Assembly (NCBI GenBank): GCA_020831965.1
Contig: JAFIFP010000002.1
Location: 1 to 64,000 of the forward strand
Length of the DNA: 64,000 nt
Reading direction: 5' to 3'
DNA from: Idiomarina sp.
GTDB lineage: Bacteria > Pseudomonadota > Gammaproteobacteria > Enterobacterales > Alteromonadaceae
Every line of letters starts with the position of its first letter. Within the stretch, counting starts at the first letter, position 1. The position numbers and the translations under genes are program-made. Positions 1-64,000 of this stretch are shown here, piece after piece. Below the pieces are notes generated by a model. The model had not been told where the DNA came from and made no database searches. It worked only from the letters and a program-made list of their open reading frames with translations.

Positions 1-445
1 CGTCGACATCCCTGTCTCCGAGACCCTGGAATGAGCGATCCAGTCCACGCCGATGGGGTTCTGTATTTTCCATTTTTATAGATTCATTGCCGCGCTGCGG
101 GCCATCGAGGCCCTTCGCGTGGCGTTCTAGTGTGGCTTTGAAATTGGGTTGAGCGGTGCGTGATGCGGTACATCACCTACCTGTCGATCACGGAATGGGT
201 GATCCCGTCCACGCCGATCGGGTTCAGTATTATTCATTTTTATAAAATCATTGCCGCGCTGCGGGCCATCGAGGCCCTGCGTTTGGCGTTTTAGTGTGGT
301 TTTGGATTGGGGTCGAGCGGTGCGTGATGCGGTGCATCACCTCCCTGTCGATTACGGAATGGGCGATCCAGTCCACATCGATGGGTTCAGTATTATTCAT
401 TTTTATAAAGTCATTGCCGCGCTGCGGGTCAGCGTAGCGTTCGGG
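1..445. repeat. 164-bp tandem repeat, about 2.7 copies, extends past left edge
   Basis: Two full copies begin at 28 and 192 and a partial third at 356, so the period is 164 bp; bases 1-27 look like the tail of an earlier copy. Every copy has an AT-rich tract ending in TTTTTATA, then GCCGCGCTGCGG and (in the first two copies) the inverted repeat GGGCC-ATCGA-GGCCC. The junctions carry a second inverted repeat, GTGATGC-GGT-GCATCAC. Because 164 is not a multiple of three, the repeat cannot encode a repeated peptide in one frame. The third copy degenerates after about 430. I see no gene here and do not recognise the family. Confidence 0.85.
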
Positions 446-461
446 TCTAGAGGCGCATCAC

Positions 462-800
462 TTACTTGATACCACGGCCTACTGTGAAGAGGCTGCCTGG
501 GTAGGTTGGTACTTGTCCCTTGTTGACTTGCACGCATGCTCGGACGATCCAGATAATGTTGATAATCGCGAGTGCCGGCAATAGTAATAGGCCTATTCCG
601 AGCGGTATCAGCAATACTGCGATGACAATAAATAAAAGTAGGCTAACCATCCAGTTGAATATGATGAGGCCGTGATGATTTATTTCAGGTTCATTACGCT
701 TTGCGAGCCATAACAAAAAAGGAAGTAACAACCCAATGCCGGGTAATACAGTGCTAGCAAACTGAGATGCATGCATTCCCATGAGATAGTTGTTACTCAT
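462..800 (-). CDS. DUF4870-type small membrane protein
   Basis: This 112-residue protein is mostly hydrophobic, with about three membrane segments (roughly residues 18-33, 47-66 and 67-88) and the motif NHHGLIIFNW between the first two. That arrangement matches the DUF4870 family (Tic20-like small membrane proteins of unknown function). Its start codon overlaps the stop of the upstream ligase by one base (TAATG), so the two are translationally coupled. Nothing in the sequence indicates a biochemical role. The family call is by pattern and I am fairly sure; the function is unknown. Confidence 0.75.
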   Translation of the reverse strand: MSNNYLMGMHASQFASTVLPGIGLLLPFLLWLAKRNEPEINHHGLIIFNWMVSLLLFIVIAVLLIPLGIGLLLLPALAIINIIWIVRACVQVNKGQVPTYPGSLFTVGRGIK

Positions 801-1690
801 TAATGATGCGCCTTGGTCTCTTCACAGTTAGCGATGTAACGGGGAAAGCGAGGAATGCCTCGTTGAGTTAATCCAGAAAACTGAACACAGACCATTGTGC
901 CAATAGAGGGCGGGTTGTCTCTTAATTCATCCGTTAATCCGCTGCCGACCCGGAAGCTATCTCCGTTGCTGAGTTGCACAACTAGCGCACCGACTCTTGA
1001 CTCGTTGCGTCCACGCCCTTGTGTATAGCCGATCACTTCGACAAGGAGTTGATCCACAGGCTTGTATTTACGAACGAGGGGGCTCCGGCCAGCAGTGTAA
1101 TGGTTTGCCTCATGATGCAACATGAGTCCTTCACCACCCTTGTCGATAATTTGTCTGAGTAATAGATCTAGCTCCGTTGCAGAGGCAACACGTCGGTTTG
1201 GTATCCAGAATACAGGGCTATCTTCTGACATAGTTGGCAGCAGCCTCAATCCGAAGCTCTTCCGTAGTTCGAACGGGCCGGTGATCAGTGGCAAGTCAAA
1301 AACGCCGAACCGAACCTGCTGCCAAAGTGGGTGGTTAGGATCTCTGCGATTGAGTAACCCCGCCATCTCTTGAAAGCGACCGCGACCTAACCAGAGTTCA
1401 CCATCAAGGCTTTGTTCAGGTAGATGCTTAAGAAGTGAATGCGGTGCAGGGATATAGTGCCCTTGGCGGGACCATAAGCGCCGCCCATCCCACCAAGCCC
1501 TCACGCCGTCAAGTTTTTCGCTCACCCAGTAGGCAGAGGGATCAGAACCCAGCTGGTAGATATCGGCATGCATCATGGGGGGCACATTGAGTCGAACATA
1601 GTTGTATGATGGCATTGTCGGGTGCGTCGGCAGCGTTGAAATATTGGCAGTTGCCATCATGTTGCAACATACGAGCGAGAAAATATCCAT
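800..1690 (-). CDS. ATP-dependent DNA ligase, LigE-like (exported type)
   Basis: About 296 residues. The nucleotidyltransferase motif I, EKLDGVRAWWDG, gives the adenylated lysine near residue 59; later motifs include DGELW, FGVFDLP, GGEGLMLH and VRKYKP, followed by a short OB-fold region. This is the minimal ligase type of Haemophilus and Neisseria, usually exported to the periplasm, which seals nicks and lacks extra DNA-binding domains. I place the start at 1690 because AAGGA lies about 9 bases upstream; the longer reading frame would run through a small-RNA gene and its terminator. The N terminus is hydrophobic (FSLVCCNMMATA) but has no basic n-region, so secretion is plausible rather than clear. 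It is followed by the coupled DUF4870 gene. Confidence 0.85.
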   Translation of the reverse strand: MDIFSLVCCNMMATANISTLPTHPTMPSYNYVRLNVPPMMHADIYQLGSDPSAYWVSEKLDGVRAWWDGRRLWSRQGHYIPAPHSLLKHLPEQSLDGELWLGRGRFQEMAGLLNRRDPNHPLWQQVRFGVFDLPLITGPFELRKSFGLRLLPTMSEDSPVFWIPNRRVASATELDLLLRQIIDKGGEGLMLHHEANHYTAGRSPLVRKYKPVDQLLVEVIGYTQGRGRNESRVGALVVQLSNGDSFRVGSGLTDELRDNPPSIGTMVCVQFSGLTQRGIPRFPRYIANCEETKAHH

Positions 1691-1768
1691 CAAAGCTGTC
1701 CTTAGAGTAAAAACCTCAAGCCTAGAACCAGACTTTGAAAAAGACGATGAAGGTAAGATATTTCGGAC

Positions 1769-1797
1769 AAAAAAAACCCGCTCAAGGATGAGCGGGT
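1769..1797 (-). terminator. Rho-independent terminator of the minus-strand sRNA
   Basis: On the minus strand an ACCCGCTC-type stem with a short loop pairs with GAGCGGGT and is followed directly by eight Ts (plus-strand A run at 1769-1776). It ends the small transcript described next, about 80 bases before the ligase start codon. Confidence 0.88.
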
Positions 1798-1913
1798 AAA
1801 GTAACAACAACAAGGAGGAAGTTAATCCAGGAACTACAATGAGATAAATCTCATCACCAATGAAAAGCGACAACCTTTCAATCTTTGGTGTAGGGCATTT
1901 GCCCCCTGAACTG
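1769..1913 (-). ncRNA. Candidate trans-acting small RNA, about 145 nt
   Basis: A strong sigma70 promoter (TTGAAA, 16-bp spacer, TATAAT) fires toward the terminator at 1769-1797, defining a short transcript with no credible reading frame (the only ATG opens six codons). The predicted RNA has a 5' GGGCAAATGCCC hairpin, a middle ATGAGA-TTTA-TCTCAT hairpin, then a single-stranded stretch with CTTCCTCCTTGTTGTTGTT, complementary to a Shine-Dalgarno sequence, and a U-tailed terminator. That architecture (seed, terminator, poly-U) is what Hfq-dependent base-pairing sRNAs show. I do not recognise it as RyhB, Spot 42, GcvB or another named RNA. Confidence 0.7.
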
Positions 1914-1919
1914 GCGCCT

Positions 1920-1947
1920 ATTATAGGTTGGCCCGACCAGTTTTCAA
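1920..1947 (-). promoter_or_regulatory. sigma70 promoter of the sRNA
   Basis: Minus strand: -35 TTGAAA at 1947-1942 and -10 TATAAT at 1925-1920, separated by 16 bp. One mismatch to consensus in total. Predicted start is near 1911-1914. Confidence 0.75.
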
Positions 1948-2260
1948 ACGAGAAAAAATGATACGTCAGATTACTTTAATTAATGCGTTAATTAATTGTA
2001 TCTTAATAATTCGACGGTTATTTGACCTTGTTTTGTCGCTAAGTTATTGAAATATAGAGATTCACCATTTTCATTGATTTTTTCTCGAATAAAAAAAAGT
2101 CTGGTTAAATAGTGTTCAAGATGGTTTTTGAGGGTTTTGTAAACATTTCGTCAACAACTCGCCAAATCAGAGATTAAAGATGATGTAAAAAGGCCGCTTT
2201 AACATCATTCAATCGTTAAGGTATAGTACATTCACTTTGGTTAAGAACTGAGATGACATA
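1948..2260. other. AT-rich intergenic region between sRNA and ybgC
   Basis: No gene seen. It holds a TTAATTAA-TGCG-TTAATTAA inverted repeat (1976-1995) and several T/A tracts, probably serving the promoters of the divergent sRNA and the tol operon. A clear ybgC promoter is not obvious; GTATAGTACA near 2221 could contain a -10. Confidence 0.5.
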
Positions 2261-2665
2261 GTGAAAGAATTTAATTGGCCCATTCGTGTGTATTACGAAG
2301 ACACGGATGCGGGTGGCATCGTTTACTACGCGAACTACCTTAAGTTCTGTGAGCGAGCCCGTACCGAATGGTTACGTTCACTTGGTATCGAGCAAGATAT
2401 TTGGTTGGCACAAGGGATTGGATTTGTCGTGCGACATGCTGCGTTAGATTTGCGTTCGCCAGCACGTTTTAACGACGAACTTACCGTAAACTGTAGTGTC
2501 GAACGGATTCGTCGAGCATCCATTGATTTTCGGCAACAAGTGCTTGGACCCAATGGTGATCTGTTGTGCGAAGCCCAAGTTGTGGCGGCGTGTGTTGAAT
2601 TACAAGCTATGAAGCCGGTTGCGATACCGGCCCCAATTGCAGAGGTTATAAAGCGTGGAAGCTGA
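2261..2665 (+). CDS. ybgC: Acyl-CoA thioesterase YbgC
   Basis: A 134-residue single hotdog-fold protein. The family signature [19 protein letters not shown] is intact near residues 11-29, with the catalytic aspartate at about residue 16, and [10 protein letters not shown] follows. YbgC hydrolyses short-chain or phospholipid-linked acyl-CoA and is regularly the first gene of the tol-pal cluster, where it is thought to link lipid turnover with envelope constriction. The start is GTG; no stronger upstream start is visible and the ribosome site is weak. Its 3' end sits just before tolQ. Identification is secure; the physiological substrate is not known from sequence. Confidence 0.93.
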
Positions 2666-2666
2666 T

Positions 2667-3377
2667 ATGTCCTTTTTAGGTCTGTTTTTACAGGCCTCTC
2701 TCCTTGTTCAAGCGGTAATGTTATTGCTCGTCGGTATGTCAATATTCTCTTGGGCTTTAATATTTCAACGTCGTCGAGTACTGAATTTCGCAAATCAGCA
2801 AGCGCTTAAGTTTGAAGAACGGTTTTGGTCCGGTGTTGACCTTGCGCGGCTGTATAAAGAGGTGCAAGCGAAGGGCAGTAAACTGGATGGTATCGAACAT
2901 CTATTCCACGCGGGTTTTCGCGAGTTCGCTCGCTTACGGGGAAGTCGTGGTGCGGATCAGCAGGCAATTATTTCAGGTACACAGCGTGCGATGCGAGTAG
3001 CACATTCGCGGGAAATGGACCGGCTCGAGAAGAACTTATCGGTACTAGCAACGATCGGCTCAATTAGCCCGTATATCGGTCTATTTGGTACCGTTTGGGG
3101 CATCATGAATGCTTTTATCGCGCTTGGTGAAGTACAACAAGCGACTTTGCAGATGGTTGCTCCAGGTATCGCCGAAGCGCTGGTCGCTACCGCTATGGGC
3201 CTGTTCGCGGCTATCCCTGCGGTCATGGCATACAACCGTTTCTCTTATCGTGTTGAGTTGCTCGATAATTCGTACGTTAACTTTGCCGAGGAGTTCACTT
3301 CTATTCTGCAACGTCAAACCTTAGCGTCTGCGGGCAGTCAAAGTAGTGCGGTCAATGAAGAGGATATGAATGCATGA
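2667..3377 (+). CDS. tolQ: Tol-Pal system protein TolQ
   Basis: This 236-residue inner-membrane protein belongs to the MotA/TolQ/ExbB family. A first membrane helix lies at about residues 10-32, a long cytoplasmic region follows, and two more helices lie near 125-150 and 165-190; the stretch [18 protein letters not shown] is the family hallmark. With TolR it forms the proton channel that energises TolA. I prefer ATG 2667 to the in-frame GTG at 2655 because MSFLGLF is the usual N-terminal start and the GTG would add only four residues overlapping ybgC. It overlaps tolR by four bases, so the two are coupled. Confidence 0.95.
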
Positions 3378-3808
3378 GTGAAGTCACCATGCGCCGTCGC
3401 AAGCGGCGCCCAATGTCAGAGATGAACGTCGTCCCTTACATTGACGTGATGCTCGTGTTGCTGATCATTTTTATGGTTACCGCGGGACTCATGATGCAAG
3501 GCGTCGAAATTGAACTGCCGAGTGCAGAAGCCGCGCCTATTTCGTCGGAGGCGCAAACTCCTATTGTTGCTTCGGTTGATGCACAAGGAAATTATTACCT
3601 GAATATTGGTGGTGGCAGTGACGAGCAAATGTCAGCAATTGACTTGGCAACCTTGGTTGCCGCGCATTTGCAATTGGAGCCGAATACCCCCGTTATGGTT
3701 CGAGGTGATGGTGCGGTACCCTACAATCAAGTAGTGCAGCTGATGGTGCTGCTACAGAGAGCAGGTGTACCGAAAGTCGGCTTAATGACGAGGCCGCCGG
3801 AGTCTTGA
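3374..3808 (+). CDS. tolR: Tol-Pal system protein TolR
   Basis: A 144-residue ExbD/TolR-family protein with a short basic N-terminal tail, one membrane helix (about residues 22-41) and a periplasmic domain. The essential proton-carrying aspartate is in [17 protein letters not shown], at residue 24. It pairs with TolQ as the stator-like proton channel. The start ATG overlaps the tolQ stop, and tolA begins one base after its own stop region, consistent with one transcript. Nothing unusual is seen. Confidence 0.95.
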
Positions 3809-3809
3809 T

Positions 3810-4658
3810 ATGGCAAAAAGTGCGGGTTTAGGGGTTGCGATAACGAAGTCTGTACTGCTGCATGGCGTAGTAGGTGCGCTGCTGTTTGCGAGTATGGAAT
3901 TTGTGCCGTCGAAGGATATGGTCATCGAGTTGGGGGCTGAGGAAATCGATATCATTGAAGCCGTCGCAGTTGACCAAGAGCAAGTGCAGCAGCAAGTACA
4001 ACGGATTCAGCAAGAGCGTGATGCGGCCCGCAGAGCAGAAGAGCAGCGCGTTGCTGACTTAGAGCGGCGAGCGCGTGAAGCGGAGCAAAGAAGTCAACGC
4101 GAGCAGCAAGAACAACGGCGTCAAGAACAAGAACGTCGTCGCCGAGAAGCGGAAGCTCGTGCTGAGCAGGAGCGGCTAGAGCGTGAGCGGCAAGAAGCCG
4201 AGCGTCGCTTGGAAGAACAGCGTGCAGAAGAGCGCAGAATTGAAGCCGAACGTCAACGCAGGGAAGAAGAGCGTCGTCGTGAAGAAGAGGCGGCTCGTCA
4301 GCGTGCTGAACAGGAACAACAAATTCAAGAGCGGATGGAACGCGAGCGGCAAGAGCGAGAGCGTGCACGTCAACAACGGGTGTTGAGTGAAGTCGAGCGT
4401 TACCAGGTATTGATTCGCCAAACTATTCAACGGAACTGGTTAACGGATCCGTCGATGCGTGGGCGAGCCTGTCAATTGCGGATCAGCATTGCTCGCGATG
4501 GTTTTGTAACGAACGTGCAAGTGATCGACGGTGATCGAGCGGTATGTGAGTCGGCGCGCGCAGCTGTACTCAGGGCGGGAAGTTTACCGGTTTCAAGCGA
4601 CCCAGATGTATATCGCGAAATGAGTAATATTACATTGCGCGTTGAGCCGAACTTATAA
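3810..4658 (+). CDS. tolA: TolA, envelope-spanning Tol-Pal linker (short form)
   Basis: 282 residues, well under the roughly 420 of E. coli TolA. There is one N-terminal membrane helix (about residues 9-28), then a highly charged helical region from about 50 to 195 built almost entirely of Arg, Glu, Gln and Ala, and a compact C-terminal domain (about 200-282) containing RACQLRISIARDG and two cysteines. TolA transmits proton-motive force from TolQR to Pal and TolB at the outer membrane. The helical linker is Arg/Gln-rich rather than the Ala/Lys-rich type of enterobacteria, so the span is shorter and of different composition. Position and domains make the call secure. Confidence 0.93.
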   Translation: MAKSAGLGVAITKSVLLHGVVGALLFASMEFVPSKDMVIELGAEEIDIIEAVAVDQEQVQQQVQRIQQERDAARRAEEQRVADLERRAREAEQRSQREQQEQRRQEQERRRREAEARAEQERLERERQEAERRLEEQRAEERRIEAERQRREEERRREEEAARQRAEQEQQIQERMERERQERERARQQRVLSEVERYQVLIRQTIQRNWLTDPSMRGRACQLRISIARDGFVTNVQVIDGDRAVCESARAAVLRAGSLPVSSDPDVYREMSNITLRVEPNL

Positions 4659-4673
4659 GTTGTTGGAGTGATT

Positions 4674-6026
4674 ATGAAGCGTTTTGCAGTATGGTTTGTG
4701 TTGATTATCGCAGTCACTTTCGGCCCCCGCGCGCATGCGAGCCTTGAAATCGTTATCACTGAAGGCATCGACAGCGCCCGACCTATCGCTATTGTTCCAT
4801 TCAAATGGAGTGGACAAGGTAGCGCTCCTTATAATTTCACCGAAGTGGTGGCCGCCGACTTATTGCGAAGTGGTCGCTTTAATCCAATCCCAACGCGTGA
4901 CCTGCCTAGTCGTCCGTCAGTCGATACTGACATTACTGACTTCTCAGTCTGGGCTCGCCTAGGTGTTGAGGCGATGCTTGTCGGTTCTGTGGATGAGTTT
5001 GCCCCTGGTCGTTATGAAGTTACCTACCAGCTCATTGATCCCCTGCGTGGACAAATTACGAGCGGTCTCTCTCAATACTTAGATGACGAAGGACTGGTGA
5101 GTGAGCAAGAACATATTCTGGAAACGCGCACCTCAGTGGTGCTAGATACTCAGTTTCGCCAGTATGCGCACCGCATTTCTGACGTTGTCTATGAAGCGCT
5201 TACCGGTGAACGGGGGGCTTTCTTAACCCGGATTGCCTATGTCTTCGTCGACCCAAACGCAGAGTTACCTTATCAGTTGATGGTAAGTGATTACGACGGA
5301 GAGAATGAGCGTGTTTTGTTGCGCTCTCCGCAGCCATTAATGTCGCCTTCGTGGTCGCCCGACGGCTCAAAGTTAGCCTATGTCAGCTTTGAAAATCAGC
5401 GGGCAGAGATTTTCATTCAAGATATTTACACCACACAACGTGAGCGCTTAACGTCGTTCCCTGGCATTAATGGTTCTCCTGCTTGGTCGCCTGATGGTAA
5501 GAAGATGGCGATGGTATTGTCCAAAAATGGGGCACCAGATATTTATGTGATGGACCTTGAAACCCGTCAAGTCAGACAAATTACGGATCATTGGCGTATT
5601 GATACTGAACCGAGCTGGACACCAGACGGTAAAGAGTTAGTGTTCACTTCTGAACGGGGCGGTGCGGCACAAATCTATCGCGTCGAATTGGACTCGGGAC
5701 GAATTCGTCGAACCACTTTTAGTGGTGACTCAAATTTAGGGGGCGTCGTGACCCCAGATGGGCGAGGCTTGGTGATTGTTAGCCGAGACAGCGGCCGTTA
5801 TCACATTGCACGACAGGACTATCCTTCTGGCAATTTTCAGGTGTTAACTCAGACAACCTTGGATGAGTCACCGAGTATTGCACCGAATGGTAGTATGATT
5901 ATCTACAGTACGACATATCAGAATCGTCAGGTTCTGGCTTTGGTGTCAATGGATGGACGCTTCCAAGCTAGGCTGCCTTCTCGCGAAGGTGAGGTCAAGG
6001 CTCCGGCTTGGTCGCCATTTCTCTGA
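4674..6026 (+). CDS. tolB: Periplasmic TolB beta-propeller
   Basis: About 450 residues with a cleavable signal peptide ending in RAHA at about residue 23. After an N-terminal alpha/beta domain, the second half carries repeated propeller motifs: [43 protein letters not shown] and [11 protein letters not shown]. TolB binds Pal and the TolA C-terminal domain in the periplasm and is needed for outer-membrane constriction at division. I use ATG 4674 because GGAG lies five bases upstream; the GTG at 4668 overlaps that ribosome site. It sits between tolA and pal in the standard order. Confidence 0.96.
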
Positions 6027-6092
6027 TGATGAAAACATGCTATGTTTTTCGGCAATTTTATAGGTTAACTCGGTTATGAAGGAACCCAAATA

Positions 6093-6638
6093 ATGGAACT
6101 CAAGAAAGTAGTCAAAGCAGTCGCCGTTGCCCTCCCAATGATAGTGTTGGCAGCTTGTAGCTCAACTTCAGACGATATGACAACAGGTGACGAAAGCAGA
6201 GCCGGTGGCACTGGCGCAAGTCAGACTGATGGCCGTCGTGGCGTTGAAACAGGTGCGGCGGACCGTCGTTTGACTCCTCAGGAAGAACGCCAGGAGCGTT
6301 TCGCTGAATTACGTCGTGATCACGTGATCTACTTCGACTTCGACGATGCGTCAATTCGTGGTGAATTTGCTGAGCTGCTCTCTGCCCATGGCGATTATCT
6401 TGTGCGGAATCCGAACGTGTCGGTCATTATTGAAGGACACACGGACGAGCGCGGTACGCCAGAGTACAACATTGCCCTTGGCGAACGCCGTGCAAAAGCA
6501 GTGGTCGATTATTTACTAAACTTAGGTGTATCATCTTCACAGATGACTACAGTGTCGTATGGTGAAGAGAAGCCACTGGTACGGCAAAGTAATGAGCGCG
6601 CATGGTCTCAAAATCGTCGTGCGGTTCTAGTATACTAA
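6093..6638 (+). CDS. pal: Peptidoglycan-associated lipoprotein Pal
   Basis: 181 residues with a lipoprotein signal peptide (lipobox LAAC, lipidated Cys22), a linker rich in Gly, Thr and Asp, and a C-terminal OmpA-like domain that binds diaminopimelate of peptidoglycan. IYFDFDDASI and EGHTDERGTPEYNIALGERR are the diagnostic motifs. It anchors the outer membrane to the cell wall and is recycled by TolB. The 66-base gap after tolB could hold a secondary promoter. Identification is secure. Confidence 0.96.
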   Translation: MELKKVVKAVAVALPMIVLAACSSTSDDMTTGDESRAGGTGASQTDGRRGVETGAADRRLTPQEERQERFAELRRDHVIYFDFDDASIRGEFAELLSAHGDYLVRNPNVSVIIEGHTDERGTPEYNIALGERRAKAVVDYLLNLGVSSSQMTTVSYGEEKPLVRQSNERAWSQNRRAVLVY

Positions 6639-6676
6639 GTTCGTATACAGACAAAGGACAGTAGGAGCACTGCTTC

Positions 6677-7432
6677 ATGAAACTTACAACTCTCGTTGTA
6701 GCACTTTCCCTTACGGGCGTGGCTATGGCGTCAGGCCAAGCGCCTGTCGTTAGTTTGGCACAAGCGCAAGGTCAGGAATCTGTGGATGAGCGTATTTCTC
6801 GGTTAGAGCGAGCGTTCGAAGCTAGGCAACAAGGCCAGGCACAGATACTTCAGCAACTAAGTGCGTTACAGCGGGAGTTAAGTGAGCTTCGCGGTATTAC
6901 CGAAGAGCATGCGCACCAACTGGAGCAAATTCTTGAGCGACAGCGCGATCTCTATCAAGAGATCGACCGCCGTATCGGCGAGGTTCGTTCAGGCTCAGGA
7001 ACCACCAGTACGCCTTCTGCGCCTACTGGTGGTCCAACTGTTAGCGGTCCAACTGGCGAAAGCACAGCTTATGATCGTGCTATTCGTCTGGTGTTGGAAG
7101 AGCGCCGTTATGATCGCGCAATTCCAGAATTTGAGTCATTTATCGCTAATCACCCGGACTCACCCTATCTCAGTAACGCCCATTATTGGCTCGGCCAGCT
7201 CTATTTCGTGCAGTCAGACTTCTCGGAAGCGCGTACTCATTTTACAAAAGTGATCAACGACTTTGCAGATTCAAATAAGCGCGCAGATTGCATGCTTAAA
7301 CTTGGCATGATTGAGAAGGCGGAAGGTAATACGCGACGCGCCCGTGATCTTTTTCAACGTGTGAGAAGCGAATATCCAAACTCCACTGAAGCAGGAATGG
7401 CGCAGCGGGAACTCGAGTCACTCGAAGGCTAA
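6677..7432 (+). CDS. cpoB: CpoB (YbgF), cell division coordinator
   Basis: A 251-residue periplasmic protein: signal peptide of about 20 residues, a coiled coil (about 35-100, including SVDERISRLERAF), a Thr/Ser/Gly/Pro linker (about 108-130), and three tetratricopeptide-like repeats to the C terminus (YDRAIPEFESFI, SEARTHFTKVI, ARDLFQRVRSEYP). In E. coli CpoB binds TolA and coordinates PBP1B-LpoB with Tol constriction. It is the normal last gene of the tol-pal operon. No clear terminator follows. Confidence 0.93.
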   Translation: MKLTTLVVALSLTGVAMASGQAPVVSLAQAQGQESVDERISRLERAFEARQQGQAQILQQLSALQRELSELRGITEEHAHQLEQILERQRDLYQEIDRRIGEVRSGSGTTSTPSAPTGGPTVSGPTGESTAYDRAIRLVLEERRYDRAIPEFESFIANHPDSPYLSNAHYWLGQLYFVQSDFSEARTHFTKVINDFADSNKRADCMLKLGMIEKAEGNTRRARDLFQRVRSEYPNSTEAGMAQRELESLEG

Positions 7433-7541
7433 TCAAGTTAAGATAAAGTTAACTATTGCTGGAAAGTTCTGCAATTCGTTCAGATTATGTTCGAACTGAT
7501 GTGAACAAGGAAAAAAAATCAGCATTGATGACCGTTTTGAG

Positions 7542-7569
7542 TTGCAAGCCGCGTCGATTTCAGTAAACT
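7542..7569 (+). promoter_or_regulatory. Probable promoter of the tRNA-Lys pair
   Basis: -35 TTGCAA at 7542-7547, 16-bp spacer, -10 TAAACT at 7564-7569, followed by a GC-rich discriminator (GCCGCCG) as in stringently controlled stable-RNA promoters. The first tRNA starts about 42 bases beyond the predicted start site. Confidence 0.5.
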
Positions 7570-7618
7570 ATGCCGCCGTTGTCCAGTACAGATTATTTGG
7601 GCAACAGCAACCGGAAAT

Positions 7619-7694
7619 GGGTCGTTAGCTCAGTTGGTAGAGCAGTTGACTTTTAATCAATTGGTCGCTGGTTCGAATCCAGCACGACCCACCA
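7619..7694 (+). tRNA. tRNA-Lys (anticodon TTT), first copy
   Basis: A 76-nt cloverleaf starting GGGTCGTTAGCTCAG, with anticodon loop CTTTTAA, T arm GGTTCGAATCC and an encoded 3' CCA. It is nearly identical to the enterobacterial tRNA-Lys. Confidence 0.98.
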
Positions 7695-7716
7695 TTTCCG
7701 GCTCACCTTTTAGGTT

Positions 7717-7792
7717 GGGTCGTTAGCTCAGTTGGTAGAGCAGTTGACTTTTAATCAATTGGTCGCTGGTTCGAATCCAGCACGACCCACCA
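7717..7792 (+). tRNA. tRNA-Lys (anticodon TTT), second identical copy
   Basis: Identical 76-nt copy of the preceding tRNA, with CCA encoded, 22 bases downstream. The two are probably cut from one precursor. Confidence 0.98.
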
Positions 7793-7881
7793 TCCTAAAA
7801 TCTCTATCGAGAACGTCAAGCTTCATATTCACCCAAGAGAAGTCAGCACCGGTCGACAGTGATCCATTCCAGCATTCACGG

Positions 7882-7916
7882 TATAATGTCGAGAACTGAT
7901 AGTTTATTCGCTATCA
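7882..7916 (+). promoter_or_regulatory. nadA promoter -10 with adjoining inverted repeat
   Basis: A perfect TATAAT at 7882-7887 is followed, at the expected start site, by TGATAG-N8-CTATCA (7897-7916), a perfect 6-bp inverted repeat. The position suits a repressor operator, but I cannot match it to a known NAD-gene regulator. A good -35 is not evident. Confidence 0.45.
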
Positions 7917-7949
7917 CACTAAGTTGTATTTTGAAGGGCACTATTTCCC

Positions 7950-8987
7950 ATGGCACAAGCACAAGTCATTGATACGTTTGAGTATGAGTTTCCGCCAAAA
8001 CCGAAACCTATGTCGGAAGCGGAAAAGACAGCGACGAAACAACGTATCCGCGAATTATTGAAAGCGCAGAATGCGGTGTTAGTTGCGCATTACTATACCG
8101 ATCCAGAAATTCAAGCGCTTGCTGAAGAGACGGGTGGCTGTGTCGCTGATTCACTTGAAATGGCTCGTTTTGGCGCCAAGCATGAGGCGGACACGCTGAT
8201 TGTTGCTGGCGTGAAGTTCATGGGCGAAACTGCAAAAATATTGACGCCGAACAAACGTGTCCTGATGCCTACTTTGGAAGCGACATGTTCCCTAGACTTA
8301 GGTTGTCCTCCAGAAGAGTTTTCCGCGTTCTGTGATGCACATCCTGATCATACTGTTGTTGTTTACGCGAACACTTCTGCGGCAGTAAAGGCCCGAGCCG
8401 ATTGGGTAGTCACCTCCAGCATTGCTTTAGAAGTGGTTGAGCATCTAGATAGTGCTGGTGAGAAAATATTGTGGGCTCCAGATCGCCACCTTGGGGGTTA
8501 CATTGCCAAAGAAACAGGCGCTGATATGGTCCTGTGGCAAGGTGCTTGTATCGTGCACGATGAGTTTAAATCGCGCGCTTTACAGGATCTCAAGGCGCTT
8601 TTTCCTGACGCCGCAGTACTTGTGCACCCCGAGTCTCCGGCTGCCGTCGTTGAACTGGCGGACGCAGTTGGCTCCACGTCGCAGTTAATCAAGGCAAGTC
8701 AGACGCTGCCAAACCAGCGTTTTATCGTGGCAACGGACAAGGGCATTTTCTATAAGATGCAGCAGTTGTCGCCGGAGAAGACCTTTATTGAAGCTCCTAC
8801 CGGCGGTAATGGTGCAACCTGTAAAAGTTGTGCTCATTGTCCGTGGATGGCGATGAACGGCCTCGGAGCCATTGAAGCCGCTTTAACCAGCGACGGAGTT
8901 GCGCACGAAATTCATGTGGATCCCGCGTTAGCTGAGCGGGCCATGCAACCACTCAATCGCATGCTTGAGTTCAGTGTGAAAAAATAA
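7950..8987 (+). CDS. nadA: Quinolinate synthase NadA
   Basis: 345 residues. Condenses iminoaspartate with dihydroxyacetone phosphate to quinolinate in de novo NAD synthesis. The three [4Fe-4S] ligands fall at Cys113, Cys200 and Cys297, the same numbers as in E. coli, the last within [22 protein letters not shown] near residue 45 and the HPE motif (226-228) are also intact. It has its own promoter after the tRNA genes and shares a TAATG overlap with the next gene. No nadB is visible nearby. Confidence 0.96.
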
Positions 8988-9832
8988 TGAATAAACAAGC
9001 GCTGTGGGTTGGTTTTGGTGACATCGGTGAACGTACCGCATCGCAGCTGCAAGCGCTTGGATATGAATTGACGGGGGCTCGTCGCTCTCGCGTAGAGAAA
9101 TTCGATGGTGTAACGCGAGTGCAAGCTGATGCAGCATCCCAGAGTGATTGGGGGACTTTGCTAGCGGAGCGCCCAGATCTCATTATCTTCAGTTTGACCC
9201 CCACAAGTTACAGTGCCGCTGGATATGAGCAGGGTTACGTCCAACCTGTTCGCGCTTTTCGGGCGGCACTTAGTCATTCCCCTGATTATCGTCCGCAGCT
9301 GGTGTTTATTTCGAGCACTAGTGTGTATGGCAATGTCGGTGGCGAGTTAATTTCTGAAGCCGATGCTCCTGCGCCGGGAAACTTCTCTGGTAGCACCATG
9401 TTGGAAGCGGAGCAGATGATTGCTTCTGCGGATTGTCCTTTTCTTATTCTGCGCTGTTCTGGTATCTACGGTCCCGGCCGTGAGCGCATGATTGATGCCA
9501 TTCGTACTTATTCGGTAAAACTGACTCAAGGATGGACGAATCGTATTCATGTGACCGATCTATCACGCGCGCTCGTGCATTTGGTGTCGGCCAAAGAGCA
9601 GGGCGTCTATATTCTTTCAGACAATGAGCCGGTGCGGCAAAGTGACTTCGTACGGTGGCTAGCTGAACGTATGCGTTGCGATCTAAGTCGGTTTGAGTCC
9701 TCGACTGAGATCGGTGCGAGAGGAAGTAAGCGTTTATCCAATCAACGGTTGCTAGATACTGGTTTTCGGTTCGAATATCCGAACTTTCGGCTCGGTTATA
9801 CCGAGCTCTTGAAACCAACTCCAACGGATTAA
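8987..9832 (+). CDS. YeeZ-like NAD(P)-binding epimerase/dehydratase-family protein
   Basis: 281 residues with an N-terminal Rossmann motif GFGDIGERTASQL and extended-SDR features: FISSTSVYG around residue 105, and LRCSGIYGPGR around 160. The family (E. coli YeeZ) resembles nucleotide-sugar epimerases, but the usual YxxxK catalytic pair is not present in recognisable form, and no substrate is known. The start overlaps the nadA stop by one base, so it is coupled to nadA; a link to NAD metabolism is only inference from that. Confidence 0.8.
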   Translation: MNKQALWVGFGDIGERTASQLQALGYELTGARRSRVEKFDGVTRVQADAASQSDWGTLLAERPDLIIFSLTPTSYSAAGYEQGYVQPVRAFRAALSHSPDYRPQLVFISSTSVYGNVGGELISEADAPAPGNFSGSTMLEAEQMIASADCPFLILRCSGIYGPGRERMIDAIRTYSVKLTQGWTNRIHVTDLSRALVHLVSAKEQGVYILSDNEPVRQSDFVRWLAERMRCDLSRFESSTEIGARGSKRLSNQRLLDTGFRFEYPNFRLGYTELLKPTPTD

Positions 9833-9912
9833 AGTTCAGTCAGTGCTTTGCTGTGGTGTCCTAGCGCGAGCTTCCGTACAATAGTTTGCGTTATCAATAA
9901 ATTGGACCTGTT

Positions 9913-11307
9913 ATGTCGACAGCGATGGACCTCAACCACCCGCACAAACCTAAGCAGCTTATTGCTGGCCCTTTTGTTGCCGCTGCGGTATTCATTTTAA
10001 CAACGCAAAGCGGTATGCCGACTCCGGCAGCGTGGACACTTGCGACAGTGGTATGGGTCGCGTGGTGGTGGATTTCTGAAGCATTACCCTTACCTGTCAC
10101 ATCGTTACTTCCCTTTGTGTTATTGCCCCTCGGCGGCGTGCTTGACGTACGATCTGCAAGCGGTGCTTTGGGCGATCATGTGATTGTTCTCTTTATGGGC
10201 GCGTTTATGCTAGCGAAGGCCGTTGAAGCAAGTGGTGTTCATCGGCGTATTGCTCTGAGTCTCGTGGGTCGAATAGGCGCAGACAAGGGCAAGCAGATGA
10301 TTTTTTCATTCATGCTCGCGGCTGCTTTCTTGTCTATGTGGATTTCCAATACGGCGGCGGTCTTGGCATTGTTACCAGTGGCATTGGCACTTGCTGATGC
10401 TAGCAAAGAACACCGATTTCAGCGTGCACTGCTGCTAGGTCTGGCATATTCAGCGTCGCTCGGCGGAATAGCGACGCTCATTGGGTCACCACCTAATCTG
10501 ATTTTCGCTTCGGTTTATGAGGTCTATGCGGGCGAAAGCTTCGGTTTTGCCCGCTGGATGAGCATTGGTATTCCTCTCGTGCTTATTGGATTACCCGTTA
10601 TTGGCTTATGGCTCACTCGTGGTATTCATCTCTCAGCACCTCTTACCTTGCCGGCACAAGAAGCTATGTCTGCGGCTGAGAAACGCGTACTTATCGTATT
10701 TGGCGCAGTGATTGCGCTTTGGGTGTTTCGTTCTGAGCCGTTTGGCGGTTGGAGCGGCATGTTAGGTGTAAGTGGTATAGGTGACGCCACAGTCGCTTTG
10801 GCGGGTGTGATCGCGATGTTTCTAGTCAGTGATGGACGGGGTGGTCGCTTATTGAATTGGGACCAGGCGGTGTCGATTCCTTGGGGTATCTTGCTGCTTT
10901 TTGCTGGCGGTATTTGCATGGCGACAGGCGTCATGGCGAGTGGTTTGAGTGATATTATTGGTGAGGCATTATCAGGATTCACAGTTCTCCCGATTTGGCT
11001 GGTGATATTCTTGCTCGCAATCAGTGTGTCCTTTTTAACGGAAGTCACGTCTAACACAGCGACGGCGACTCTATTGATGCCGATACTCGCGGCAACAGCG
11101 GGCGCGGCCAATATTCCAATTGAGATCTTAATGATTCCTGCGGTGATTGCGTGTAGTTGTGCGTTCTGTTTACCAGTGGCGACCCCTCCTAACTCTATCG
11201 TATTTGCCTCCAATAAACTTACGGTAATGGAGATGGCGCGAGAGGGTGTGGTGCTAAACATACTACTGGCGTTTGTGGTTACTTTTGTCGTGATGGTGTT
11301 TGTTTAG
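9913..11307 (+). CDS. DASS-family (SLC13) sodium/dicarboxylate-type symporter
   Basis: 464 residues, almost wholly hydrophobic with about 11 membrane segments. The two halves each carry the Ser-Asn-Thr signature of the divalent-anion:Na+ symporter family: ISNTAAVLALLPV near residue 140 and TSNTATATLLMP near 380, which form the sodium and substrate sites. Family members move succinate, malate, citrate or sulfate with Na+; the substrate cannot be read from this sequence. The start ATG is at 9913, preceded by a weak ribosome site. It is followed closely by a DUF2798 gene. Confidence 0.88.
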   Translation: MSTAMDLNHPHKPKQLIAGPFVAAAVFILTTQSGMPTPAAWTLATVVWVAWWWISEALPLPVTSLLPFVLLPLGGVLDVRSASGALGDHVIVLFMGAFMLAKAVEASGVHRRIALSLVGRIGADKGKQMIFSFMLAAAFLSMWISNTAAVLALLPVALALADASKEHRFQRALLLGLAYSASLGGIATLIGSPPNLIFASVYEVYAGESFGFARWMSIGIPLVLIGLPVIGLWLTRGIHLSAPLTLPAQEAMSAAEKRVLIVFGAVIALWVFRSEPFGGWSGMLGVSGIGDATVALAGVIAMFLVSDGRGGRLLNWDQAVSIPWGILLLFAGGICMATGVMASGLSDIIGEALSGFTVLPIWLVIFLLAISVSFLTEVTSNTATATLLMPILAATAGAANIPIEILMIPAVIACSCAFCLPVATPPNSIVFASNKLTVMEMAREGVVLNILLAFVVTFVVMVFV

Positions 11308-11330
11308 GCTAGTCAGCCTGGAGATGAAGA

Positions 11331-11561
11331 ATGAAGATGAAGTGGATTTTTCCAATTTTAATGTCGCTGTACATGTCATTTCTGATGACCGGGTTGATTA
11401 CCTGGATAAATACCGGCGTTGATGGCGACTTTATCAGCCGTTGGTGGCGGGCTTTCTATATCGCTTGGCCGATCGCTTTTGTACTTGTTTACCTCGGTGC
11501 TCAACCGATTCGCCAGTTCGCAGAAAAATTAGCAGAAAAAAAGCCCCCCAAACTTGATTAA
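11331..11561 (+). CDS. DUF2798 small membrane protein
   Basis: A 76-residue protein with two membrane helices (about residues 5-25 and 42-60) and a basic tail. IFPILMSLYMSFLMTGLITW and the RWWRAFYIAWPIAF motif match DUF2798, a family of unknown function. A GGAG lies upstream of the ATG. The 23-base gap suggests co-transcription with the preceding carrier. Confidence 0.8.
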   Translation: MKMKWIFPILMSLYMSFLMTGLITWINTGVDGDFISRWWRAFYIAWPIAFVLVYLGAQPIRQFAEKLAEKKPPKLD

Positions 11562-11595
11562 ACAGGCCGAACAACCTAACATAGCGCCGCTTAAC

Positions 11596-11686
11596 GGATA
11601 GGTGGCCGAGCGGCTGAAGGCGCACGCCTGGAAAGTGTGTATACGGTAACCCCGTATCGAGGGTTCGAATCCCTCCCTATCCGCCA
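11596..11686 (+). tRNA. tRNA-Ser (anticodon GGA)
   Basis: 91 nt with the long variable arm typical of serine tRNAs. It starts GGATAGGTGGCCGAG, has anticodon loop CTGGAAAG, T arm GGGTTCGAATCCC, and an encoded CCA at 11684-11686. The CCA end is the first part of the palindromic terminator that follows. Confidence 0.97.
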
Positions 11687-11728
11687 GATACCAGAAAACC
11701 GCCCTTGTGGCGGTTTTCTGGTATCTGG
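11684..11728. terminator. 20-bp perfect palindrome beginning in the tRNA CCA end
   Basis: Left arm 11684-11703 and right arm 11709-11728 are perfect complements around the loop CTTGT. The inner part, AAAACCGCC-CTTGT-GGCGGTTTT, is a standard bidirectional intrinsic terminator. The outer part pairs the tRNA 3' CCA with the far side of the hairpin. Confidence 0.85.
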
Positions 11729-11746
11729 AGCATAGTGTTGGCGAAA

Positions 11747-11858
11747 GAACCCTCTGGTTCGACAAAATCACAGGGAGTGATTTTGGACCGCCATAGGCGG
11801 GTCCGTTTGCGGACGAGCCCCAGTACGGGACGAGCATAAAACGGCAGGAGAGCCGTTT
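11747..11858. other. String of back-to-back hairpins, noncoding
   Basis: Consecutive inverted repeats with almost no spacing: GAACC-CTCT-GGTTC (11747-11760), AAAATCAC-AGGGA-GTGATTTT (11764-11784), GGACCGCC-ATA-GGCGGGTCC (11785-11804, one bulge), GTCC-GTTTGC-GGAC (11801-11814), and AAACGGC-AGGAGA-GCCGTTT (11839-11858). A reading frame crosses the region on the minus strand, but it also translates the tRNA and is spurious. I do not recognise the element; it is not a tRNA, riboswitch or integron attC that I can name. Confidence 0.6.
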
Positions 11859-11937
11859 GCTGTACTAATTTTTGTAAGATATTGCGTAAGGCTCTATTTT
11901 CTATTGATATTTTGCAAGGGTTTACTATTTTGAATTG

Positions 11938-12112
11938 CTTGTGTCGACAAAAGGACTTGTCAGCAATCAGCAGGAGCTACGCAGGCTGTAGTCAGAAATA
12001 AGACGTTGAAATGGAGAACGCAAGGTGAGCTGACATGGAGGTCAGGCAGTCTTTCCTTATGGAGTGGGAGTCAGCAGGCAATACTGCTCAAGTGGTGAAG
12101 GTATTGCTTGCT
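11938..12112 (+). ncRNA. Candidate GGA-loop RNA (CsrA/RsmA-decoy-like), tentative
   Basis: Six GGA triplets occur in about 115 bases and at least four lie in hairpin loops: GACAA-AAGGAC-TTGTC (11946-11961), AGC-AGGA-GCT (11969-11978), CGTT-GAAATGGAG-AACG (12004-12020) and CTGAC-ATGGAG-GTCAG (12030-12045). A 12-bp stem with one G-T pair (12073-12084 with 12101-12112) closes the region. A weak promoter, TTGATA-16 bp-TATTTT, lies at 11904-11931. There is no U tract, and the last stem touches the mrp stop codon, so it may instead be that operon's 3' end. Confidence 0.35.
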
Positions 12113-13590
12113 TATTCTGCGGGCGATCCTGCGCGGCGTCGAAGTAGCGCAACACTAACCAGTGCGACGAGCGCAATAGGCCATACTCCACTCCATAATG
12201 ACGATCCTTCCCATAAAATACTCCATGGCAAGTCGAGTGTGGTTGGTATGATCAACCAGCCGCCTAGTGCTAACGCCAAGGCTGCCCAGAAGGCTGCTAA
12301 AGTACTCGTTGCCGACTGCTGTGTCGTATTGCTTTCCTGCCCTAACAACCACAAATATCGAGCCATGAGGGCCGCCGTGGCGATGGCTGAGAGAGTTACA
12401 CTGGTGTAGAGCCAACCCGCAAACTCATTGGCGTTCTCTTTAAGCAGGTACTTCGCCATCATACCACTGGTAAAAGGTGCACCAATTAGGGCTGCTGCGG
12501 GTAGAGCTGAGAGCAATTGTAGTAATCTGACGCTCAGGTTTCCGAGTTCATGACTAATTCCAACACTGAGGAATAGTACTCCTTTAGCAAAGCCATGATG
12601 AACTGCATAGAAGATAATGACAGCGGCAATACTAGGCCACAGGTTAGGCTCGAGAAGAGCGACTCCGAGCAACAGGGTCATGAGTCCCATTTGGCTGACG
12701 CTAGAATAGGCTAACACCGTTTTTGCTTTTGTTTGCATGACGCCTAAAACACCAGCACCAAAGGCTCCCAATAACCCGAGGCCAATCGCAACGGTACCCA
12801 ATTGAGAGAAGCTTATTGCCGACTCGGGCAAAACTTCATAGGCGCTCATAGGAAGTACCGTAAGCCAACCGAATAATCCAGTTTTGATCATGGCACCACT
12901 TAACACGGCACTGGCCGCTGTTGGAGCAGCTGGGTGCGCCAGTGGTAACCACATGTGTATTCCTGCGACACCTACCTTTACGCCGAAACCAAGAAATAAG
13001 AACGCAGAGATAAGGAGCGCATCGTGCTCGGCGAGTAGTAGCGGGAGCTCGGTCATCAAAGGCGTGACTGTGCCCCCAGCACTGAGTGATGCGGCAAGAA
13101 TGAGGCCGCTCAATAGGAAGGCTTCCCCAATGAGCGCCATAATCAGGTAGATTTTGCCTGCGCGTAGGGCGCTGTTGGAGCCAGAGTGAATAACTAAGCC
13201 ATAGGCAGCGAAGGTCATCAAGGCGAAGAAGGTATAGAAACTCATAATATCGCTAGCAATCAACAAGAGCGTGTTGCCGCTAAGCGTGAGCAACCAACAG
13301 CGTAGATAGCGTGCGCGACGCTGAAAGCGTGAAAGACTCCCGGCCGTGCTAATTCCAGCAATAAGCCATAGGCTCGAGGTCATGATTAACAGGGTGCGCC
13401 GCAGATCAGTAAGTTCCCAATGAAGTCCAAGTAGCAACCACGAGATGTTTAAGGATTCGTTTCCTATCACTAAGCTCACGAGAAGCGCTGGAAGCGGAGC
13501 GATGATCAGTAGCGCACGTTGGAAAGTTTCACCGGACTGTCGTACCAGTAGAGTTAAAATGAGAGGAACGAGCAGGAGGAGCAATATCAT
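12112..13590 (-). CDS. Mrp antiporter, third NuoL/M/N-like membrane subunit
   Basis: About 492 residues, some 14 membrane helices, of the proton-conducting antiporter family (complex I NuoL/M/N and MrpA/D). The mid-membrane lysine region GVKVGVAGIHMWLPLAH is present. The glutamate found in the equivalent helix of its two operon partners (FFEMLTL, GLELLGL) is replaced: this protein reads FFALMTF. That residue is important for ion translocation in the family, so this copy may be structural or have altered coupling. I start at ATG 13590, which overlaps the upstream stop (ATGA) after AGGAGGAG. Last gene of the nine-gene operon. Confidence 0.85.
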   Translation of the reverse strand: MILLLLLVPLILTLLVRQSGETFQRALLIIAPLPALLVSLVIGNESLNISWLLLGLHWELTDLRRTLLIMTSSLWLIAGISTAGSLSRFQRRARYLRCWLLTLSGNTLLLIASDIMSFYTFFALMTFAAYGLVIHSGSNSALRAGKIYLIMALIGEAFLLSGLILAASLSAGGTVTPLMTELPLLLAEHDALLISAFLFLGFGVKVGVAGIHMWLPLAHPAAPTAASAVLSGAMIKTGLFGWLTVLPMSAYEVLPESAISFSQLGTVAIGLGLLGAFGAGVLGVMQTKAKTVLAYSSVSQMGLMTLLLGVALLEPNLWPSIAAVIIFYAVHHGFAKGVLFLSVGISHELGNLSVRLLQLLSALPAAALIGAPFTSGMMAKYLLKENANEFAGWLYTSVTLSAIATAALMARYLWLLGQESNTTQQSATSTLAAFWAALALALGGWLIIPTTLDLPWSILWEGSSLWSGVWPIALVALVSVALLRRRAGSPAE

Positions 13591-15086
13591 GGCAAGTACT
13601 CTCTTATCGCAATCAGACTCGCCCAGCTCAGAGGGCTCAAGGGACTTGCAGCAAGTATGCCCGTGCCAATGGTGAAAACAGCTGTGGCGACAGTGGGAAA
13701 CAGTAACCAAGGGTCGGTTTCAAAGCGTGCCGCCTTAATTTGCTCATCAGGCCAGGCACTTGTGACTGGTTTAAACCAAAGTCGGTAGAGAATAGGCAGA
13801 AAATAAGCGGCATTCAAAAGGCTACTGAGAATAAGTACACCCAACACCCACACAAGACCACTGTCGAGTGCACCGAGGCCAAGGTACCACTTACTAATAA
13901 AGCCCGCTGTCGGTGGTAGGCCAATCATACCGAGCGCGCCAATGGTAAAGGCTATACTTGTTAGCGGCATGCGCTGTCCGGCACCGTCGAGTTCTTTGAT
14001 CTTATGAATTCCGAGTGTCTCGGCGTAGTTGCCCGCGCAGAAAAAGAGTGTAACCTTCATGATGCCTTGATGCAGGAGGTGAACCAGTCCACCGATGGTG
14101 CCAAGTGGACCAAAGAGCGCACTGCCCAAAACAATATAGGAAACCTGGCTTACTGTGGAATAGGCTAAGCGCCGTTTTAAGCCACTTTGCCGAAGTGCTT
14201 GGAAGGATCCCCACAAAATGGTGACTGCGGCGACCGCCGCGAGCGGAATCAGAACCCCAAGTTGGGCAGAAAACTCAATCCCGTAAACGTTGTAAACGAC
14301 CCTCACAATGCCGAACGCTCCAGCCTTAACCACGGCAACGGCATGTAATAGTGCACTGACTGGGGCAGGAGCGACCATGGCGATAGGCAGCCAGCCATGC
14401 AGCGGAACCAATGCAGCTTTTACACCCAGCCCAGTGATGAGCAAGATGAAAATAATAATGAGTAAGCCATGTTGTTCGCTCGGTACGTCACGCAAGGTAC
14501 CGGTTTCCGCAAAGTCTAAGCTGCCAACCATACTGTGGAGTAGCGCGATGCCTACAAGTAAAACGGCACCGCCGACTAAGGTGTAACGCAGATAAGTACG
14601 ACCTGCTTGCAAGGATGCCTTGGTGCCGCGATGAACCACAAGTGGATAGGTGGACAAAGTCAGCATTTCGAAGAAGATTAGGAAAGTAAAAAGATTGCCG
14701 GCAAGCGCAATTCCCATCGTACTCGCCACACACAAACTAAAGAATCCGAAGAACCGACTGCGATTTGGTGCATGTTCTAGGTAGCCGATGGCGTAGATGG
14801 TTGTGAATAACCAGAGCACAGAGCTTAAACCTGCAAAGAGCATGGACATCGCGTCTGCGCGCAGCACGAAATCGATACCAGGTAGCAGAGCGAAGCGTGT
14901 TTCAAAGCTTTGCTGCTGCATGACACCGAAGATCATAAACGCAACAAGCCCAATTTTAACTATGGCGGCAATGAGGTTAAGGGTTCCCCGCAGGGTATGG
15001 CGGCGCTCTGGCAATAGGAAAATAATCATCGCCGTTACGAGCGAGGTAGCTAGTACCGCCACCGGCATCCAGAAACTCAGATTCAT
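13587..15086 (-). CDS. Mrp antiporter, second NuoL/M/N-like membrane subunit (MnhD/A-like)
   Basis: 499 residues and about 14 helices. Key family features are intact: the membrane glutamate in FLIFFEMLTLSTYPLV, the lysine and histidine in GVKAALVPLHGWLPIAM, and APAPVSALLHAVAVVKAGAF. It resembles the antiporter-like domain of MrpA or a duplicated MrpD. Its start overlaps the preceding mnhD-type gene by four bases and its stop overlaps the next gene by four. With the other subunits it should exchange protons for Na+ (or K+) across the inner membrane. Confidence 0.88.
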   Translation of the reverse strand: MNLSFWMPVAVLATSLVTAMIIFLLPERRHTLRGTLNLIAAIVKIGLVAFMIFGVMQQQSFETRFALLPGIDFVLRADAMSMLFAGLSSVLWLFTTIYAIGYLEHAPNRSRFFGFFSLCVASTMGIALAGNLFTFLIFFEMLTLSTYPLVVHRGTKASLQAGRTYLRYTLVGGAVLLVGIALLHSMVGSLDFAETGTLRDVPSEQHGLLIIIFILLITGLGVKAALVPLHGWLPIAMVAPAPVSALLHAVAVVKAGAFGIVRVVYNVYGIEFSAQLGVLIPLAAVAAVTILWGSFQALRQSGLKRRLAYSTVSQVSYIVLGSALFGPLGTIGGLVHLLHQGIMKVTLFFCAGNYAETLGIHKIKELDGAGQRMPLTSIAFTIGALGMIGLPPTAGFISKWYLGLGALDSGLVWVLGVLILSSLLNAAYFLPILYRLWFKPVTSAWPDEQIKAARFETDPWLLFPTVATAVFTIGTGILAASPLSPLSWASLIAIREYLP

Positions 15087-16564
15087 GGCTGCCCTCCAGT
15101 AGGTAGAGGACTCTCGGGTAACGGCGTGCCAAGTTCCATGAGGCTAAGAGGGATCATGCCGAAAAAGCCTAAAGCAATCGCGATTAGCGCGAGCGTGAGT
15201 GCGGTGACATCTAACATTGGATGCGTCGGTTGCAGTTCACGTTGCTTCCCTTCCACAAAGGACACGCTAAATACGCGGAAAAGATAAGCTGCACTCAGCA
15301 GGCTGCCCACACTGATGACGATAATCCAAACCCATTGCCCGCTATGTAACGCACTTTGAATGAGTAACCACTTGGCACTAAAGCCGCCACTCGGGGGTAA
15401 CCCCATGAGACTGACTGCAGCAAGTCCGTACGCAAATAGTGCCATGGGGAGCTTGCGGCTGATGCCCGCGAGATCAGAGAGTTGAGTCGAGCGGGCGGCG
15501 AGAACCAATGTCCCAACGGCTAAGAACATTGCCCCTTTTGCAAACCCATGGGCAAGTAAGTGCATCAAGGTACCTTGCCAGGCCAAATGAGCAGCTGCCT
15601 CAGTGGTGTTTAGGGCGAGCGGAAATAACAGCAGTAGATAGCCAAGCTGTGCAACAGTTGACCAAGCAACAAGCATTTTTATCTCAGAGGCTGTGTAAGC
15701 ACGCCAGGCGCCATAGAGGATGGCACAGGTACCAAGCAAGCCGAGTACCTCAGGTAAGCCAATAGGGACTGCGAGCGTGCCTAGATCGAGCCAAATTCGC
15801 GCCAGGATATAGAAGGATGACTTCACCACAAGCGCTGACAGTAACGCACTGACGGGTGCAAGTGCGCCACCATGAGCCGGGGGCAGCCAATAATGAAATG
15901 GGAAACAGGCGGTTTTGATCAGGAGTCCCAAAGTCATGAGTAAGAGTGCGATTTGTGTTGTGAGGTCACCCACCATGAGGTCTGAGAGTTGCCCCATTGC
16001 TAGCGTGCCGTAGCTTCCATAAAGTAAAGCAACACCCAAGAGGTACATCAATGAACCAAACAGCGCCGCGAGCAAGTAGCGTAGGGCTGCGGCGAGAGAT
16101 TGTTGCGTTGCTTGTAAAGCCACCATGCCAACAGCGGCTAGGCCGAGCAGCTCTAAGCCTACATATAAATTAAACAGGTCATCTGCGAGCCAAATCCCGT
16201 TGAGTGCGGCGAGTAAGAACCAAAATAGAGGCCAAAAATAGCGTTCTTCACGAGGGTAGGCGCGCAAATAGAAAAATGCATAGAGGGCACAAATCACAGC
16301 AATGAATGCAGTTAGGGTCAGTAACGTAACTGTCAGTCCGTCCGCAACCAACAGAATACCGAGCGGTACTGCCCAATTGCCGAGGGCGGTACTGCTAGCC
16401 CCCTCTGTAAAAATAACCCAACTCAAGCTCAAGGCCGCAACAGCTTGGAGTGCAATGCCAAGGAGGGCAAATGCATTTCGCCATGGACGAGTCACCAGCA
16501 AGCTCAGAATTGCGAAGACGAGTGGAATCAGAAGTAATGCTGGAATCAGTGTCAAAGTCGTCAT
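15083..16564 (-). CDS. Mrp antiporter subunit D (MnhD/MrpD-like)
   Basis: 493 residues, about 14 membrane helices, NuoM/N-like. The conserved glutamate is in NLYVGLELLGL and the conserved lysine in LLIKTACFPFHYWLPPAHG, followed by APVSALLSALVVKSSFYILAR. MrpD is thought to carry the proton pathway of the antiporter. It lies directly after the MrpC gene with a four-base overlap, as in canonical mrpCD order. The subunit letter is assigned by position and similarity. Confidence 0.9.
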   Translation of the reverse strand: MTTLTLIPALLLIPLVFAILSLLVTRPWRNAFALLGIALQAVAALSLSWVIFTEGASSTALGNWAVPLGILLVADGLTVTLLTLTAFIAVICALYAFFYLRAYPREERYFWPLFWFLLAALNGIWLADDLFNLYVGLELLGLAAVGMVALQATQQSLAAALRYLLAALFGSLMYLLGVALLYGSYGTLAMGQLSDLMVGDLTTQIALLLMTLGLLIKTACFPFHYWLPPAHGGALAPVSALLSALVVKSSFYILARIWLDLGTLAVPIGLPEVLGLLGTCAILYGAWRAYTASEIKMLVAWSTVAQLGYLLLLFPLALNTTEAAAHLAWQGTLMHLLAHGFAKGAMFLAVGTLVLAARSTQLSDLAGISRKLPMALFAYGLAAVSLMGLPPSGGFSAKWLLIQSALHSGQWVWIIVISVGSLLSAAYLFRVFSVSFVEGKQRELQPTHPMLDVTALTLALIAIALGFFGMIPLSLMELGTPLPESPLPTGGQP

Positions 16565-16905
16565 GAACGATGCTCCGGCAACTTCGACTGACCACCCGAA
16601 GCGATATATCGACGGAAAATAATCAACGCGAGCGCGGTAGCTGATACAGCAACGACAATACCGGTAAGCACCAATGCTTGTGGTACTGGGTCTACACCGC
16701 GGTCATGTTGCGCAAGTCCGACCATAATAAGAAAGACGCCTGAGCCCATCAGGTTGAACGCCATGATGCGCTTCAATATGTGTGTAGCACCGAAAAAACC
16801 GATAGTTGAGATCCCAATAATGAGCGCGCCAATGAGTGCAAACCAAAGCTCGGTGGTAAAAAGCTCTGTGGCAAAGAGCTCTGTGGTAAAAAGCTCGGTA
16901 GTCAT
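16561..16905 (-). CDS. Mrp antiporter subunit C (MnhC/MrpC, NuoK-like) with repeated N terminus
   Basis: 114 residues with three membrane helices, NuoK-like: HILKRIMAFNLMGSGVFLI and DPVPQALVLTGIVVAVSATALAL are diagnostic of MrpC. The N-terminal 20 residues before the first helix are four near copies of Thr-Thr-Glu-Leu-Phe, encoded by a 15-bp tandem repeat, which is not usual for the family. The start ATG 16905 has GGAG about 12 bases upstream. It is coupled by four-base overlaps on both sides. Confidence 0.88.
   Translation of the reverse strand: MTTELFTTELFATELFTTELWFALIGALIIGISTIGFFGATHILKRIMAFNLMGSGVFLIMVGLAQHDRGVDPVPQALVLTGIVVAVSATALALIIFRRYIASGGQSKLPEHRS
16845..16905 (-). repeat. 15-bp tandem repeat, four copies, inside mnhC start
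   Basis: Four imperfect copies of a 15-bp unit (plus-strand consensus AAAAGCTCNGTGGTA) encode the repeated TTELF peptide at the MrpC N terminus. The unit is a multiple of three, so gain or loss of copies would keep the frame. Confidence 0.85.
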
Positions 16906-17612
16906 TGGGCCTTCTCCTTACTCGGCTTGCGGGATTGACTCGATAGGGCTTCGGGAGAAAATAGAAAGAGGCTGAGCAACGTCAGTGCGATAGAGAGTGT
17001 GAGTACCGTTTCAATGGCAAAAATAAGCTCGCCAGCCCATCGCTCAGGATAGGTCAGGAACGGCTGACCACTCACTAGGGCAATTGAAGCAATCATAATA
17101 AAAACCACTAACCCTAGCGTCAGACCAACTCGCAACAACAGATTAGCGCGTTGATGAATGGGCCATCCGGCGAGTCGCAGTAATACGCCAGCGGCAGCAA
17201 TCAGGGCGCCAGCTTGGAAAGCGCCGCCAGGCTGATAAGAGCCTGCCCAGAGCACATAAACGCCGACTAGCACGACCAGAGGCACTAAACGTCGCGTTAG
17301 CGCGATGACGAGCGAATCACGCGCCGGCTGCTCGAGCGAGCTTAATGCCTCATTGGAGTCCTGCTGAGCCAATGCCAAAGTAATCACCACTGCCACCAAC
17401 AAGACGGCCACTTCAAGTAATGTGTCATAGCTACGAAAATTAAGTAGCACTGCGGTAATCGGATGTTCGGTGCCAGTCTCGGCAAGCGAGTTAGCGACGA
17501 GTTGCGGTAAATCCACAGTGGAAGTCGGGTGGTACCATATGGCGAGCGTTAGCAACGCAAAAAGTGCAACACCAGCGACTGATGCAAGGGTGAGGCGAAG
17601 CTGTGTATTCAT
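16902..17612 (-). CDS. Mrp antiporter subunit B (MnhB domain)
   Basis: 236 residues with about six membrane helices; the C-terminal two thirds match the MnhB domain, with RRLVPLVVLVGVYVLWAGSY followed by PGGAFQAGALIAAAGVLL. The N-terminal part, including the Asp-poor FRSYDTLLEVAVLLVAVVI stretch, corresponds to the segment at the C-terminal end of fused MrpA/MrpB proteins. Overlaps its neighbours by four bases on both sides. Confidence 0.88.
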   Translation of the reverse strand: MNTQLRLTLASVAGVALFALLTLAIWYHPTSTVDLPQLVANSLAETGTEHPITAVLLNFRSYDTLLEVAVLLVAVVITLALAQQDSNEALSSLEQPARDSLVIALTRRLVPLVVLVGVYVLWAGSYQPGGAFQAGALIAAAGVLLRLAGWPIHQRANLLLRVGLTLGLVVFIMIASIALVSGQPFLTYPERWAGELIFAIETVLTLSIALTLLSLFLFSPEALSSQSRKPSKEKAQ

Positions 17613-17911
17613 TCGTTTGCGGCTCCTTGCTCAGGCTTCGCTCGGATAGCCTTATTGTCACGGTCTTTTCGTGCAGCTTTACGTTTGCGAAGGAAGCCAA
17701 TCGCATCTAAGAGGAGTACACCGGTTAAGCCCGCACCTATGGCGGCCTCTGCAAGCGCTAAGTCAGGCGCCTGTAGCCTCACCCAGGCAAGTGTAAGAAG
17801 TACCCCGAAAGTGACGAATAGCACCACAGCCCGAAATAAGTCTTGAGAGACTAAGATTGCAACGACAATGAATACCAATCCCACACCAATAAGCAGATCA
17901 ATGAACGTCAT
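17609..17911 (-). CDS. DUF4040 subunit of Mrp antiporter (MbhD/MrpA C-terminal-like)
   Basis: 100 residues with three membrane helices and a basic tail. LQAPDLALAEAAIGAGLTGVLL is the hallmark of DUF4040, which in the common Mrp type is part of the C-terminal region of the large MrpA subunit but in Mbh-like and some split Mrp operons is a separate gene. Here it is free-standing between mnhG and mnhB. Four-base overlaps at both ends. Confidence 0.87.
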   Translation of the reverse strand: MTFIDLLIGVGLVFIVVAILVSQDLFRAVVLFVTFGVLLTLAWVRLQAPDLALAEAAIGAGLTGVLLLDAIGFLRKRKAARKDRDNKAIRAKPEQGAANE

Positions 17912-18189
17912 GACGCCTGATCCTCCGCGGCTCGTTTCGCGATGAGATAGGTGGCTACTGCACTAGAAGCCAAGATCAAGAGCCAACAGAGCACAACCTT
18001 AAGGGCCGCAGGAATCGATGGGAGGCTTGGAAGTACTCCGAGCATCACCAAGCCAAGCCCAAGGTTATCGGCTTTAGTTAGCGCATGCAGTCGAGTAAAG
18101 ACATCAGGAAAGCGCAGAATCCCGAGGGTTCCAATCAGATAGAAAAACACGCCGAAGCTAATCAGAAGTATCTGCATCCACTCAATCAT
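17908..18189 (-). CDS. Mrp antiporter subunit G (MnhG)
   Basis: 93 residues, three membrane helices. GTLGILRFPDVFTRLHALTKADNLG contains the MnhG signature (RFPDxFxRLHAxTKAxTLG). Small accessory subunit of the antiporter in the inner membrane. It overlaps mnhF by eight bases and the DUF4040 gene by four. Confidence 0.92.
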   Translation of the reverse strand: MIEWMQILLISFGVFFYLIGTLGILRFPDVFTRLHALTKADNLGLGLVMLGVLPSLPSIPAALKVVLCWLLILASSAVATYLIAKRAAEDQAS

Positions 18190-18478
18190 CTGAACCTCTC
18201 TGCACTTTTTGGGGACCTGCCGCGCGTTTACCTACACGCTGCACAAACGCAAGCATCGCAACAGCAGCGAGTAATGAGAGAATCAGTGCCACATCGAAGA
18301 GGGCGGACGACTGTGTTGCTACGCCGAGGAGCAATAAAATGCCAATACCCGAAGTGCCAAAGAGTTGTGCGGTGAGTAGGCGATCGGCTTCAGAGGGGCC
18401 ACGCCAGACGCGCCAAAGCCCAATAAGAAGGGATAGCAAAATAGCTGCTGCTGCCGCGAATAGAAATGCTGTCATCAT
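18182..18478 (-). CDS. Mrp antiporter subunit F (MnhF)
   Basis: 98 residues with three helices and a charged C-terminal tail. RVWRGPSEADRLLTAQLFGT is the MnhF/PhaF signature (RxxxGPxxxDRxxA). MrpF homologues are required for antiporter assembly and were also linked to bile-salt efflux in Bacillus. Overlaps mnhE by four bases and mnhG by eight. Confidence 0.92.
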   Translation of the reverse strand: MMTAFLFAAAAAILLSLLIGLWRVWRGPSEADRLLTAQLFGTSGIGILLLLGVATQSSALFDVALILSLLAAVAMLAFVQRVGKRAAGPQKVQRGSDD

Positions 18479-18993
18479 GAGCCCTTCAGCAGCGTTGGGG
18501 CCGACTTAGGTGGAGTCTCGCCAAACAAGCGGGCTATTTGTCGTTCGGTCGCTAATAAATCGGCAGCAAGGTTCATACGCGTATCCAAGACATGCAGAAT
18601 CACACTATCGTCTCTTCGTTGGCTGCAGAGTGTTCCCGGCATAAGACTTATAACCGCGGCGAAGAATAGCTTTGCCGGCTCTGATTGAAGTTGCAGGGGG
18701 TAGCTAACGAATCCGGGCTGGAGCGGCATCGAGGGTTGCAAGGTCCTACGTGCCACATCGAATCCCGCGATTAAGGATTTGCCCACAAAGTGAAAGAAAA
18801 ATAGAGGAACTTGCAGCGGCTGCAGCGCGCTGGCTTTGTTCGTTTCAAGGCCAGCGCCAAGGCGCATGGCGATCCAAGTGCAGGCGACTGCAGCTGGAAT
18901 CCCTACAGTATAGCTAGACCAACGCCCCTCGGTGAGTACCCACCAAAGCCCCAAAAACAGCAATAAAGTGAAGCTTACGTGCCGTAACATCAT
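18475..18993 (-). CDS. Mrp antiporter subunit E (MnhE)
   Basis: 172 residues, first gene of the operon. Two to three N-terminal membrane helices, then a soluble domain containing VISLMPGTLCSQ and VILHVLDTRMNLA, which match the MnhE family (ITLTPGTL and LxVHxLD in homologues). It is divergent from the bfd promoter, so the 136-base gap at 18994-19129 should carry promoters for both. No clear mrp promoter was identified. Confidence 0.9.
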   Translation of the reverse strand: MMLRHVSFTLLLFLGLWWVLTEGRWSSYTVGIPAAVACTWIAMRLGAGLETNKASALQPLQVPLFFFHFVGKSLIAGFDVARRTLQPSMPLQPGFVSYPLQLQSEPAKLFFAAVISLMPGTLCSQRRDDSVILHVLDTRMNLAADLLATERQIARLFGETPPKSAPTLLKGS

Positions 18994-19074
18994 GAATTTA
19001 CTAAAACTCCGAGTTATGTGCCGAGCTTACATACAGACTAACTGGAAACCGGAATGACGTAAAGAACCCAATTG

Positions 19075-19104
19075 TTGATAATGATTCTCATTCATGTGTA
19101 TACT
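19075..19104 (+). promoter_or_regulatory. Fur-type box overlapping the bfd promoter
   Basis: GATAATGATTCTCATTCAT at 19077-19095 matches the Fur consensus GATAATGATAATCATTATC at most positions. It lies inside a promoter made of TTGATA (19075-19080), an 18-bp spacer and TATACT (19099-19104), so Fur-Fe binding would block transcription of bfd and perhaps the two bacterioferritin genes. Confidence 0.75.
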
Positions 19105-19129
19105 AAGTGCTCATTCGCGAGGTTTTCTT

Positions 19130-19357
19130 ATGTACGTTTGTTTGTGTAAAGGCGTCACAGATTCACAGATCGAGCAAGCAGTCAGAAATGGCTGTCGCAG
19201 CGTTCGTGAGCTCAAGAAAAACTTGGCCGTCGGCAGCCAATGCGGCCGCTGCACGAGTCACGCTCGTGATGTCCTCCATGAGTCGATTCATGCCCACTGC
19301 CGACCCATCGAAATCCGCCCAAGTGACTCGCTGGACATTGAGGTCTGCTACACTTAA
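19130..19357 (+). CDS. bfd: Bacterioferritin-associated ferredoxin Bfd
   Basis: 75 residues. Four cysteines, Cys4, Cys6, Cys38 and Cys41 (VCLCKGVTD and GSQCGRC), bind a [2Fe-2S] cluster in the BFD fold. Bfd docks on bacterioferritin and passes electrons to heme to release stored iron. I start at ATG 19130 with GAGG seven bases upstream; the longer frame would begin inside the promoter. The Fur-type promoter means induction when iron is scarce, which fits an iron-mobilising role, and the two bacterioferritin genes follow directly. Confidence 0.95.
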   Translation: MYVCLCKGVTDSQIEQAVRNGCRSVRELKKNLAVGSQCGRCTSHARDVLHESIHAHCRPIEIRPSDSLDIEVCYT

Positions 19358-19403
19358 CGTCTGAGTATTAAACACAAGTTTATTATCCAAACGTGAGGGA
19401 AGC

Positions 19404-19871
19404 ATGAAAGGTCATAGTGAAGTGATTGCGGTACTCAATGACGTGTTGACGCACAAGCTCACCGCAATCAATCAGTATTTTCTCCACGCTCGAATGTACC
19501 GTAACTGGGGATTTGAACCGCTCAATTCAGTCGTTTACAAAGCATCTATTGATGAAATGGTGCATGCCGACAAGGTTATCGAACGCATTCTTCTGTTGGA
19601 CGGACTGCCAAATCTGCAGGATTTAGGCAAACTTTACATCGGAGAGAATCCACAGGAAATGATAAGTTTGGATATCAAACTGCAAAGTGGTGATGTTCGC
19701 ATTATCAAGAAAAGCATTAGCGTCTGTGAACAGCAGGATGACTTTGTGTCTCGCGAGCTTCTCAGCAAAATCCTCGAACAGCAGGAAAACCATCTTGATT
19801 GGTTAGAAACGCAAGCGGAGTTAATGACGCGGTTGGGTGTTGAAAAGTATTTGCAGACGAAGATGGGGTGA
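19404..19871 (+). CDS. Bacterioferritin, heme-binding subunit lacking ferroxidase ligands
   Basis: 155 residues of the 24-mer bacterioferritin family, strongly similar to E. coli Bfr (AINQYFLHARM, ERILLLDGLPNLQDLGKL, ENHLDWLE). The heme ligand Met52 is present in DEMVHAD. Of the six di-iron ferroxidase ligands, Glu51, His54 and His130 remain, but Glu18 is Lys, Glu94 is Gln and Glu127 is Gln. It should bind heme but not oxidise iron at a normal centre. Such subunits in Neisseria and Pseudomonas putida pair with a ferroxidase-type partner, which here is the next gene. Confidence 0.93.
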   Translation: MKGHSEVIAVLNDVLTHKLTAINQYFLHARMYRNWGFEPLNSVVYKASIDEMVHADKVIERILLLDGLPNLQDLGKLYIGENPQEMISLDIKLQSGDVRIIKKSISVCEQQDDFVSRELLSKILEQQENHLDWLETQAELMTRLGVEKYLQTKMG

Positions 19872-19879
19872 TTGAAATT

Positions 19880-20341
19880 ATGAGTAAAGTTGTCAGTGCA
19901 CTCAATAAATTGCTCCGTTGGGAGCTTACATCAATAGATCAGTACACTCGAAATGCAGCGCTGTATGAAGACTGGGGTTACGTTAAACTTCATGAGCGGA
20001 TTCTGCATGAGGCGGATGATGAGCGGCAACATGCACAGTGGCTGATTGATCGTATTCTCTTGTTAGGTGGCTCGCCGGACTTGGAGTCGCGCCATGGTTT
20101 ACCAGAAGCCACGTCGGTGCCGCAAATGATGGCTGCCGATCTTGAACTAGAACTGAATAATGCGAAAGATTTGAAAGCGTCTATTCGTATCTGCGAAGAG
20201 GCACAGGATTTTGTTTCACGGGATATTCTAGTGAATATCTTGCGTGATACGGAACAAGACCACGCGTACTGGTTACGTCAGCAAATCGGACTGATTGAAC
20301 GCTTGGGCGTCGAGTTATACCTACAACGGCAACTTGGTTAA
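19880..20341 (+). CDS. Bacterioferritin, ferroxidase subunit lacking the heme methionine
   Basis: 153 residues. The ferroxidase ligands are present: Glu15, Glu48, His51, Glu91, and a Glu125/His128 pair with the correct i/i+3 spacing after a one-residue insertion (RDTEQDH). The heme ligand position, Met52 in E. coli, is Arg49 here (DERQH). It therefore complements the preceding gene and the two probably co-assemble. I prefer ATG 19880, with GGGGTGA upstream; GTG 19868, overlapping the previous stop, would add four residues. Its stop codon overlaps that of gltD on the other strand. Confidence 0.92.
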   Translation: MSKVVSALNKLLRWELTSIDQYTRNAALYEDWGYVKLHERILHEADDERQHAQWLIDRILLLGGSPDLESRHGLPEATSVPQMMAADLELELNNAKDLKASIRICEEAQDFVSRDILVNILRDTEQDHAYWLRQQIGLIERLGVELYLQRQLG

Positions 20342-21756
20342 CGGCCTGTTTCCAACCAATCCAAAATTCCCGTGGCAGCTTTGCGTCCTTGCGCAATGGC
20401 TGTCACAACTAAGTCAGCTCCCAACACCATATCTCCCCCGGCAAAAATCTTTGGGTTGCTGGTTTGTAGCGGAAATGACTGGCTTTCTTGTGCCACGACG
20501 CGTTGCCAATCGTCACACTCTACGTCCTGAGATTGGAGCCATTTAGGCGGGTTAGCCTGGTAACCGAAGGCCAAGATAACTGCATCGGCAGGCATAATGA
20601 AACTTGAGTCTGGAATCTCTTCAGGTCGCTGGCGCCCAGCATGGTCAGGCTCGCCCAACCGAGTTCTCACAAAGCGAACTCCAGTCACTTGGTTATTGGC
20701 CGTTATGACTTCCTTAGGCTGCAGGTTGTATTGAAAATCCACACCTTCTTCTTTTGCATGCTGCACTTCTTTGCGCGAACCCGGCATATTTTCGGCGTCA
20801 CGGCGGTAGGCACAGGTCACGGATTCGGCTTGCTGTCGAATGGCTGTGCGCACACAGTCCATCGCAGTGTCACCGCCACCAAGCACCACGACGCGCTGAT
20901 CTTTCAGGTCAATTCGGGGATATGCCGGCATGTTAAGTTGCATCAGGGACGCCGTGTTACCGATTAAGTAGGAAAGAGCTGGGTAAACACCTTTTGCATC
21001 GAGACCAGGTAGTTTGCCGTCAACAGCCTTGTAAGTACCCAAGGCCATAAACACCGCATCGAACTCGGTAAGTATCTCGTCGAACTCAATATCCTCGCCA
21101 ACGGTGCAATTCAATCGAAACTCTATTCCCATCGCTTCGAAAATTTCGCGACGACGGGTCATTACCGACTTTTCTAGCTTGAATGCTGGAATACCGAAGG
21201 TGAGTAATCCGCCAATTTCGGGGTAGCGGTCAAACACAACAGCTTGACTACCTTGACGTGCCAAAACGTCAGCGCAGGCGAGTCCCGCAGGCCCTGCGCC
21301 AATGACAGCGACGCGAAAGCCAGTTGGCTCTACATCGTCCAGATTAGGTCGCCAGCCCATGTCAAAGGCGGTGTCATTAATGTGCTTCTCAATTGCCCCA
21401 ATGGTTACGGCGCCAAATTCATCATTAAGCGTACAGGCTCCTTCACATAGACGATCTTGCGGACATACGCGACCGCAGACTTCAGGCAGGCTGTTGGTCT
21501 GGTGTGACAGCTCTGCGGCTTCAATAATGCGTCCTTCCTTGGCAAGTTCGAGCCATTGGGGAATGTAATTGTGGACGGGGCACTTCCATTCACAGTAGGG
21601 ATTTCCGCAATCAATGCAACGATCGGCCTGACCTTCTAGCTGGGCAGTTTCCATTGGGCGATGAATTTCGACAAACTCAATGCGTCGCTCATTCAGAGAA
21701 CGCTTGGGTGGATCGGCGCGACGCACATCAACGAACTGATAAATATTCTTATTCAT
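20338..21756 (-). CDS. gltD: Glutamate synthase small (beta) subunit GltD
   Basis: 472 residues. N-terminal [4Fe-4S]-binding region with RCIDCGNPYCEWKCPVHN, then an FAD site (VIGAGPAGLACADVLARQG), and a second nucleotide site for NADPH (VVLGGGDTAMDCVRTA), ending with the GGDMVLGADLVVTAIAQGR motif. It oxidises NADPH and feeds electrons to GltB for glutamate formation from glutamine and 2-oxoglutarate. Thirteen bases separate it from gltB. Its stop overlaps convergently with the bacterioferritin stop. Confidence 0.96.
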   Translation of the reverse strand: MNKNIYQFVDVRRADPPKRSLNERRIEFVEIHRPMETAQLEGQADRCIDCGNPYCEWKCPVHNYIPQWLELAKEGRIIEAAELSHQTNSLPEVCGRVCPQDRLCEGACTLNDEFGAVTIGAIEKHINDTAFDMGWRPNLDDVEPTGFRVAVIGAGPAGLACADVLARQGSQAVVFDRYPEIGGLLTFGIPAFKLEKSVMTRRREIFEAMGIEFRLNCTVGEDIEFDEILTEFDAVFMALGTYKAVDGKLPGLDAKGVYPALSYLIGNTASLMQLNMPAYPRIDLKDQRVVVLGGGDTAMDCVRTAIRQQAESVTCAYRRDAENMPGSRKEVQHAKEEGVDFQYNLQPKEVITANNQVTGVRFVRTRLGEPDHAGRQRPEEIPDSSFIMPADAVILAFGYQANPPKWLQSQDVECDDWQRVVAQESQSFPLQTSNPKIFAGGDMVLGADLVVTAIAQGRKAATGILDWLETGR

Positions 21757-21769
21757 TAGGCTACCTGCA

Positions 21770-24700
21770 TTACATGACTTGCACGCGGATTTCGTCGGCT
21801 CGACGTGGACGCCGTCCTAAAACTTCATGGATATCGCTGCTGCGCGCTTTAATGACTCGGAACTTGGGCAGCCAAGCATCGAAATCGTTAAGAATAGTGA
21901 GTGCCCGCTCACTCTGTGTCGCCTCTTCATGGTCATGGAGGAGCCCACGCAAGTGCTCTTTGAGCATAGTTGAATCCACCGGAAGCACTTCGACCAGACC
22001 TGCGTTAACTCGCTCATTTAAGCGTCCATCTTCATCAAGTACTAGGGCGAGTCCGCCGGTCATACCAGCACCGAAATTGATACCCGTGCGCCCAAGTACC
22101 ACGACAACACCGCCTGTCATATATTCGCAGCCATGGTCGCCGATCCCTTCGACTACTGCGACTGCACCGCCATTTCGAACCGCAAATCGCTCCCCGGCTT
22201 GGCCCGCCGCAAACAGTCGACCACCGGTTGCGCCATACAAACACGTATTGCCCATAATGACATTTTGATGAGCCGAGAAGCTCGATTCTAATGGGGGCTT
22301 TAATGCGATCAGGCCTCCAGCCATGCCTTTGCCAACGTAATCATTGGCATCGCCGACGAGATACAGGTGCAAGCCGGGCGCATTCCAAACGCCGAAGCTT
22401 TGTCCAGCGGTGCCCTTGAAGTTCAACTGCACAGGCGTCCCACTCACACCCTGGCTACCGTGCAGTTGGGCAATTAAGCCCGACAGGCTTGCGCCTACAG
22501 AGCGGTCATTATTTCGAATGGTAAAGTGAAACTGTGCTCGATGTTTCTGATGGACTGAGTCAGCACACTGACTCAGTAGCTCTTGATTTAATGCCCCTGG
22601 GTCGTGGGGGGGATTCTTCGCCGTACAGTAAGGTGGATGTACGGATGACGCCGACGCTGCGTTAAGAATAGGCTGCACGTCCACCTTACCTTGTTTACTC
22701 GTGTCAAATTGTTGCAGCGGTTCAAGTAAGTCTGTCCGGCCTATGAGATCGACTAAGCGTTCCACGCCGAGAGCTTGCAAATATGTACGTACTTCTTCTG
22801 CAAGAAAGTGGAAGTAGCGCTCTACCTTTTCGGGCAACCCGGTAAAATAGTTCTGTCGGAGTTGCTGGTCTTGCGTAGCGACTCCGGTGGCACAGTTATT
22901 CAAGTGGCAGATCCGCAAATACTTACAGCCGAGCGCCACCATAGGGGCGGTGCCGAAGCCAAAGCTTTCGGCGCCTAAAATGGCAGCCTTGATCACGTCC
23001 AAGCCAGTTTTTAAGCCACCATCAACCTGTACGCGAACCTTGTGACGTAGATTATTTACTACCAGTGCTTCATGGACTTCAGCTAAGCCGAGTTCCCAAG
23101 GTGACCCCGCATACTTGACTGAGGTTAATGGGCTGGCACCGGTGCCGCCGTCATAGCCAGACACGGTAATCAGGTCAGCATAGGCTTTTGCAACCCCCGC
23201 AGCGATAGTGCCAATGCCAGGCTCTGACACGAGCTTCACTGACACGAGAGCCTTTGGATTTATCTGTTTAAGGTCGAAAATGAGCTGCGCCAAGTCTTCG
23301 ATAGAGTAGATATCATGATGAGGCGGCGGTGAAATAAGTGTCACTCCCGGAACTGAAAACCGCAGTTTAGCTATTTCTGCCGTAACCTTTTCACCTGGTA
23401 GCTGTCCTCCCTCACCCGGTTTTGCGCCTTGAGCGATTTTGATTTGGAGAATGTCTGCATTAACGAGGTAGTGGGGTGTCACACCAAAGCGGCCGGAGGC
23501 AATTTGTTTAATCCGTGAATTCTTCAATGTGCCGAAGCGCTTTGGATCCTCGCCACCTTCACCCGAGTTGGAGTGCCCACCAAGTCTATTCATGGCAATG
23601 GCCAAGGCCTCATGCGCTTCTGGACTTAAGGCGCCGATTGACATGGCGGCAGAGTCGAAACGCGTGAAGAGTGCTTCAACAGGTTCGGGTTCTACCAGCG
23701 CAGGATCGGCCGGTGGCTTGAGAATAAGCAGATCGCGCAACATGGCAACGGGTCGATTATTTACTGCGTCACAATAGGCCTGATACGCCTTCGTATCATT
23801 GTGATTGACCGCTTGTTGCAGACGGGTTACTACGTCTGGATTGTAAGCATGGTACTCGCCGTCATGCACGAACTTGAGTAAACCGCCATGCGAGATTTGA
23901 TACCGGGTGGACCAAGCCATGCGATGAAGCTGGCGAATGTCCTGTTCGAGGTCGACAAAACAGGCGCCGCTGATGCGTCGATGACAGGTCGCAAAGCACG
24001 TCTGGTGAAGGTGATTGCTAATACCCACCACTTCGAAGAGTCCGGCGCCACGGTAACTCGAGATGTTTGAAATCCCCATCTTCGAGAGAATCTTGAGTAG
24101 GCCCTTATTGATGCCGAGGCGGAAGTTCTCAACAGCTTGGCGAACGGGCATATCGACTCGTTTTTGTTCGACCAACTGTTCGATCGTTTCATAAACGAGG
24201 AATGGGTACACGGCTGTTGCACCCAGGCCAAGTAATACGGCGAAGTGATGTGGATCGCGAGCGGATGCTGTTTCGACGATAATGTTGGCGTCACAACGCA
24301 AGTTTGCTTGTACTAGGCGGTGTTGAATTGCACCTGTCGCCATTGCCGCAGGAATAGGCAGCATGGTACTAGCGAGTTTGCGATCGGACAGGATAAGGAT
24401 GACCACACGCTCATGTTTGACTTGATGCTCTACGTCGTCACAAAGAGCGGCAACCGCCTGTTCCAAGTTTTGTTTCGCAGGGTCGTAATACAAGGAAAAA
24501 CTGCGCCAACTGTAGTGCTCATCGTCCAGCGCTTTGAGCTGCTGAAGGTCTGTGTACATCAAGATAGGCGACTCAAAGAGTACTCGATTCGCGTAGCCTG
24601 AGGTTTCGTTAAAAAGATTTTGCTCCCGTCCGATGCAGGTTGCCAAGGACATCACATGGCGTTCTCGAATGGGGTCAATGGGCGGATTCGTGACTTGAGC

Positions 24701-26245
24701 AAATTGTTGTCGAAAGTAGTCGTACAGTGAACGTGATTGTTTCGACAGTACCGCGATAGGAGTGTCATCGCCCATAGATCCCGTCGCTTCCTGACCATCT
24801 GCAGCGAGTACGCGAATTACTTGCTCGATTTCTTCAATGCTATAGCCGAATTGCTTGTAAAACACACTCATCAGCTTGTCATCGAAGAGGCGCTGACCAA
24901 GTTTGTCTGCCTCACACTCGGCGAATGGGATTAAGCGGAGAATATGTTTATCTAGCCACTCACGGTAGGGATGCCGTGTCTTGAGATCCTGATCAATTTG
25001 GTCACTAAACCACAAGGTGCCGTTGTAGGTGTCTACCGCAAGCATTTCGCCGGGCCCTAAACGTCCCTTTTCAATCACATCAGCTTCTCGATAATCCCAA
25101 GTACCTACTTCCGAAGCGACGGTAATGATACGATCATTCGTAATGACATAACGGGCAGGGCGTAAACCATTGCGATCTAAGCTACACGCCACATGGCGAC
25201 CGTTGCTCATGACGATACCCGCGGGCCCGTCCCAAGGCTCCATATGCATCGAGTTAAACTCGTAGAAGGCACGTAAATCATCGTCCATGGTTGGATCGCC
25301 TTGCCATGCCGGCGGGATCAATAAGCGCATTGCACGGAACAAATCCATGCCTCCGGCGAGGAGCATTTCGAGCATGTTATCGAGTGACGCGGAGTCTGAG
25401 CCTCGGCTACTGACAAAAGGCGCTGCATCTTGCAAGTCAGGCAGCAGTGGCGACGTGAGTTTATAGCTGCGTGCACGCGCCCATTGGCGATTCCCGGCAA
25501 TGGTATTAATTTCCCCATTGTGGGCGAGAAAGCGAAAGGGCTGCGCGAGTGGCCAGCGAGGTTGCGTATTGGTCGAAAAACGTTGATGAAAAACACAGAT
25601 CGCACTTTCTAACCGAGGGTCACTGAGGTCGCCATAAAACCTGGGGAGGTCGGCTGGCATCATCAGGCCTTTAAATACGGTGACCAAACAAGACAAAGAG
25701 GCAATATAGAAGTCGGGGTCATCGCGCAAACGCTCTTCTGCACGGCGTCGAGCCATATAGAGCCTTCGCTCCAGATCTTTTTTTCGCCAGCCCGGTTGGG
25801 CTGAAACGAACAGATGTTCAATACAGGGTAAGCTGCTACGCGCGATCTCGCCGAGCACATCAGCATTCAGGGGAGGGCTACGCCAGCCATGAACTGTTAA
25901 TGTTTCTCGCTGAAGTTCCTCCGATAAAATATCGCGCGCCAGTTTTTGCCGCGTTGGGTCGGTACTCAAGAATACTTGGCCGACCGCGTACTTCTTACCT
26001 AAATTCCAACCTTGTTCTGCGGCAATAGCTCGAAAGAATTCGTCAGGAAGTTGCATGAGGATACCGCAGCCGTCACCCGTTTTACCATCTGCACCAATGG
26101 CTCCACGATGCATCATGCGATCGAGCGCTGTGATCGCATGTTGCACAAGCTGGTGGCTTTTTACGCCATCCATCTGTGCAATCAAGCCGAAACCACAGTT
26201 ATCCCGTTCGTCATTTGCTTGGGTATTTGCTCGATACAACGTCAT
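21770..26245 (-). CDS. gltB: Glutamate synthase large (alpha) subunit GltB
   Basis: 1491 residues, the usual length. A 16-residue propeptide precedes the catalytic Cys17 (DNCGFGLIA) of the glutamine amidotransferase domain; E. coli has a longer propeptide. The central and FMN-binding synthase domains follow (SNSGEGGEDPKRF, GAKPGEGGQLPGEKV), then the [3Fe-4S] cysteines in CKYLRICHLNNCATGVAT, and the C-terminal beta-helix domain (GMAGGLIAL, GMTGGLALVLDEDG). With GltD it makes glutamate from glutamine and 2-oxoglutarate. The start lies only 54 bases after the Na/Pi carrier stop, so partial readthrough is possible. Confidence 0.97.
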   Translation of the reverse strand: MTLYRANTQANDERDNCGFGLIAQMDGVKSHQLVQHAITALDRMMHRGAIGADGKTGDGCGILMQLPDEFFRAIAAEQGWNLGKKYAVGQVFLSTDPTRQKLARDILSEELQRETLTVHGWRSPPLNADVLGEIARSSLPCIEHLFVSAQPGWRKKDLERRLYMARRRAEERLRDDPDFYIASLSCLVTVFKGLMMPADLPRFYGDLSDPRLESAICVFHQRFSTNTQPRWPLAQPFRFLAHNGEINTIAGNRQWARARSYKLTSPLLPDLQDAAPFVSSRGSDSASLDNMLEMLLAGGMDLFRAMRLLIPPAWQGDPTMDDDLRAFYEFNSMHMEPWDGPAGIVMSNGRHVACSLDRNGLRPARYVITNDRIITVASEVGTWDYREADVIEKGRLGPGEMLAVDTYNGTLWFSDQIDQDLKTRHPYREWLDKHILRLIPFAECEADKLGQRLFDDKLMSVFYKQFGYSIEEIEQVIRVLAADGQEATGSMGDDTPIAVLSKQSRSLYDYFRQQFAQVTNPPIDPIRERHVMSLATCIGREQNLFNETSGYANRVLFESPILMYTDLQQLKALDDEHYSWRSFSLYYDPAKQNLEQAVAALCDDVEHQVKHERVVILILSDRKLASTMLPIPAAMATGAIQHRLVQANLRCDANIIVETASARDPHHFAVLLGLGATAVYPFLVYETIEQLVEQKRVDMPVRQAVENFRLGINKGLLKILSKMGISNISSYRGAGLFEVVGISNHLHQTCFATCHRRISGACFVDLEQDIRQLHRMAWSTRYQISHGGLLKFVHDGEYHAYNPDVVTRLQQAVNHNDTKAYQAYCDAVNNRPVAMLRDLLILKPPADPALVEPEPVEALFTRFDSAAMSIGALSPEAHEALAIAMNRLGGHSNSGEGGEDPKRFGTLKNSRIKQIASGRFGVTPHYLVNADILQIKIAQGAKPGEGGQLPGEKVTAEIAKLRFSVPGVTLISPPPHHDIYSIEDLAQLIFDLKQINPKALVSVKLVSEPGIGTIAAGVAKAYADLITVSGYDGGTGASPLTSVKYAGSPWELGLAEVHEALVVNNLRHKVRVQVDGGLKTGLDVIKAAILGAESFGFGTAPMVALGCKYLRICHLNNCATGVATQDQQLRQNYFTGLPEKVERYFHFLAEEVRTYLQALGVERLVDLIGRTDLLEPLQQFDTSKQGKVDVQPILNAASASSVHPPYCTAKNPPHDPGALNQELLSQCADSVHQKHRAQFHFTIRNNDRSVGASLSGLIAQLHGSQGVSGTPVQLNFKGTAGQSFGVWNAPGLHLYLVGDANDYVGKGMAGGLIALKPPLESSFSAHQNVIMGNTCLYGATGGRLFAAGQAGERFAVRNGGAVAVVEGIGDHGCEYMTGGVVVVLGRTGINFGAGMTGGLALVLDEDGRLNERVNAGLVEVLPVDSTMLKEHLRGLLHDHEEATQSERALTILNDFDAWLPKFRVIKARSSDIHEVLGRRPRRADEIRVQVM

Positions 26246-26299
26246 GCAGACCTCACTTGGCGATTTATTGAGCGTACCAAGGAATCCCCTAGAACGGTA

Positions 26300-27910
26300 T
26301 CAATCGGGTGAATGGCGAGGATTAGCGTTATCTTGATCCAGTTGAGGATCAGGGTAGATGACATCAGCAATGCGCAACACAAGCTTGGCTGTTTCCTCAA
26401 ATAACGCGATGATCTGTAGTCGCTTGGTCGCAATATGAGCTGGGACTAGGTTGCGATTGACGCCATCTAACAGCAAGGCTCGTTGATTACGACGAAGCAA
26501 TTTGTATTCATCTAATTGTGCATCGCGACCGGCCTGTAACTTGCTCTTGAGTTGGCCGCTGCCGAAGAACACAAGGAGGCATTCTCGTAATTCTTGGGTT
26601 AGCGCACTGTTCAATTCCGCTTCGGAAAAGTCAGAAAGCTCGTGAAGGTTCTCCCGCAGCTGACGACATTCTTGAAGCGCCCAATTCACATTAATAAATT
26701 GCTCGGATACCCCCTCTAAATTTTGATTCGCGAGGTTGGTTCCGAATTGTTCAATGGTATTGAGCAAGACACTTGTGTTTACGTCATCCACGTCATCCGG
26801 CATCGGTAAGGAGGCATCGACCAGCTTGCGACCGCGCACCAGTAACTGTTTAAAAACGCGTTTAATCTCTGAGTGCATGGCTGCAACACCCATAGCTGGA
26901 ACTTGCAGCACGGTGTCATCAAGGTAGCGCGGTTTTTCGGAGGTAAGTTCTGGTTGCTTAATCCAACGCTCTACAGCGCGTAATAGATGGTCAGCAAAGA
27001 AAGCCATCAGAATAAGCCCAAGTACGTTAAACAGCGTGTGGTACAAGGCTAAACCGGTACTGATGTTGGTGCGACCATCACCACCGACAAGCCAGCTGGC
27101 GATCCACCACATGGGTACGAGTAGAATCAGTGCGATAGTACCCGTAACTATTTTCTCAGCGACGTGCACCATAGCCAGTCGTCGCGCATTTGTCGTTGCG
27201 CCAATGGTGGTGAGTAAGCTGGTAGACGTTGTGCCTAAGTTGGCGCCAATAACGAGAGCTGCGCCAAGGAGTGGCGTAAAGACACCGGTTACTGAAGCCG
27301 TGAGAATAATGGCCAAAGCTGCCGATGAAGATTGGATTAAGGCGGTTAATAGGGCGCCAACAAGAACACCGAGAACAATTCCCCAAGCACCGGCAGCGCC
27401 GAGTTGTTCTACGGGAATCCACTCAGCAACACCTTCAAAGGAATCACGTAGTAAACCCAGCCCAAGAAATAGCACACCAAAACCGGCAAGTGCGACCCCA
27501 ATATGAGGCGCCCGCCCCGAGCGCATTATGAGCTTGAGTAACATACCAATGCCGATAAGCGGTAATGCCACAACTTCGACGCGTAGTTTCAAACCTATGA
27601 GAGCAACAATCCAGGCCGTCATGGTGGTTCCAAGATTACTTCCGAATACTACCCAAGCGGCCTGCCGGAGCCGGAGCATACCAGCGTTGGTAAAGCCGAG
27701 CGTGGTAACTATGACAGCACTCGAAGATTGCACAATAGCTGTAATACCAAAGCCAGTGCAGGCTGCGCGGAAACGAGTTTGAGTTGAACGCTCTAAGAAC
27801 GCATGTAGCTTATTACCCGCGGCGCTTTTCAGGCCGTCGGTCATCATGCCCATACCAAGCAGCAGAAGGCCCAGTCCGCCAAGCGCCATCATTAAAGTAG
27901 AGAAACTCAT
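26300..27910 (-). CDS. Na/Pi-cotransporter family protein with PhoU-like C terminus
   Basis: 536 residues. The N-terminal membrane part has two inverted repeats, each with the QSSSA signature (AIVQSSSAVIVTTLG and ALIQSSSAALAIILT). From about residue 330 a soluble PhoU-like helical region follows. Bacterial members (YjbB-like) move phosphate with Na+, and E. coli YjbB exports it. It is divergent from the arsR-GAPDH-arsJ operon, sharing the 154-base control region; because arsenate mimics phosphate, a role in arsenate/phosphate balance is a reasonable inference. AGGA lies seven bases before the ATG. Confidence 0.88.
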   Translation of the reverse strand: MSFSTLMMALGGLGLLLLGMGMMTDGLKSAAGNKLHAFLERSTQTRFRAACTGFGITAIVQSSSAVIVTTLGFTNAGMLRLRQAAWVVFGSNLGTTMTAWIVALIGLKLRVEVVALPLIGIGMLLKLIMRSGRAPHIGVALAGFGVLFLGLGLLRDSFEGVAEWIPVEQLGAAGAWGIVLGVLVGALLTALIQSSSAALAIILTASVTGVFTPLLGAALVIGANLGTTSTSLLTTIGATTNARRLAMVHVAEKIVTGTIALILLVPMWWIASWLVGGDGRTNISTGLALYHTLFNVLGLILMAFFADHLLRAVERWIKQPELTSEKPRYLDDTVLQVPAMGVAAMHSEIKRVFKQLLVRGRKLVDASLPMPDDVDDVNTSVLLNTIEQFGTNLANQNLEGVSEQFINVNWALQECRQLRENLHELSDFSEAELNSALTQELRECLLVFFGSGQLKSKLQAGRDAQLDEYKLLRRNQRALLLDGVNRNLVPAHIATKRLQIIALFEETAKLVLRIADVIYPDPQLDQDNANPRHSPD

Positions 27911-28010
27911 TCAAGTCCTTTTAAGGGGGTTATTAACTCTTTGATCCAAGTAAGATTATGGGTAGTAAACCAAGAATTAGGCAAGTAGCGCAGGAAAATG
28001 TTTTGCGTCT

Positions 28011-28042
28011 ATATGCAAATATGCGAATATCCATATATGAAT
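28011..28042 (+). promoter_or_regulatory. Candidate ArsR operator: four 8-bp repeats
   Basis: Just upstream of arsR the sequence reads as four adjacent 8-bp units: ATATGCAA, ATATGCGA, ATATCCAT, ATATGAAT. An ATATG-N8-CATAT inverted repeat is embedded. ArsR-family repressors bind AT-rich imperfect dyads at such positions, between the divergent carrier gene and arsR. Confidence 0.5.
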
Positions 28043-28064
28043 TAAGTTGATTGAGGGACAGGCC

Positions 28065-28430
28065 ATGCAGGTCATTACTCAAGCGAAAGGCTTAGCGGAT
28101 CCAACGCGTTTGCAATTGTTGCAATTACTTCGGCAACAGAACCGGGTATGTGTCTGTGAGTTTGTTGCTGCCTTAGATGTGTCTCAGCCAAAGATTTCCA
28201 GACATTTAGCATTATTACGGAATGCGGAATTAGTGGAGGCCGAACGCGAGGGGCAGTGGATTTACTACTCGTTAGCATCTGCGCTTCCTGATTGGATTGA
28301 ACAAGCTCTTGAAGAGAGTCAGAACGACCCTGCATTGGATGTCACTGCCTTGATCTCGCGATTGCAAGGCTGGCGGCAGAACAACATGGCTATGAATAAT
28401 GATTGTCAGTTCGCATTTCCTCGTGAGTAG
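28065..28430 (+). CDS. arsR: ArsR-family arsenic-responsive repressor
   Basis: 121 residues, winged helix-turn-helix. The As(III)-sensing cysteines are Cys29 and Cys31 in NRVCVCEFVAAL, at the start of the recognition region, followed by VSQPKISRHLALLRNAELV and the wing GQWIYYSL. This is the classical ArsR type, which leaves DNA on binding arsenite. I start at ATG 28065 with GAGGGA upstream; an in-frame TTG at 28047 would add six residues. It leads an operon with an ArsJ-type pair. Confidence 0.92.
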   Translation: MQVITQAKGLADPTRLQLLQLLRQQNRVCVCEFVAALDVSQPKISRHLALLRNAELVEAEREGQWIYYSLASALPDWIEQALEESQNDPALDVTALISRLQGWRQNNMAMNNDCQFAFPRE

Positions 28431-28505
28431 GTAGAGTGAGTAAGCAGAATCAGAAAATTCACATACACTGAAGAGCGAGTTGTATTTTTAAAAAGGAAAC
28501 GGCAT

Positions 28506-29519
28506 ATGAGTCAGAAAACAGTACGAGTCGGAATTAACGGATTTGGTCGAATTGGCCGCTTGGCATTGCGCGCGGCATATAACTGTTCAGAATTTGAAGT
28601 CGTCCAAATCAACGATCCAGGTGCAGATGGCAACACACTTGCGCACTTACTTGAATTTGACTCAACCCATGGGCGTTGGAAGCGCAATATTACCAGTGAT
28701 CCGAACAGTATTACGGTGGACGGAAAGCGGATTCGTTGTACGGCGGAGCGCGACATTGAGAACACTGACTGGTCCTCATGTGACATCGTAATCGAAGCCT
28801 CGGGTAAGAATAAGACCGAAGATGCTCTGCAGGACTATCTCGACCAAGGGGTCGATTATGTGGTGGTTACGGCTCCAGTAAAATCCAAGAATGTCCCAAA
28901 TATCGTGGTAGGTGTGAATGACGAAGATTTTGACCCACGCGAGCATTCATTGGTGAGTGCAGCGTCGTGTACGACGAATTGTTTGGGGCCCGTCGTGAAA
29001 GTGATCCTCGATAACTTTGGGATTACCCGCGCTTCGATGACGACTATTCACGCACTGACCAATAGCCAAACTGTGCTTGATGCACCCGATAAGGATTTGC
29101 GCAGAGCGCGCGCTGCGGGCGACTCATTAATCCCCACCACAACGGGTTCAGCGAAAGCCATTACGGTCATTTTTCCAGAACTGGAGGGAAAAATTAATGG
29201 CCATGCGGTGCGCGTACCTATTTCAGCTCCCTCCTTAACCGATATGGTGTTTGAGGTTGCTAAACCAACCACTGCGGCGGAAGTTAATGCGGCCTTGAAG
29301 GCTGCTGCAGAAGGCGAACTGGCGGGTATTTTAGGTTTTGAAGAGAAGCCGCTGGTTTCCATTGATTACAAATCGGATCCACGTTCTTCGATTGTCGACG
29401 CCTTGTCCACGCTGGTGGTTGATGGCACTCATGTCAAAATTTACGCTTGGTATGACAATGAGTATGGTTATGCCAACCGGACAATCGATTTGGTTCAACG
29501 GATTGCAAAACATAAGTAA
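28506..29519 (+). CDS. ArsJ-associated glyceraldehyde-3-phosphate dehydrogenase
   Basis: 337 residues with the NAD motif NGFGRIGR at the N terminus and the catalytic SAASCTTNCLGP with Cys155. GAPDH next to arsJ is the enzyme that uses arsenate in place of phosphate to form 1-arseno-3-phosphoglycerate, which ArsJ then expels; the pair confers arsenate resistance. It lies between arsR and arsJ, three bases before arsJ, with AAGGAAAC upstream of its ATG. From sequence alone the enzyme could also act in glycolysis; the operon context points to resistance. Confidence 0.92.
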   Translation: MSQKTVRVGINGFGRIGRLALRAAYNCSEFEVVQINDPGADGNTLAHLLEFDSTHGRWKRNITSDPNSITVDGKRIRCTAERDIENTDWSSCDIVIEASGKNKTEDALQDYLDQGVDYVVVTAPVKSKNVPNIVVGVNDEDFDPREHSLVSAASCTTNCLGPVVKVILDNFGITRASMTTIHALTNSQTVLDAPDKDLRRARAAGDSLIPTTTGSAKAITVIFPELEGKINGHAVRVPISAPSLTDMVFEVAKPTTAAEVNAALKAAAEGELAGILGFEEKPLVSIDYKSDPRSSIVDALSTLVVDGTHVKIYAWYDNEYGYANRTIDLVQRIAKHK

Positions 29520-29522
29520 CCC

Positions 29523-30743
29523 ATGAATGTGAAGCAGTACTTCGTCGTTACGGGGAATTATTGGGCCTTTACTCTGACGGATGGGGCACTGCGAATGCTG
29601 GTGGTTTTGTACTTCCACCAGCTCGGCTATGCCCCGTTAGAAATTGCATTGCTGTTCGTGTTTTACGAGCTGTTTGGTGTGATTACGAACCTTGTCGGAG
29701 GTTACCTCGGGGCTCGGATCGGCTTAAACCGAACCATGCAGCTCGGTTTAGCGCTGCAGGTCATTGCTTTATTGGCGCTGACAGTGCCGACGGAAATGCT
29801 CACAGTCCTGTGGGTAATGGTCGCGCATGCGCTCTCCGGAATTGCTAAAGATCTCAATAAGATGAGTGCCAAAAGCTCAGTGAAGTATCTTGTTGCCGAG
29901 GGTGAGCAAGGGCGGCTCTATCGTTGGGTTGCAGTGCTGACTGGCTCTAAAAATGCTCTGAAAGGGGTCGGGTTTTTCCTCGGGGGATTGCTACTGACCT
30001 TAGTAGGCTTTGCTGGCGCGCTGTGGGTAATGATCGTGGGACTCACATTGGTCTTTCTATTGAGCGTGGTCTTATTACAGCGGGACTTAGGAGTGGCGAA
30101 GGCTAAACCCAAGTTCCGTGACATTCTTTCGAAAAGTCGAGCCATCAATGTGCTTTCTGCAGCCCGCATGTTTCTGTTTGGCGCGCGTGACGTCTGGTTC
30201 GTTATTGCACTCCCCGTATTTTTAAGTCAACAGTTTGCTTGGGATCACTGGCAAGTGGGTACCTTTCTTGCGCTTTGGGTGATTTTCTACGGTTTTGTAC
30301 AAGCCATGGCACCACGATTGACGGGAGGTAAGCGTGTCCCTGGTGTGGCCTCTGCAACAGCGTGGGCCGGCATTCTGACTTTAATTCCGGTGGTAATCGC
30401 TCTCGGGTTGAGTGAATCGGTGACGGAGTTTATTGCGCCGCAGACAATGATTATTGTGGGCCTGTTACTATTTGCGCTATTTTTTGCCGTCAACTCGTCG
30501 CTGCATAGCTACCTAATTATTCGCTATGCCAGTGCGGATGGGGTGTCCTTAGATGTAGGCTTTTACTACATGGCGAATGCGATGGGGCGTTTGCTGGGAA
30601 CCATTTTGTCAGGGCTTGTCTTTCAGTGGGCGGGGCTTGTTGCCTGTCTTTGGTTTAGTGCTGGCTTTCTCGCCCTGAGTACTTTGATTGTGCGCTATTT
30701 GCCAAATCCACAAGCGAACGAAAATATGCCGCAAGCGACTTGA
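29523..30743 (+). CDS. arsJ: ArsJ, organoarsenical efflux permease (MFS)
   Basis: 406 residues, about 12 membrane helices, major facilitator superfamily. The N terminus, MNVKQYFVVTGNYWAFTLTD, and the region ALSGIAKDLNKMSAKSSVKY are hallmarks of ArsJ rather than generic MFS carriers. ArsJ exports 1-arseno-3-phosphoglycerate, which then hydrolyses to arsenate outside. The gene follows the GAPDH gene by three bases. I am confident because both the sequence and the partner agree. Confidence 0.92.
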   Translation: MNVKQYFVVTGNYWAFTLTDGALRMLVVLYFHQLGYAPLEIALLFVFYELFGVITNLVGGYLGARIGLNRTMQLGLALQVIALLALTVPTEMLTVLWVMVAHALSGIAKDLNKMSAKSSVKYLVAEGEQGRLYRWVAVLTGSKNALKGVGFFLGGLLLTLVGFAGALWVMIVGLTLVFLLSVVLLQRDLGVAKAKPKFRDILSKSRAINVLSAARMFLFGARDVWFVIALPVFLSQQFAWDHWQVGTFLALWVIFYGFVQAMAPRLTGGKRVPGVASATAWAGILTLIPVVIALGLSESVTEFIAPQTMIIVGLLLFALFFAVNSSLHSYLIIRYASADGVSLDVGFYYMANAMGRLLGTILSGLVFQWAGLVACLWFSAGFLALSTLIVRYLPNPQANENMPQAT

Positions 30744-30762
30744 TGTTTTGCGGCTCAGGTTA

Positions 30763-31644
30763 TCAGAAGCGCAACTGCGTACCGATACGAATAGCAGAAC
30801 CTGAGGCCGTACGATCGGTGAATACGCGATTGCGATTCGCATCGTAGAAGATGTGCTCACGCTCAATTAAATACTCCACGCCGAGGTAGAGTAGTAAGTC
30901 CGATTCAGGAATAGGCCGCCACTCCAACTGTAATGCAGGAATGAGTTCCTTCGTTTGCAAAAAGCCGCCGGCCGCTGTCGTGTTTTGTTGACCGAGCTGA
31001 TAGTAACGATAATCAAATTCAAAGTTCGCTCTGACCGACCAGTGGTTTGAAAGTCGATAGCGCACCATGGTTTCTGGAAAGCCAATCGCGCCACTCCAAG
31101 TGCGCCCCGGTGTTTCTTGCCAGGCAAACCCAAGAATGGGATAGGCAATGGGATCGACGGGGTGGAAGAAGCGGCCAAGTCCTAAATATAGAACGCGCTC
31201 ATCGGGCTGGAAATTCAGCAAAATGAACTGCGGATTAAAGGTGATGGAGTCGGAAGTAAAACTCGACTCATACCCACCATAGACCATTAACTTAAACCAA
31301 ACTGCCCAATTGTCTGCATGTTCAGGAGGAATCTCTTGATAGAGCTGGAAGCCAGGTGCGATACGCGTCAGGTTTCCGAACCGAGGAGTATCTCCGAGTG
31401 TCCAACGAACATCTCGGTGGTCTGCTTCAAACAATAATGCATGGCGCTCAAAATCAACGGCATACTCGGTGTAACGAAAACCAGAACCGAGTTGATTAAG
31501 ATTGGCAGTGCTTCGGTGCTTTAGTTCAAACCCCAGAGAGATAGGCTCGCGGCCGTCATCTTCTGGTGCGGCATGCAAGGTGGAGGAAGCAGACGCGAAA
31601 GTGAGAAGTGCGAATCCGCAAAAAACACGAAAAAGAGACGACAT
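30763..31644 (-). CDS. Predicted outer-membrane beta-barrel protein (DUF6268-like)
   Basis: 293 residues with a signal peptide (cleavage after LHA at about residue 25) and alternating hydrophobic/polar strands through to a C-terminal phenylalanine (GTQLRF), the terminal signal for outer-membrane insertion. Aromatic girdle-like patterns are frequent (VYGGYESSF, FDYRYYQLG). It may belong to the DUF6268 group of uncharacterised barrels; no transport signature is visible. Convergent with arsJ, twenty bases away. Function unknown. Confidence 0.65.
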   Translation of the reverse strand: MSSLFRVFCGFALLTFASASSTLHAAPEDDGREPISLGFELKHRSTANLNQLGSGFRYTEYAVDFERHALLFEADHRDVRWTLGDTPRFGNLTRIAPGFQLYQEIPPEHADNWAVWFKLMVYGGYESSFTSDSITFNPQFILLNFQPDERVLYLGLGRFFHPVDPIAYPILGFAWQETPGRTWSGAIGFPETMVRYRLSNHWSVRANFEFDYRYYQLGQQNTTAAGGFLQTKELIPALQLEWRPIPESDLLLYLGVEYLIEREHIFYDANRNRVFTDRTASGSAIRIGTQLRF

Positions 31645-31723
31645 AACGGAACATCCTTTGCGCCATTCTGTGAATGGCTGGCATCATAACACAGTGATAC
31701 AATTCCCTTAGAGATTACCAGAT

Positions 31724-32743
31724 TTGGATATCATTTTGACCCATTCACAGCAGTCTTTGCAGTCGCGCCATAGCTTTGCTTTACCTGCCTATGCGCGCAC
31801 TGTTATTGAGCTTAATGACGAAGCCCAGCTCCCGAATATTCAATGGCAAGAACCCTTTTGGATTCTCGGCGAAGGAACCAATACGCTGTTTTTAGAAGAT
31901 TTCGAGGGTACCGTTTTGGTTAATCAGTTGCGCGGAGTTCAGATCACAGAAGCTGATGATGCCTGGCTAGTGAGTGTCGCTGCAGGGGAAAACTGGCATG
32001 GGCTAGTTTGTTCTTTGAGCGCGCAAGGAATTCATGGGTTCGAAAATTTAGCTTTAATTCCGGGGAGTGTCGGTGCTGCACCCGTCCAGAATATTGGTGC
32101 ATATGGTGTTGAGGTAGGGCAATTTATTACTGCCGTAGACATTTGGGATCTGCAATCCCAACAGGCGCTTCAGTGGACTCATGCAGATTGTGAGTTTCGA
32201 TACCGTGAGAGTCGGTTCAAGCGGAAGCACAATCGACATTTGTTAATTACTCAAGTGCATTTCGCCTTGCCAAAACAGTGGGTTCCTGAACTCAGCTATC
32301 CAGATTTACGTAACTTGCCTGCGGATGTCAGTGCCAGTGAATTAATGGCTCGAGTGATTGCAGTACGTGAAGCGAAGTTGCCCGATCCTAAGCGCTTGCC
32401 GAATGCCGGCTCGTTTTTTAAGAACCCTGTGGTTTCTGCCGAACGGGCTCAGGAACTTCTCAGCAAGTATCCCATGATGCCTCAGTTTTTTATGGAGAAT
32501 GGTGACGTTAAACTTGCTGCGGGCTGGTTGATTGACCAAGCTGGGCTGAAAAGCGCAGCTGTTGGAGATGCTGCTGTGCACCAACAACAAGCTTTAGTAC
32601 TGGTGAATCATGGGCGTGCTTCAGGGGAAGACTTGCGTGCATTGGCACGATCGATTCAGGACCAGGTGGCGACTCGCTATGGTGTCACCCTCGAGCCAGA
32701 GGTGCGCTTGTTGTCAAAACAGGGTGTGGATGCGAACTTATGA
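31724..32743 (+). CDS. murB: UDP-N-acetylenolpyruvoylglucosamine reductase MurB
   Basis: 339 residues, type I MurB. FAD-binding motifs LGEGTNTLFLEDF and ALIPGSVGAAPVQNIGAYG, catalytic serine in NAGSFFKNP, and glutamate in LEPEVRLL are all present. Reduces UDP-GlcNAc-enolpyruvate to UDP-MurNAc with NADPH in peptidoglycan synthesis. No ATG is available: TTG 31724 is used here, and TTG 31736 (giving a THSQQSL start closer to E. coli) is as likely. It overlaps birA by four bases, a common murB-birA pairing. Confidence 0.95.
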   Translation: MDIILTHSQQSLQSRHSFALPAYARTVIELNDEAQLPNIQWQEPFWILGEGTNTLFLEDFEGTVLVNQLRGVQITEADDAWLVSVAAGENWHGLVCSLSAQGIHGFENLALIPGSVGAAPVQNIGAYGVEVGQFITAVDIWDLQSQQALQWTHADCEFRYRESRFKRKHNRHLLITQVHFALPKQWVPELSYPDLRNLPADVSASELMARVIAVREAKLPDPKRLPNAGSFFKNPVVSAERAQELLSKYPMMPQFFMENGDVKLAAGWLIDQAGLKSAAVGDAAVHQQQALVLVNHGRASGEDLRALARSIQDQVATRYGVTLEPEVRLLSKQGVDANL

Positions 32744-33720
32744 GCGCGCCTGATACTGCACTGATCGAATTGTTAGCTGACGGTAAGTTTCATTCGGGCG
32801 AAGCCCTAGGCGACATGCTGGGATTGAGCCGCATGGCGATTAACAAGCGTATCGACCGATTAACAGAGCTCGGGCTGGATATCTTTCGAGTGAGCGGGAA
32901 AGGGTATCGACTGGCGGAGCCATTGCAGTTGCTCGAAGAACAGCGAGTTCGGGCGCATTTAAGCAGTCAATGTGCTGAATTACCTCTGTATTTTCACCGT
33001 ATTACCCCTTCGACTAACGATGACCTTCGTGAGCTACTAAACGCCGAATCACCTTTAGTTCCCGGAACGGCTGTGCTGGCAGAAATGCAAACAGCGGGGC
33101 GGGGAAGGCGCGGCAAAGCTTGGATTTCACCTTTTGGCACAAATCTCTATCTCTCTATGCACTGGCCGCTTTATGCCGGGCTTAATGCGGCCATGGGAAT
33201 GAGTGTCGCGCTTGGCATTGGGATTGCCCGCATGTTGGAGGCGCAAGGTATTAAAGACGTGCAGGTGAAGTGGCCAAACGACATCTATATTGCGAGTCAG
33301 AAGGTTGCAGGTATTTTAGTTGAACTCGAAGGACAAGCGGGTGGTGAAGGACATGCGATTGTTGGCGTGGGGATGAATCTAGCCATGCCAGCTCGTGAGC
33401 AAAGCCTTATTGACCAGCCGTTTACGGATATTCAGCGCCACTTAGATCAGCCGTTGGAACGTAATTTTTGGGCTGCGAAGTTAGTTGAGAGTTGTTATCT
33501 CGCATTGTCGGAGCATGATGAGCACGGCTTGAAACCTATGGTCGCCAGTTGGGCGCGTTATGATAGGTACTATAATCAACCTGTGAAAGTACAATTGGGG
33601 CAACACGAGCAGTTCGGTATCGCGAAAGGTATTGATGAAATGGGTGCGCTTGTGGTTGAACAGGAAGACGGTGTGAAGCGTTACTTCGGAGGAGAAGTCA
33701 GTGTCCGTAGCCGGTCGTGA
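32740..33720 (+). CDS. birA: Biotin-protein ligase / biotin operon repressor BirA
   Basis: 326 residues. An N-terminal winged helix (GLSRMAINKRIDRL) for bio operator binding, then the ligase domain with the biotinyl-AMP loop GRGRRGKAW, KWPNDIYI and the C-terminal SH3-like domain. It attaches biotin to acetyl-CoA carboxylase BCCP and, as a dimer, represses biotin genes. The bifunctional form is supported by the helix-turn-helix. Coupled to murB by ATGA overlap and overlapping coaX by 20 bases. Confidence 0.95.
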   Translation: MSAPDTALIELLADGKFHSGEALGDMLGLSRMAINKRIDRLTELGLDIFRVSGKGYRLAEPLQLLEEQRVRAHLSSQCAELPLYFHRITPSTNDDLRELLNAESPLVPGTAVLAEMQTAGRGRRGKAWISPFGTNLYLSMHWPLYAGLNAAMGMSVALGIGIARMLEAQGIKDVQVKWPNDIYIASQKVAGILVELEGQAGGEGHAIVGVGMNLAMPAREQSLIDQPFTDIQRHLDQPLERNFWAAKLVESCYLALSEHDEHGLKPMVASWARYDRYYNQPVKVQLGQHEQFGIAKGIDEMGALVVEQEDGVKRYFGGEVSVRSRS

Positions 33721-34450
33721 TACCTTACTAATCGAATCGGGCAATAGCGCTTGGAAGGCGGCGCTATGGCAGCAGTCCGAGCTGATCACAGCCATAGGTC
33801 GCGGGCCAGACGTGCAATCGTTGAGGCAGTGGCTTACTGAACGCGCGGAACGCCGTATCGTGCTCGCCACTGTCGGTGCGGAGGCCGAAGCCGTAAATCT
33901 TGTGACCGAGTTACAAGATCAAGGTTATGAGGTCTATCGCGTTCAAACAGATCAGGCAGAGGGCTTTACACACTGCTACCAAGAACCAGGTCGCTTGGGT
34001 GTCGACCGTTGGCTAGCGATGCTGGCAGTCCTGCATGAGAATCGCGATTTAGTTGTGCTTGATCTCGGTACGGCTCTCACCCTTGATGTATTGAGTCAGC
34101 GGGGGCGGCATTTAGGAGGGTGGATTGCACCGGGGTTTCTGTTAATGCAGGAGTCGCTTGTGCGACGGAGCACTCGACTTAAGGTGATGGATGAAGCGCC
34201 TGCCGAAGCTTTGGGTACCAGTACCGAGAGCGCTATCGCGTTGGGATGTGCGGCTTCACTGCAAGGCTTTTGCCAGCAAGCACTTCTCCTCGCCACGCAA
34301 ACATTAGGGCACGATAACTTCGAGATCTATTTGACGGGCGGCGGGGTAAGACACCTTGATCGACAGCAGTTACCTGCGCATCATCATCGGCCTCATTTAG
34401 TCCTTGAGGGCCTTTATACGTGGTGCCAAGAACAGCTTGAATTTTTCTAA
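33701..34450 (+). CDS. coaX: Type III pantothenate kinase CoaX
   Basis: 249 residues of the ASKHA fold. GRLGVDRWLAMLA and VLDLGTALTLDV are the conserved nucleotide and substrate segments; GGWIAPGF follows. The first phosphate motif, normally DxGNT/S, reads IESGNSAWK, a conservative Asp-to-Glu change worth noting. It phosphorylates pantothenate in CoA synthesis and, like other type III kinases, would need K+ or NH4+. The GTG start at 33701 is fixed by GGAGGAG seven bases upstream, inside birA. The birA-coaX order is common in gammaproteobacteria. Confidence 0.9.
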   Translation: MSVAGRDTLLIESGNSAWKAALWQQSELITAIGRGPDVQSLRQWLTERAERRIVLATVGAEAEAVNLVTELQDQGYEVYRVQTDQAEGFTHCYQEPGRLGVDRWLAMLAVLHENRDLVVLDLGTALTLDVLSQRGRHLGGWIAPGFLLMQESLVRRSTRLKVMDEAPAEALGTSTESAIALGCAASLQGFCQQALLLATQTLGHDNFEIYLTGGGVRHLDRQQLPAHHHRPHLVLEGLYTWCQEQLEFF

Positions 34451-34504
34451 GATCTGCCGATACCTAGTGAACACATGTGATCGATTGAACGGAGATAACT
34501 CAGG

Positions 34505-35161
34505 ATGCGGAATTCGTGGACTTTTAGCGTACTCGCCGCGTTGCTCGGTCTAAATTGTTTTCAACTAGGTTGGAGCAGTGCCGAAGCGCGACAGTTTCGT
34601 GTGCCCGAGGCGGTGCAACTCTACACTGACGATGAGCTTGTTCGCATGATTCGGGAGAACTCGCATTTGCATCGTGTTCGCGATGTTGATGATTGCCAGC
34701 TCTATCAAGATATTAAGGCTCAAGCTGAAATTGAGCGACGTCCTGCCTATCAATTCCTCTATGGCGATATGCTGGCTTATGCGGTGTGTTACGACCGCGA
34801 TGTTGCCTTAGGTGTGCGTTACATGGAATTAGCTGCGGAACAAGGTTTGCCAGAAGCGCTTGAGCAATTGGGGCGTTATTATCACGTGGGTCGACTGGTG
34901 CAACCGGATATGCGCCGAGCGATTCTCTATCTTCGTGAGGCCGCATCGCTGGGGAATCTTGCTGCGCAAAAACGCTTCGCACAGATTCTACTGGGTGGGC
35001 ATGGTAGTGCGTTAGACTTTGAGGCAGCTTATCACTACTTACATAATGCAGTGACCGGAGATAATTCGGAACATCGTCAAATTCAAGGCTTGTTGGCGCG
35101 ACTTGCGGAGCGGATGCCGCCTCGCATTGTTGAACGAGCACGGCAACCGTTAGACGCCTAA
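34505..35161 (+). CDS. motX: MotX, sodium-driven polar flagellar motor protein
   Basis: 218 residues with a signal peptide (to about residue 28) and Sel1-like repeats. VQLYTDDELVRMI, DDCQLYQDI, PAYQFLYGDMLAYAVC and AAEQGLPEALEQLGRYY are close to Vibrio MotX. MotX with MotY forms the T ring around the Na+-driven polar motor and stabilises the PomAB stator. It is a single gene here, after coaX, as often in Vibrio-like genomes where motX is away from other flagellar loci. It implies a polar, Na+-driven flagellum. Confidence 0.9.
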   Translation: MRNSWTFSVLAALLGLNCFQLGWSSAEARQFRVPEAVQLYTDDELVRMIRENSHLHRVRDVDDCQLYQDIKAQAEIERRPAYQFLYGDMLAYAVCYDRDVALGVRYMELAAEQGLPEALEQLGRYYHVGRLVQPDMRRAILYLREAASLGNLAAQKRFAQILLGGHGSALDFEAAYHYLHNAVTGDNSEHRQIQGLLARLAERMPPRIVERARQPLDA

Positions 35162-35167
35162 ACTAGC

Positions 35168-35198
35168 TCAAAGCGCGATTAAGATAATCGCGCTTTGA
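35168..35198. terminator. Perfect 14-bp convergent hairpin between motX and nspC
   Basis: TCAAAGCGCGATTA (35168-35181) pairs perfectly with 35185-35198 around a 3-base loop. It lies seven bases after the motX stop and includes the nspC stop and last codons. Neither side has a strong U tract, so it may be a weak bidirectional terminator or an mRNA 3'-end stabiliser. Confidence 0.6.
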
Positions 35199-36333
35199 AG
35201 TCTTCATAGCCAAATCGGCGAACTAAATCAAAGCTTCCATCTTCTCTTAGAATACCAATTGACGGGTGCTCAACACCGTTGAAGAATGACGTTTTCACCA
35301 TGGTGTAATGCATCATGTCTTCGAAGATGAGGCGGTCGCCAGGTTGTAAGGCGCGGTTGAAACTATAAGCTGGAATAACGTCTCCCGCTAAGCAGCTATT
35401 GCCACCCAGCCGGTAGGTAAATTCCTTCTCATTCGCTTCACCACCCACTTCGCCTGCGAACACAACCTTAGGTCGATAGGGCATTTCCAGTACATCGGGC
35501 ATATGAGCGGTCGCTGAAATATCGAGAATCAGAATATCTCCAGCATTCTCGACGATATCTACGACCTCACACACCAGTGGTCCGGTTTGCCATGCAACAG
35601 CGGAACCCGGCTCCAAGATGACGTCTACATCGTAAGTTTCGCGAAGGCGCTTGAGCTGACTAATTAAGTGATCAACATCGTAACCTTCGCGAGTCATTAA
35701 GTGGCCGCCGCCTAAGTTGATCCACTTGAGTTGATGAAGGTATTGACCAAACTTCGCTTCAACGGCCGCAAGCGTTCGCTCCAAAGCATAAGAGTCGCAT
35801 TCGCAGAGATTATGCACGTGGAATCCGTCGACATCTGCAAGGTCAGCACCTGCTAATTCGTGCGCACGAATCCCTAAGCGCGAACCTGGAGCGGAGGGAT
35901 CGTACAATTCAGTCTCTGCTTCACGTTGCTCTGGATTAATGCGAATACCAATGGAAACGCCAGCGGCCTTTGTTTGCGCGCGAAAGCGTTCGAGCTGAGT
36001 TAAGCTGTTAAAGGACAGGTGATTACAAAGCTCGAGCAAACGAGTCATATCCTGTTCTTTGTAGGCGGGAGAATAGGCGTGAATTTCACCGCCGAATGTG
36101 TCGGCGGCAAGTTCAGCTTCCCAAACAGAACTCGCCGTACAGCCTGCGAGATATTGTTTGACGAGCGGAAAGCTACTCCACATCGAAAAGCCCTTGAGTG
36201 CCAAAATAATCTCAGCACCACTCTCGTCCTGAACGCGCTTCATGAGCTCTAGGTTCTTGCGTAACTTTCCCTCATCAAGCACATAGCAGGGTGAAGGGAT
36301 CTCGGGCGAGAGAAACGGGCTCTCTTTGTGCAT
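35179..36333 (-). CDS. nspC: Carboxynorspermidine decarboxylase NspC
   Basis: 384 residues, fold III PLP decarboxylase (alanine racemase barrel plus beta domain). The PLP lysine is in IILALKGFSMW and HNLCECDSYALERTL, INLGGGHLMTREGYD and ILEPGSAVAW are family motifs. It converts carboxynorspermidine or carboxyspermidine to norspermidine or spermidine. I start at ATG 36333, with AAGGAG upstream; the longer frame overlaps the preceding gene. It follows the dehydrogenase gene after ten bases, forming the alternative polyamine pathway found in Vibrio and relatives. Confidence 0.95.
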   Translation of the reverse strand: MHKESPFLSPEIPSPCYVLDEGKLRKNLELMKRVQDESGAEIILALKGFSMWSSFPLVKQYLAGCTASSVWEAELAADTFGGEIHAYSPAYKEQDMTRLLELCNHLSFNSLTQLERFRAQTKAAGVSIGIRINPEQREAETELYDPSAPGSRLGIRAHELAGADLADVDGFHVHNLCECDSYALERTLAAVEAKFGQYLHQLKWINLGGGHLMTREGYDVDHLISQLKRLRETYDVDVILEPGSAVAWQTGPLVCEVVDIVENAGDILILDISATAHMPDVLEMPYRPKVVFAGEVGGEANEKEFTYRLGGNSCLAGDVIPAYSFNRALQPGDRLIFEDMMHYTMVKTSFFNGVEHPSIGILREDGSFDLVRRFGYEDFKARLS

Positions 36334-36343
36334 TGTAAGCTCC

Positions 36344-37546
36344 TTAACGCTTAAACGGACTTTCGATATTCTCAACGACCTGCCATGGCAGACCATACTT
36401 ATTGAGACGTTCCATCATCGGATCTGGATCAAATTGCTCCATATTCCAAACGCCAGGTTTCATCCAATGCCCTTGGAGCATTAATGAGGCTCCGATCATC
36501 GCTGGCACGCCCGTGGTGTAAGATACGGCTTGTGCGCCAACTTCACGGTTACACTCTGCATGGTCGCAGTTGTTGTAAATGAAGATCGTCTTCTCTTTGC
36601 CGTCTTTGATACCCGTAATGTAAGTACCGATACAGGTCATGCCCTCATAACCTTCAGCGAGTGAGCCTGGGTTCGGTAAAACGGCTTTCAGGAACTCGAG
36701 TGGCGCAATTTTTTGACCGTTGAAGTCGATTGGATGAATCGAAGTCATGCCAATGCCTTCGAGTACTCGCAAGTGATTTAAGTACGCCTCGCCAAAGGTC
36801 ATCCAGAAACGTGCACGTTTCAGAGTTGGGAAATGCTTCACCAATGACTCCAGCTCTTCATGGAATAATAGGTATGACGCACGCACCCCGACACCTGGGT
36901 AATCTAGATCTTCACGCACACTGATTGGATCAGTTTCGTGCCATTCGCCGTTCTCCCAGTATTTACCGCGCTGTGTAATTTCGCGGATATTAATTTCCGG
37001 GTTGAAATTCGTTGCAAAGGCTTGACCGTGATCGCCACCATTACAGTCGACAATATCGAGATAATGAATTTCGTCAAAATAATGCTTCGCCGCGTAGGCC
37101 GTGTAGACGTTCGTTACACCTGGATCAAAACCTGAACCGAGCAATGCCATGAGGCCCGCTTCTTTGAACCGTTCATGATAAGCCCATTGCCAGCTGTACT
37201 CGAACTTAGCTTCGTCTTTTGGCTCGTAGTTTGCGGTATCCAAATAATGCACACCGGTTTCAAGACACGCATCCATGATGGGTAAGTCTTGGTAAGGCAG
37301 TGCAACGTTGATTACGAGCGCAGGCTTCACCTTATTGATGAGCGTGACAAGCTCTGGCACATTGTCTGCGTCAACAGCATAAACGCCAACGACGCGGTCT
37401 TTACCAACTTCTTCTTGAAGCTTTTCACACTTCGAAACCGTACGCGAGGCCAAGTGAATTTCGTCAAAATACTCAGGTAACATTGCGCATTTTTTGACGA
37501 CGACAGAGCTTACACCGCCTGCACCAATAATGAGAACTCGAGACAT
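36344..37546 (-). CDS. Carboxynorspermidine / carboxyspermidine dehydrogenase
   Basis: 400 residues, saccharopine-dehydrogenase-like. The N-terminal NADPH motif is LIIGAGGVSSVVVKKC; NVALPYQDLPIMDACLETG and GSGFDPGVTNVYTAY follow. The enzyme condenses aspartate semialdehyde with diaminopropane or putrescine and reduces the product to carboxy(nor)spermidine, which NspC decarboxylates. The pair replaces S-adenosylmethionine-dependent spermidine synthesis. It precedes nspC on the same strand. Confidence 0.94.
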   Translation of the reverse strand: MSRVLIIGAGGVSSVVVKKCAMLPEYFDEIHLASRTVSKCEKLQEEVGKDRVVGVYAVDADNVPELVTLINKVKPALVINVALPYQDLPIMDACLETGVHYLDTANYEPKDEAKFEYSWQWAYHERFKEAGLMALLGSGFDPGVTNVYTAYAAKHYFDEIHYLDIVDCNGGDHGQAFATNFNPEINIREITQRGKYWENGEWHETDPISVREDLDYPGVGVRASYLLFHEELESLVKHFPTLKRARFWMTFGEAYLNHLRVLEGIGMTSIHPIDFNGQKIAPLEFLKAVLPNPGSLAEGYEGMTCIGTYITGIKDGKEKTIFIYNNCDHAECNREVGAQAVSYTTGVPAMIGASLMLQGHWMKPGVWNMEQFDPDPMMERLNKYGLPWQVVENIESPFKR

Positions 37547-37700
37547 ATTTTCTACCCTTCTTCGTTGGGGTTCGTGAATGTGTGACTGCGGCTCAAAAGA
37601 GCCTCGAAATGGGCGCGATTTTGCCCGTGCCGGTCACGAATTGCAATCTTTCTAAATGCTTTCGCGGTATCAAATGTTGGCACCCGCAGTTAAAGCAAAA

Positions 37701-39644
37701 CTATACCGACTGATGAAGGCGCGTACAAATCTCCCGAAGTGCATTCAAGAGCGCTTTCTTACCCGTGAATCCCTCAGCTTCAGCAACCTGTGATAGGTCT
37801 AATGACAGATAGGCGGCTTGTTGCAACAGATGCCGCTCGTAAGTGTCCATGGGGGGAAGCCATTCACACTGTATCGCTGCAGCGAGCCAAGGACGATAGT
37901 CATCGAAATTCAGCTGCTGACGCATGAAAAAGCGCCCTAACAAGTGCCAACGGGACTCAAGTTCAGATTCTGGTAATGAACGAAATCCGGAATGCTGACC
38001 AATATTTGCAGCAAGGTCATTGTCAATCATGCCGCACCAAGCACGAAAACTGACTTCACTCAAAAATAGACTAGCAAGGCGGCGTAGGGCAGGTTGACTG
38101 CGGGTGGACAGTGGTTGCACGAATAGGACACTTGCATGACCGCTTGCAGGGTCAGCCTTATGACCCAAGCGCACGGGGAACCAACCATTTTGTTGCCAGA
38201 AATTAAGCAACGGAATATCCGCCCCGAAACTGGTACCTAGACTATCGTAGTTTTGTTGCATCGCCCACGAAATGGTTTGTGAGAGTAGAGCCGAGCCCAA
38301 GCCAACACGCCTGCAATCCTGATGGATGGCAATTCTCACAATTCGCCCGTGCCTCAGTATGCCGAGTTCCGGTGCTTTTAAGTAATAACAGTAGGTTTGC
38401 GGCAGTAAGTTACCGGGAGGCCGCCGAATGCCGCGTGTAATATCGTCTAACAGATCCTGAATAAGGGGGCCTTCCTCGGCAAGCCAAGCGACACCAATAA
38501 CATCCATACCATTTTTCAGTAGTATTAAGTGCTGCGCCGTATCGTCGAGCAGTAGCCTGAAATCATTTGGGCTTGTTTGATAGTGGGCATCGGTAAGGAG
38601 TTCAAACACGCGGATGCGAGTTTGAATAGAGAGCGTCCTCGCATGTGTCACGGCATAGGTCAATGCGCCATCAGGATTCGCTATGGGGGCTGGACCTTCT
38701 CGCTGGGAATATAAGGTGAAGGCTGTGTTATTAGCTTCCTCCAATGGGTCCTCTGATGCCCAACGCACCGGTTCTTTTAGTGTAAAAATACGATAGTAAG
38801 CAAATCGTTTGCGCAGTTCCGCTTCGAACTTGAGCCTGAATCCGCGGCCCGCATATTCGTAGCCTTCAGTCGTTGTGGCTAGTATAAGCGCGCCAGGGAA
38901 ACTCAGAATCGAGCGCAATGCTTGGGTCGGTAAGGTCGCTGCTTCATCAATTACGAGGTAGTCGTCTTGCTGTGCCTTCGCGAGTTGATGCTGTAACTGA
39001 TCCGGTGGAAGAAACTGACAGCTGGGGCGCGCATCTAAGCAGACCTCAGCCTGTTCCTTCGACGGCGCACTGAGCCAAACCTTGGCTTGTTCCGGAAGCT
39101 GTGCAAGCCAATGGGCGAGCGTAGCGGTCTTTCCGCGTCCTCTTGGTGCATCAATTAAGAAGGCTGAATGCCCTTTGAGTGTCTGTAATGCATCTAGAAG
39201 CGTTTGTTGGCGCGGCGTGGGAGAATAGGTTAGTTGCCGTTGCGGCGCCTGCCACTGCGTTAAGAAGTCGAGTAGCTCTTGATCTTGATGACAGTGGAAC
39301 AGTGCGGATGCGGGTAGCCAGGATAACACATGAGCGAAGGATGGCCGTTCGAGAGCGGCTTGATTAACTCGAACAATGCAGAGTCCTCGACCAACTAGCG
39401 TGCCGGTGAGAGCAACCCAAGCATCGGCATGAAACTCTTGGCGCAGGTCGAAGAACACAGCACGCTGCTCGGTGCCAAGGAAGCGGCGATAGTTCATGCC
39501 TTGGTGAACAGAGAGTGTTTTCAGATCGTCTAACAGGCTTAATATGAGCTCGGTGCTGGGCGTATCTTCCGCGTGCCAAAGCAACACAGCCCGGTGATTC
39601 CGGGCTGCGCATTCGGTGTAGTAACGCTGGAGCGCGTTGGCCAT
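37701..39644 (-). CDS. tmcA: tRNA(Met) cytidine acetyltransferase TmcA
   Basis: 647 residues in TmcA order: an N-terminal DUF1726 region, an RNA-helicase-like module with Walker A DAPRGRGKTATLA and Walker B YLVIDEAATLP, a GNAT domain with VRIAIHQDCRRVGLGSALL, and a C-terminal tRNA-binding tail. It makes N4-acetylcytidine at the wobble position of elongator tRNA-Met using acetyl-CoA and ATP, preventing misreading of isoleucine codons. Eleven bases after the NSS transporter gene, so co-transcribed. Confidence 0.95.
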   Translation of the reverse strand: MANALQRYYTECAARNHRAVLLWHAEDTPSTELILSLLDDLKTLSVHQGMNYRRFLGTEQRAVFFDLRQEFHADAWVALTGTLVGRGLCIVRVNQAALERPSFAHVLSWLPASALFHCHQDQELLDFLTQWQAPQRQLTYSPTPRQQTLLDALQTLKGHSAFLIDAPRGRGKTATLAHWLAQLPEQAKVWLSAPSKEQAEVCLDARPSCQFLPPDQLQHQLAKAQQDDYLVIDEAATLPTQALRSILSFPGALILATTTEGYEYAGRGFRLKFEAELRKRFAYYRIFTLKEPVRWASEDPLEEANNTAFTLYSQREGPAPIANPDGALTYAVTHARTLSIQTRIRVFELLTDAHYQTSPNDFRLLLDDTAQHLILLKNGMDVIGVAWLAEEGPLIQDLLDDITRGIRRPPGNLLPQTYCYYLKAPELGILRHGRIVRIAIHQDCRRVGLGSALLSQTISWAMQQNYDSLGTSFGADIPLLNFWQQNGWFPVRLGHKADPASGHASVLFVQPLSTRSQPALRRLASLFLSEVSFRAWCGMIDNDLAANIGQHSGFRSLPESELESRWHLLGRFFMRQQLNFDDYRPWLAAAIQCEWLPPMDTYERHLLQQAAYLSLDLSQVAEAEGFTGKKALLNALREICTRLHQSV

Positions 39645-39655
39645 AGGCTCGCCTT

Positions 39656-41074
39656 CTAGAATAAGGCTTTGTCGAAGAAGATATCCAAAACCGTATTGAA
39701 GAAGATAATCGCTAGTATCACAGGAATAAAGGTTTTCAGTGAGAAATCGACATAGCGCTTCAAAAAGCTCTGAGCGTAGCTCTCATTGCCTTGGCTCAAT
39801 TCCGCATCAAAATTCTGACGACGCCATACCCAAATAACGAAGAGGCAGATTAATAAACCGTTTAATGGTAGGACGGTGTCATAGAATACATCGTAGATAA
39901 GATCGAAGAACGAATGCCTGCTGCCACCGTAACTCACGAAGTCGGTGAAGAACGACAGCATACCGAACGAGGCCGTTGCGATAAGTGTGAGCGTACCCAT
40001 GGTAAGCGCCAGTGCTGCAAGTGCTTTTTGACGGCTGACATTGTACTTGCGCACGATCGTCGCGGTAGGAACTTCGATAATGGAGACCAAAGACGTAATT
40101 GCTGCAAAGAAGACGAGCGTGAAGAATATGGTCGCAATAATACTTGCACCGAGGTAGCCAAGGGTATTGGACAGCTCGAGGAAGATTTGCGGCAAGAACG
40201 TGAAAATCATCGCGACAGAGGATTCACTTAACTCTGCTGGGTTGGTGTCCGGATTAATCGCGAAGATTGCGGGCAGAACCATTAAGCCAGCAGTGAATGC
40301 TACGAGTGAGTCAGCGATCGCCACCAGTTTGGCCGAGCCGACCAAATCATTATGCTTGCGGAGATAAGAACCATAGGTGATTAAAATACCCATGCCCAGT
40401 GAAAGAGAGAAAAAGGCTTGTGAGAGGGCGCCACTTACCACTGAGCCTGTCACTTTGGAGAAGTCGGGAATCAAATAGAACTGTACGCCCGCAAAAGCAT
40501 TGTCGAGATTTAAAACAAAGACCACCATGAACAACAACATAATGAGAAGCGCAGGCATTAACACGCGCGCCGCGCGCTCAATACCTCTGCGTACACCCAT
40601 CACTAATACGGCATAAATCACTGCAGCCACAGCAATCAGGTACAAGAAGACGGTAGGACTATTGATAAAGACACCAAAGTGCTCGGGATTCGCAATCACC
40701 GACAAGTTACCGGTCACAGTGGCGAGCAAGTAGCCCAGAATCCAAACCGTGATGACCATGTAAAACACCCCGATCATGAAGGGGGTAATCACAGCCAGCC
40801 AGCCAGCAAAACGCCATGGACTTTTTGAGCCGGCAATACCTGTATAAGCGCCGTGTGGGTCTGCCTGTGTTTTCCGACCAAGCCCCATCTCCGCGAGCAT
40901 GATAGGAATACAAATAAACATCACGAAGATAGCGTAAATCAGTAAGAAAGCTCCACCGCCATTCTTGGTCGCAGCAACAGGAAATCCAACCATGTTGCCA
41001 ATACCTACCGCCGATCCTGCTGCGGCTAAAATGAATCCCAGGCGGGAGCTAAAATGTTCGCGTTCGGCGCTCAT
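39656..41074 (-). CDS. NSS/SNF-family sodium-dependent transporter
   Basis: 472 residues, about 12 membrane helices, LeuT fold. The first helix has SSRLGFILAAAGSAVGIGN followed by MVGFPVAATKNGGGAF, the Na+ and substrate site signature; GLSLGMGILITYGSY marks helix 6 to 7. Family members carry amino acids or related compounds with Na+ (and sometimes Cl-). The substrate is not predictable. The gene is upstream of tmcA on the same strand; a functional link is not evident. Confidence 0.92.
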   Translation of the reverse strand: MSAEREHFSSRLGFILAAAGSAVGIGNMVGFPVAATKNGGGAFLLIYAIFVMFICIPIMLAEMGLGRKTQADPHGAYTGIAGSKSPWRFAGWLAVITPFMIGVFYMVITVWILGYLLATVTGNLSVIANPEHFGVFINSPTVFLYLIAVAAVIYAVLVMGVRRGIERAARVLMPALLIMLLFMVVFVLNLDNAFAGVQFYLIPDFSKVTGSVVSGALSQAFFSLSLGMGILITYGSYLRKHNDLVGSAKLVAIADSLVAFTAGLMVLPAIFAINPDTNPAELSESSVAMIFTFLPQIFLELSNTLGYLGASIIATIFFTLVFFAAITSLVSIIEVPTATIVRKYNVSRQKALAALALTMGTLTLIATASFGMLSFFTDFVSYGGSRHSFFDLIYDVFYDTVLPLNGLLICLFVIWVWRRQNFDAELSQGNESYAQSFLKRYVDFSLKTFIPVILAIIFFNTVLDIFFDKALF

Positions 41075-41174
41075 AACAACCCTTTATAGTTATTGTTCTG
41101 GAAAAAGTTAGGCATGGTTTATATCAGGTTTCGCTACAAAACGGCAAACATCCTGCGCTGGTCAGCGCTGTTTT

Positions 41175-41648
41175 TCATTTGGCTGGCTTGGCGGAAACGT
41201 AAATGATTATTTCCCCAACGATGACCTGAGTACCATCAGTTTTCCTGGCTTCCACCGGCACGGCAACGTCACCTTCCTGCCATGCATCTGCGGATAATTG
41301 AGCAATTACAGTGATGTCTGAATCGGCCTTTGCCGTGTAACGCACGTTCATTGCTTTCGGGATCCAGCGCAAATGTTTCGGGATAGATGCTTCGGCAAGC
41401 GCGCCCATTGCCATTTCTAAGCCGTTGCACAATGCAATGGCGTGTACCGTGCCGATATGGTTCTCAACCGCCTTGCGCTTTTTAAAGGTTAGCTCGCAGT
41501 AATTCGGCTTAAGCTCTTTGATTAAAGGCTTAATGGTTGCGAAATATGGCGCTTTGCGCGCGAACATTGCCGAGAAAATACGATCACCCAAGGGCCACTT
41601 CAGACATTGATGATAAAGGCATAGAAGATAGTTGCTCTGCTCTGACAT
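41175..41648 (-). CDS. DUF4442 hotdog-fold (thioesterase-like) protein
   Basis: 157 residues, hotdog fold. ENHIGTVHAIALCNGLEMAMGALAEA resembles the central helix of PaaI/YiiD-type thioesterases, and the family DUF4442 lies in the same clan. A substrate cannot be named. I use ATG 41648 with GGAG six to seven bases upstream; a longer frame would overlap the divergent yjdM start. It is a single gene. Confidence 0.78.
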   Translation of the reverse strand: MSEQSNYLLCLYHQCLKWPLGDRIFSAMFARKAPYFATIKPLIKELKPNYCELTFKKRKAVENHIGTVHAIALCNGLEMAMGALAEASIPKHLRWIPKAMNVRYTAKADSDITVIAQLSADAWQEGDVAVPVEARKTDGTQVIVGEIIIYVSAKPAK

Positions 41649-41725
41649 GGAAGGCTCCGTGGCTAAGTAATATCCTGAGCATACTGGTATAATATGCGCA
41701 ATGACAACGAGAAAAAGGCCGTAAA

Positions 41726-42070
41726 ATGAGTTCAATACCAGCCTGTCCATCCTGTGGCTCAGAATACAGCTATCAAGATGGCTTAATGTGGGTGTGTCCC
41801 GAGTGTGCGCATGAGTGGAGCGTCGACAGTGCTTTTGACGCCAATACCGACGAAGTGAACACCATCAAAGATGCAAATGGACAGACTTTACAAGATGGCG
41901 ACACCGTGACGGTTATCAAGGATCTCAAGGTGAAAGGCAGCTCATTGGTGGTGAAAGTTGGGACTAAAGTGAAGAATATTCGTTTAGTTGATGGCGACCA
42001 TGATATCGATTGCAAGATTGATGGCATCGGCGCCATGAAGCTGAAGTCGGAGTTCGTTAAGAAAGTATAG
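41726..42070 (+). CDS. yjdM: YjdM/PhnA-like zinc-ribbon protein
   Basis: 114 residues: an N-terminal zinc ribbon (CPSCGSEY and CPECAHEW) and a C-terminal SH3-like PhnA domain ([32 protein letters not shown]). This is the E. coli YjdM (formerly PhnA) family, which despite its old name is not part of phosphonate degradation and has no firm function. It is divergent from the DUF4442 gene. Confidence 0.92.
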
Positions 42071-42086
42071 AGCTTTGCCTCAGGGG

Positions 42087-42440
42087 TTAATCCGGCCCCT
42101 TGGGTTGTGTGCTCGATAGCCCTTTGAATATCAGTGGGAACTGACGGAAAGCATTGCCCTCATAGCTATCTTGAAGAACCCAATGGGCTATTTCATCAGG
42201 GTCGTCAGTCACAGCGAGCAAATAGCTAAATCGTTTGAGTGTACGGTGAACCCGCTTAGGAAGATGAGCCTGTTGCTCATAATGACGCAAGTTATCGCGC
42301 ACTATTTCCAGTTTGCGCGGATCTGCTTTAAGTGCCGCTAAGGCTTTGTCGAAGTAGTCGCGCGGCGGCTCTGGGCGTTCACGAAAGGCTCGTGCGCCCC
42401 GGTGGCGTGATGCAGATTGAAGGTAGTAAGGACGATTCAT
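42087..42440 (-). CDS. Conserved-looking hypothetical protein
   Basis: 117 residues, soluble, basic at the N terminus and largely helical in appearance (ALAALKADPRKLEIVRDNLRHYEQQ). No signal peptide, membrane segment or known motif. Codon use looks like neighbouring genes and it is framed by the convergent yjdM and the chemoreceptor gene 31 bases upstream, so I regard it as real. I do not recognise a family. Confidence 0.6.
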   Translation of the reverse strand: MNRPYYLQSASRHRGARAFRERPEPPRDYFDKALAALKADPRKLEIVRDNLRHYEQQAHLPKRVHRTLKRFSYLLAVTDDPDEIAHWVLQDSYEGNAFRQFPLIFKGLSSTQPKGPD

Positions 42441-42471
42441 ACTGTCATTACGCCAGCACTGTGAATTCGGG

Positions 42472-44352
42472 TCAAGCGACCTTGAATTGTGCTACATGAT
42501 CCTGCAACTCCGCTGCTAAACGCGCAAGTTCTTGACTAGACTCTGCACATTGACGAGCCCCCGAGACAACCTCACGTACACTATCCGCAACGGTGTTCAC
42601 GTTTTCTGTAATTTCATTCGCTACCGATGATTGCTCTTCAGTGGCAGTGGATATTTGAATATTCATGTCTACGACTGTAGTAATTGCACTGCCCACAGCT
42701 TCAAACGAGCGTCCAGACTCCTCTGCTACGGTTTTACTTGCTTGTGCTTCATCAGATGAACGATGCATAGCTTCCATGGCCTCTTGTGCTCCTCGTAAGA
42801 GTCGCTCGGTTGTCTCATGTATAGTTTCCGTACTGCGCCGAGTATTGGCTGCAAGGCTTCTTACCTCATCTGCAACTACCGCAAACCCTCGCCCTTGTTC
42901 ACCTGCACGAGCGGCCTCTATCGCTGCATTGAGTGCTAATAGATTGGTCTGCTCAGCAATGGTTTGAATAACACTGACGACATGACTGATTTCTTCGGTG
43001 CGCTCGTTGAGGACTTGAAGACGCTCCGCCGTTGTGCGCACAGCGACTTGCAGAGAATCCATGGCCGTGAGGGTCGACTGGACAGTCTTCAAACCATGCA
43101 ATGACCGTTGATGAGCGTCGTCAGCAGAGCTTGAAGCCTGTTGCGCGCTGTGGGCCACTTCTTGCACGGCTGCTGCCATTTGAGTAATGGCCGTGGCAAT
43201 CATCGCAGTTTGCTCTTCCTGTTGATGAGCAATGGTACTGACTTCCTCGCTGACTGAGCTGAGTTGTTGTGATGCAGCCGCGACTTGGCTCGACGCCGAC
43301 GCCATACTCTTAATGAGATCCTCAAACCGTTGCATCATTTGATTGAAGTTGACGCTGACCTCGGTTAACTCGTCGTTACCTTGCTCCTCTAAACGAATGC
43401 GCAGGTCAGAATGTTCCGCAATATCACTGATATGATGCTGCATTGAGGAAAGTGGGCGGACGATGCTTCGGCTAATGAGGAGGTTCAGTGCGATGACGAT
43501 ACTCAGTAAAATGATAAAGGCGACATAACTGGTGATTTCAAGACGAGTCGTCGCTGCGCTCAGTGCAGTTGAAAGTTGCTGGTCGAGGGTATTCAAGTTG
43601 GATTCTGTTGCATGAATTGCGCGGCGCATGGTTCCCATGACGCCGGAATTCTCATCAAGTCCAATACGTGTTCGTTCGCTAACATAACGATTAAATGCCG
43701 CTTCATATTGTTCAATCGAGCGATTCAGTGGTTGTTGCTCATGCACCGGAATCAGTTGTCGTCGCGATGTATCACGCAATTGTTGCAGGGTTTCGGTAAA
43801 GCGTTGCTGGTAAACCGGGTCACTGCGCAACATGAAATCCTTTTCGTGGCGGCGCAAGGTTAACAGTAGTACGTGCATATTGGGTAAGTTTAGTTCTTGA
43901 AACACACGCTCAATAGTGGCCGCAGCATCGCGTAATTCGCCTTCTGTACCTTCCGTGGGTGTCAATCCAAGTGTTTGATAGGCAGCAACAAACTCTCCGA
44001 AACGAACTTGATACTCACTGAGGTTGTCAGTGAATTGATTGAGGTTTTCGCGATCAATACCATGGCGTTGGAGTCGATGGTTTAATTCCTGAGTTCGCTG
44101 CTGTGTGGCCTGAACATGATCATCGAAGCGTTGCAGGTAACGCGCCTCAAGTCGCAACATAAAGTCTTTTTCATGCCGGCGGAGCATCAGTACATCAGCT
44201 TTCAGTGTTTCTGTAATAATACGAGCAGTATTTAAGGAGTCAGCCTGTCGACTTTGTTGGCCATTGAGTAGCATCAGAACCAACATGCCGGCAGTGAGGA
44301 GTCCAGTGCTGATAAGTAAGCGGTGGCGGATAGCGAGGTGACGCAGGTTCAT
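42472..44352 (-). CDS. Methyl-accepting chemotaxis protein with HBM-type sensor
   Basis: 626 residues. TM1 at about 12-30, a large periplasmic helical sensor (about 31-275) in which [10 protein letters not shown] occurs twice, as in the helical bimodular (HBM) family typified by McpS of Pseudomonas putida. TM2 follows at about 280-300 ([14 protein letters not shown]), then HAMP ([15 protein letters not shown]) and the signalling domain with the hairpin tip [31 protein letters not shown] receptors often sense TCA intermediates. No adjacent chemotaxis genes. Confidence 0.92.
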
Positions 44353-44438
44353 TAGAGGCCTCTGACATTGTCGTAAGTGACAGATAGATTTCAGAATAAC
44401 CCACGTACCTCATTGTAATATGACGTTTTTATGACAAT

Positions 44439-45362
44439 TCAATCATTGGTATTAGATTGCAGTCGCAAGAGCCTCACTGAGGCGGGCGTTTGCCGGATTG
44501 ACGCGGCTTGCTCACGGCTATACTCAGCTTCTTCAAAGCGATCTAGTCGCTCATATAGTGCGGCAAGTTGCTCTAACAGGTTCGCACTGCGATAGCCGTC
44601 GGATAACCAAGCTCGAACGTAGAGTGCGCGTTGAAGCCGATACTCTGCGGCCTCATAGTCGCCTCGCTGTTGATGGAACTGGCCCATTTCTTCGAGGGTG
44701 GCGGCAATACCCGGGCGAAAACTTAATTCTCGGTATTGATCTAATGCGTCTCGCAATAATTGCCCAATGAGTTGTGGCTCTTCAGACATTTGAGCGTGCA
44801 GTCGCATGACCCGCGCTTGAAAGAGTGGTGTACCGTGAATGCGTTCTGCGTGGGAAATATAATGGTGGTCCCGAGGTTCATTGCGAATACCAATGTCAGC
44901 AAGAATTAGCAGTGCAGCATGCTCAGTCGGTCGAGTTGCTGTCGGTGGCACGATGTGTTCGATCAGCGCTGCCGCGTCGTCGAGCGAATTTTGCTCTAAT
45001 GCTATTCGTGCGAGTACTATCTGCGCGCGCTCCGTAGCTTCACGATCGCGTTGAAGTTCTGCCAGGGCCTGTGCTGAGCTCGCATGTTCCGCGGCGATAG
45101 GCAGCCGACCAATCAGAAAAGATGTTTCCGCAAGGTTAAGGTGGCTATTTAGCATGCCTTCGCGGTGATCGAGACTACGATATTGGGCGAGTGCTCGCGT
45201 AAAGTAATAAGCCGCATCCACATAATCGCCGCGTTGATGAGAAGTTACGCCACGTTCAAGCAATTGTTGCCCCTGTTGGTGGGCATAAGGGGCGGGTTCT
45301 GGCGTACTACCGCAGCCGGCGAGTAAGAGTATTGGAATGGCGAAGAGAAACCACTTAGTCAT
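44439..45362 (-). CDS. TPR-repeat lipoprotein of the MCE locus
   Basis: 307 residues. Lipoprotein signal with lipobox LAGC (Cys17), so membrane-anchored in the periplasm; the +2 Gly suggests the outer membrane. The rest is helical with tetratricopeptide patterns, for example GDYVDAAYYFTRALAQYRSL, GDYEAAEYRLQRALYVRAWL and LYERLDRFEEAEYSREQAA. It overlaps the MCE gene by eight bases and is the last gene of that operon, so it is probably the outer-membrane-side partner of the lipid transport system, in the position where PqiC or MlaA-like lipoproteins act elsewhere. That role is inference. Confidence 0.8.
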   Translation of the reverse strand: MTKWFLFAIPILLLAGCGSTPEPAPYAHQQGQQLLERGVTSHQRGDYVDAAYYFTRALAQYRSLDHREGMLNSHLNLAETSFLIGRLPIAAEHASSAQALAELQRDREATERAQIVLARIALEQNSLDDAAALIEHIVPPTATRPTEHAALLILADIGIRNEPRDHHYISHAERIHGTPLFQARVMRLHAQMSEEPQLIGQLLRDALDQYRELSFRPGIAATLEEMGQFHQQRGDYEAAEYRLQRALYVRAWLSDGYRSANLLEQLAALYERLDRFEEAEYSREQAASIRQTPASVRLLRLQSNTND

Positions 45363-46371
45363 GAGGAATTACCTCAATACGTTGCTGCGGTGCAGTGCGT
45401 CCGCGGGAGAACCACCACGAGTCGGAAACGCGATTCATCAGGAAGTCGGTTTGCTCCATAAGTACATTGATACGATGGATCATATCGGGTAATTGCTGCA
45501 CTTCGGGTTGCAGACCGACTAAGGTTGCATTTACATACTCGAGCAAGGTCAGTGTTTCGCTCATTAACGCAGGCAAGTGTGGAATCGTTTTATTGGTTTC
45601 TGCGAGGAGCGGCTCCAATGCTTCCAATAGAGGTTCAAGTTGCCCAAGCCGCGCTTCCGCAGTTAACAATGTTTGCTCAACATGGTCGAGTAAGCGAGTT
45701 GCTTGCTGCTGAAATTCGGGGTCAAACAGTACATGGCCAATCAACCCTTCGCCAGCGGCGACTTTTTGAATGATGGCTTGGAGGTCCGTGGTGATTGCCG
45801 CGGTATTGCCGATTAAGGTCTCGACGTCTCCTGGCTTTACCGCTAACAGTAGTTCAGAAAAATGATTGAGGGTGACATTCACAGTGTCCACCATGGGTGC
45901 AACTTGGGCAAGCAACTCATCAATAGAGATAGGCTCTTCGACGACGAGTGACGTTCCATCTTCCAGTGTGGGCAGATTCGGATTGCCGGCTGACAGGTCA
46001 ATGGTGGTGCGGCCGAGTAGGGACAGCTTAATGGATGCGCGTGAATTGGTGCGCAGCATGCTGGTGTAACGGTCATACACACGCACCGTGATCAGGACGA
46101 GATGTTCGGGGGTGATTTCGACACTGTCCACGCGACCGACTTCAATCCCCGAGATTCTAACGGGCGTATCACGAGACACTCCTTCGGCATTCTGCACATA
46201 GAGTTGCAGCTGAATATAGTCATCGAATAAGTGCAAAGAACGGCTATTAATCACGAAAACGGCGAAGAAAATAACCGCTGCTAGCAGCACAAAAAGTCCC
46301 ACAACTTTTTCTTGCGCGGAGTAACTGAGTCGATGGATGTAATGGGGGCGCTTGCCCTGCTGCGACGCCAT
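45355..46371 (-). CDS. MCE-domain protein (MlaD-like lipid-binding subunit)
   Basis: 338 residues. A short cytoplasmic tail, one membrane helix (about 25-43, VGLFVLLAAVIFFAVFVI), and an MCE domain (about 50-130) with GVSRDTPVRISGIEVGRVDSV and SIKLSLLGRTTIDLSAG. A long helical region with repeated Leu/Glu follows. MCE proteins form hexameric rings that carry phospholipid between membranes. I start at ATG 46371 (GAGGA five bases upstream) rather than ATG 46383, which sits directly on a purine tract. It follows the ABC subunit and overlaps the lipoprotein gene. Confidence 0.9.
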   Translation of the reverse strand: MASQQGKRPHYIHRLSYSAQEKVVGLFVLLAAVIFFAVFVINSRSLHLFDDYIQLQLYVQNAEGVSRDTPVRISGIEVGRVDSVEITPEHLVLITVRVYDRYTSMLRTNSRASIKLSLLGRTTIDLSAGNPNLPTLEDGTSLVVEEPISIDELLAQVAPMVDTVNVTLNHFSELLLAVKPGDVETLIGNTAAITTDLQAIIQKVAAGEGLIGHVLFDPEFQQQATRLLDHVEQTLLTAEARLGQLEPLLEALEPLLAETNKTIPHLPALMSETLTLLEYVNATLVGLQPEVQQLPDMIHRINVLMEQTDFLMNRVSDSWWFSRGRTAPQQRIEVIPHD

Positions 46372-46392
46372 AGTATTCCTCATTCCTGTTCG

Positions 46393-47163
46393 CTATTCCG
46401 AATGCTGATTTAAGTAACGACGAACTTCATCAATGGAGTCCTCGTATAGCTGCTGTCCACTGCGTTGATAACTGCCATTACACAGGGCGTTCCAATCTGG
46501 AAACTCTAATGTGGTTTGTGTGCCAACAAAGAAAATCTTCGTCGCGAACTTCCGTACAAAACTCAAATTGCTAGTTGCCATAACAATAGCACCCGTTTTC
46601 ACCCATTCGCTGAAGAAGTTATTGAGCTGGGAATATTCATGGGGGTCGAGTGCATGCCACGGGTCGTCCATCAGAAGTACTTCTGGGTCTAACATGACGG
46701 CACGCGCGATAGCGAGCTGAATCCGGTGGACTGGTTCGAGAAAGGCCGGTAGCACTTCGGTCGGACCGTCAAAACCAAGGGCTGTTAGAATTTCCTGCGC
46801 TCTTTCAATCGCTTCGTCTCGCTGCATGCGGCCATGATAAAGGGTCGGGAATACTGTGTTATTGATACCACTGAGTACTGACAGTAATGGGGCTTCGCGG
46901 GAAATATATGCCAGTTTGATGCGCAGCTCTTGCCAGTCTTGCTCTGGAATTTTTTCAATTGAATGGTGAAAGAGCTCGAGTTCACCTTGGTGAATGGGAT
47001 GAATCCCTGCCAGCGTGCGCAGATACTCATCGAGGATCCGGCGGTCCGGGCCAATAAAGCAGCAAATATCACCATGCTCCAATGCAAGATTAATCGGAGT
47101 TCTGAGCGCTTGGTCCGAGAACTCTGGGCATAGCCCTTTGGCGTAAATCGGGAACGTTTTCAT
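46393..47163 (-). CDS. MlaF-like ABC subunit with degenerate nucleotide-binding motifs
   Basis: 256 residues in the position and general sequence of an MlaF-type ATPase, but the motifs needed for ATP use are altered: Walker A reads GPDRRILDE instead of GxxGxGK(S/T); the Q-loop glutamine is replaced (YISREAPLL); the LSGGQ signature reads LEPVHRI; Walker B ends MDDP instead of DEP; and the switch histidine is Asn (MATSNLS). The fold still looks intact (AIARAVMLDPEVLLMDDP, HALDP). It is probably a pseudo-ATPase holding the permease. Four-base overlap with the permease gene shows it is translated as part of the operon. Confidence 0.85.
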   Translation of the reverse strand: MKTFPIYAKGLCPEFSDQALRTPINLALEHGDICCFIGPDRRILDEYLRTLAGIHPIHQGELELFHHSIEKIPEQDWQELRIKLAYISREAPLLSVLSGINNTVFPTLYHGRMQRDEAIERAQEILTALGFDGPTEVLPAFLEPVHRIQLAIARAVMLDPEVLLMDDPWHALDPHEYSQLNNFFSEWVKTGAIVMATSNLSFVRKFATKIFFVGTQTTLEFPDWNALCNGSYQRSGQQLYEDSIDEVRRYLNQHSE

Positions 47164-47969
47164 ATTAATGATGGCTGCAGTAGCAGAATAAAGAGTGCAT
47201 TTAAGACGAAGATAATGCTCAGACTATTCACTATCGCTTGCTGGGTTTGCTGTGGCAGCTCGGTGCGCGATTGCCCAACACGAAGGGCGTGATAACTTGC
47301 GATGGCACCAATCAATATTCCGAAGACCAGATTTTTCACGACAAACACAATGAGATCATAAGGATGAATAGATGTCGCAATCTCTGGCAAATAGCTTAGG
47401 TAGCCAGCGTGCTCGGTATAACTAAGCATAATCACGCCACTTATAATGGCGATGACGGCGAAGTAAATAGCGAGAATGGCCTGCGCAAGCCCAGTCCCGA
47501 TGACGCGTGGCGTAACCAGAAAATGATTGAGGTTAATGCCTAACATTTCCAAGCCTTCAAGCTCTCGATTGAGTTTCATATTGCCCAAGTCAACGGTGAT
47601 TGCGGAGCCACTGCGACCGATAAGTAAGATAGCTGTCAACAACGTGCTCAACTCGAAAATAATGACGCGAACTAAAATATCGATGACTTCGGCACGCTCG
47701 CCAATCATCTGAATGGTCAGAATGACTTGTGTTGTGATTGCCAGCCCTGACGCAAGGGCGAGCAAGGTGACTACGGGTAAGGCGTCGATGCCGGAAAAGA
47801 TAAGCTGACCAAGCAGCGTACGATAGGTGGCTTGGTTGAAGCGGAAATGCCCTTGTTGTCGCGGATTCAAAGCGCGCAAGGTGAATAACAGCAGCTCAAA
47901 GAGGTAGGCGGGCAAACGCAATATTTGCCTTCCGGTAAAGCCAAATGCGTCGAACAAGCGCGTTAGCAT
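47160..47969 (-). CDS. MlaE-like permease of an MCE transport system
   Basis: 269 residues with about five or six membrane helices. GRSGSAITVDLGNMKLNRE followed by LEGLEMLGINLNHFLVTPRVIG is the MlaE (YrbE) signature, including the segment that contacts the ATPase coupling site. The permease dimer sits in the inner membrane under the MCE ring. It is the first gene of a four-gene set: permease, degenerate ABC subunit, MCE protein, TPR lipoprotein. MlaB and MlaC homologues are not in the window. Confidence 0.92.
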   Translation of the reverse strand: MLTRLFDAFGFTGRQILRLPAYLFELLLFTLRALNPRQQGHFRFNQATYRTLLGQLIFSGIDALPVVTLLALASGLAITTQVILTIQMIGERAEVIDILVRVIIFELSTLLTAILLIGRSGSAITVDLGNMKLNRELEGLEMLGINLNHFLVTPRVIGTGLAQAILAIYFAVIAIISGVIMLSYTEHAGYLSYLPEIATSIHPYDLIVFVVKNLVFGILIGAIASYHALRVGQSRTELPQQTQQAIVNSLSIIFVLNALFILLLQPSLI

Positions 47970-48101
47970 GAAATGAGGACCTCTCTTCCATTCAGGTCGC
48001 TGTGGTACCTACCTTGAGTATCGGCAACGCTACCAACTTTTCACTTTGTTTACAATTGATGTTGTTCACAACGAATGGGGGAATTAAACGGCATGGAAGA
48101 T

Positions 48102-48133
48102 AAAAAAAGAGCCGACTTGGGGGAAGCCGGCTC
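48102..48133 (-). terminator. Rho-independent terminator of cnoX
   Basis: Minus strand GAGCCGGCTT-CCCCC-AAGTCGGCTC, a 10-bp stem with one mismatch, followed by seven Ts. It lies about 30 bases after the cnoX stop. Confidence 0.88.
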
Positions 48134-48161
48134 AAAAGCTCGTTGCTAGCGAAACAGCAAG

Positions 48162-49016
48162 CTAGTAAAGCATGCTGTATAACAATCTACGATACTTGGA
48201 TGAGAGTGGATCACCCGCTGGAAGACTATTTAGCATATCGATCGTTTGCTTTTTGACGTCCGCAAAATTGAGGTCTTTTTGTAGAATGCTCACCATCAAA
48301 TCTAGCGCGTCCTCGTAACGGTTTACTTGGTGATATTGCACCGCTAATTGATTCTTTAAGGACAAATTCTCCGGGTCTTGCGCTACTTGTTCTTCGAGTG
48401 CTCGTATTTCAGGACTGTCTGTCGCTTGCTCTGCCAAATCTATGGCCGCGAGAATTTGTTGATAGTAGCTTCCTTGATCCGCAATGGTAAGGCCGGTCAG
48501 GAGTTCCTTGGCTTGCCCTAAGAGTCCGTGGCGTGTGGCAGCATCTGCGAGCAGCAGACGCGCTTCTGCATTGTTTGGCGCAAGGTCGAAAGCTTTTTTG
48601 GCTTCCGTATATGCAGCCTCTGGATTACCTTGGGCGAGAGCGGCTTTGGCCGCAGCGAGCGCATCATCCTCAGGGGCCGGCAAGTGAGGTGCCAGTAAAT
48701 CGCGAATTGCCTGTTCGGTTTGTGCGCCGGCAACGCCGTCGACGGGCTGCCCCTCTTTGAAGACCATGAGCGTAGGTAAACTACGAATCTGAAACTGAGC
48801 CGCGAGCTGTTGCTCGGCTTCGCAGTCGACTTTGGCCAAGATGAGCGTGTCGGCATAATCGGCAGCAATTCGCTCGAGAATTGGCATCATCTGTTTGCAG
48901 GGCTCGCACCAATCGGCCCAAAAGTCGATCAACACCACTTTATTTTGTGATTGCTCAATCAGCACATCGCGGGCGTTTGCTGCCGTAACGTTAATAATGT
49001 TTTGAGGTGTCTGCAC
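48162..49016 (-). CDS. cnoX: CnoX (YbbN), thioredoxin-TPR co-chaperone
   Basis: 284 residues. An N-terminal thioredoxin domain with WADWCEPCKQM (about residues 33-43) and RSLPTLMVF, then TPR repeats (GNPEAAYTEAKKAFDLAPNN, DALDLMVSILQKDL) to the C terminus. The family hands protected proteins to GroEL and DnaK under oxidative stress. E. coli CnoX has SxxC in place of the CxxC; this one has a full CEPC pair, so it may also be redox-active like the alpha- and betaproteobacterial forms. Followed by a strong terminator. Confidence 0.93.
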   Translation of the reverse strand: MQTPQNIINVTAANARDVLIEQSQNKVVLIDFWADWCEPCKQMMPILERIAADYADTLILAKVDCEAEQQLAAQFQIRSLPTLMVFKEGQPVDGVAGAQTEQAIRDLLAPHLPAPEDDALAAAKAALAQGNPEAAYTEAKKAFDLAPNNAEARLLLADAATRHGLLGQAKELLTGLTIADQGSYYQQILAAIDLAEQATDSPEIRALEEQVAQDPENLSLKNQLAVQYHQVNRYEDALDLMVSILQKDLNFADVKKQTIDMLNSLPAGDPLSSKYRRLLYSMLY

Positions 49017-49084
49017 TCACATACTCGCTTCTATTCAACAGGATTAAATTGAAAGATGGGGTTAAATCCAGAGGGTTCAACTCT

Positions 49085-50461
49085 TTATCCTAAGAGTTTA
49101 CGCAAGAGTTTTTGTTTGAAGCTCGTATAGGGTGGGTAACGAACTGATAAATCAAACCAAAATGAACGAGTAACGACCGGCTTTCTGTGGGTAAAAGTAT
49201 CGAATCCATACTTCCCATGGTAGCGGCCCATACCGCTTGCACCTACACCACCAAAGGGGAGTTTAGGGTTCAACATGAATACCATGGTGTCATTGATACA
49301 GAGCGTGCCGGTATGAATGTGTCGTTCAACCTGCTGATGCTCGTATGCCTTGTTGCTGAAGAGATAGCATGCCAGTGGATGAGGGCGTTCGGCAACAAAG
49401 GCTACCGCAGACTCTAGATCCCGTACTTTTAATATCGGCAGAATGGGGCCGAAAATTTCTTCTTCCATGATTGGGCTGTTTGGCTTGCAGTCGGTGACCA
49501 GGGTCGGAGAAAAGTAACCAGAAGCACGATCGAAATCGCCTCCCCACAGCGTGGCGCCTTGTAGGGCGTCCTCGGAAATGAGACTCAAGAGCCGCTGCAT
49601 GTGGCGGTCAGCGACAATGCGGCCGTAATCGTCGCTTTGCTGGGGGTCGCGGCCATAAAATTCATGAATGGCGACTTTCAGGGCTTCAACGAGTTGATCA
49701 TGAACGCGTTCATTCACCAACACATAGTCGGGAGCGATGCAGGTTTGCCCCGCATTCATAAACTTGCCCCATACAATGCGTCGTGCGGTGACTTGAAGGT
49801 CTGTTTGCTCAGAGACAATCACTGGACTTTTACCCCCCAATTCGAGTGTGACTGGGGTTAAGTTTTCTGCTGCCGCGCGCATGACATGTTTTCCCACACC
49901 GCCACCGCCAGTGTAGAAAATGTGATGAAAGGGCTCATGCAAGAGTGATTGTGCGACTTTTGCGTCGCCTTCAACGACAGCAATACATTGCTCGTCGAGA
50001 TACTGAGGAATCAGCTTCGCGATAATGGCGGAGGTTGCAGGAGAGACCTCCGACGGTTTGAGGCACACACAATTGCCCGCCGCCAGTGCAGCAATAACCG
50101 GGCTTAGGCTTAGTTGCAACGGATAGTTCCAAGCTCCGAATACCAGCACGACACCCAGTGGCTCCGCTACGAGCTTTGCTTTGGCGGGCTGCATTGCTAA
50201 GGGATTGCCGATGCGCTGCGGGCGCGCCCAGCGACGCAAGTGTTTCCGGGTATAGCGAATGTCTTTCAGGAGAAAGCCAACTTCAGTGCTAAAGGCTTCG
50301 GTTGCACTTTTACCTAAATCCTCTGCAAGCGCGGTGAGCAGTTCGTCGGTGTGGGCGACTAATAAGGCCTCTAACTGGTTGAGTTGATTGATTCGCCATT
50401 GAAGATGTCGAGAAACGCCAGCCTGAAAGCTAGTGTAAAGCTCTTTAAATACGTTGCTCAT
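49085..50461 (-). CDS. Aldehyde dehydrogenase, class 3 / coniferyl-aldehyde-dehydrogenase-like
   Basis: 458 residues, lacking the longer N terminus of class 1/2 enzymes. The general base is in VTLELGGKSP, the catalytic cysteine in NAGQTCIAPDYV, and the NAD site includes FTGGGGVGKHV. EEEIFGPILPI and PFGGVGASGMGRYHG are also typical of class 3 members that oxidise long-chain or aromatic aldehydes. Its stop lies about 68 bases upstream of cnoX, and its start overlaps the preceding gene by four bases. The substrate cannot be told. Confidence 0.92.
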   Translation of the reverse strand: MSNVFKELYTSFQAGVSRHLQWRINQLNQLEALLVAHTDELLTALAEDLGKSATEAFSTEVGFLLKDIRYTRKHLRRWARPQRIGNPLAMQPAKAKLVAEPLGVVLVFGAWNYPLQLSLSPVIAALAAGNCVCLKPSEVSPATSAIIAKLIPQYLDEQCIAVVEGDAKVAQSLLHEPFHHIFYTGGGGVGKHVMRAAAENLTPVTLELGGKSPVIVSEQTDLQVTARRIVWGKFMNAGQTCIAPDYVLVNERVHDQLVEALKVAIHEFYGRDPQQSDDYGRIVADRHMQRLLSLISEDALQGATLWGGDFDRASGYFSPTLVTDCKPNSPIMEEEIFGPILPILKVRDLESAVAFVAERPHPLACYLFSNKAYEHQQVERHIHTGTLCINDTMVFMLNPKLPFGGVGASGMGRYHGKYGFDTFTHRKPVVTRSFWFDLSVRYPPYTSFKQKLLRKLLG

Positions 50462-51561
50462 TCGCTATTCCCTGGGGTGACGCGGAGTATTGCTCCGTTT
50501 GGCTCATCAGTGAGTAAATAAATAGCACCTGTGTCTGGATGTACTCGCACATCACGCAGGCGCCGTCCTAAATCTTCCAGTAAACGTTCCTCATCAGCAA
50601 CTCGATCATTGTCAATACGAATGCGAGTCAGGTGCTTCTTCGCTAAAGCGGGGACCAATAAATCGCCATGCCAATCTTGGAAAAGTTGGCCTTGGTAGAC
50701 GGCTAAACCTGCAGGAGCGATAGAGGGGGTCCAGTCCTTAATCGGCGAGACCATACCGGGTAAACTTTGATGGGGTGTAATGCGCGCCCCTGTGTAGTCG
50801 ATTCCCCCCGTCAACAGTGGCCACCCATAATTACCGCCCGGGCGAATACGATTCAGTTCATCGCCTCCTCGTGGGCCATGCTCTGTGGTGTATAGGACCT
50901 CATGGCCTGCATGCCAAGCAACGCCTTGCACATTACGATGGCCAAAACTATAGATCTCGGGCAGGCTCAGGTTGTCGGAAAGCAACGGATTATCATTGGG
51001 TACCGTACCATCGCGATGCAAGCGGACAATTGTGCCCAAGTGATTGGAGGTGCGTTGGGCGTCTTCACGATAATCAAAGCCATCACCAAGAGTTAAGATG
51101 AGCGTGTCGTCGGGTAAGAATGCGATGCGTGCGCCGTAGTGGGCGCTGTCACGTTTTGCAGGATAGGCGCGAAAGATGAGTTCTGGTTCTGACAAGATGA
51201 GGTCTGTGCTTAAGTGAGCGCGAGCAAGGCAGGTGTTGTTCGCACGTCGAGTGCCGCACGCGTAACTTAAGAATAGCTCTCGCGACTGCTCGAAATCTGG
51301 AGCAAGCATGACTTCAAACAAACCGGCCTGACTTTCAACATGCAAATCCAAAAAATGCTCAAGCAGTACTTCGATTCGCGTGCCATCGGCACTGACAAGG
51401 TTTAACCTGCCTGAACGTTCGGTAACGAGCATTTGACCATCGGGCAAGAAAGCTAAAGACCATGGATGAACCAAACCGTCTCTTACAGTTTCGACCTTCA
51501 GTGAAGTGGCATGAAGAGAGGTTGTGAAGAGCAGTGCCGGAATGAGCGTGAATAGTCGCAT
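50458..51561 (-). CDS. PQQ-dependent soluble aldose sugar dehydrogenase (YliI/Asd-like)
   Basis: 367 residues with a signal peptide (cleavage after LHA about residue 18) and a six-bladed propeller. LVHPWSLAFLPDGQMLVTERSGRL, GRNVQGVAW-like FGHRNVQGVAWH, and EHGPRGGDELNRIRPGGNYGWP are family motifs. E. coli YliI oxidises aldoses in the periplasm with PQQ. The holoenzyme needs PQQ, whose biosynthesis genes are not in the window. Coupled to the aldehyde dehydrogenase by four bases. Confidence 0.92.
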   Translation of the reverse strand: MRLFTLIPALLFTTSLHATSLKVETVRDGLVHPWSLAFLPDGQMLVTERSGRLNLVSADGTRIEVLLEHFLDLHVESQAGLFEVMLAPDFEQSRELFLSYACGTRRANNTCLARAHLSTDLILSEPELIFRAYPAKRDSAHYGARIAFLPDDTLILTLGDGFDYREDAQRTSNHLGTIVRLHRDGTVPNDNPLLSDNLSLPEIYSFGHRNVQGVAWHAGHEVLYTTEHGPRGGDELNRIRPGGNYGWPLLTGGIDYTGARITPHQSLPGMVSPIKDWTPSIAPAGLAVYQGQLFQDWHGDLLVPALAKKHLTRIRIDNDRVADEERLLEDLGRRLRDVRVHPDTGAIYLLTDEPNGAILRVTPGNSE

Positions 51562-51564
51562 AAC

Positions 51565-52038
51565 CTACCCTTTCGTCCGCGTAATTTTGTGAATCGAACG
51601 TGTCAGCCGAGCGTATAAATAGCCTCCGGCAATACCACATGAAATCATTAGCAGAGTGCCGAACCAGCCGCGTGTAGCGGCGATTAAGGTCGGCATCGGC
51701 GCAACATTATTGATGAGTTGAAACATTGTCCAGAGTCCGACGCCGCCCGCGACCATACACCAAGCAGTAAATTGCCGTTTTTGAAAGTGACTAATGCCAT
51801 GAGCGATGGGAATTGCGACGACAAAGGTCAGCACCATGAGGGCTATAAGAAGTGGTGCAAAATTAAAGAGGTCATGCCAAGTTGTCGCAAAGCGTTCGCT
51901 AAGACTGATAGGTGGGCCAATAGTTGCAATGGCATGCAAGTTTAGCTGCGTTTGAACCAAGGTGCCTAGTAGGCTGGCGCCCAGAACCGCTAAGACGAAT
52001 GCGGATACTCGAACCCTAAATCGCTTTAGTTTACCCAT
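51565..52038 (-). CDS. Four-helix membrane protein, unknown
   Basis: 157 residues with a basic N terminus and four predicted helices (about 10-30, 55-78, 90-112, 122-143), and a basic C-terminal tail (RLTRSIHKITRTKG). I do not recognise a family. It is three bases upstream of the sugar dehydrogenase gene on the same strand, so it is the first gene of that operon and could be a membrane partner; that is only inference. Confidence 0.65.
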   Translation of the reverse strand: MGKLKRFRVRVSAFVLAVLGASLLGTLVQTQLNLHAIATIGPPISLSERFATTWHDLFNFAPLLIALMVLTFVVAIPIAHGISHFQKRQFTAWCMVAGGVGLWTMFQLINNVAPMPTLIAATRGWFGTLLMISCGIAGGYLYARLTRSIHKITRTKG

Positions 52039-52066
52039 GCGCGTGTCTCCAGGCGGTTAAATTCTA

Positions 52067-52083
52067 TTAAGTGACTAACTTAA
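52067..52083. promoter_or_regulatory. Inverted repeat upstream of fadH
   Basis: TTAAGT-GACTA-ACTTAA is a perfect 6-bp inverted repeat between divergent fadH and the membrane-protein operon. It has the size of a dimeric repressor operator, but the regulator is unknown. Confidence 0.4.
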
Positions 52084-52195
52084 CGGAGATTACGGATTGT
52101 CGCTAGTGGTTCGGATCACATTGATAGGTGGAGACTTGCCGAACAAGTGGAGAGCGGATAAAGTGGAGTGTAAGTGGTTAGACCAGAAGAGATAA

Positions 52196-54229
<2,034 letters not shown>

Positions 54230-54280
54230 AAGATAAAACGCTCGAACACATAGCTCGAACATTAACCAAGGAGACTTGCA

Positions 54281-55585
54281 GTGAGTGACACACAAGCCCC
54301 GGAAGTATTGAAAGACGCTCGTGGTCGATTAGAAAAGATTTATGAAAAATTAGACGTGTCGGACGATGCTCGTCAACGCCTTGCGCATCCGCAACGCTTG
54401 ATTGAAGTGGCCATTCCGGTGCGAATGGATGATGGTTCGCTACAAGTATTTCAGGGTTGGCGTGTTCAATACGACTTAACTCGTGGCCCAGGCAAGGGAG
54501 GTATCCGGTTTCATCCCGATGTTTCCGCGGCTGAGGTTACGGCTTTGAGTTTCTGGATGGCAATTAAGTGTGCCGTTGTTGACCTACCTTATGGTGGCGC
54601 CAAAGGGGGCGTCTGCGTTGACCCGAAGAAGCTGTCAAGAATGGAACTCGAACGCCTGTCTCGCGGTTACATTCGTGCCATCTATGATGTGATTGGTCCA
54701 GATCTTGATATTCCCGCCCCAGACGTCAATACCAATGCCACCATTATGGGCTGGATGGCGGATGAATATTCGAATATTTCACGGCGGCAGGAGCCTGCTG
54801 TGATTACCGGTAAACCACTGGGGTTAGGTGGCTCAGAAGGTCGGGTGGCTGCGACAGGTGATGGCGCCCTTGAGGTGCTGAGGATTTGGACCGAACGACA
54901 GAAGAAGTCACCCAAAGAACTGACGGTCGCAATTCAGGGGTTTGGTAATGCTGGCTACTATTTTGCCTGTGCAGCTCAATCTCTTGGGTTCAAAATTGTC
55001 GCACTGTCTGACTCGCAAGGTGCTGTGTACTCGGAAAAAGGACTCGACGTTCACGCCATTTGGCGACACAAGAATAAGACACGAAAACTAAAAGGTATCC
55101 TGTATTCTGAATCTTCGGTTGATGAAGAAAAAGATGTCGATCATATTTCCAATAAAGAGTTGCTGGCGCTTGATGTTGATGTGTTGGCGCTTGCTGCACT
55201 CGAAAATCAAATTACCGAAGATAACGCCGAACAGGTTCAGGCGGGCTTGCTGCTCGAAATTGCCAACGGACCCGTCACCAGCCAAGCGGATAAGATCCTT
55301 GCAGACAAGAAGATTCCCGTGCTTCCTGATGTACTCGTAAATACTGGGGGCGTCATCGTAAGCTACTTCGAATGGATCCAGAACAGTACTGGCGATTATT
55401 GGTCGGCCGAGCGCGTCTCAGAGCGAATGAAAGCGGTGATCGCGAAGGAGTCGGAGACCTGTTTTGATCTCGCCGATGATGAACAGGTGGACCTGCGTAC
55501 CGCAGCATATATGCAGGGGTTAAAGCGTATCACCAAGGCGATGGATGATCGCGGTACTCAGGGTTACTTTAATGGCGATAGCTAG
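54281..55585 (+). CDS. Glutamate dehydrogenase-family enzyme (Glu/Leu/Phe/Val dehydrogenase)
   Basis: 434 residues. The catalytic region [14 protein letters not shown] and [20 protein letters not shown]-like stretch ([16 protein letters not shown]) are those of hexameric NAD(P)-glutamate dehydrogenases; [19 protein letters not shown] and the NAD motif [12 protein letters not shown] follow. Interconverts glutamate with 2-oxoglutarate and ammonium, most likely NAD-linked by similarity to the GudB/RocG group; leucine dehydrogenases are shorter. Its stop overlaps that of the cry-DASH gene convergently by four bases. Confidence 0.9.
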
Positions 55586-56856
55586 TTGCTCTTGAGCCAA
55601 TGATTCGTGTAACGGTCCTCGGGGTCGTACATATGGGCCTGTTTCTCTAAGTTGAACCAACTGCCGCCGCGAGGATTCGCGGCCAATCCCGCAATATACT
55701 GCCAGTTTCCGTAATTTGCGGCAGGGTCATAATCGATCAGGTGTGATTCAAACCAAGCTGCGCCGAGGCGCCAGTCGAGTGCTAAGTCGTGAATCAGGGC
55801 AGACGCCGTATTTTGTCGGCCCCGATTGCTCATATAGCCAGTGGCCAGGAGTTCGCGCATGTTTGCATCGACGAAGCGCTGGCCAAGTGCGCCTTGGCTC
55901 CATTGCGCAAAGCTGGCATGGCGGCGGGTAACTTCAGCTACTTTAGCGTCGCCCAGAAATAGCTCGGAACCCCGTTGCATTGCAAGATGTTGAAAGAACT
56001 CTCGCCACAGAACTTCAATTTTTAACCAATGGGTTGATGGGTTTTCCCCAGCCTCAGCCTCATGAGCATTGACCTGGCTAATCACCTCTTCTGGTGTAAG
56101 ACAGCCGAGATTCAACCAAGGCGAGAGTTTGCTGGAGAAGTCAGCACCAAGCAGTTCATTGCGCGTATCCTTGTAGTGCCGGATTGGGCCTGAATAAGAC
56201 ACATATTGCTTTAGGCGCTGTAAACCTGCTGCGCGCCCACCCTGAAATTTCATGACTGCACGCTGCTGGTCGCCGTCGGCGGTGGCAACCGGTGACACCG
56301 ATATGCTGTCATAATTGTTCGCTACAGAATGAAAACTCGAGGGCGAGGAACTGGGCTGCAAATGGAAATCGTGAAGTTGCTGCTCGAAGTGACGACGAAA
56401 CTGACTGAATGATGTGAGCGGCTTACCCATTGCTGCAGTGACCTGAGTATTCTGAAACAGGCTATAGTCCTGATGCAGGCGCAGGGTGATTTGTTGGCTC
56501 GCGAGCGCGTGTTCGACACGTTGTTCTTGTTGCTGCTCTTCCCACGCAAATAGAGCTTGGCTTTCCACCTGAGTGCAGCCGAGTGTTTGAGCAAGCTCTG
56601 GCAGAACATGGTCTGGTTCGCCAACGAGTACTATCAGTCGTCCGCCTCGAGCCTCCAGCGCCTCGTTCAGTTCACAAAGGCTTTGCCAAAGAAAACTGGA
56701 GCGAATCGCTGACATTCGGGGTATTCCGAGCCATTGGCCGGTGTACTGCTTGTCGTAGCAGAACACAAAATATTGTTCCGATGTTTCGCAAGCGCTCAGA
56801 ATGGCGGGATTGTTGTCGAGACGTAGGTTTCTGCGAAGCCAAACAAGTGCGCTCAT
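55582..56856 (-). CDS. DASH-family cryptochrome / photolyase
   Basis: 424 residues. N-terminal antenna domain beginning [18 protein letters not shown], then the FAD-binding domain with [26 protein letters not shown], and [18 protein letters not shown] followed by [27 protein letters not shown]. These motifs are specific to Cry-DASH, which repairs pyrimidine dimers mainly in single-stranded DNA. I start at ATG 56856, which overlaps the upstream stop by one base (TAATG); the longer frame would run into the upstream gene. Last gene of a three-gene operon. Confidence 0.92.
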
Positions 56857-58406
56857 TAGAGTTCTTCCAAGTGAATAAGGTAATCTTCTGCACGCTTTAA
56901 AACGGCTTGTCGGTCCTCGTCTTTGCGCTTGTCCCACTGGCGATACATCATCCCCATACGAGGATTGTTATCAAACGTAGCTCTGTGTCGGTCGAGGAAA
57001 TGCCAGTAAAGCACATTAAAAGGGCAGGCATTGTCGCCAGACTTATCCTTCACATCGTAGTGACAATCACCGCAATAATGCCCCATTTTCTGCAAATAAT
57101 TACCGCCGGACACGTAGGGCTTACTTGCTAGGATCCCACCATCGGCGAATTGGCTCATTCCCCGTGTATTCGGCAGCTCGACCCATTCGATCGCATCAAT
57201 GTAGATGCCGAGGTACCAGGCATCGACTTCATCGGGATGAATGCCTGCAAGTAAGGCGAAATTGCCGGTCACCATGAGGCGTTGGATATGATGGGCGTAG
57301 GCATACTCTAGTGATTGCTGAATACTATGTGCCATACAGGCCATCTTCGTTTCGCCATTCCAGTAGAAGGCAGGTAACTTACGCTTGTGCTGGAGTTGAT
57401 TGGTGCTTTGATAGTCTGGCATATGGTGCCAATAAATCAGCCGGACATACTCGCGCCAACCAATAATCTGGCGGATAAAACCTTCGATCTGCGCCAAACT
57501 AATCCGTTCTGAATTCTCATTGAACGCTGCTAAACATTTTTCTACCACTTCCTTGGGCGAGATCATCTTGGTGTTCAGGCTAAAGGATAAGCGGGAATGA
57601 AACAGGGACCAGCTTCGCGTGCTAAGTGCGTCTTGGTACTGACCAAACTCCGGTAGTAAGTGGGCTACAAAGTAGTCCAATAGTTTCCGTGATTGACTGC
57701 GATTAATTGGCCAGCCAATGTGATCACCTTGCAGGCTCCCCATGGTTTCGAGGGTCGCAAGCAATGGTTTTAGTTCTGAAATGTCGTTGCTGAACTCCAG
57801 CGGTGGGGGAACTTCAACCTTATTGGGCAGTTTGTTGCGGTTCTCGCCATCATAGTTCCACTTACCGCCCAACGGCTTATTGTCCTCCATCAAGTATCCG
57901 GTCGCAGCTCGGATTTGCCGATAGAAGCGTTCCATCAGTAGATTATTGGTATTCTGAAAGTACTGGGTTAAGTCGGCGCGCTCGGTGAGAAAATGCTCAC
58001 TACTGACCATGCTGGTACTGATCCAGTCGATTTGTTTTAGTTGCTGATCAAGTCGAAATTCGTCGGGCTCTTGATAGCAAAGCTGAGTGGCATCGGTGTG
58101 TTGGGCAATGCGTCTAAGGTTAGCGAGCAAGTCTTGTTGGTTATCGGCGTTATCTAAAGTGAAATAAAGAACCGCATGTTTCGTTGATAGAGCCTCTGAG
58201 AAAGCCCGCATTGCGGCGAAAAAAGCAGCTACTTTTTGAATATGATGGCGCACGTAATCAGTTTCTTGACGCATTTCCATTAACACGTAAAGCACATCAT
58301 CGCGCTGTTCACGGTACCAAGAATGACTGGCATTCAGTTGGTCTCCCAGAATAAGCCGCACTTCCCGGTAGCGAGAGACAGTGGATAGACCATTATATAG
58401 GGGCAC
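56856..58406 (-). CDS. Iron-sulfur bacterial cryptochrome/(6-4) photolyase (PhrB-like)
   Basis: 516 residues. The N terminus reads VRLILGDQLNASHSW and the C-terminal half carries the cofactor region. Four cysteines, 357, 445, 448 and 461, have exactly the spacings (88, 3, 13) of the [4Fe-4S] ligands of Agrobacterium PhrB. This FeS-BCP group repairs (6-4) photoproducts using FAD and a lumazine-type antenna. The GTG start at 58406 lies two bases after the flavin reductase stop; GTG 58361 is an alternative. It precedes cry-DASH with a one-base overlap. Confidence 0.93.
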   Translation of the reverse strand: MPLYNGLSTVSRYREVRLILGDQLNASHSWYREQRDDVLYVLMEMRQETDYVRHHIQKVAAFFAAMRAFSEALSTKHAVLYFTLDNADNQQDLLANLRRIAQHTDATQLCYQEPDEFRLDQQLKQIDWISTSMVSSEHFLTERADLTQYFQNTNNLLMERFYRQIRAATGYLMEDNKPLGGKWNYDGENRNKLPNKVEVPPPLEFSNDISELKPLLATLETMGSLQGDHIGWPINRSQSRKLLDYFVAHLLPEFGQYQDALSTRSWSLFHSRLSFSLNTKMISPKEVVEKCLAAFNENSERISLAQIEGFIRQIIGWREYVRLIYWHHMPDYQSTNQLQHKRKLPAFYWNGETKMACMAHSIQQSLEYAYAHHIQRLMVTGNFALLAGIHPDEVDAWYLGIYIDAIEWVELPNTRGMSQFADGGILASKPYVSGGNYLQKMGHYCGDCHYDVKDKSGDNACPFNVLYWHFLDRHRATFDNNPRMGMMYRQWDKRKDEDRQAVLKRAEDYLIHLEEL

Positions 58407-58408
58407 CG

Positions 58409-59107
58409 CTAGTTACCTGTGCGAGTGTAAGGCCGCAAATCGACGGCAGGCTCGATATCTCCGGCTCCGTGCTCAGGGATCATGGCAGGTTCCGAATCAG
58501 GTTCTGCATAGCTTAATCGAGCGTGCTTTTGTGTCTGGTGGTACCCATCTAATCCAGACACTGCGACCAGTCCGAGAGCCTCAATATCCAAGTAGCCGTC
58601 TGGCAGGAGTGCATCACCTCGAATATGCAGCCAGTCAATTTCACCGATTACGAACTCGGTGCCATTGTGTCGAATCGGTAGAATATCAACGAGCTTCAAC
58701 CCCATTGAAAGTGGCGATTCTGCGACGGCTGGTGCGGCAAACTCGTCGGTCCAATGAGGTGTTAAGCCCACAGCTGAAAACTCGGAAGTATCAGCCGGAT
58801 AACTTGCAGCTGTTTGGTGTGCCTGAGTAAATATCTTGTCGGTGACTGCGTTCACGGTCCAGACTTGGGTTTCGCGGATATTATTGAGTGTATCTCTGCG
58901 CACTGTGGCAGGTCGCATGACCATGCCTAATAGTGGTGGTGAAGCGCCGAGATGAACGACTGAACTCACAATAGCGACATTGGGTTCATGGCGTGAGTTG
59001 GCCGTACCAATCAAGTTTGCACTCTTAAAGCCCGATAAGCTATTGACCAGTCGGGCGCGATAGCGACTCGGGAGGTTATTTAGGTCGTTTTGGGTGAACC
59101 AATACAT
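58409..59107 (-). CDS. Flavin reductase-family (FMN-binding split barrel) protein
   Basis: 232 residues. The flavin reductase-like fold is indicated by SANLIGTANSRHEPNVAIVSS and LLGMVMRPATVRRDTLNNIRE. I use ATG 59107 because relatives start with MYxxT; an in-frame TTG at 59122 would add five residues. Members bind FMN or FAD and either reduce flavin or act as flavin-dependent oxidoreductases. It is the first gene of an operon with two photolyase/cryptochromes, so supplying or handling flavin for them is a plausible inference. Confidence 0.8.
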   Translation of the reverse strand: MYWFTQNDLNNLPSRYRARLVNSLSGFKSANLIGTANSRHEPNVAIVSSVVHLGASPPLLGMVMRPATVRRDTLNNIRETQVWTVNAVTDKIFTQAHQTAASYPADTSEFSAVGLTPHWTDEFAAPAVAESPLSMGLKLVDILPIRHNGTEFVIGEIDWLHIRGDALLPDGYLDIEALGLVAVSGLDGYHQTQKHARLSYAEPDSEPAMIPEHGAGDIEPAVDLRPYTRTGN

Positions 59108-59230
59108 GGCATTAGTACTCAAGAATTTACATTACCCTAAGTACAGAATTTCCCACACTTCAGTTCACTTTCAGGTTTAGTTTTTTGGTGGGGCGCCGAT
59201 AGGAATATAGAGATAAATTTAGGAGTGGTT

Positions 59231-59830
59231 ATGAAGCAACGAATCGGTTGGCTTATCATTCTCAGCGCCCTCTGCGTGAGCCATGCGCATGCAAATGAGG
59301 AACGAACCTACTGGGGTAGTCCTGCGTTGGGTGAGCCGAACGCATGGCAGTCACATCGGATGGCAGTCGAAGATTATGCGCAAAGTCTGGCTCTCGAGTT
59401 GGTGAGTCAACTGCGCTCTCAGGTGCTCAAGGGGCAAGTTGCGGTGACTGTACCGACCCAGCTGCATGGCGATGTGATGGAACGCCGTTGGTTTGGTGAG
59501 CAGTATGCGCAAGCGCTGCAGCAACAGCTGGTACGGCACCAACTACCCGTGGTTGATCTGAAGCTTAGTCAGCGTATTCGTATCACGCGCTTTGGTGAAG
59601 TGGCTCTAAGTCGCAATGCGCGCGAACTTCGTCAGGAGGGCGTGCAGTATGTCGTGGTAGGTCAATGGATAGCACGAGACTATGGGTTGCAGTTGAACAT
59701 GCGGTTAGTGCGCGCTAGTGATCAGCAAATTCTCGCGAGTGCGAGTCAGATTATTCCGGAAGCGATTTTTTCCCGTTCCTTTCCGACCGCTCTGATTTGG
59801 AACGTCGACAACGCTCAGAGCAGTATTTAA
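59231..59830 (+). CDS. FlgO-domain-like periplasmic/outer-membrane protein
   Basis: 199 residues with a signal peptide ending at about HAHA (residue 22). The remaining domain, with YAQSLALELVSQLRSQVLKGQVAV, LQQEG-like LRQEGVQYVVVGQWIARDYG and LNMRLVRASDQQILASASQIIP, resembles the FlgO fold found in outer-membrane flagellar proteins of Vibrio. It lacks a lipobox. ATG 59231 is chosen with AGGAG five bases upstream; GTG 59225 overlaps that site. Isolated between photolyase genes; its role is unclear. Confidence 0.6.
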   Translation: MKQRIGWLIILSALCVSHAHANEERTYWGSPALGEPNAWQSHRMAVEDYAQSLALELVSQLRSQVLKGQVAVTVPTQLHGDVMERRWFGEQYAQALQQQLVRHQLPVVDLKLSQRIRITRFGEVALSRNARELRQEGVQYVVVGQWIARDYGLQLNMRLVRASDQQILASASQIIPEAIFSRSFPTALIWNVDNAQSSI

Positions 59831-59843
59831 CCTCATCCCAGTC

Positions 59844-59879
59844 GCGCGCCCATTTTTTTCGCCAACTAAAAGGGCGCGC
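59844..59879. terminator. GC-rich hairpin between the FlgO-like gene and a photolyase
   Basis: GCGCGCCC (59844-59851) and GGGCGCGC (59872-59879) form a perfect 8-bp stem with a 20-base loop; T-rich sequence (AAATTTTTT) follows about 10 bases on. It is a possible terminator for the convergent genes on each side. Confidence 0.45.
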
Positions 59880-59920
59880 ACAAATAACGCAAATTTTTTC
59901 AGGTAAATCCCCTTTCTTCC

Positions 59921-61363
59921 TCATAAGTTCGGTCCCACGCGTTCGACGTGTCTTTCAAGAATATCGTGCTTGTAGGCTTTCACTTCTGCAGATGCTTTCC
60001 ACGACCACAAATGATCACGAGCGCGACGCCCTGACTCAGCGAGGTCAACAATGGGGGTAGGGTAATCGCGCCCAATGACGCATTCATACTCGATTTGGTA
60101 AATCGGCGGGGTTAGCCAAGGCTCGTGGATATACTCAGCAGGGTAATGCTTGAGCTCAGGAACCCAGGTGCGAATAAAGCTACCATCTGGATCATGTTCT
60201 TGAGACTGCTTTACGGGGTTATACATGCGTATGGTATTCATGCTGGTCACCCCAGCTTGCATTTGCAGCTGGGGATAATGAATGCCGGGTTCGAAATCGA
60301 GAAACAGTCGGCCAAGATGCTTCGCGCCATAACGCCAGTCAAGCCACAGGTGATGAGTCAGCATGCTCACGAGCATGGCGCGCATGCGAAAATTGATGTA
60401 ACCAGTTTTTTGCAAGCAACGCATGCAGGCGTCGACTAACGGAAAACCAGTTTTACCGCGCATCCATGCACTTAAGTGATCGAGTTCACCATCTCGGTGT
60501 AGCTGAAGATAAGCAGGATTCAATGGGCGGTATTCAAGAAATGAGTCCATTTCGAATTTTTGAATGAAATGGCAATGCCAGCGAAGTCTTGAGGCCATCG
60601 CCTGCATCGGTTTCTTCCAACCGGACTCTCGCTGCTTGGCTTTTACGGCCTGGTAGACCTGCTTGACGCTCAAGTTACCAAACGCTAAATAAGGCGAAAG
60701 ACGAGAACACGACACTCGACTTGGCCCCGGCTTAGAGATATGGAAATGGTAGTTTTTACCGCGTTCATTGAGAAAGCCGCGCAACCATTTGTGTGCGGAA
60801 AGCTCGCCGCCATGTTGGTATGATGAAATCGGCGCCTGCCAGGCTGGCGCAGGCGCGAATGGCAAACTGAGATCGGCGCTAACGAAACTCTCAAACATGG
60901 GCTCTGCCTGTGGGCCATGCATGTATTGATACCAAAGTTTTCGCCAGCCTTGTCGGTTCGACAAGCCGCGGATTACACCATTGTTTTGATATTCATGCCA
61001 AGTCACGTTCTGCGCTTTGCACCAGCGTGCAACCGCTTTGTCTCGTGCAAAGGTGAGCGCGATACCGGTTTCTTGGTAGCTGTGAATTTGACGAATGCCA
61101 TGCTCATGGTGCAGCTGCTGAAGTATCTCAATGGCTTCACCAGCAACCACTTGAATTTGAGCGGTGGCTGGCAGCTGCCGATTAAGTTGCTCGATGCTTT
61201 GCCACCAGAAGCGCCAATGATGTTCACCATAGCGAGGGTCTGCAGCGAGCGAGGGTTCATAGATTGCGAGCAATAAAGTTGGGTGCCCCGTTCGGCACAG
61301 ATGGGCGAAAGGCTCATGATCATAGAGTCTTAAGTCGCGTTTAAACCACAAAACATCAATCAT
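59921..61363 (-). CDS. Photolyase/cryptochrome-family protein, subclass unresolved
   Basis: 480 residues. Photolyase N terminus ([16 protein letters not shown]) and FAD-binding C-terminal half with [71 protein letters not shown]-like segments and [19 protein letters not shown]. This differs clearly from both neighbours in the locus and is the third member of the superfamily within 6 kb. It may be a CPD photolyase-like enzyme; the subclass is not certain. Its start faces rsuA across 44 bases, so divergent promoters share that gap. Confidence 0.9.
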
Positions 61364-61407
61364 GGGTTAGAATACGCGTTATTGACTTAAACAGATTCAG
61401 GACAGCT

Positions 61408-62097
61408 ATGCGCTTAGATCGCTTTTTATCAGAAACCACGGGAATGAGTCGCAAAGAAGCGACGAAGACATTGCATCGCAGTGAGGTCACTGTAAATGGT
61501 GACGTCGCGAAGAAAGGCGTGCAGCAAATCAGTGACGATTCCGTCGTTATTTGGAACGGTGTCCAACTTAAGTTGATGGGCCCAACCTACTTAATGATGC
61601 ATAAACCAACGGGTTCGGTGTGCGCCAATGATGACCCTAATCACATGACTATCTTCGCCTATTTAGATATCCCAAATCCGGACAAGTTGCACACGGTAGG
61701 GCGTTTGGACGTAGATACTTCAGGTCTCCTGTTAATCACAAACGATGGACAATGGTCTCATCGAATTACGTCACCGAAGCACAAATGCACTAAGGTTTAC
61801 CGTGCTTGGTTAGCGGATCCAGTTGACGAGGCCGATGTAAAGTTATTCGCCGAAGGTATTCAACTGCGAGGGGAAGCGACCTTGACGGAGCCTGCGAAAT
61901 TAGAAATCGTCGGTGAGAAAGAGGCTTTGGTTTACATTACTGAAGGGCGTTATCATCAAGTGCGTCGGATGTTCGCAGCCTGCGGGAACAAAGTGGAATC
62001 ACTCCATCGTGAACAAGTCGGTGAGCTAGCGCTAGATCCAGATTTAGCGCCCGGTGAGGCCCGAGCGCTGACAGCCGAAGAAGTTGCGCTGTTCTAG
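61408..62097 (+). CDS. rsuA: 16S rRNA pseudouridine(516) synthase RsuA-like
   Basis: 229 residues: an N-terminal S4 domain (MRLDRFLSETTGMSRKEATK), then the synthase domain with catalytic Asp in GRLDVDTSGLLLITNDG and EGRYHQVRRMFAACG. RsuA makes pseudouridine 516 in 16S rRNA. RluB/RluE/RluF paralogues share these motifs, but the length, S4 domain and LMMHKPTGSVCAN favour RsuA. Transcribed divergently from the photolyase gene. Confidence 0.88.
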   Translation: MRLDRFLSETTGMSRKEATKTLHRSEVTVNGDVAKKGVQQISDDSVVIWNGVQLKLMGPTYLMMHKPTGSVCANDDPNHMTIFAYLDIPNPDKLHTVGRLDVDTSGLLLITNDGQWSHRITSPKHKCTKVYRAWLADPVDEADVKLFAEGIQLRGEATLTEPAKLEIVGEKEALVYITEGRYHQVRRMFAACGNKVESLHREQVGELALDPDLAPGEARALTAEEVALF

Positions 62098-62112
62098 GTT
62101 ACTTAATATCTG

Positions 62113-63408
62113 CTAGCTAAAACCAAACATACGGCGATACATATGGCCGGCGTAATCGTCGGTCATTCCTGCAATGTAATCACATAACACCCGGTCTGCC
62201 CCAACTTGTCCTTCGGCTGCATATGCCGCTTCCCAGCGCATCTTGGAGTTGTGTGGAAGTAGACGCGTCGGTTCCGCATGAAACGCACTGAAGAGTTGCA
62301 GGAGCATATTCTGGCTCCGGTAACGTAACTGCTGAATTTCAGGTTTATGGATAACGAACTCAAACACCACAGATTTCAAAGTGTTCAATAGCTGACGTTG
62401 AGCCTCTGGAAGCACTGCGTTGTAGCGAATGAGCGGTTCATCTGCAGCAGGCAATACTTCGGCCACTGTAACTGTTGTCACGAAAACATTTACGAATGCG
62501 CCAATGGCGTTTTTGCGCAGGTGATGCTCAGTTGAGAAAAGCTGTTCACCGAGTTTGGTGACTAAAGTTTGTAACGTCTCGGGAAGAGATGCGATGCGGG
62601 GAGTCATAAACTCGAGCCAATTGAGCTTCGTCATGGTACCCGTGACTACGGCATCTTCTAAGTCATGAACGCCATAAGCGATATCATCTGCGAGCTCCAT
62701 GAGTGATGCATCGAAGGACTTATAGCGAGATTTCTGATAGGGCGACTCTGGCAACGAATCAACCGCTTGGAATAACTCGCGGTCAGTATCAGACAGAGGG
62801 GAAAGTACCCAATCCAGTAGATCTGCGTCAGCGGCGTACAGCGCTTTTGCGGGTTTCCAGGGAGCCAAACTCAGTGGATTGACTGTGGTGTCGATTTGAG
62901 GAAAGTCTGGCATTAAGACCGGATACTTCAGCAGCCCCAGTAGAGTGCGGCGAGTGAGATCCATGCCATGATCCTGATGATAGGACTCTAACCGTCCGAC
63001 AATACGGAATGTCTGGCCATTTCCTTCAAATCCACCAGCTTGCAGCATTTTATAATTCAATGCAGTTTCACCACCATGACCAAAAGGCGGGTGACCAATG
63101 TCATGGGCGAGGCATAATGCCTCCATCAGGTTCTCGTCGGGGAGTAAGCTGCGGGCCAAGTCCGTGCCACTATGAGCGATTTGATTAATTAAGGACGCAC
63201 CAATTTGAGCAGCCTCTAGAGAGTGAGTGAGACGTGTTCGGTAAAAATCATTCTCTCCCACGTTCATGATTTGAGTCTTAGACTGCAAACGTCGAAAGGC
63301 GGCGGAGTGAAGAATTCGAGCGCGGTCACGTTGCCATGGATTGCGTAAGTCCCCCGGGCGAGCTGGTGCTGCATTCGAGCGCCTTTGGGTCCAGTGAGCA
63401 GTCATCAA
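62113..63408 (-). CDS. dGTPase-like HD-domain triphosphohydrolase
   Basis: 431 residues, HD superfamily. Metal ligands are in TRLTHSLEAAQIG and LAHDIGHPPFGHGGE, with the later Asp in DDIAYGVHDLEDAV. It resembles the type 2 deoxyguanosinetriphosphate triphosphohydrolases, shorter than the 505-residue E. coli Dgt. It hydrolyses dGTP or other dNTPs to the nucleoside and triphosphate. Convergent with rsuA at 16 bases. Single gene. Confidence 0.92.
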   Translation of the reverse strand: MMTAHWTQRRSNAAPARPGDLRNPWQRDRARILHSAAFRRLQSKTQIMNVGENDFYRTRLTHSLEAAQIGASLINQIAHSGTDLARSLLPDENLMEALCLAHDIGHPPFGHGGETALNYKMLQAGGFEGNGQTFRIVGRLESYHQDHGMDLTRRTLLGLLKYPVLMPDFPQIDTTVNPLSLAPWKPAKALYAADADLLDWVLSPLSDTDRELFQAVDSLPESPYQKSRYKSFDASLMELADDIAYGVHDLEDAVVTGTMTKLNWLEFMTPRIASLPETLQTLVTKLGEQLFSTEHHLRKNAIGAFVNVFVTTVTVAEVLPAADEPLIRYNAVLPEAQRQLLNTLKSVVFEFVIHKPEIQQLRYRSQNMLLQLFSAFHAEPTRLLPHNSKMRWEAAYAAEGQVGADRVLCDYIAGMTDDYAGHMYRRMFGFS

Positions 63409-63501
63409 ATACTTCCTTGGAGTTGTCGTATAACCTTTATATGGTACGTGCTAATTGTGACAATTTGAATAACTTAGCAGCCGAATGGCAGGGGTAATAA
63501 C

Positions 63502-63972
63502 CTAGGAGTGGTCGATTACTTTTTTCATAATCCAGCGCCGTTCGCCTGGTCCAAGATAGTCAGGGGCATCCTGTTCGAGTTTGAAGCCTAAATTTAAATA
63601 GAGATTCTTTGCAGCTTCATTATCGGGCGCAACGCTGAGCCAACAAACTTTGATCTGTCGAGACCGCAGTGATAAGAGGCTTTGTTCAAGTAAAAGTCGT
63701 GCGATACCTTGTCCGCGGGCGGCGTGGGACGTCAACAGTGACATTAACCATACTGCGTCGTGACTCGCCGCTGGAGCGAATAGTAAGTAACCGAGGAGCG
63801 CTTGGTCGGCTTCGGCAATCCAAATCGCTTGATCCCATTGCTGAACGGCTTGGGCAAAGAAGAACGAGGGGTAGCTGTCTTGTGCATAGGTTGCACGTTC
63901 GAGCTCGGCGAGCGCCGGCGCATCGGCCGGCGTCGCGAGTCGAATTTGTAAATTACTGGCGGATACCTTCAA
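63502..63972 (-). CDS. GNAT-family acetyltransferase, RimI-like
   Basis: 156 residues, one GNAT domain. The acetyl-CoA site is LLTSHAARGQGIARLLLEQS and the C-terminal APDNEAAKNLYLNLGFKLEQ resembles RimI, which acetylates the N terminus of ribosomal protein S18. It could be RimI or another small N-acetyltransferase. The only start visible is TTG 63972, overlapping the last codons of an upstream gene by about 20 bases, so the true start is not fixed; the frame is open to the window edge. Confidence 0.8.
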   Translation of the reverse strand: MKVSASNLQIRLATPADAPALAELERATYAQDSYPSFFFAQAVQQWDQAIWIAEADQALLGYLLFAPAASHDAVWLMSLLTSHAARGQGIARLLLEQSLLSLRSRQIKVCWLSVAPDNEAAKNLYLNLGFKLEQDAPDYLGPGERRWIMKKVIDHS

Positions 63973-64000
63973 TGTGCAGGTCCATATAGACGGTCTCTGC
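63953..64000 (-). CDS. Partial C-terminal end of an upstream gene
   Basis: The right edge encodes, in one frame, the last 15 residues of a reading frame ending in TAA at 63953 (residues AETVYMDLHIEGIRQ). It overlaps the TTG of the acetyltransferase gene, as expected for coupled genes. Too short to identify. Confidence 0.35.
   Translation of the reverse strand, partial: AETVYMDLHIEGIRQ

Follow-up and report, generated by a model that had tools for sequence, protein, structure and literature searches.

An ABC subunit without the motifs of an ATP site poses the question of why it is kept in an operon for MCE transport. Such a subunit is encoded in the window, the whole 64,000-nucleotide stretch of an Idiomarina sp. 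contig (JAFIFP010000002.1, assembly GCA_020831965.1) analysed here, where it stands between an MlaE-family permease and an MCE protein. The gene could be decaying, its product could be an ATPase in unfamiliar form or a sensor of nucleotides, another ATPase could take its place, or the fold could be retained for a structural role. To our knowledge, the role of ATP in MCE systems, be it in permease opening, loading or direction, is not settled. If hydrolysis has truly been given up at this locus, an MlaE-MCE machine has evolved without it, and the role of ATP could be tested directly by comparison with the canonical Mla system that the cell also has. Both copies of the transporter's ABC motor would then be dead by descent, yet maintained by selection.

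The operon and its products

The operon consists of four genes on the minus strand, preceded by a candidate terminator:

48109..48133, minus strand: terminator-like hairpin with a T run, in the gap that separates the permease gene from the thioredoxin-like gene upstream of it
47160..47969, minus strand: MlaE-family permease, 269 aa, operon gene 1
46393..47163, minus strand: pseudo-ABC open reading frame, 256 aa, ATP-site motifs lost
45355..46383, minus strand: gene of the MCE (MlaD-domain) protein, 342 aa, one MCE domain
44439..45362, minus strand: TPR lipoprotein, 307 aa (Pfam TPR_12, 60.4 bits)

The ATG of the pseudo-ABC gene and the stop codon of the permease gene overlap in the sequence ATGA (47160-47163), and the permease matches Pfam MlaE (PF02405) over residues 54-262 with 163.8 bits against a cut-off of 22.5. 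Both observations are in keeping with the coupled translation with an intact MlaE-like permease that the initial annotation had described. When read on the plus strand, 46393-47163 is full of stops. The permease falls under the cut-off of NCBIfam TIGR00056 (132.4 against 212.2 bits), and its MlaE domain begins at residue 54 of 269, which leaves too little space upstream for a fused STAS domain. The MCE gene starts 9 bases past the pseudo-ABC gene and overlaps the lipoprotein gene by 8 bases. At the other end, the hairpin would separate the operon from the upstream thioredoxin-like gene; it is a consensus match only, with 4 such sites found and 3.8 expected in shuffles.

The single domain of the MCE protein lies at residues 57-133 (Pfam MlaD, PF02470, 50.2 bits against a cut-off of 25.1). 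It is preceded by an HYIH segment and then a transmembrane helix, modelled weakly as a helix at residues 21-53, and a helical extension of ~190 aa is predicted by a low-confidence model (pLDDT 56). The lipoprotein carries the lipobox LLAGC with Gly at position +2, as judged by eye. Under the sorting rule for lipoproteins, Gly at +2 directs the protein to the outer membrane. The modelled extension and the +2 Gly together suggest a putative bridge to the outer membrane. In Pfam the lipoprotein of the window matches TPR families and has no match to PF03886 (PqiC-like). The same holds for the lipoproteins of two related loci, L041 and L044, while that of a third (L046) has only a sub-cut-off TPR match.

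Lost ATP-site motifs

The motifs of the window protein were read from an alignment with 19 intact MCE-linked ATPases and lie as follows:

47029..47052, minus strand: former Walker A, residues 38-45 GPDRRILD, with Lys replaced by Leu44 and Ser/Thr by Asp45
46897..46899, minus strand: former Q-loop Gln, Arg89 in the alignment
46834..46890, minus strand: retained post-Q segment, residues 92-110 (PLLSVLSGINNTVFPTLYH), with conservation near the canonical level
46723..46740, minus strand: former ABC signature, residues 142-147 LEPVHR, with LSGGM replaced by LEPVH (142-146)
46663..46668, minus strand: Walker B, DD at residues 166-167 against canonical DE, with the catalytic Glu replaced by Asp167
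46570..46572, minus strand: former switch His, Ser198 in the alignment

The alignment confirms four losses claimed by the initial annotation, namely a Walker A without GK(S/T), a Q loop without Gln, LEPVHR at the signature and DD in Walker B. The fifth, a switch His changed to Asn, needs correction: the residue aligned with this His, which is present in 19/19 of the intact MCE-linked ATPases, is Ser198, and Asn199 is the next residue. In an ABC dimer, each site of ATP hydrolysis is made up of Walker A from one subunit and the signature from its partner. Since the window protein is without both, no complete site would be formed either in its homodimer or in a mixed dimer with MlaF. Near the C terminus, residues 231-242 (46438-46473) form a 12-residue insertion that is absent from the six other aligned members.

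Fold and descent of the pseudo-ABC

The window protein scores 28.9 bits with Pfam ABC_tran, just over the cut-off of 25. Its AlphaFold2 model, made with 7 sequences, has an ABC fold (pLDDT 89.6, pTM 0.88). Among the matches listed by Foldseek for this model, 50/50 are ABC subunits by description, and MlaF (6xgz, 6xbd) and the mycobacterial Mce1 complex (8fed) are found at TM 0.81-0.84. By sequence, the nearest family is not MlaF, with ArtP, FtsE and others scoring higher. In the tree, the pseudo-ABC is not part of the group formed by the 19 MCE ATPases (98/95), and its own place is unsure on account of long branches. The label "MlaF-like" given to the protein earlier therefore rests on gene position and partner, and holds in that sense. 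The tail following the anchor measures 6-25 residues in 41 rows against 28-36 in four MlaF, and overlaps in length with the tails of STAS-type ATPases.

Distribution of the operon

The best orthologues of the window operon belong to Aliidiomarina (L041-L043), with permeases 71-79% identical. A scan of genome contigs with the single permease detected 6 loci, and the same gene set is found in distant gammaproteobacterial assemblies (L044-L046), of which L045 breaks off short of its fourth gene. When 369 genomes of the class were searched with a profile of 7 permeases, 9 of them, the own genome included, reached at least 235 bits, followed by a gap down to 156; with the same profile only the own genome rose above 121 bits in a 295-genome sample of the order. 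A profile of 14 permeases found 2/398 genomes in a phylum sample, again counting the own genome, the other (G686) being outside the class. Four further orders gave 8/20, 6/19, 14/54 and 3/24 genomes with this profile, counts that are not frequencies because the orders were chosen for holding a member, and the samples overlap in part.

Forty permease rows, two of them identical, make up one side of a branch that separates them from 9 other MlaE rows (99/96). This clade is present in all 200 bootstrap trees and also in a quick tree of 96 rows, and the tool warns of long branches. Of the 15 stretches scanned, 12 have all four genes arranged in this order. The remaining three are L045, whose contig stops once the MCE gene has been passed; L103, an outlier without a TPR match; and L099, the remnant in genome G008. 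L103 (G266, 149 bits) is a distant relative on a long branch outside the clade and was excluded from the clade counts, and L112, which duplicates L046, was left out.

Two of these loci deserve a description of their own. In L103 (contig C29 of G266), a distant MlaE-ABC-MCE locus, the ABC gene keeps Walker A and is without SGG and the Q-loop Gln; it is possibly a second or deeper case. In L099, from the congener G008, a permease remnant (5960-6313) has conserved genes on either side, and the 11-kb stretch around it contains no match to the ABC, MCE or TPR genes.

Motif loss across the clade

Within the clade, near-uniform loss is that of the signature and the Q loop, and Walker A, the catalytic Glu and the switch His are lost unevenly. 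SGG is intact in 0/39 readable members, for which one change on the permease tree suffices, and the Q-loop Gln is kept in 1/40 (L045; two changes). The DE of Walker B is intact in 8/39 (four changes), the switch His is kept in 19/39 (five changes) and the full Walker A in 9/39 (six changes); in these fewest-change counts, loss and gain are indistinguishable. L118, cut by a contig end, and L105, broken in two, were left unscored where unreadable, giving 38 fully readable rows. Of these, 18, the window included, have none of the five motifs intact, and 7 have Walker A, DE and His together. The ABC gene of L093/L105 (G391) is split over two frames, through either assembly error or decay.

The controls behave uniformly. 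Among 89 other MlaE loci, 86 have a co-oriented ABC gene within the flanking sequence covered and 3 have none, and 86/86 of these genes match the patterns for Walker A, Q loop, SGG and DE, scored by regular expressions on the open reading frame (four patterns, the switch His being outside that set). A single pseudogene or a sequencing error, two of the ways in which the initial annotation allowed that it might be wrong, both fail for the signature and the Q loop, since numerous independent assemblies contain orthologues that have lost them. The conserved loss for which it proposed to compare orthologues is found almost throughout the clade for these two motifs and unevenly for Walker A, Glu and His.

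The 7/38 rows in which Walker A, DE and His are all kept suggest that ATP binding may persist in part of the clade. The pseudo-ABC might then act as a nucleotide sensor, in which ATP is bound without being hydrolysed and gates the conduit. Such a role would be in keeping with these 7 rows and with the retention of the Walker A Lys in 21/37 rows. It is nonetheless unlikely, given the 18 rows in which all five motifs have been lost and the nature of the substitutions at this Lys: Leu in 10 rows (four Aliidiomarina and six lying with family f150) and Ala in L046 (species group of G296, f150).

Selection and constraint

Within groups, 18 of 37 pairs have dS of at most 1.5, and in these the dN/dS of the pseudo-ABC ranges from 0.16 to 0.58, always below 1. 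Within the genus of the window, dS of this gene is at or close to saturation, and the evidence for purifying selection comes from other relatives. Identity is lower for the pseudo-ABC than for canonical MlaF in 13/13 genome pairs (for example 0.55 against 0.76 for G000/G014) and lower for the clade permease than for canonical MlaE in 11/13. This faster evolution of both proteins could also reflect weak constraint acting on the system as a whole.

A gene decaying under relaxed constraint, on its way to being lost, would likewise evolve faster than MlaF, and the frame break of L105 and the reduction of the G008 operon to a permease fragment would be its visible end points. Against this stand the dN/dS below 1 in every one of the measurable pairs, the signature loss common to members from at least five orders, and residues that are near-invariant specifically in the clade (Leu138 in 37/37 rows; Leu94, Ser95 and Tyr109 in 36/37; Arg81 and Phe221 in 35/37). 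Decay is thus very improbable. The conserved loss, the kept operon and the purifying selection where it is measurable are best read as a selected non-ATPase role, as had been argued from the window alone.

The distribution of constraint along the protein was compared with that in canonical ATPases for 37 clade rows, 5 rows having been dropped as outlier, duplicate, cut or broken. Conservation changes by -2.02 bits in the 21 ATP-site columns, by -0.45 bits in the 206 remaining columns and by -0.11 bits in the 19 columns of the post-Q segment. In a Mann-Whitney test, which takes columns as independent and leaves related sequences unweighted, the ATP site differs from the rest with p = 1e-9 and the post-Q segment only with p = 0.04. 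In ABC subunits, the segment after the Q loop adjoins the coupling helix of the permease, and residues 92-110 of the pseudo-ABC would accordingly face the permease. A coupling helix joins MlaE to MlaF in the Mla complex, as stated in the available part of the source (PMC7790496).

The same columns bear on whether the pseudo-ABC could still be an active ATPase, divergent in sequence and working with unusual residues. Its fold is predicted to be intact, and polar residues (E/Q/R) often stand directly past the former signature. However, the window protein is without the Lys, Ser/Thr, Gln, SGG, Glu and His of an ATP site, and the former Walker A, signature and D-loop columns (2.05, 2.12 and 1.97 bits) do not stand out in conservation from an average column in the clade (2.10 bits). 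An active site rebuilt from such residues is hardly to be expected.

Canonical Mla, STAS and HYIH

The canonical mlaF that the initial annotation proposed to look for exists: the genome of the window holds a canonical mla locus with an intact MlaF, and canonical MlaF keeps SGG in the 14 genomes compared. The MlaE-family permease of the pseudo-ABC operon could therefore be powered by the MlaF of the same genome, which would replace the pseudo-ABC or pair with it. A further MlaE is found in 25/25 clade genomes tested (of 37 with handles) and none in the outlier G266, and precedent exists in mycobacterial MceG, described in the available part of its source as one ATPase for several Mce systems (PMC9947336). 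Yet MlaE-family genes are near-universal, with 55/58 relatives carrying them, which leaves their co-occurrence with little weight, and the translational overlap of permease and pseudo-ABC favours a dedicated partner. The sites of a mixed dimer, moreover, would each be without either Walker A or signature. Supply of energy by MlaF is thus quite unlikely, and the partnership with another ATPase, one of the roles offered at the outset, is disfavoured for the window.

A search for STAS_2 (E up to 0.01) in 26 genomes placed the matches elsewhere in the genome and none beside the operon, a result that a diverged STAS gene could escape; the only near match, in G274, belongs to an adjacent canonical mla locus. 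The HYIH segment precedes the membrane helix of the MCE protein in 38/41 loci (L104 has HYSH, L118 is cut and the outlier L103 has none) and is found in 0/88 control loci, whose flanks may not all reach the MCE gene. It is a possible docking site for the pseudo-ABC.

Proposed mechanism

The gene coupling, the retained fold, the retained post-Q segment and the lack of any STAS gene found suggest that the pseudo-ABC is a structural part of the complex. On balance, we lean towards a conserved pseudo-ATPase, whose ABC fold is kept as a cytoplasmic clamp or scaffold of an ATP-independent MCE lipid conduit. For the clade as a whole, the corresponding reading is that an ABC lipid transporter became an ATP-independent conduit from the inner to the outer membrane, with the nucleotide-binding domain kept as a pseudo-enzyme locked to the permease and perhaps to HYIH. 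Following a single early signature loss, ATP binding would have been given up to different degrees from lineage to lineage. To this broader reading we give slightly less than an even chance.

As regards the architecture of the complex, the scaffold role, the order of events, the energy source and lipid as the substrate, we infer the following. A dimer of the MlaE-type permease would lie in the inner membrane, and its coupling helices would be held by a dimer of the pseudo-ABC. The MCE protein would follow as a hexameric ring extended into a long helical needle, and the TPR lipoprotein would be located at the outer membrane. The signature and the Q loop would have been lost early in the clade, after which ATP could no longer drive the closure of the dimer. 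The other three motifs, Walker A, Glu and His, would then have decayed separately in several lineages, and completely in the branch of Aliidiomarina. The conduit would pass lipid downhill, or by a drive other than ATP.

Comparison with known systems

The system is classed with the MCE transport systems as a variant, and not as an MlaF ATPase. Published systems are compared below as they are described in the available parts of the sources cited. Mpc of Brucella (MpcE-F-D-A) is similar in having four genes, for an MlaE-type permease, an ABC subunit, an MCE protein and an outer-membrane lipoprotein, and its MCE protein is almost twice as long as MlaD and bears a helical extension; particular to Mpc are a well-conserved ABC transporter, a STAS-fused permease and a PqiC-like lipoprotein (PMC12436622). 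In the window operon, by contrast, the ATPase motifs are lost, STAS was not found and the lipoprotein is of the TPR type. The length and predicted helices of its MCE protein fit an Mpc-like reach to the outer membrane, the confidence of the model being low.

Mla (MlaFEDB) shares the MlaE permease, the ABC fold and the MCE domain, and is set apart by the STAS protein MlaB, by a C-terminal handshake and by an MlaF that has kept its motifs (PMC7790496, PMC7367683). Compared with MlaFEDB, the window operon has lost the motifs, has a tail shorter than those of four MlaF, and has no STAS gene that could be found.

PqiABC and LetAB have several MCE domains per chain, and PqiA and LetA are not of the MlaE type and are not known to have an ABC subunit. 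They resemble the proposed system as MCE conduits with an inner-membrane subunit that has no ATPase (PMC12436622). SbmA is not an MCE system, and the window system differs from it by keeping a nucleotide-binding domain as a pseudo-enzyme. SbmA itself is not known to have a nucleotide-binding domain. It is a proton-driven secondary transporter with a fold related to the transmembrane domains of ABC transporters (PMC13316013).

In the MlaEFD system of Veillonella, a long MCE protein (long MlaD) is proposed to span the periplasm without MlaA or MlaC (PMC10665443). This MlaD ends in a C-terminal beta-barrel (PMC10665443), whereas the MCE protein of the window has a predicted helical end and is accompanied by a separate TPR lipoprotein. 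The available part of that report describes no degenerate ATPase in the Veillonella system (PMC10665443). Searches of the open-access literature on degenerate ATPases, Mla/MCE systems and MCE diversity returned no such system among the matches listed, and a search for MlaE with MCE, tetratricopeptide and lipoprotein returned no match.

Mpc-like loci in the genus

A second MlaE, in an open frame of 372-413 aa, is present in 10/16 other genomes of the window's genus. In L165 (G009) and L166 (G007), this long permease is followed by an intact ATPase, an MCE protein and a lipoprotein, the layout described as Mpc in Brucella in the available part of the source (PMC12436622). The lipoprotein of L165, a locus of a congener, matches PF03886. 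The N-terminal extension of the long permease of L165 is probably a STAS domain; it has no Pfam STAS match, and the long permeases of G274, G1099 and G1047 have weak, sub-cut-off STAS_2 matches. Over the 17 genomes of the genus, there are three pseudo-ABC operons and one remnant, ten genomes with a permease of 372-413 aa and three with neither.

These counts would agree with mutual exclusion of the pseudo-ABC operon and the Mpc-like system inside the genus, which is not claimed here, as permeases of the long type occur alongside the operon in G274, G1099 and G1047. In G274 (L095, contig C11), the permease of the pseudo-ABC operon lies ~4.5 kb from the canonical mla permease.
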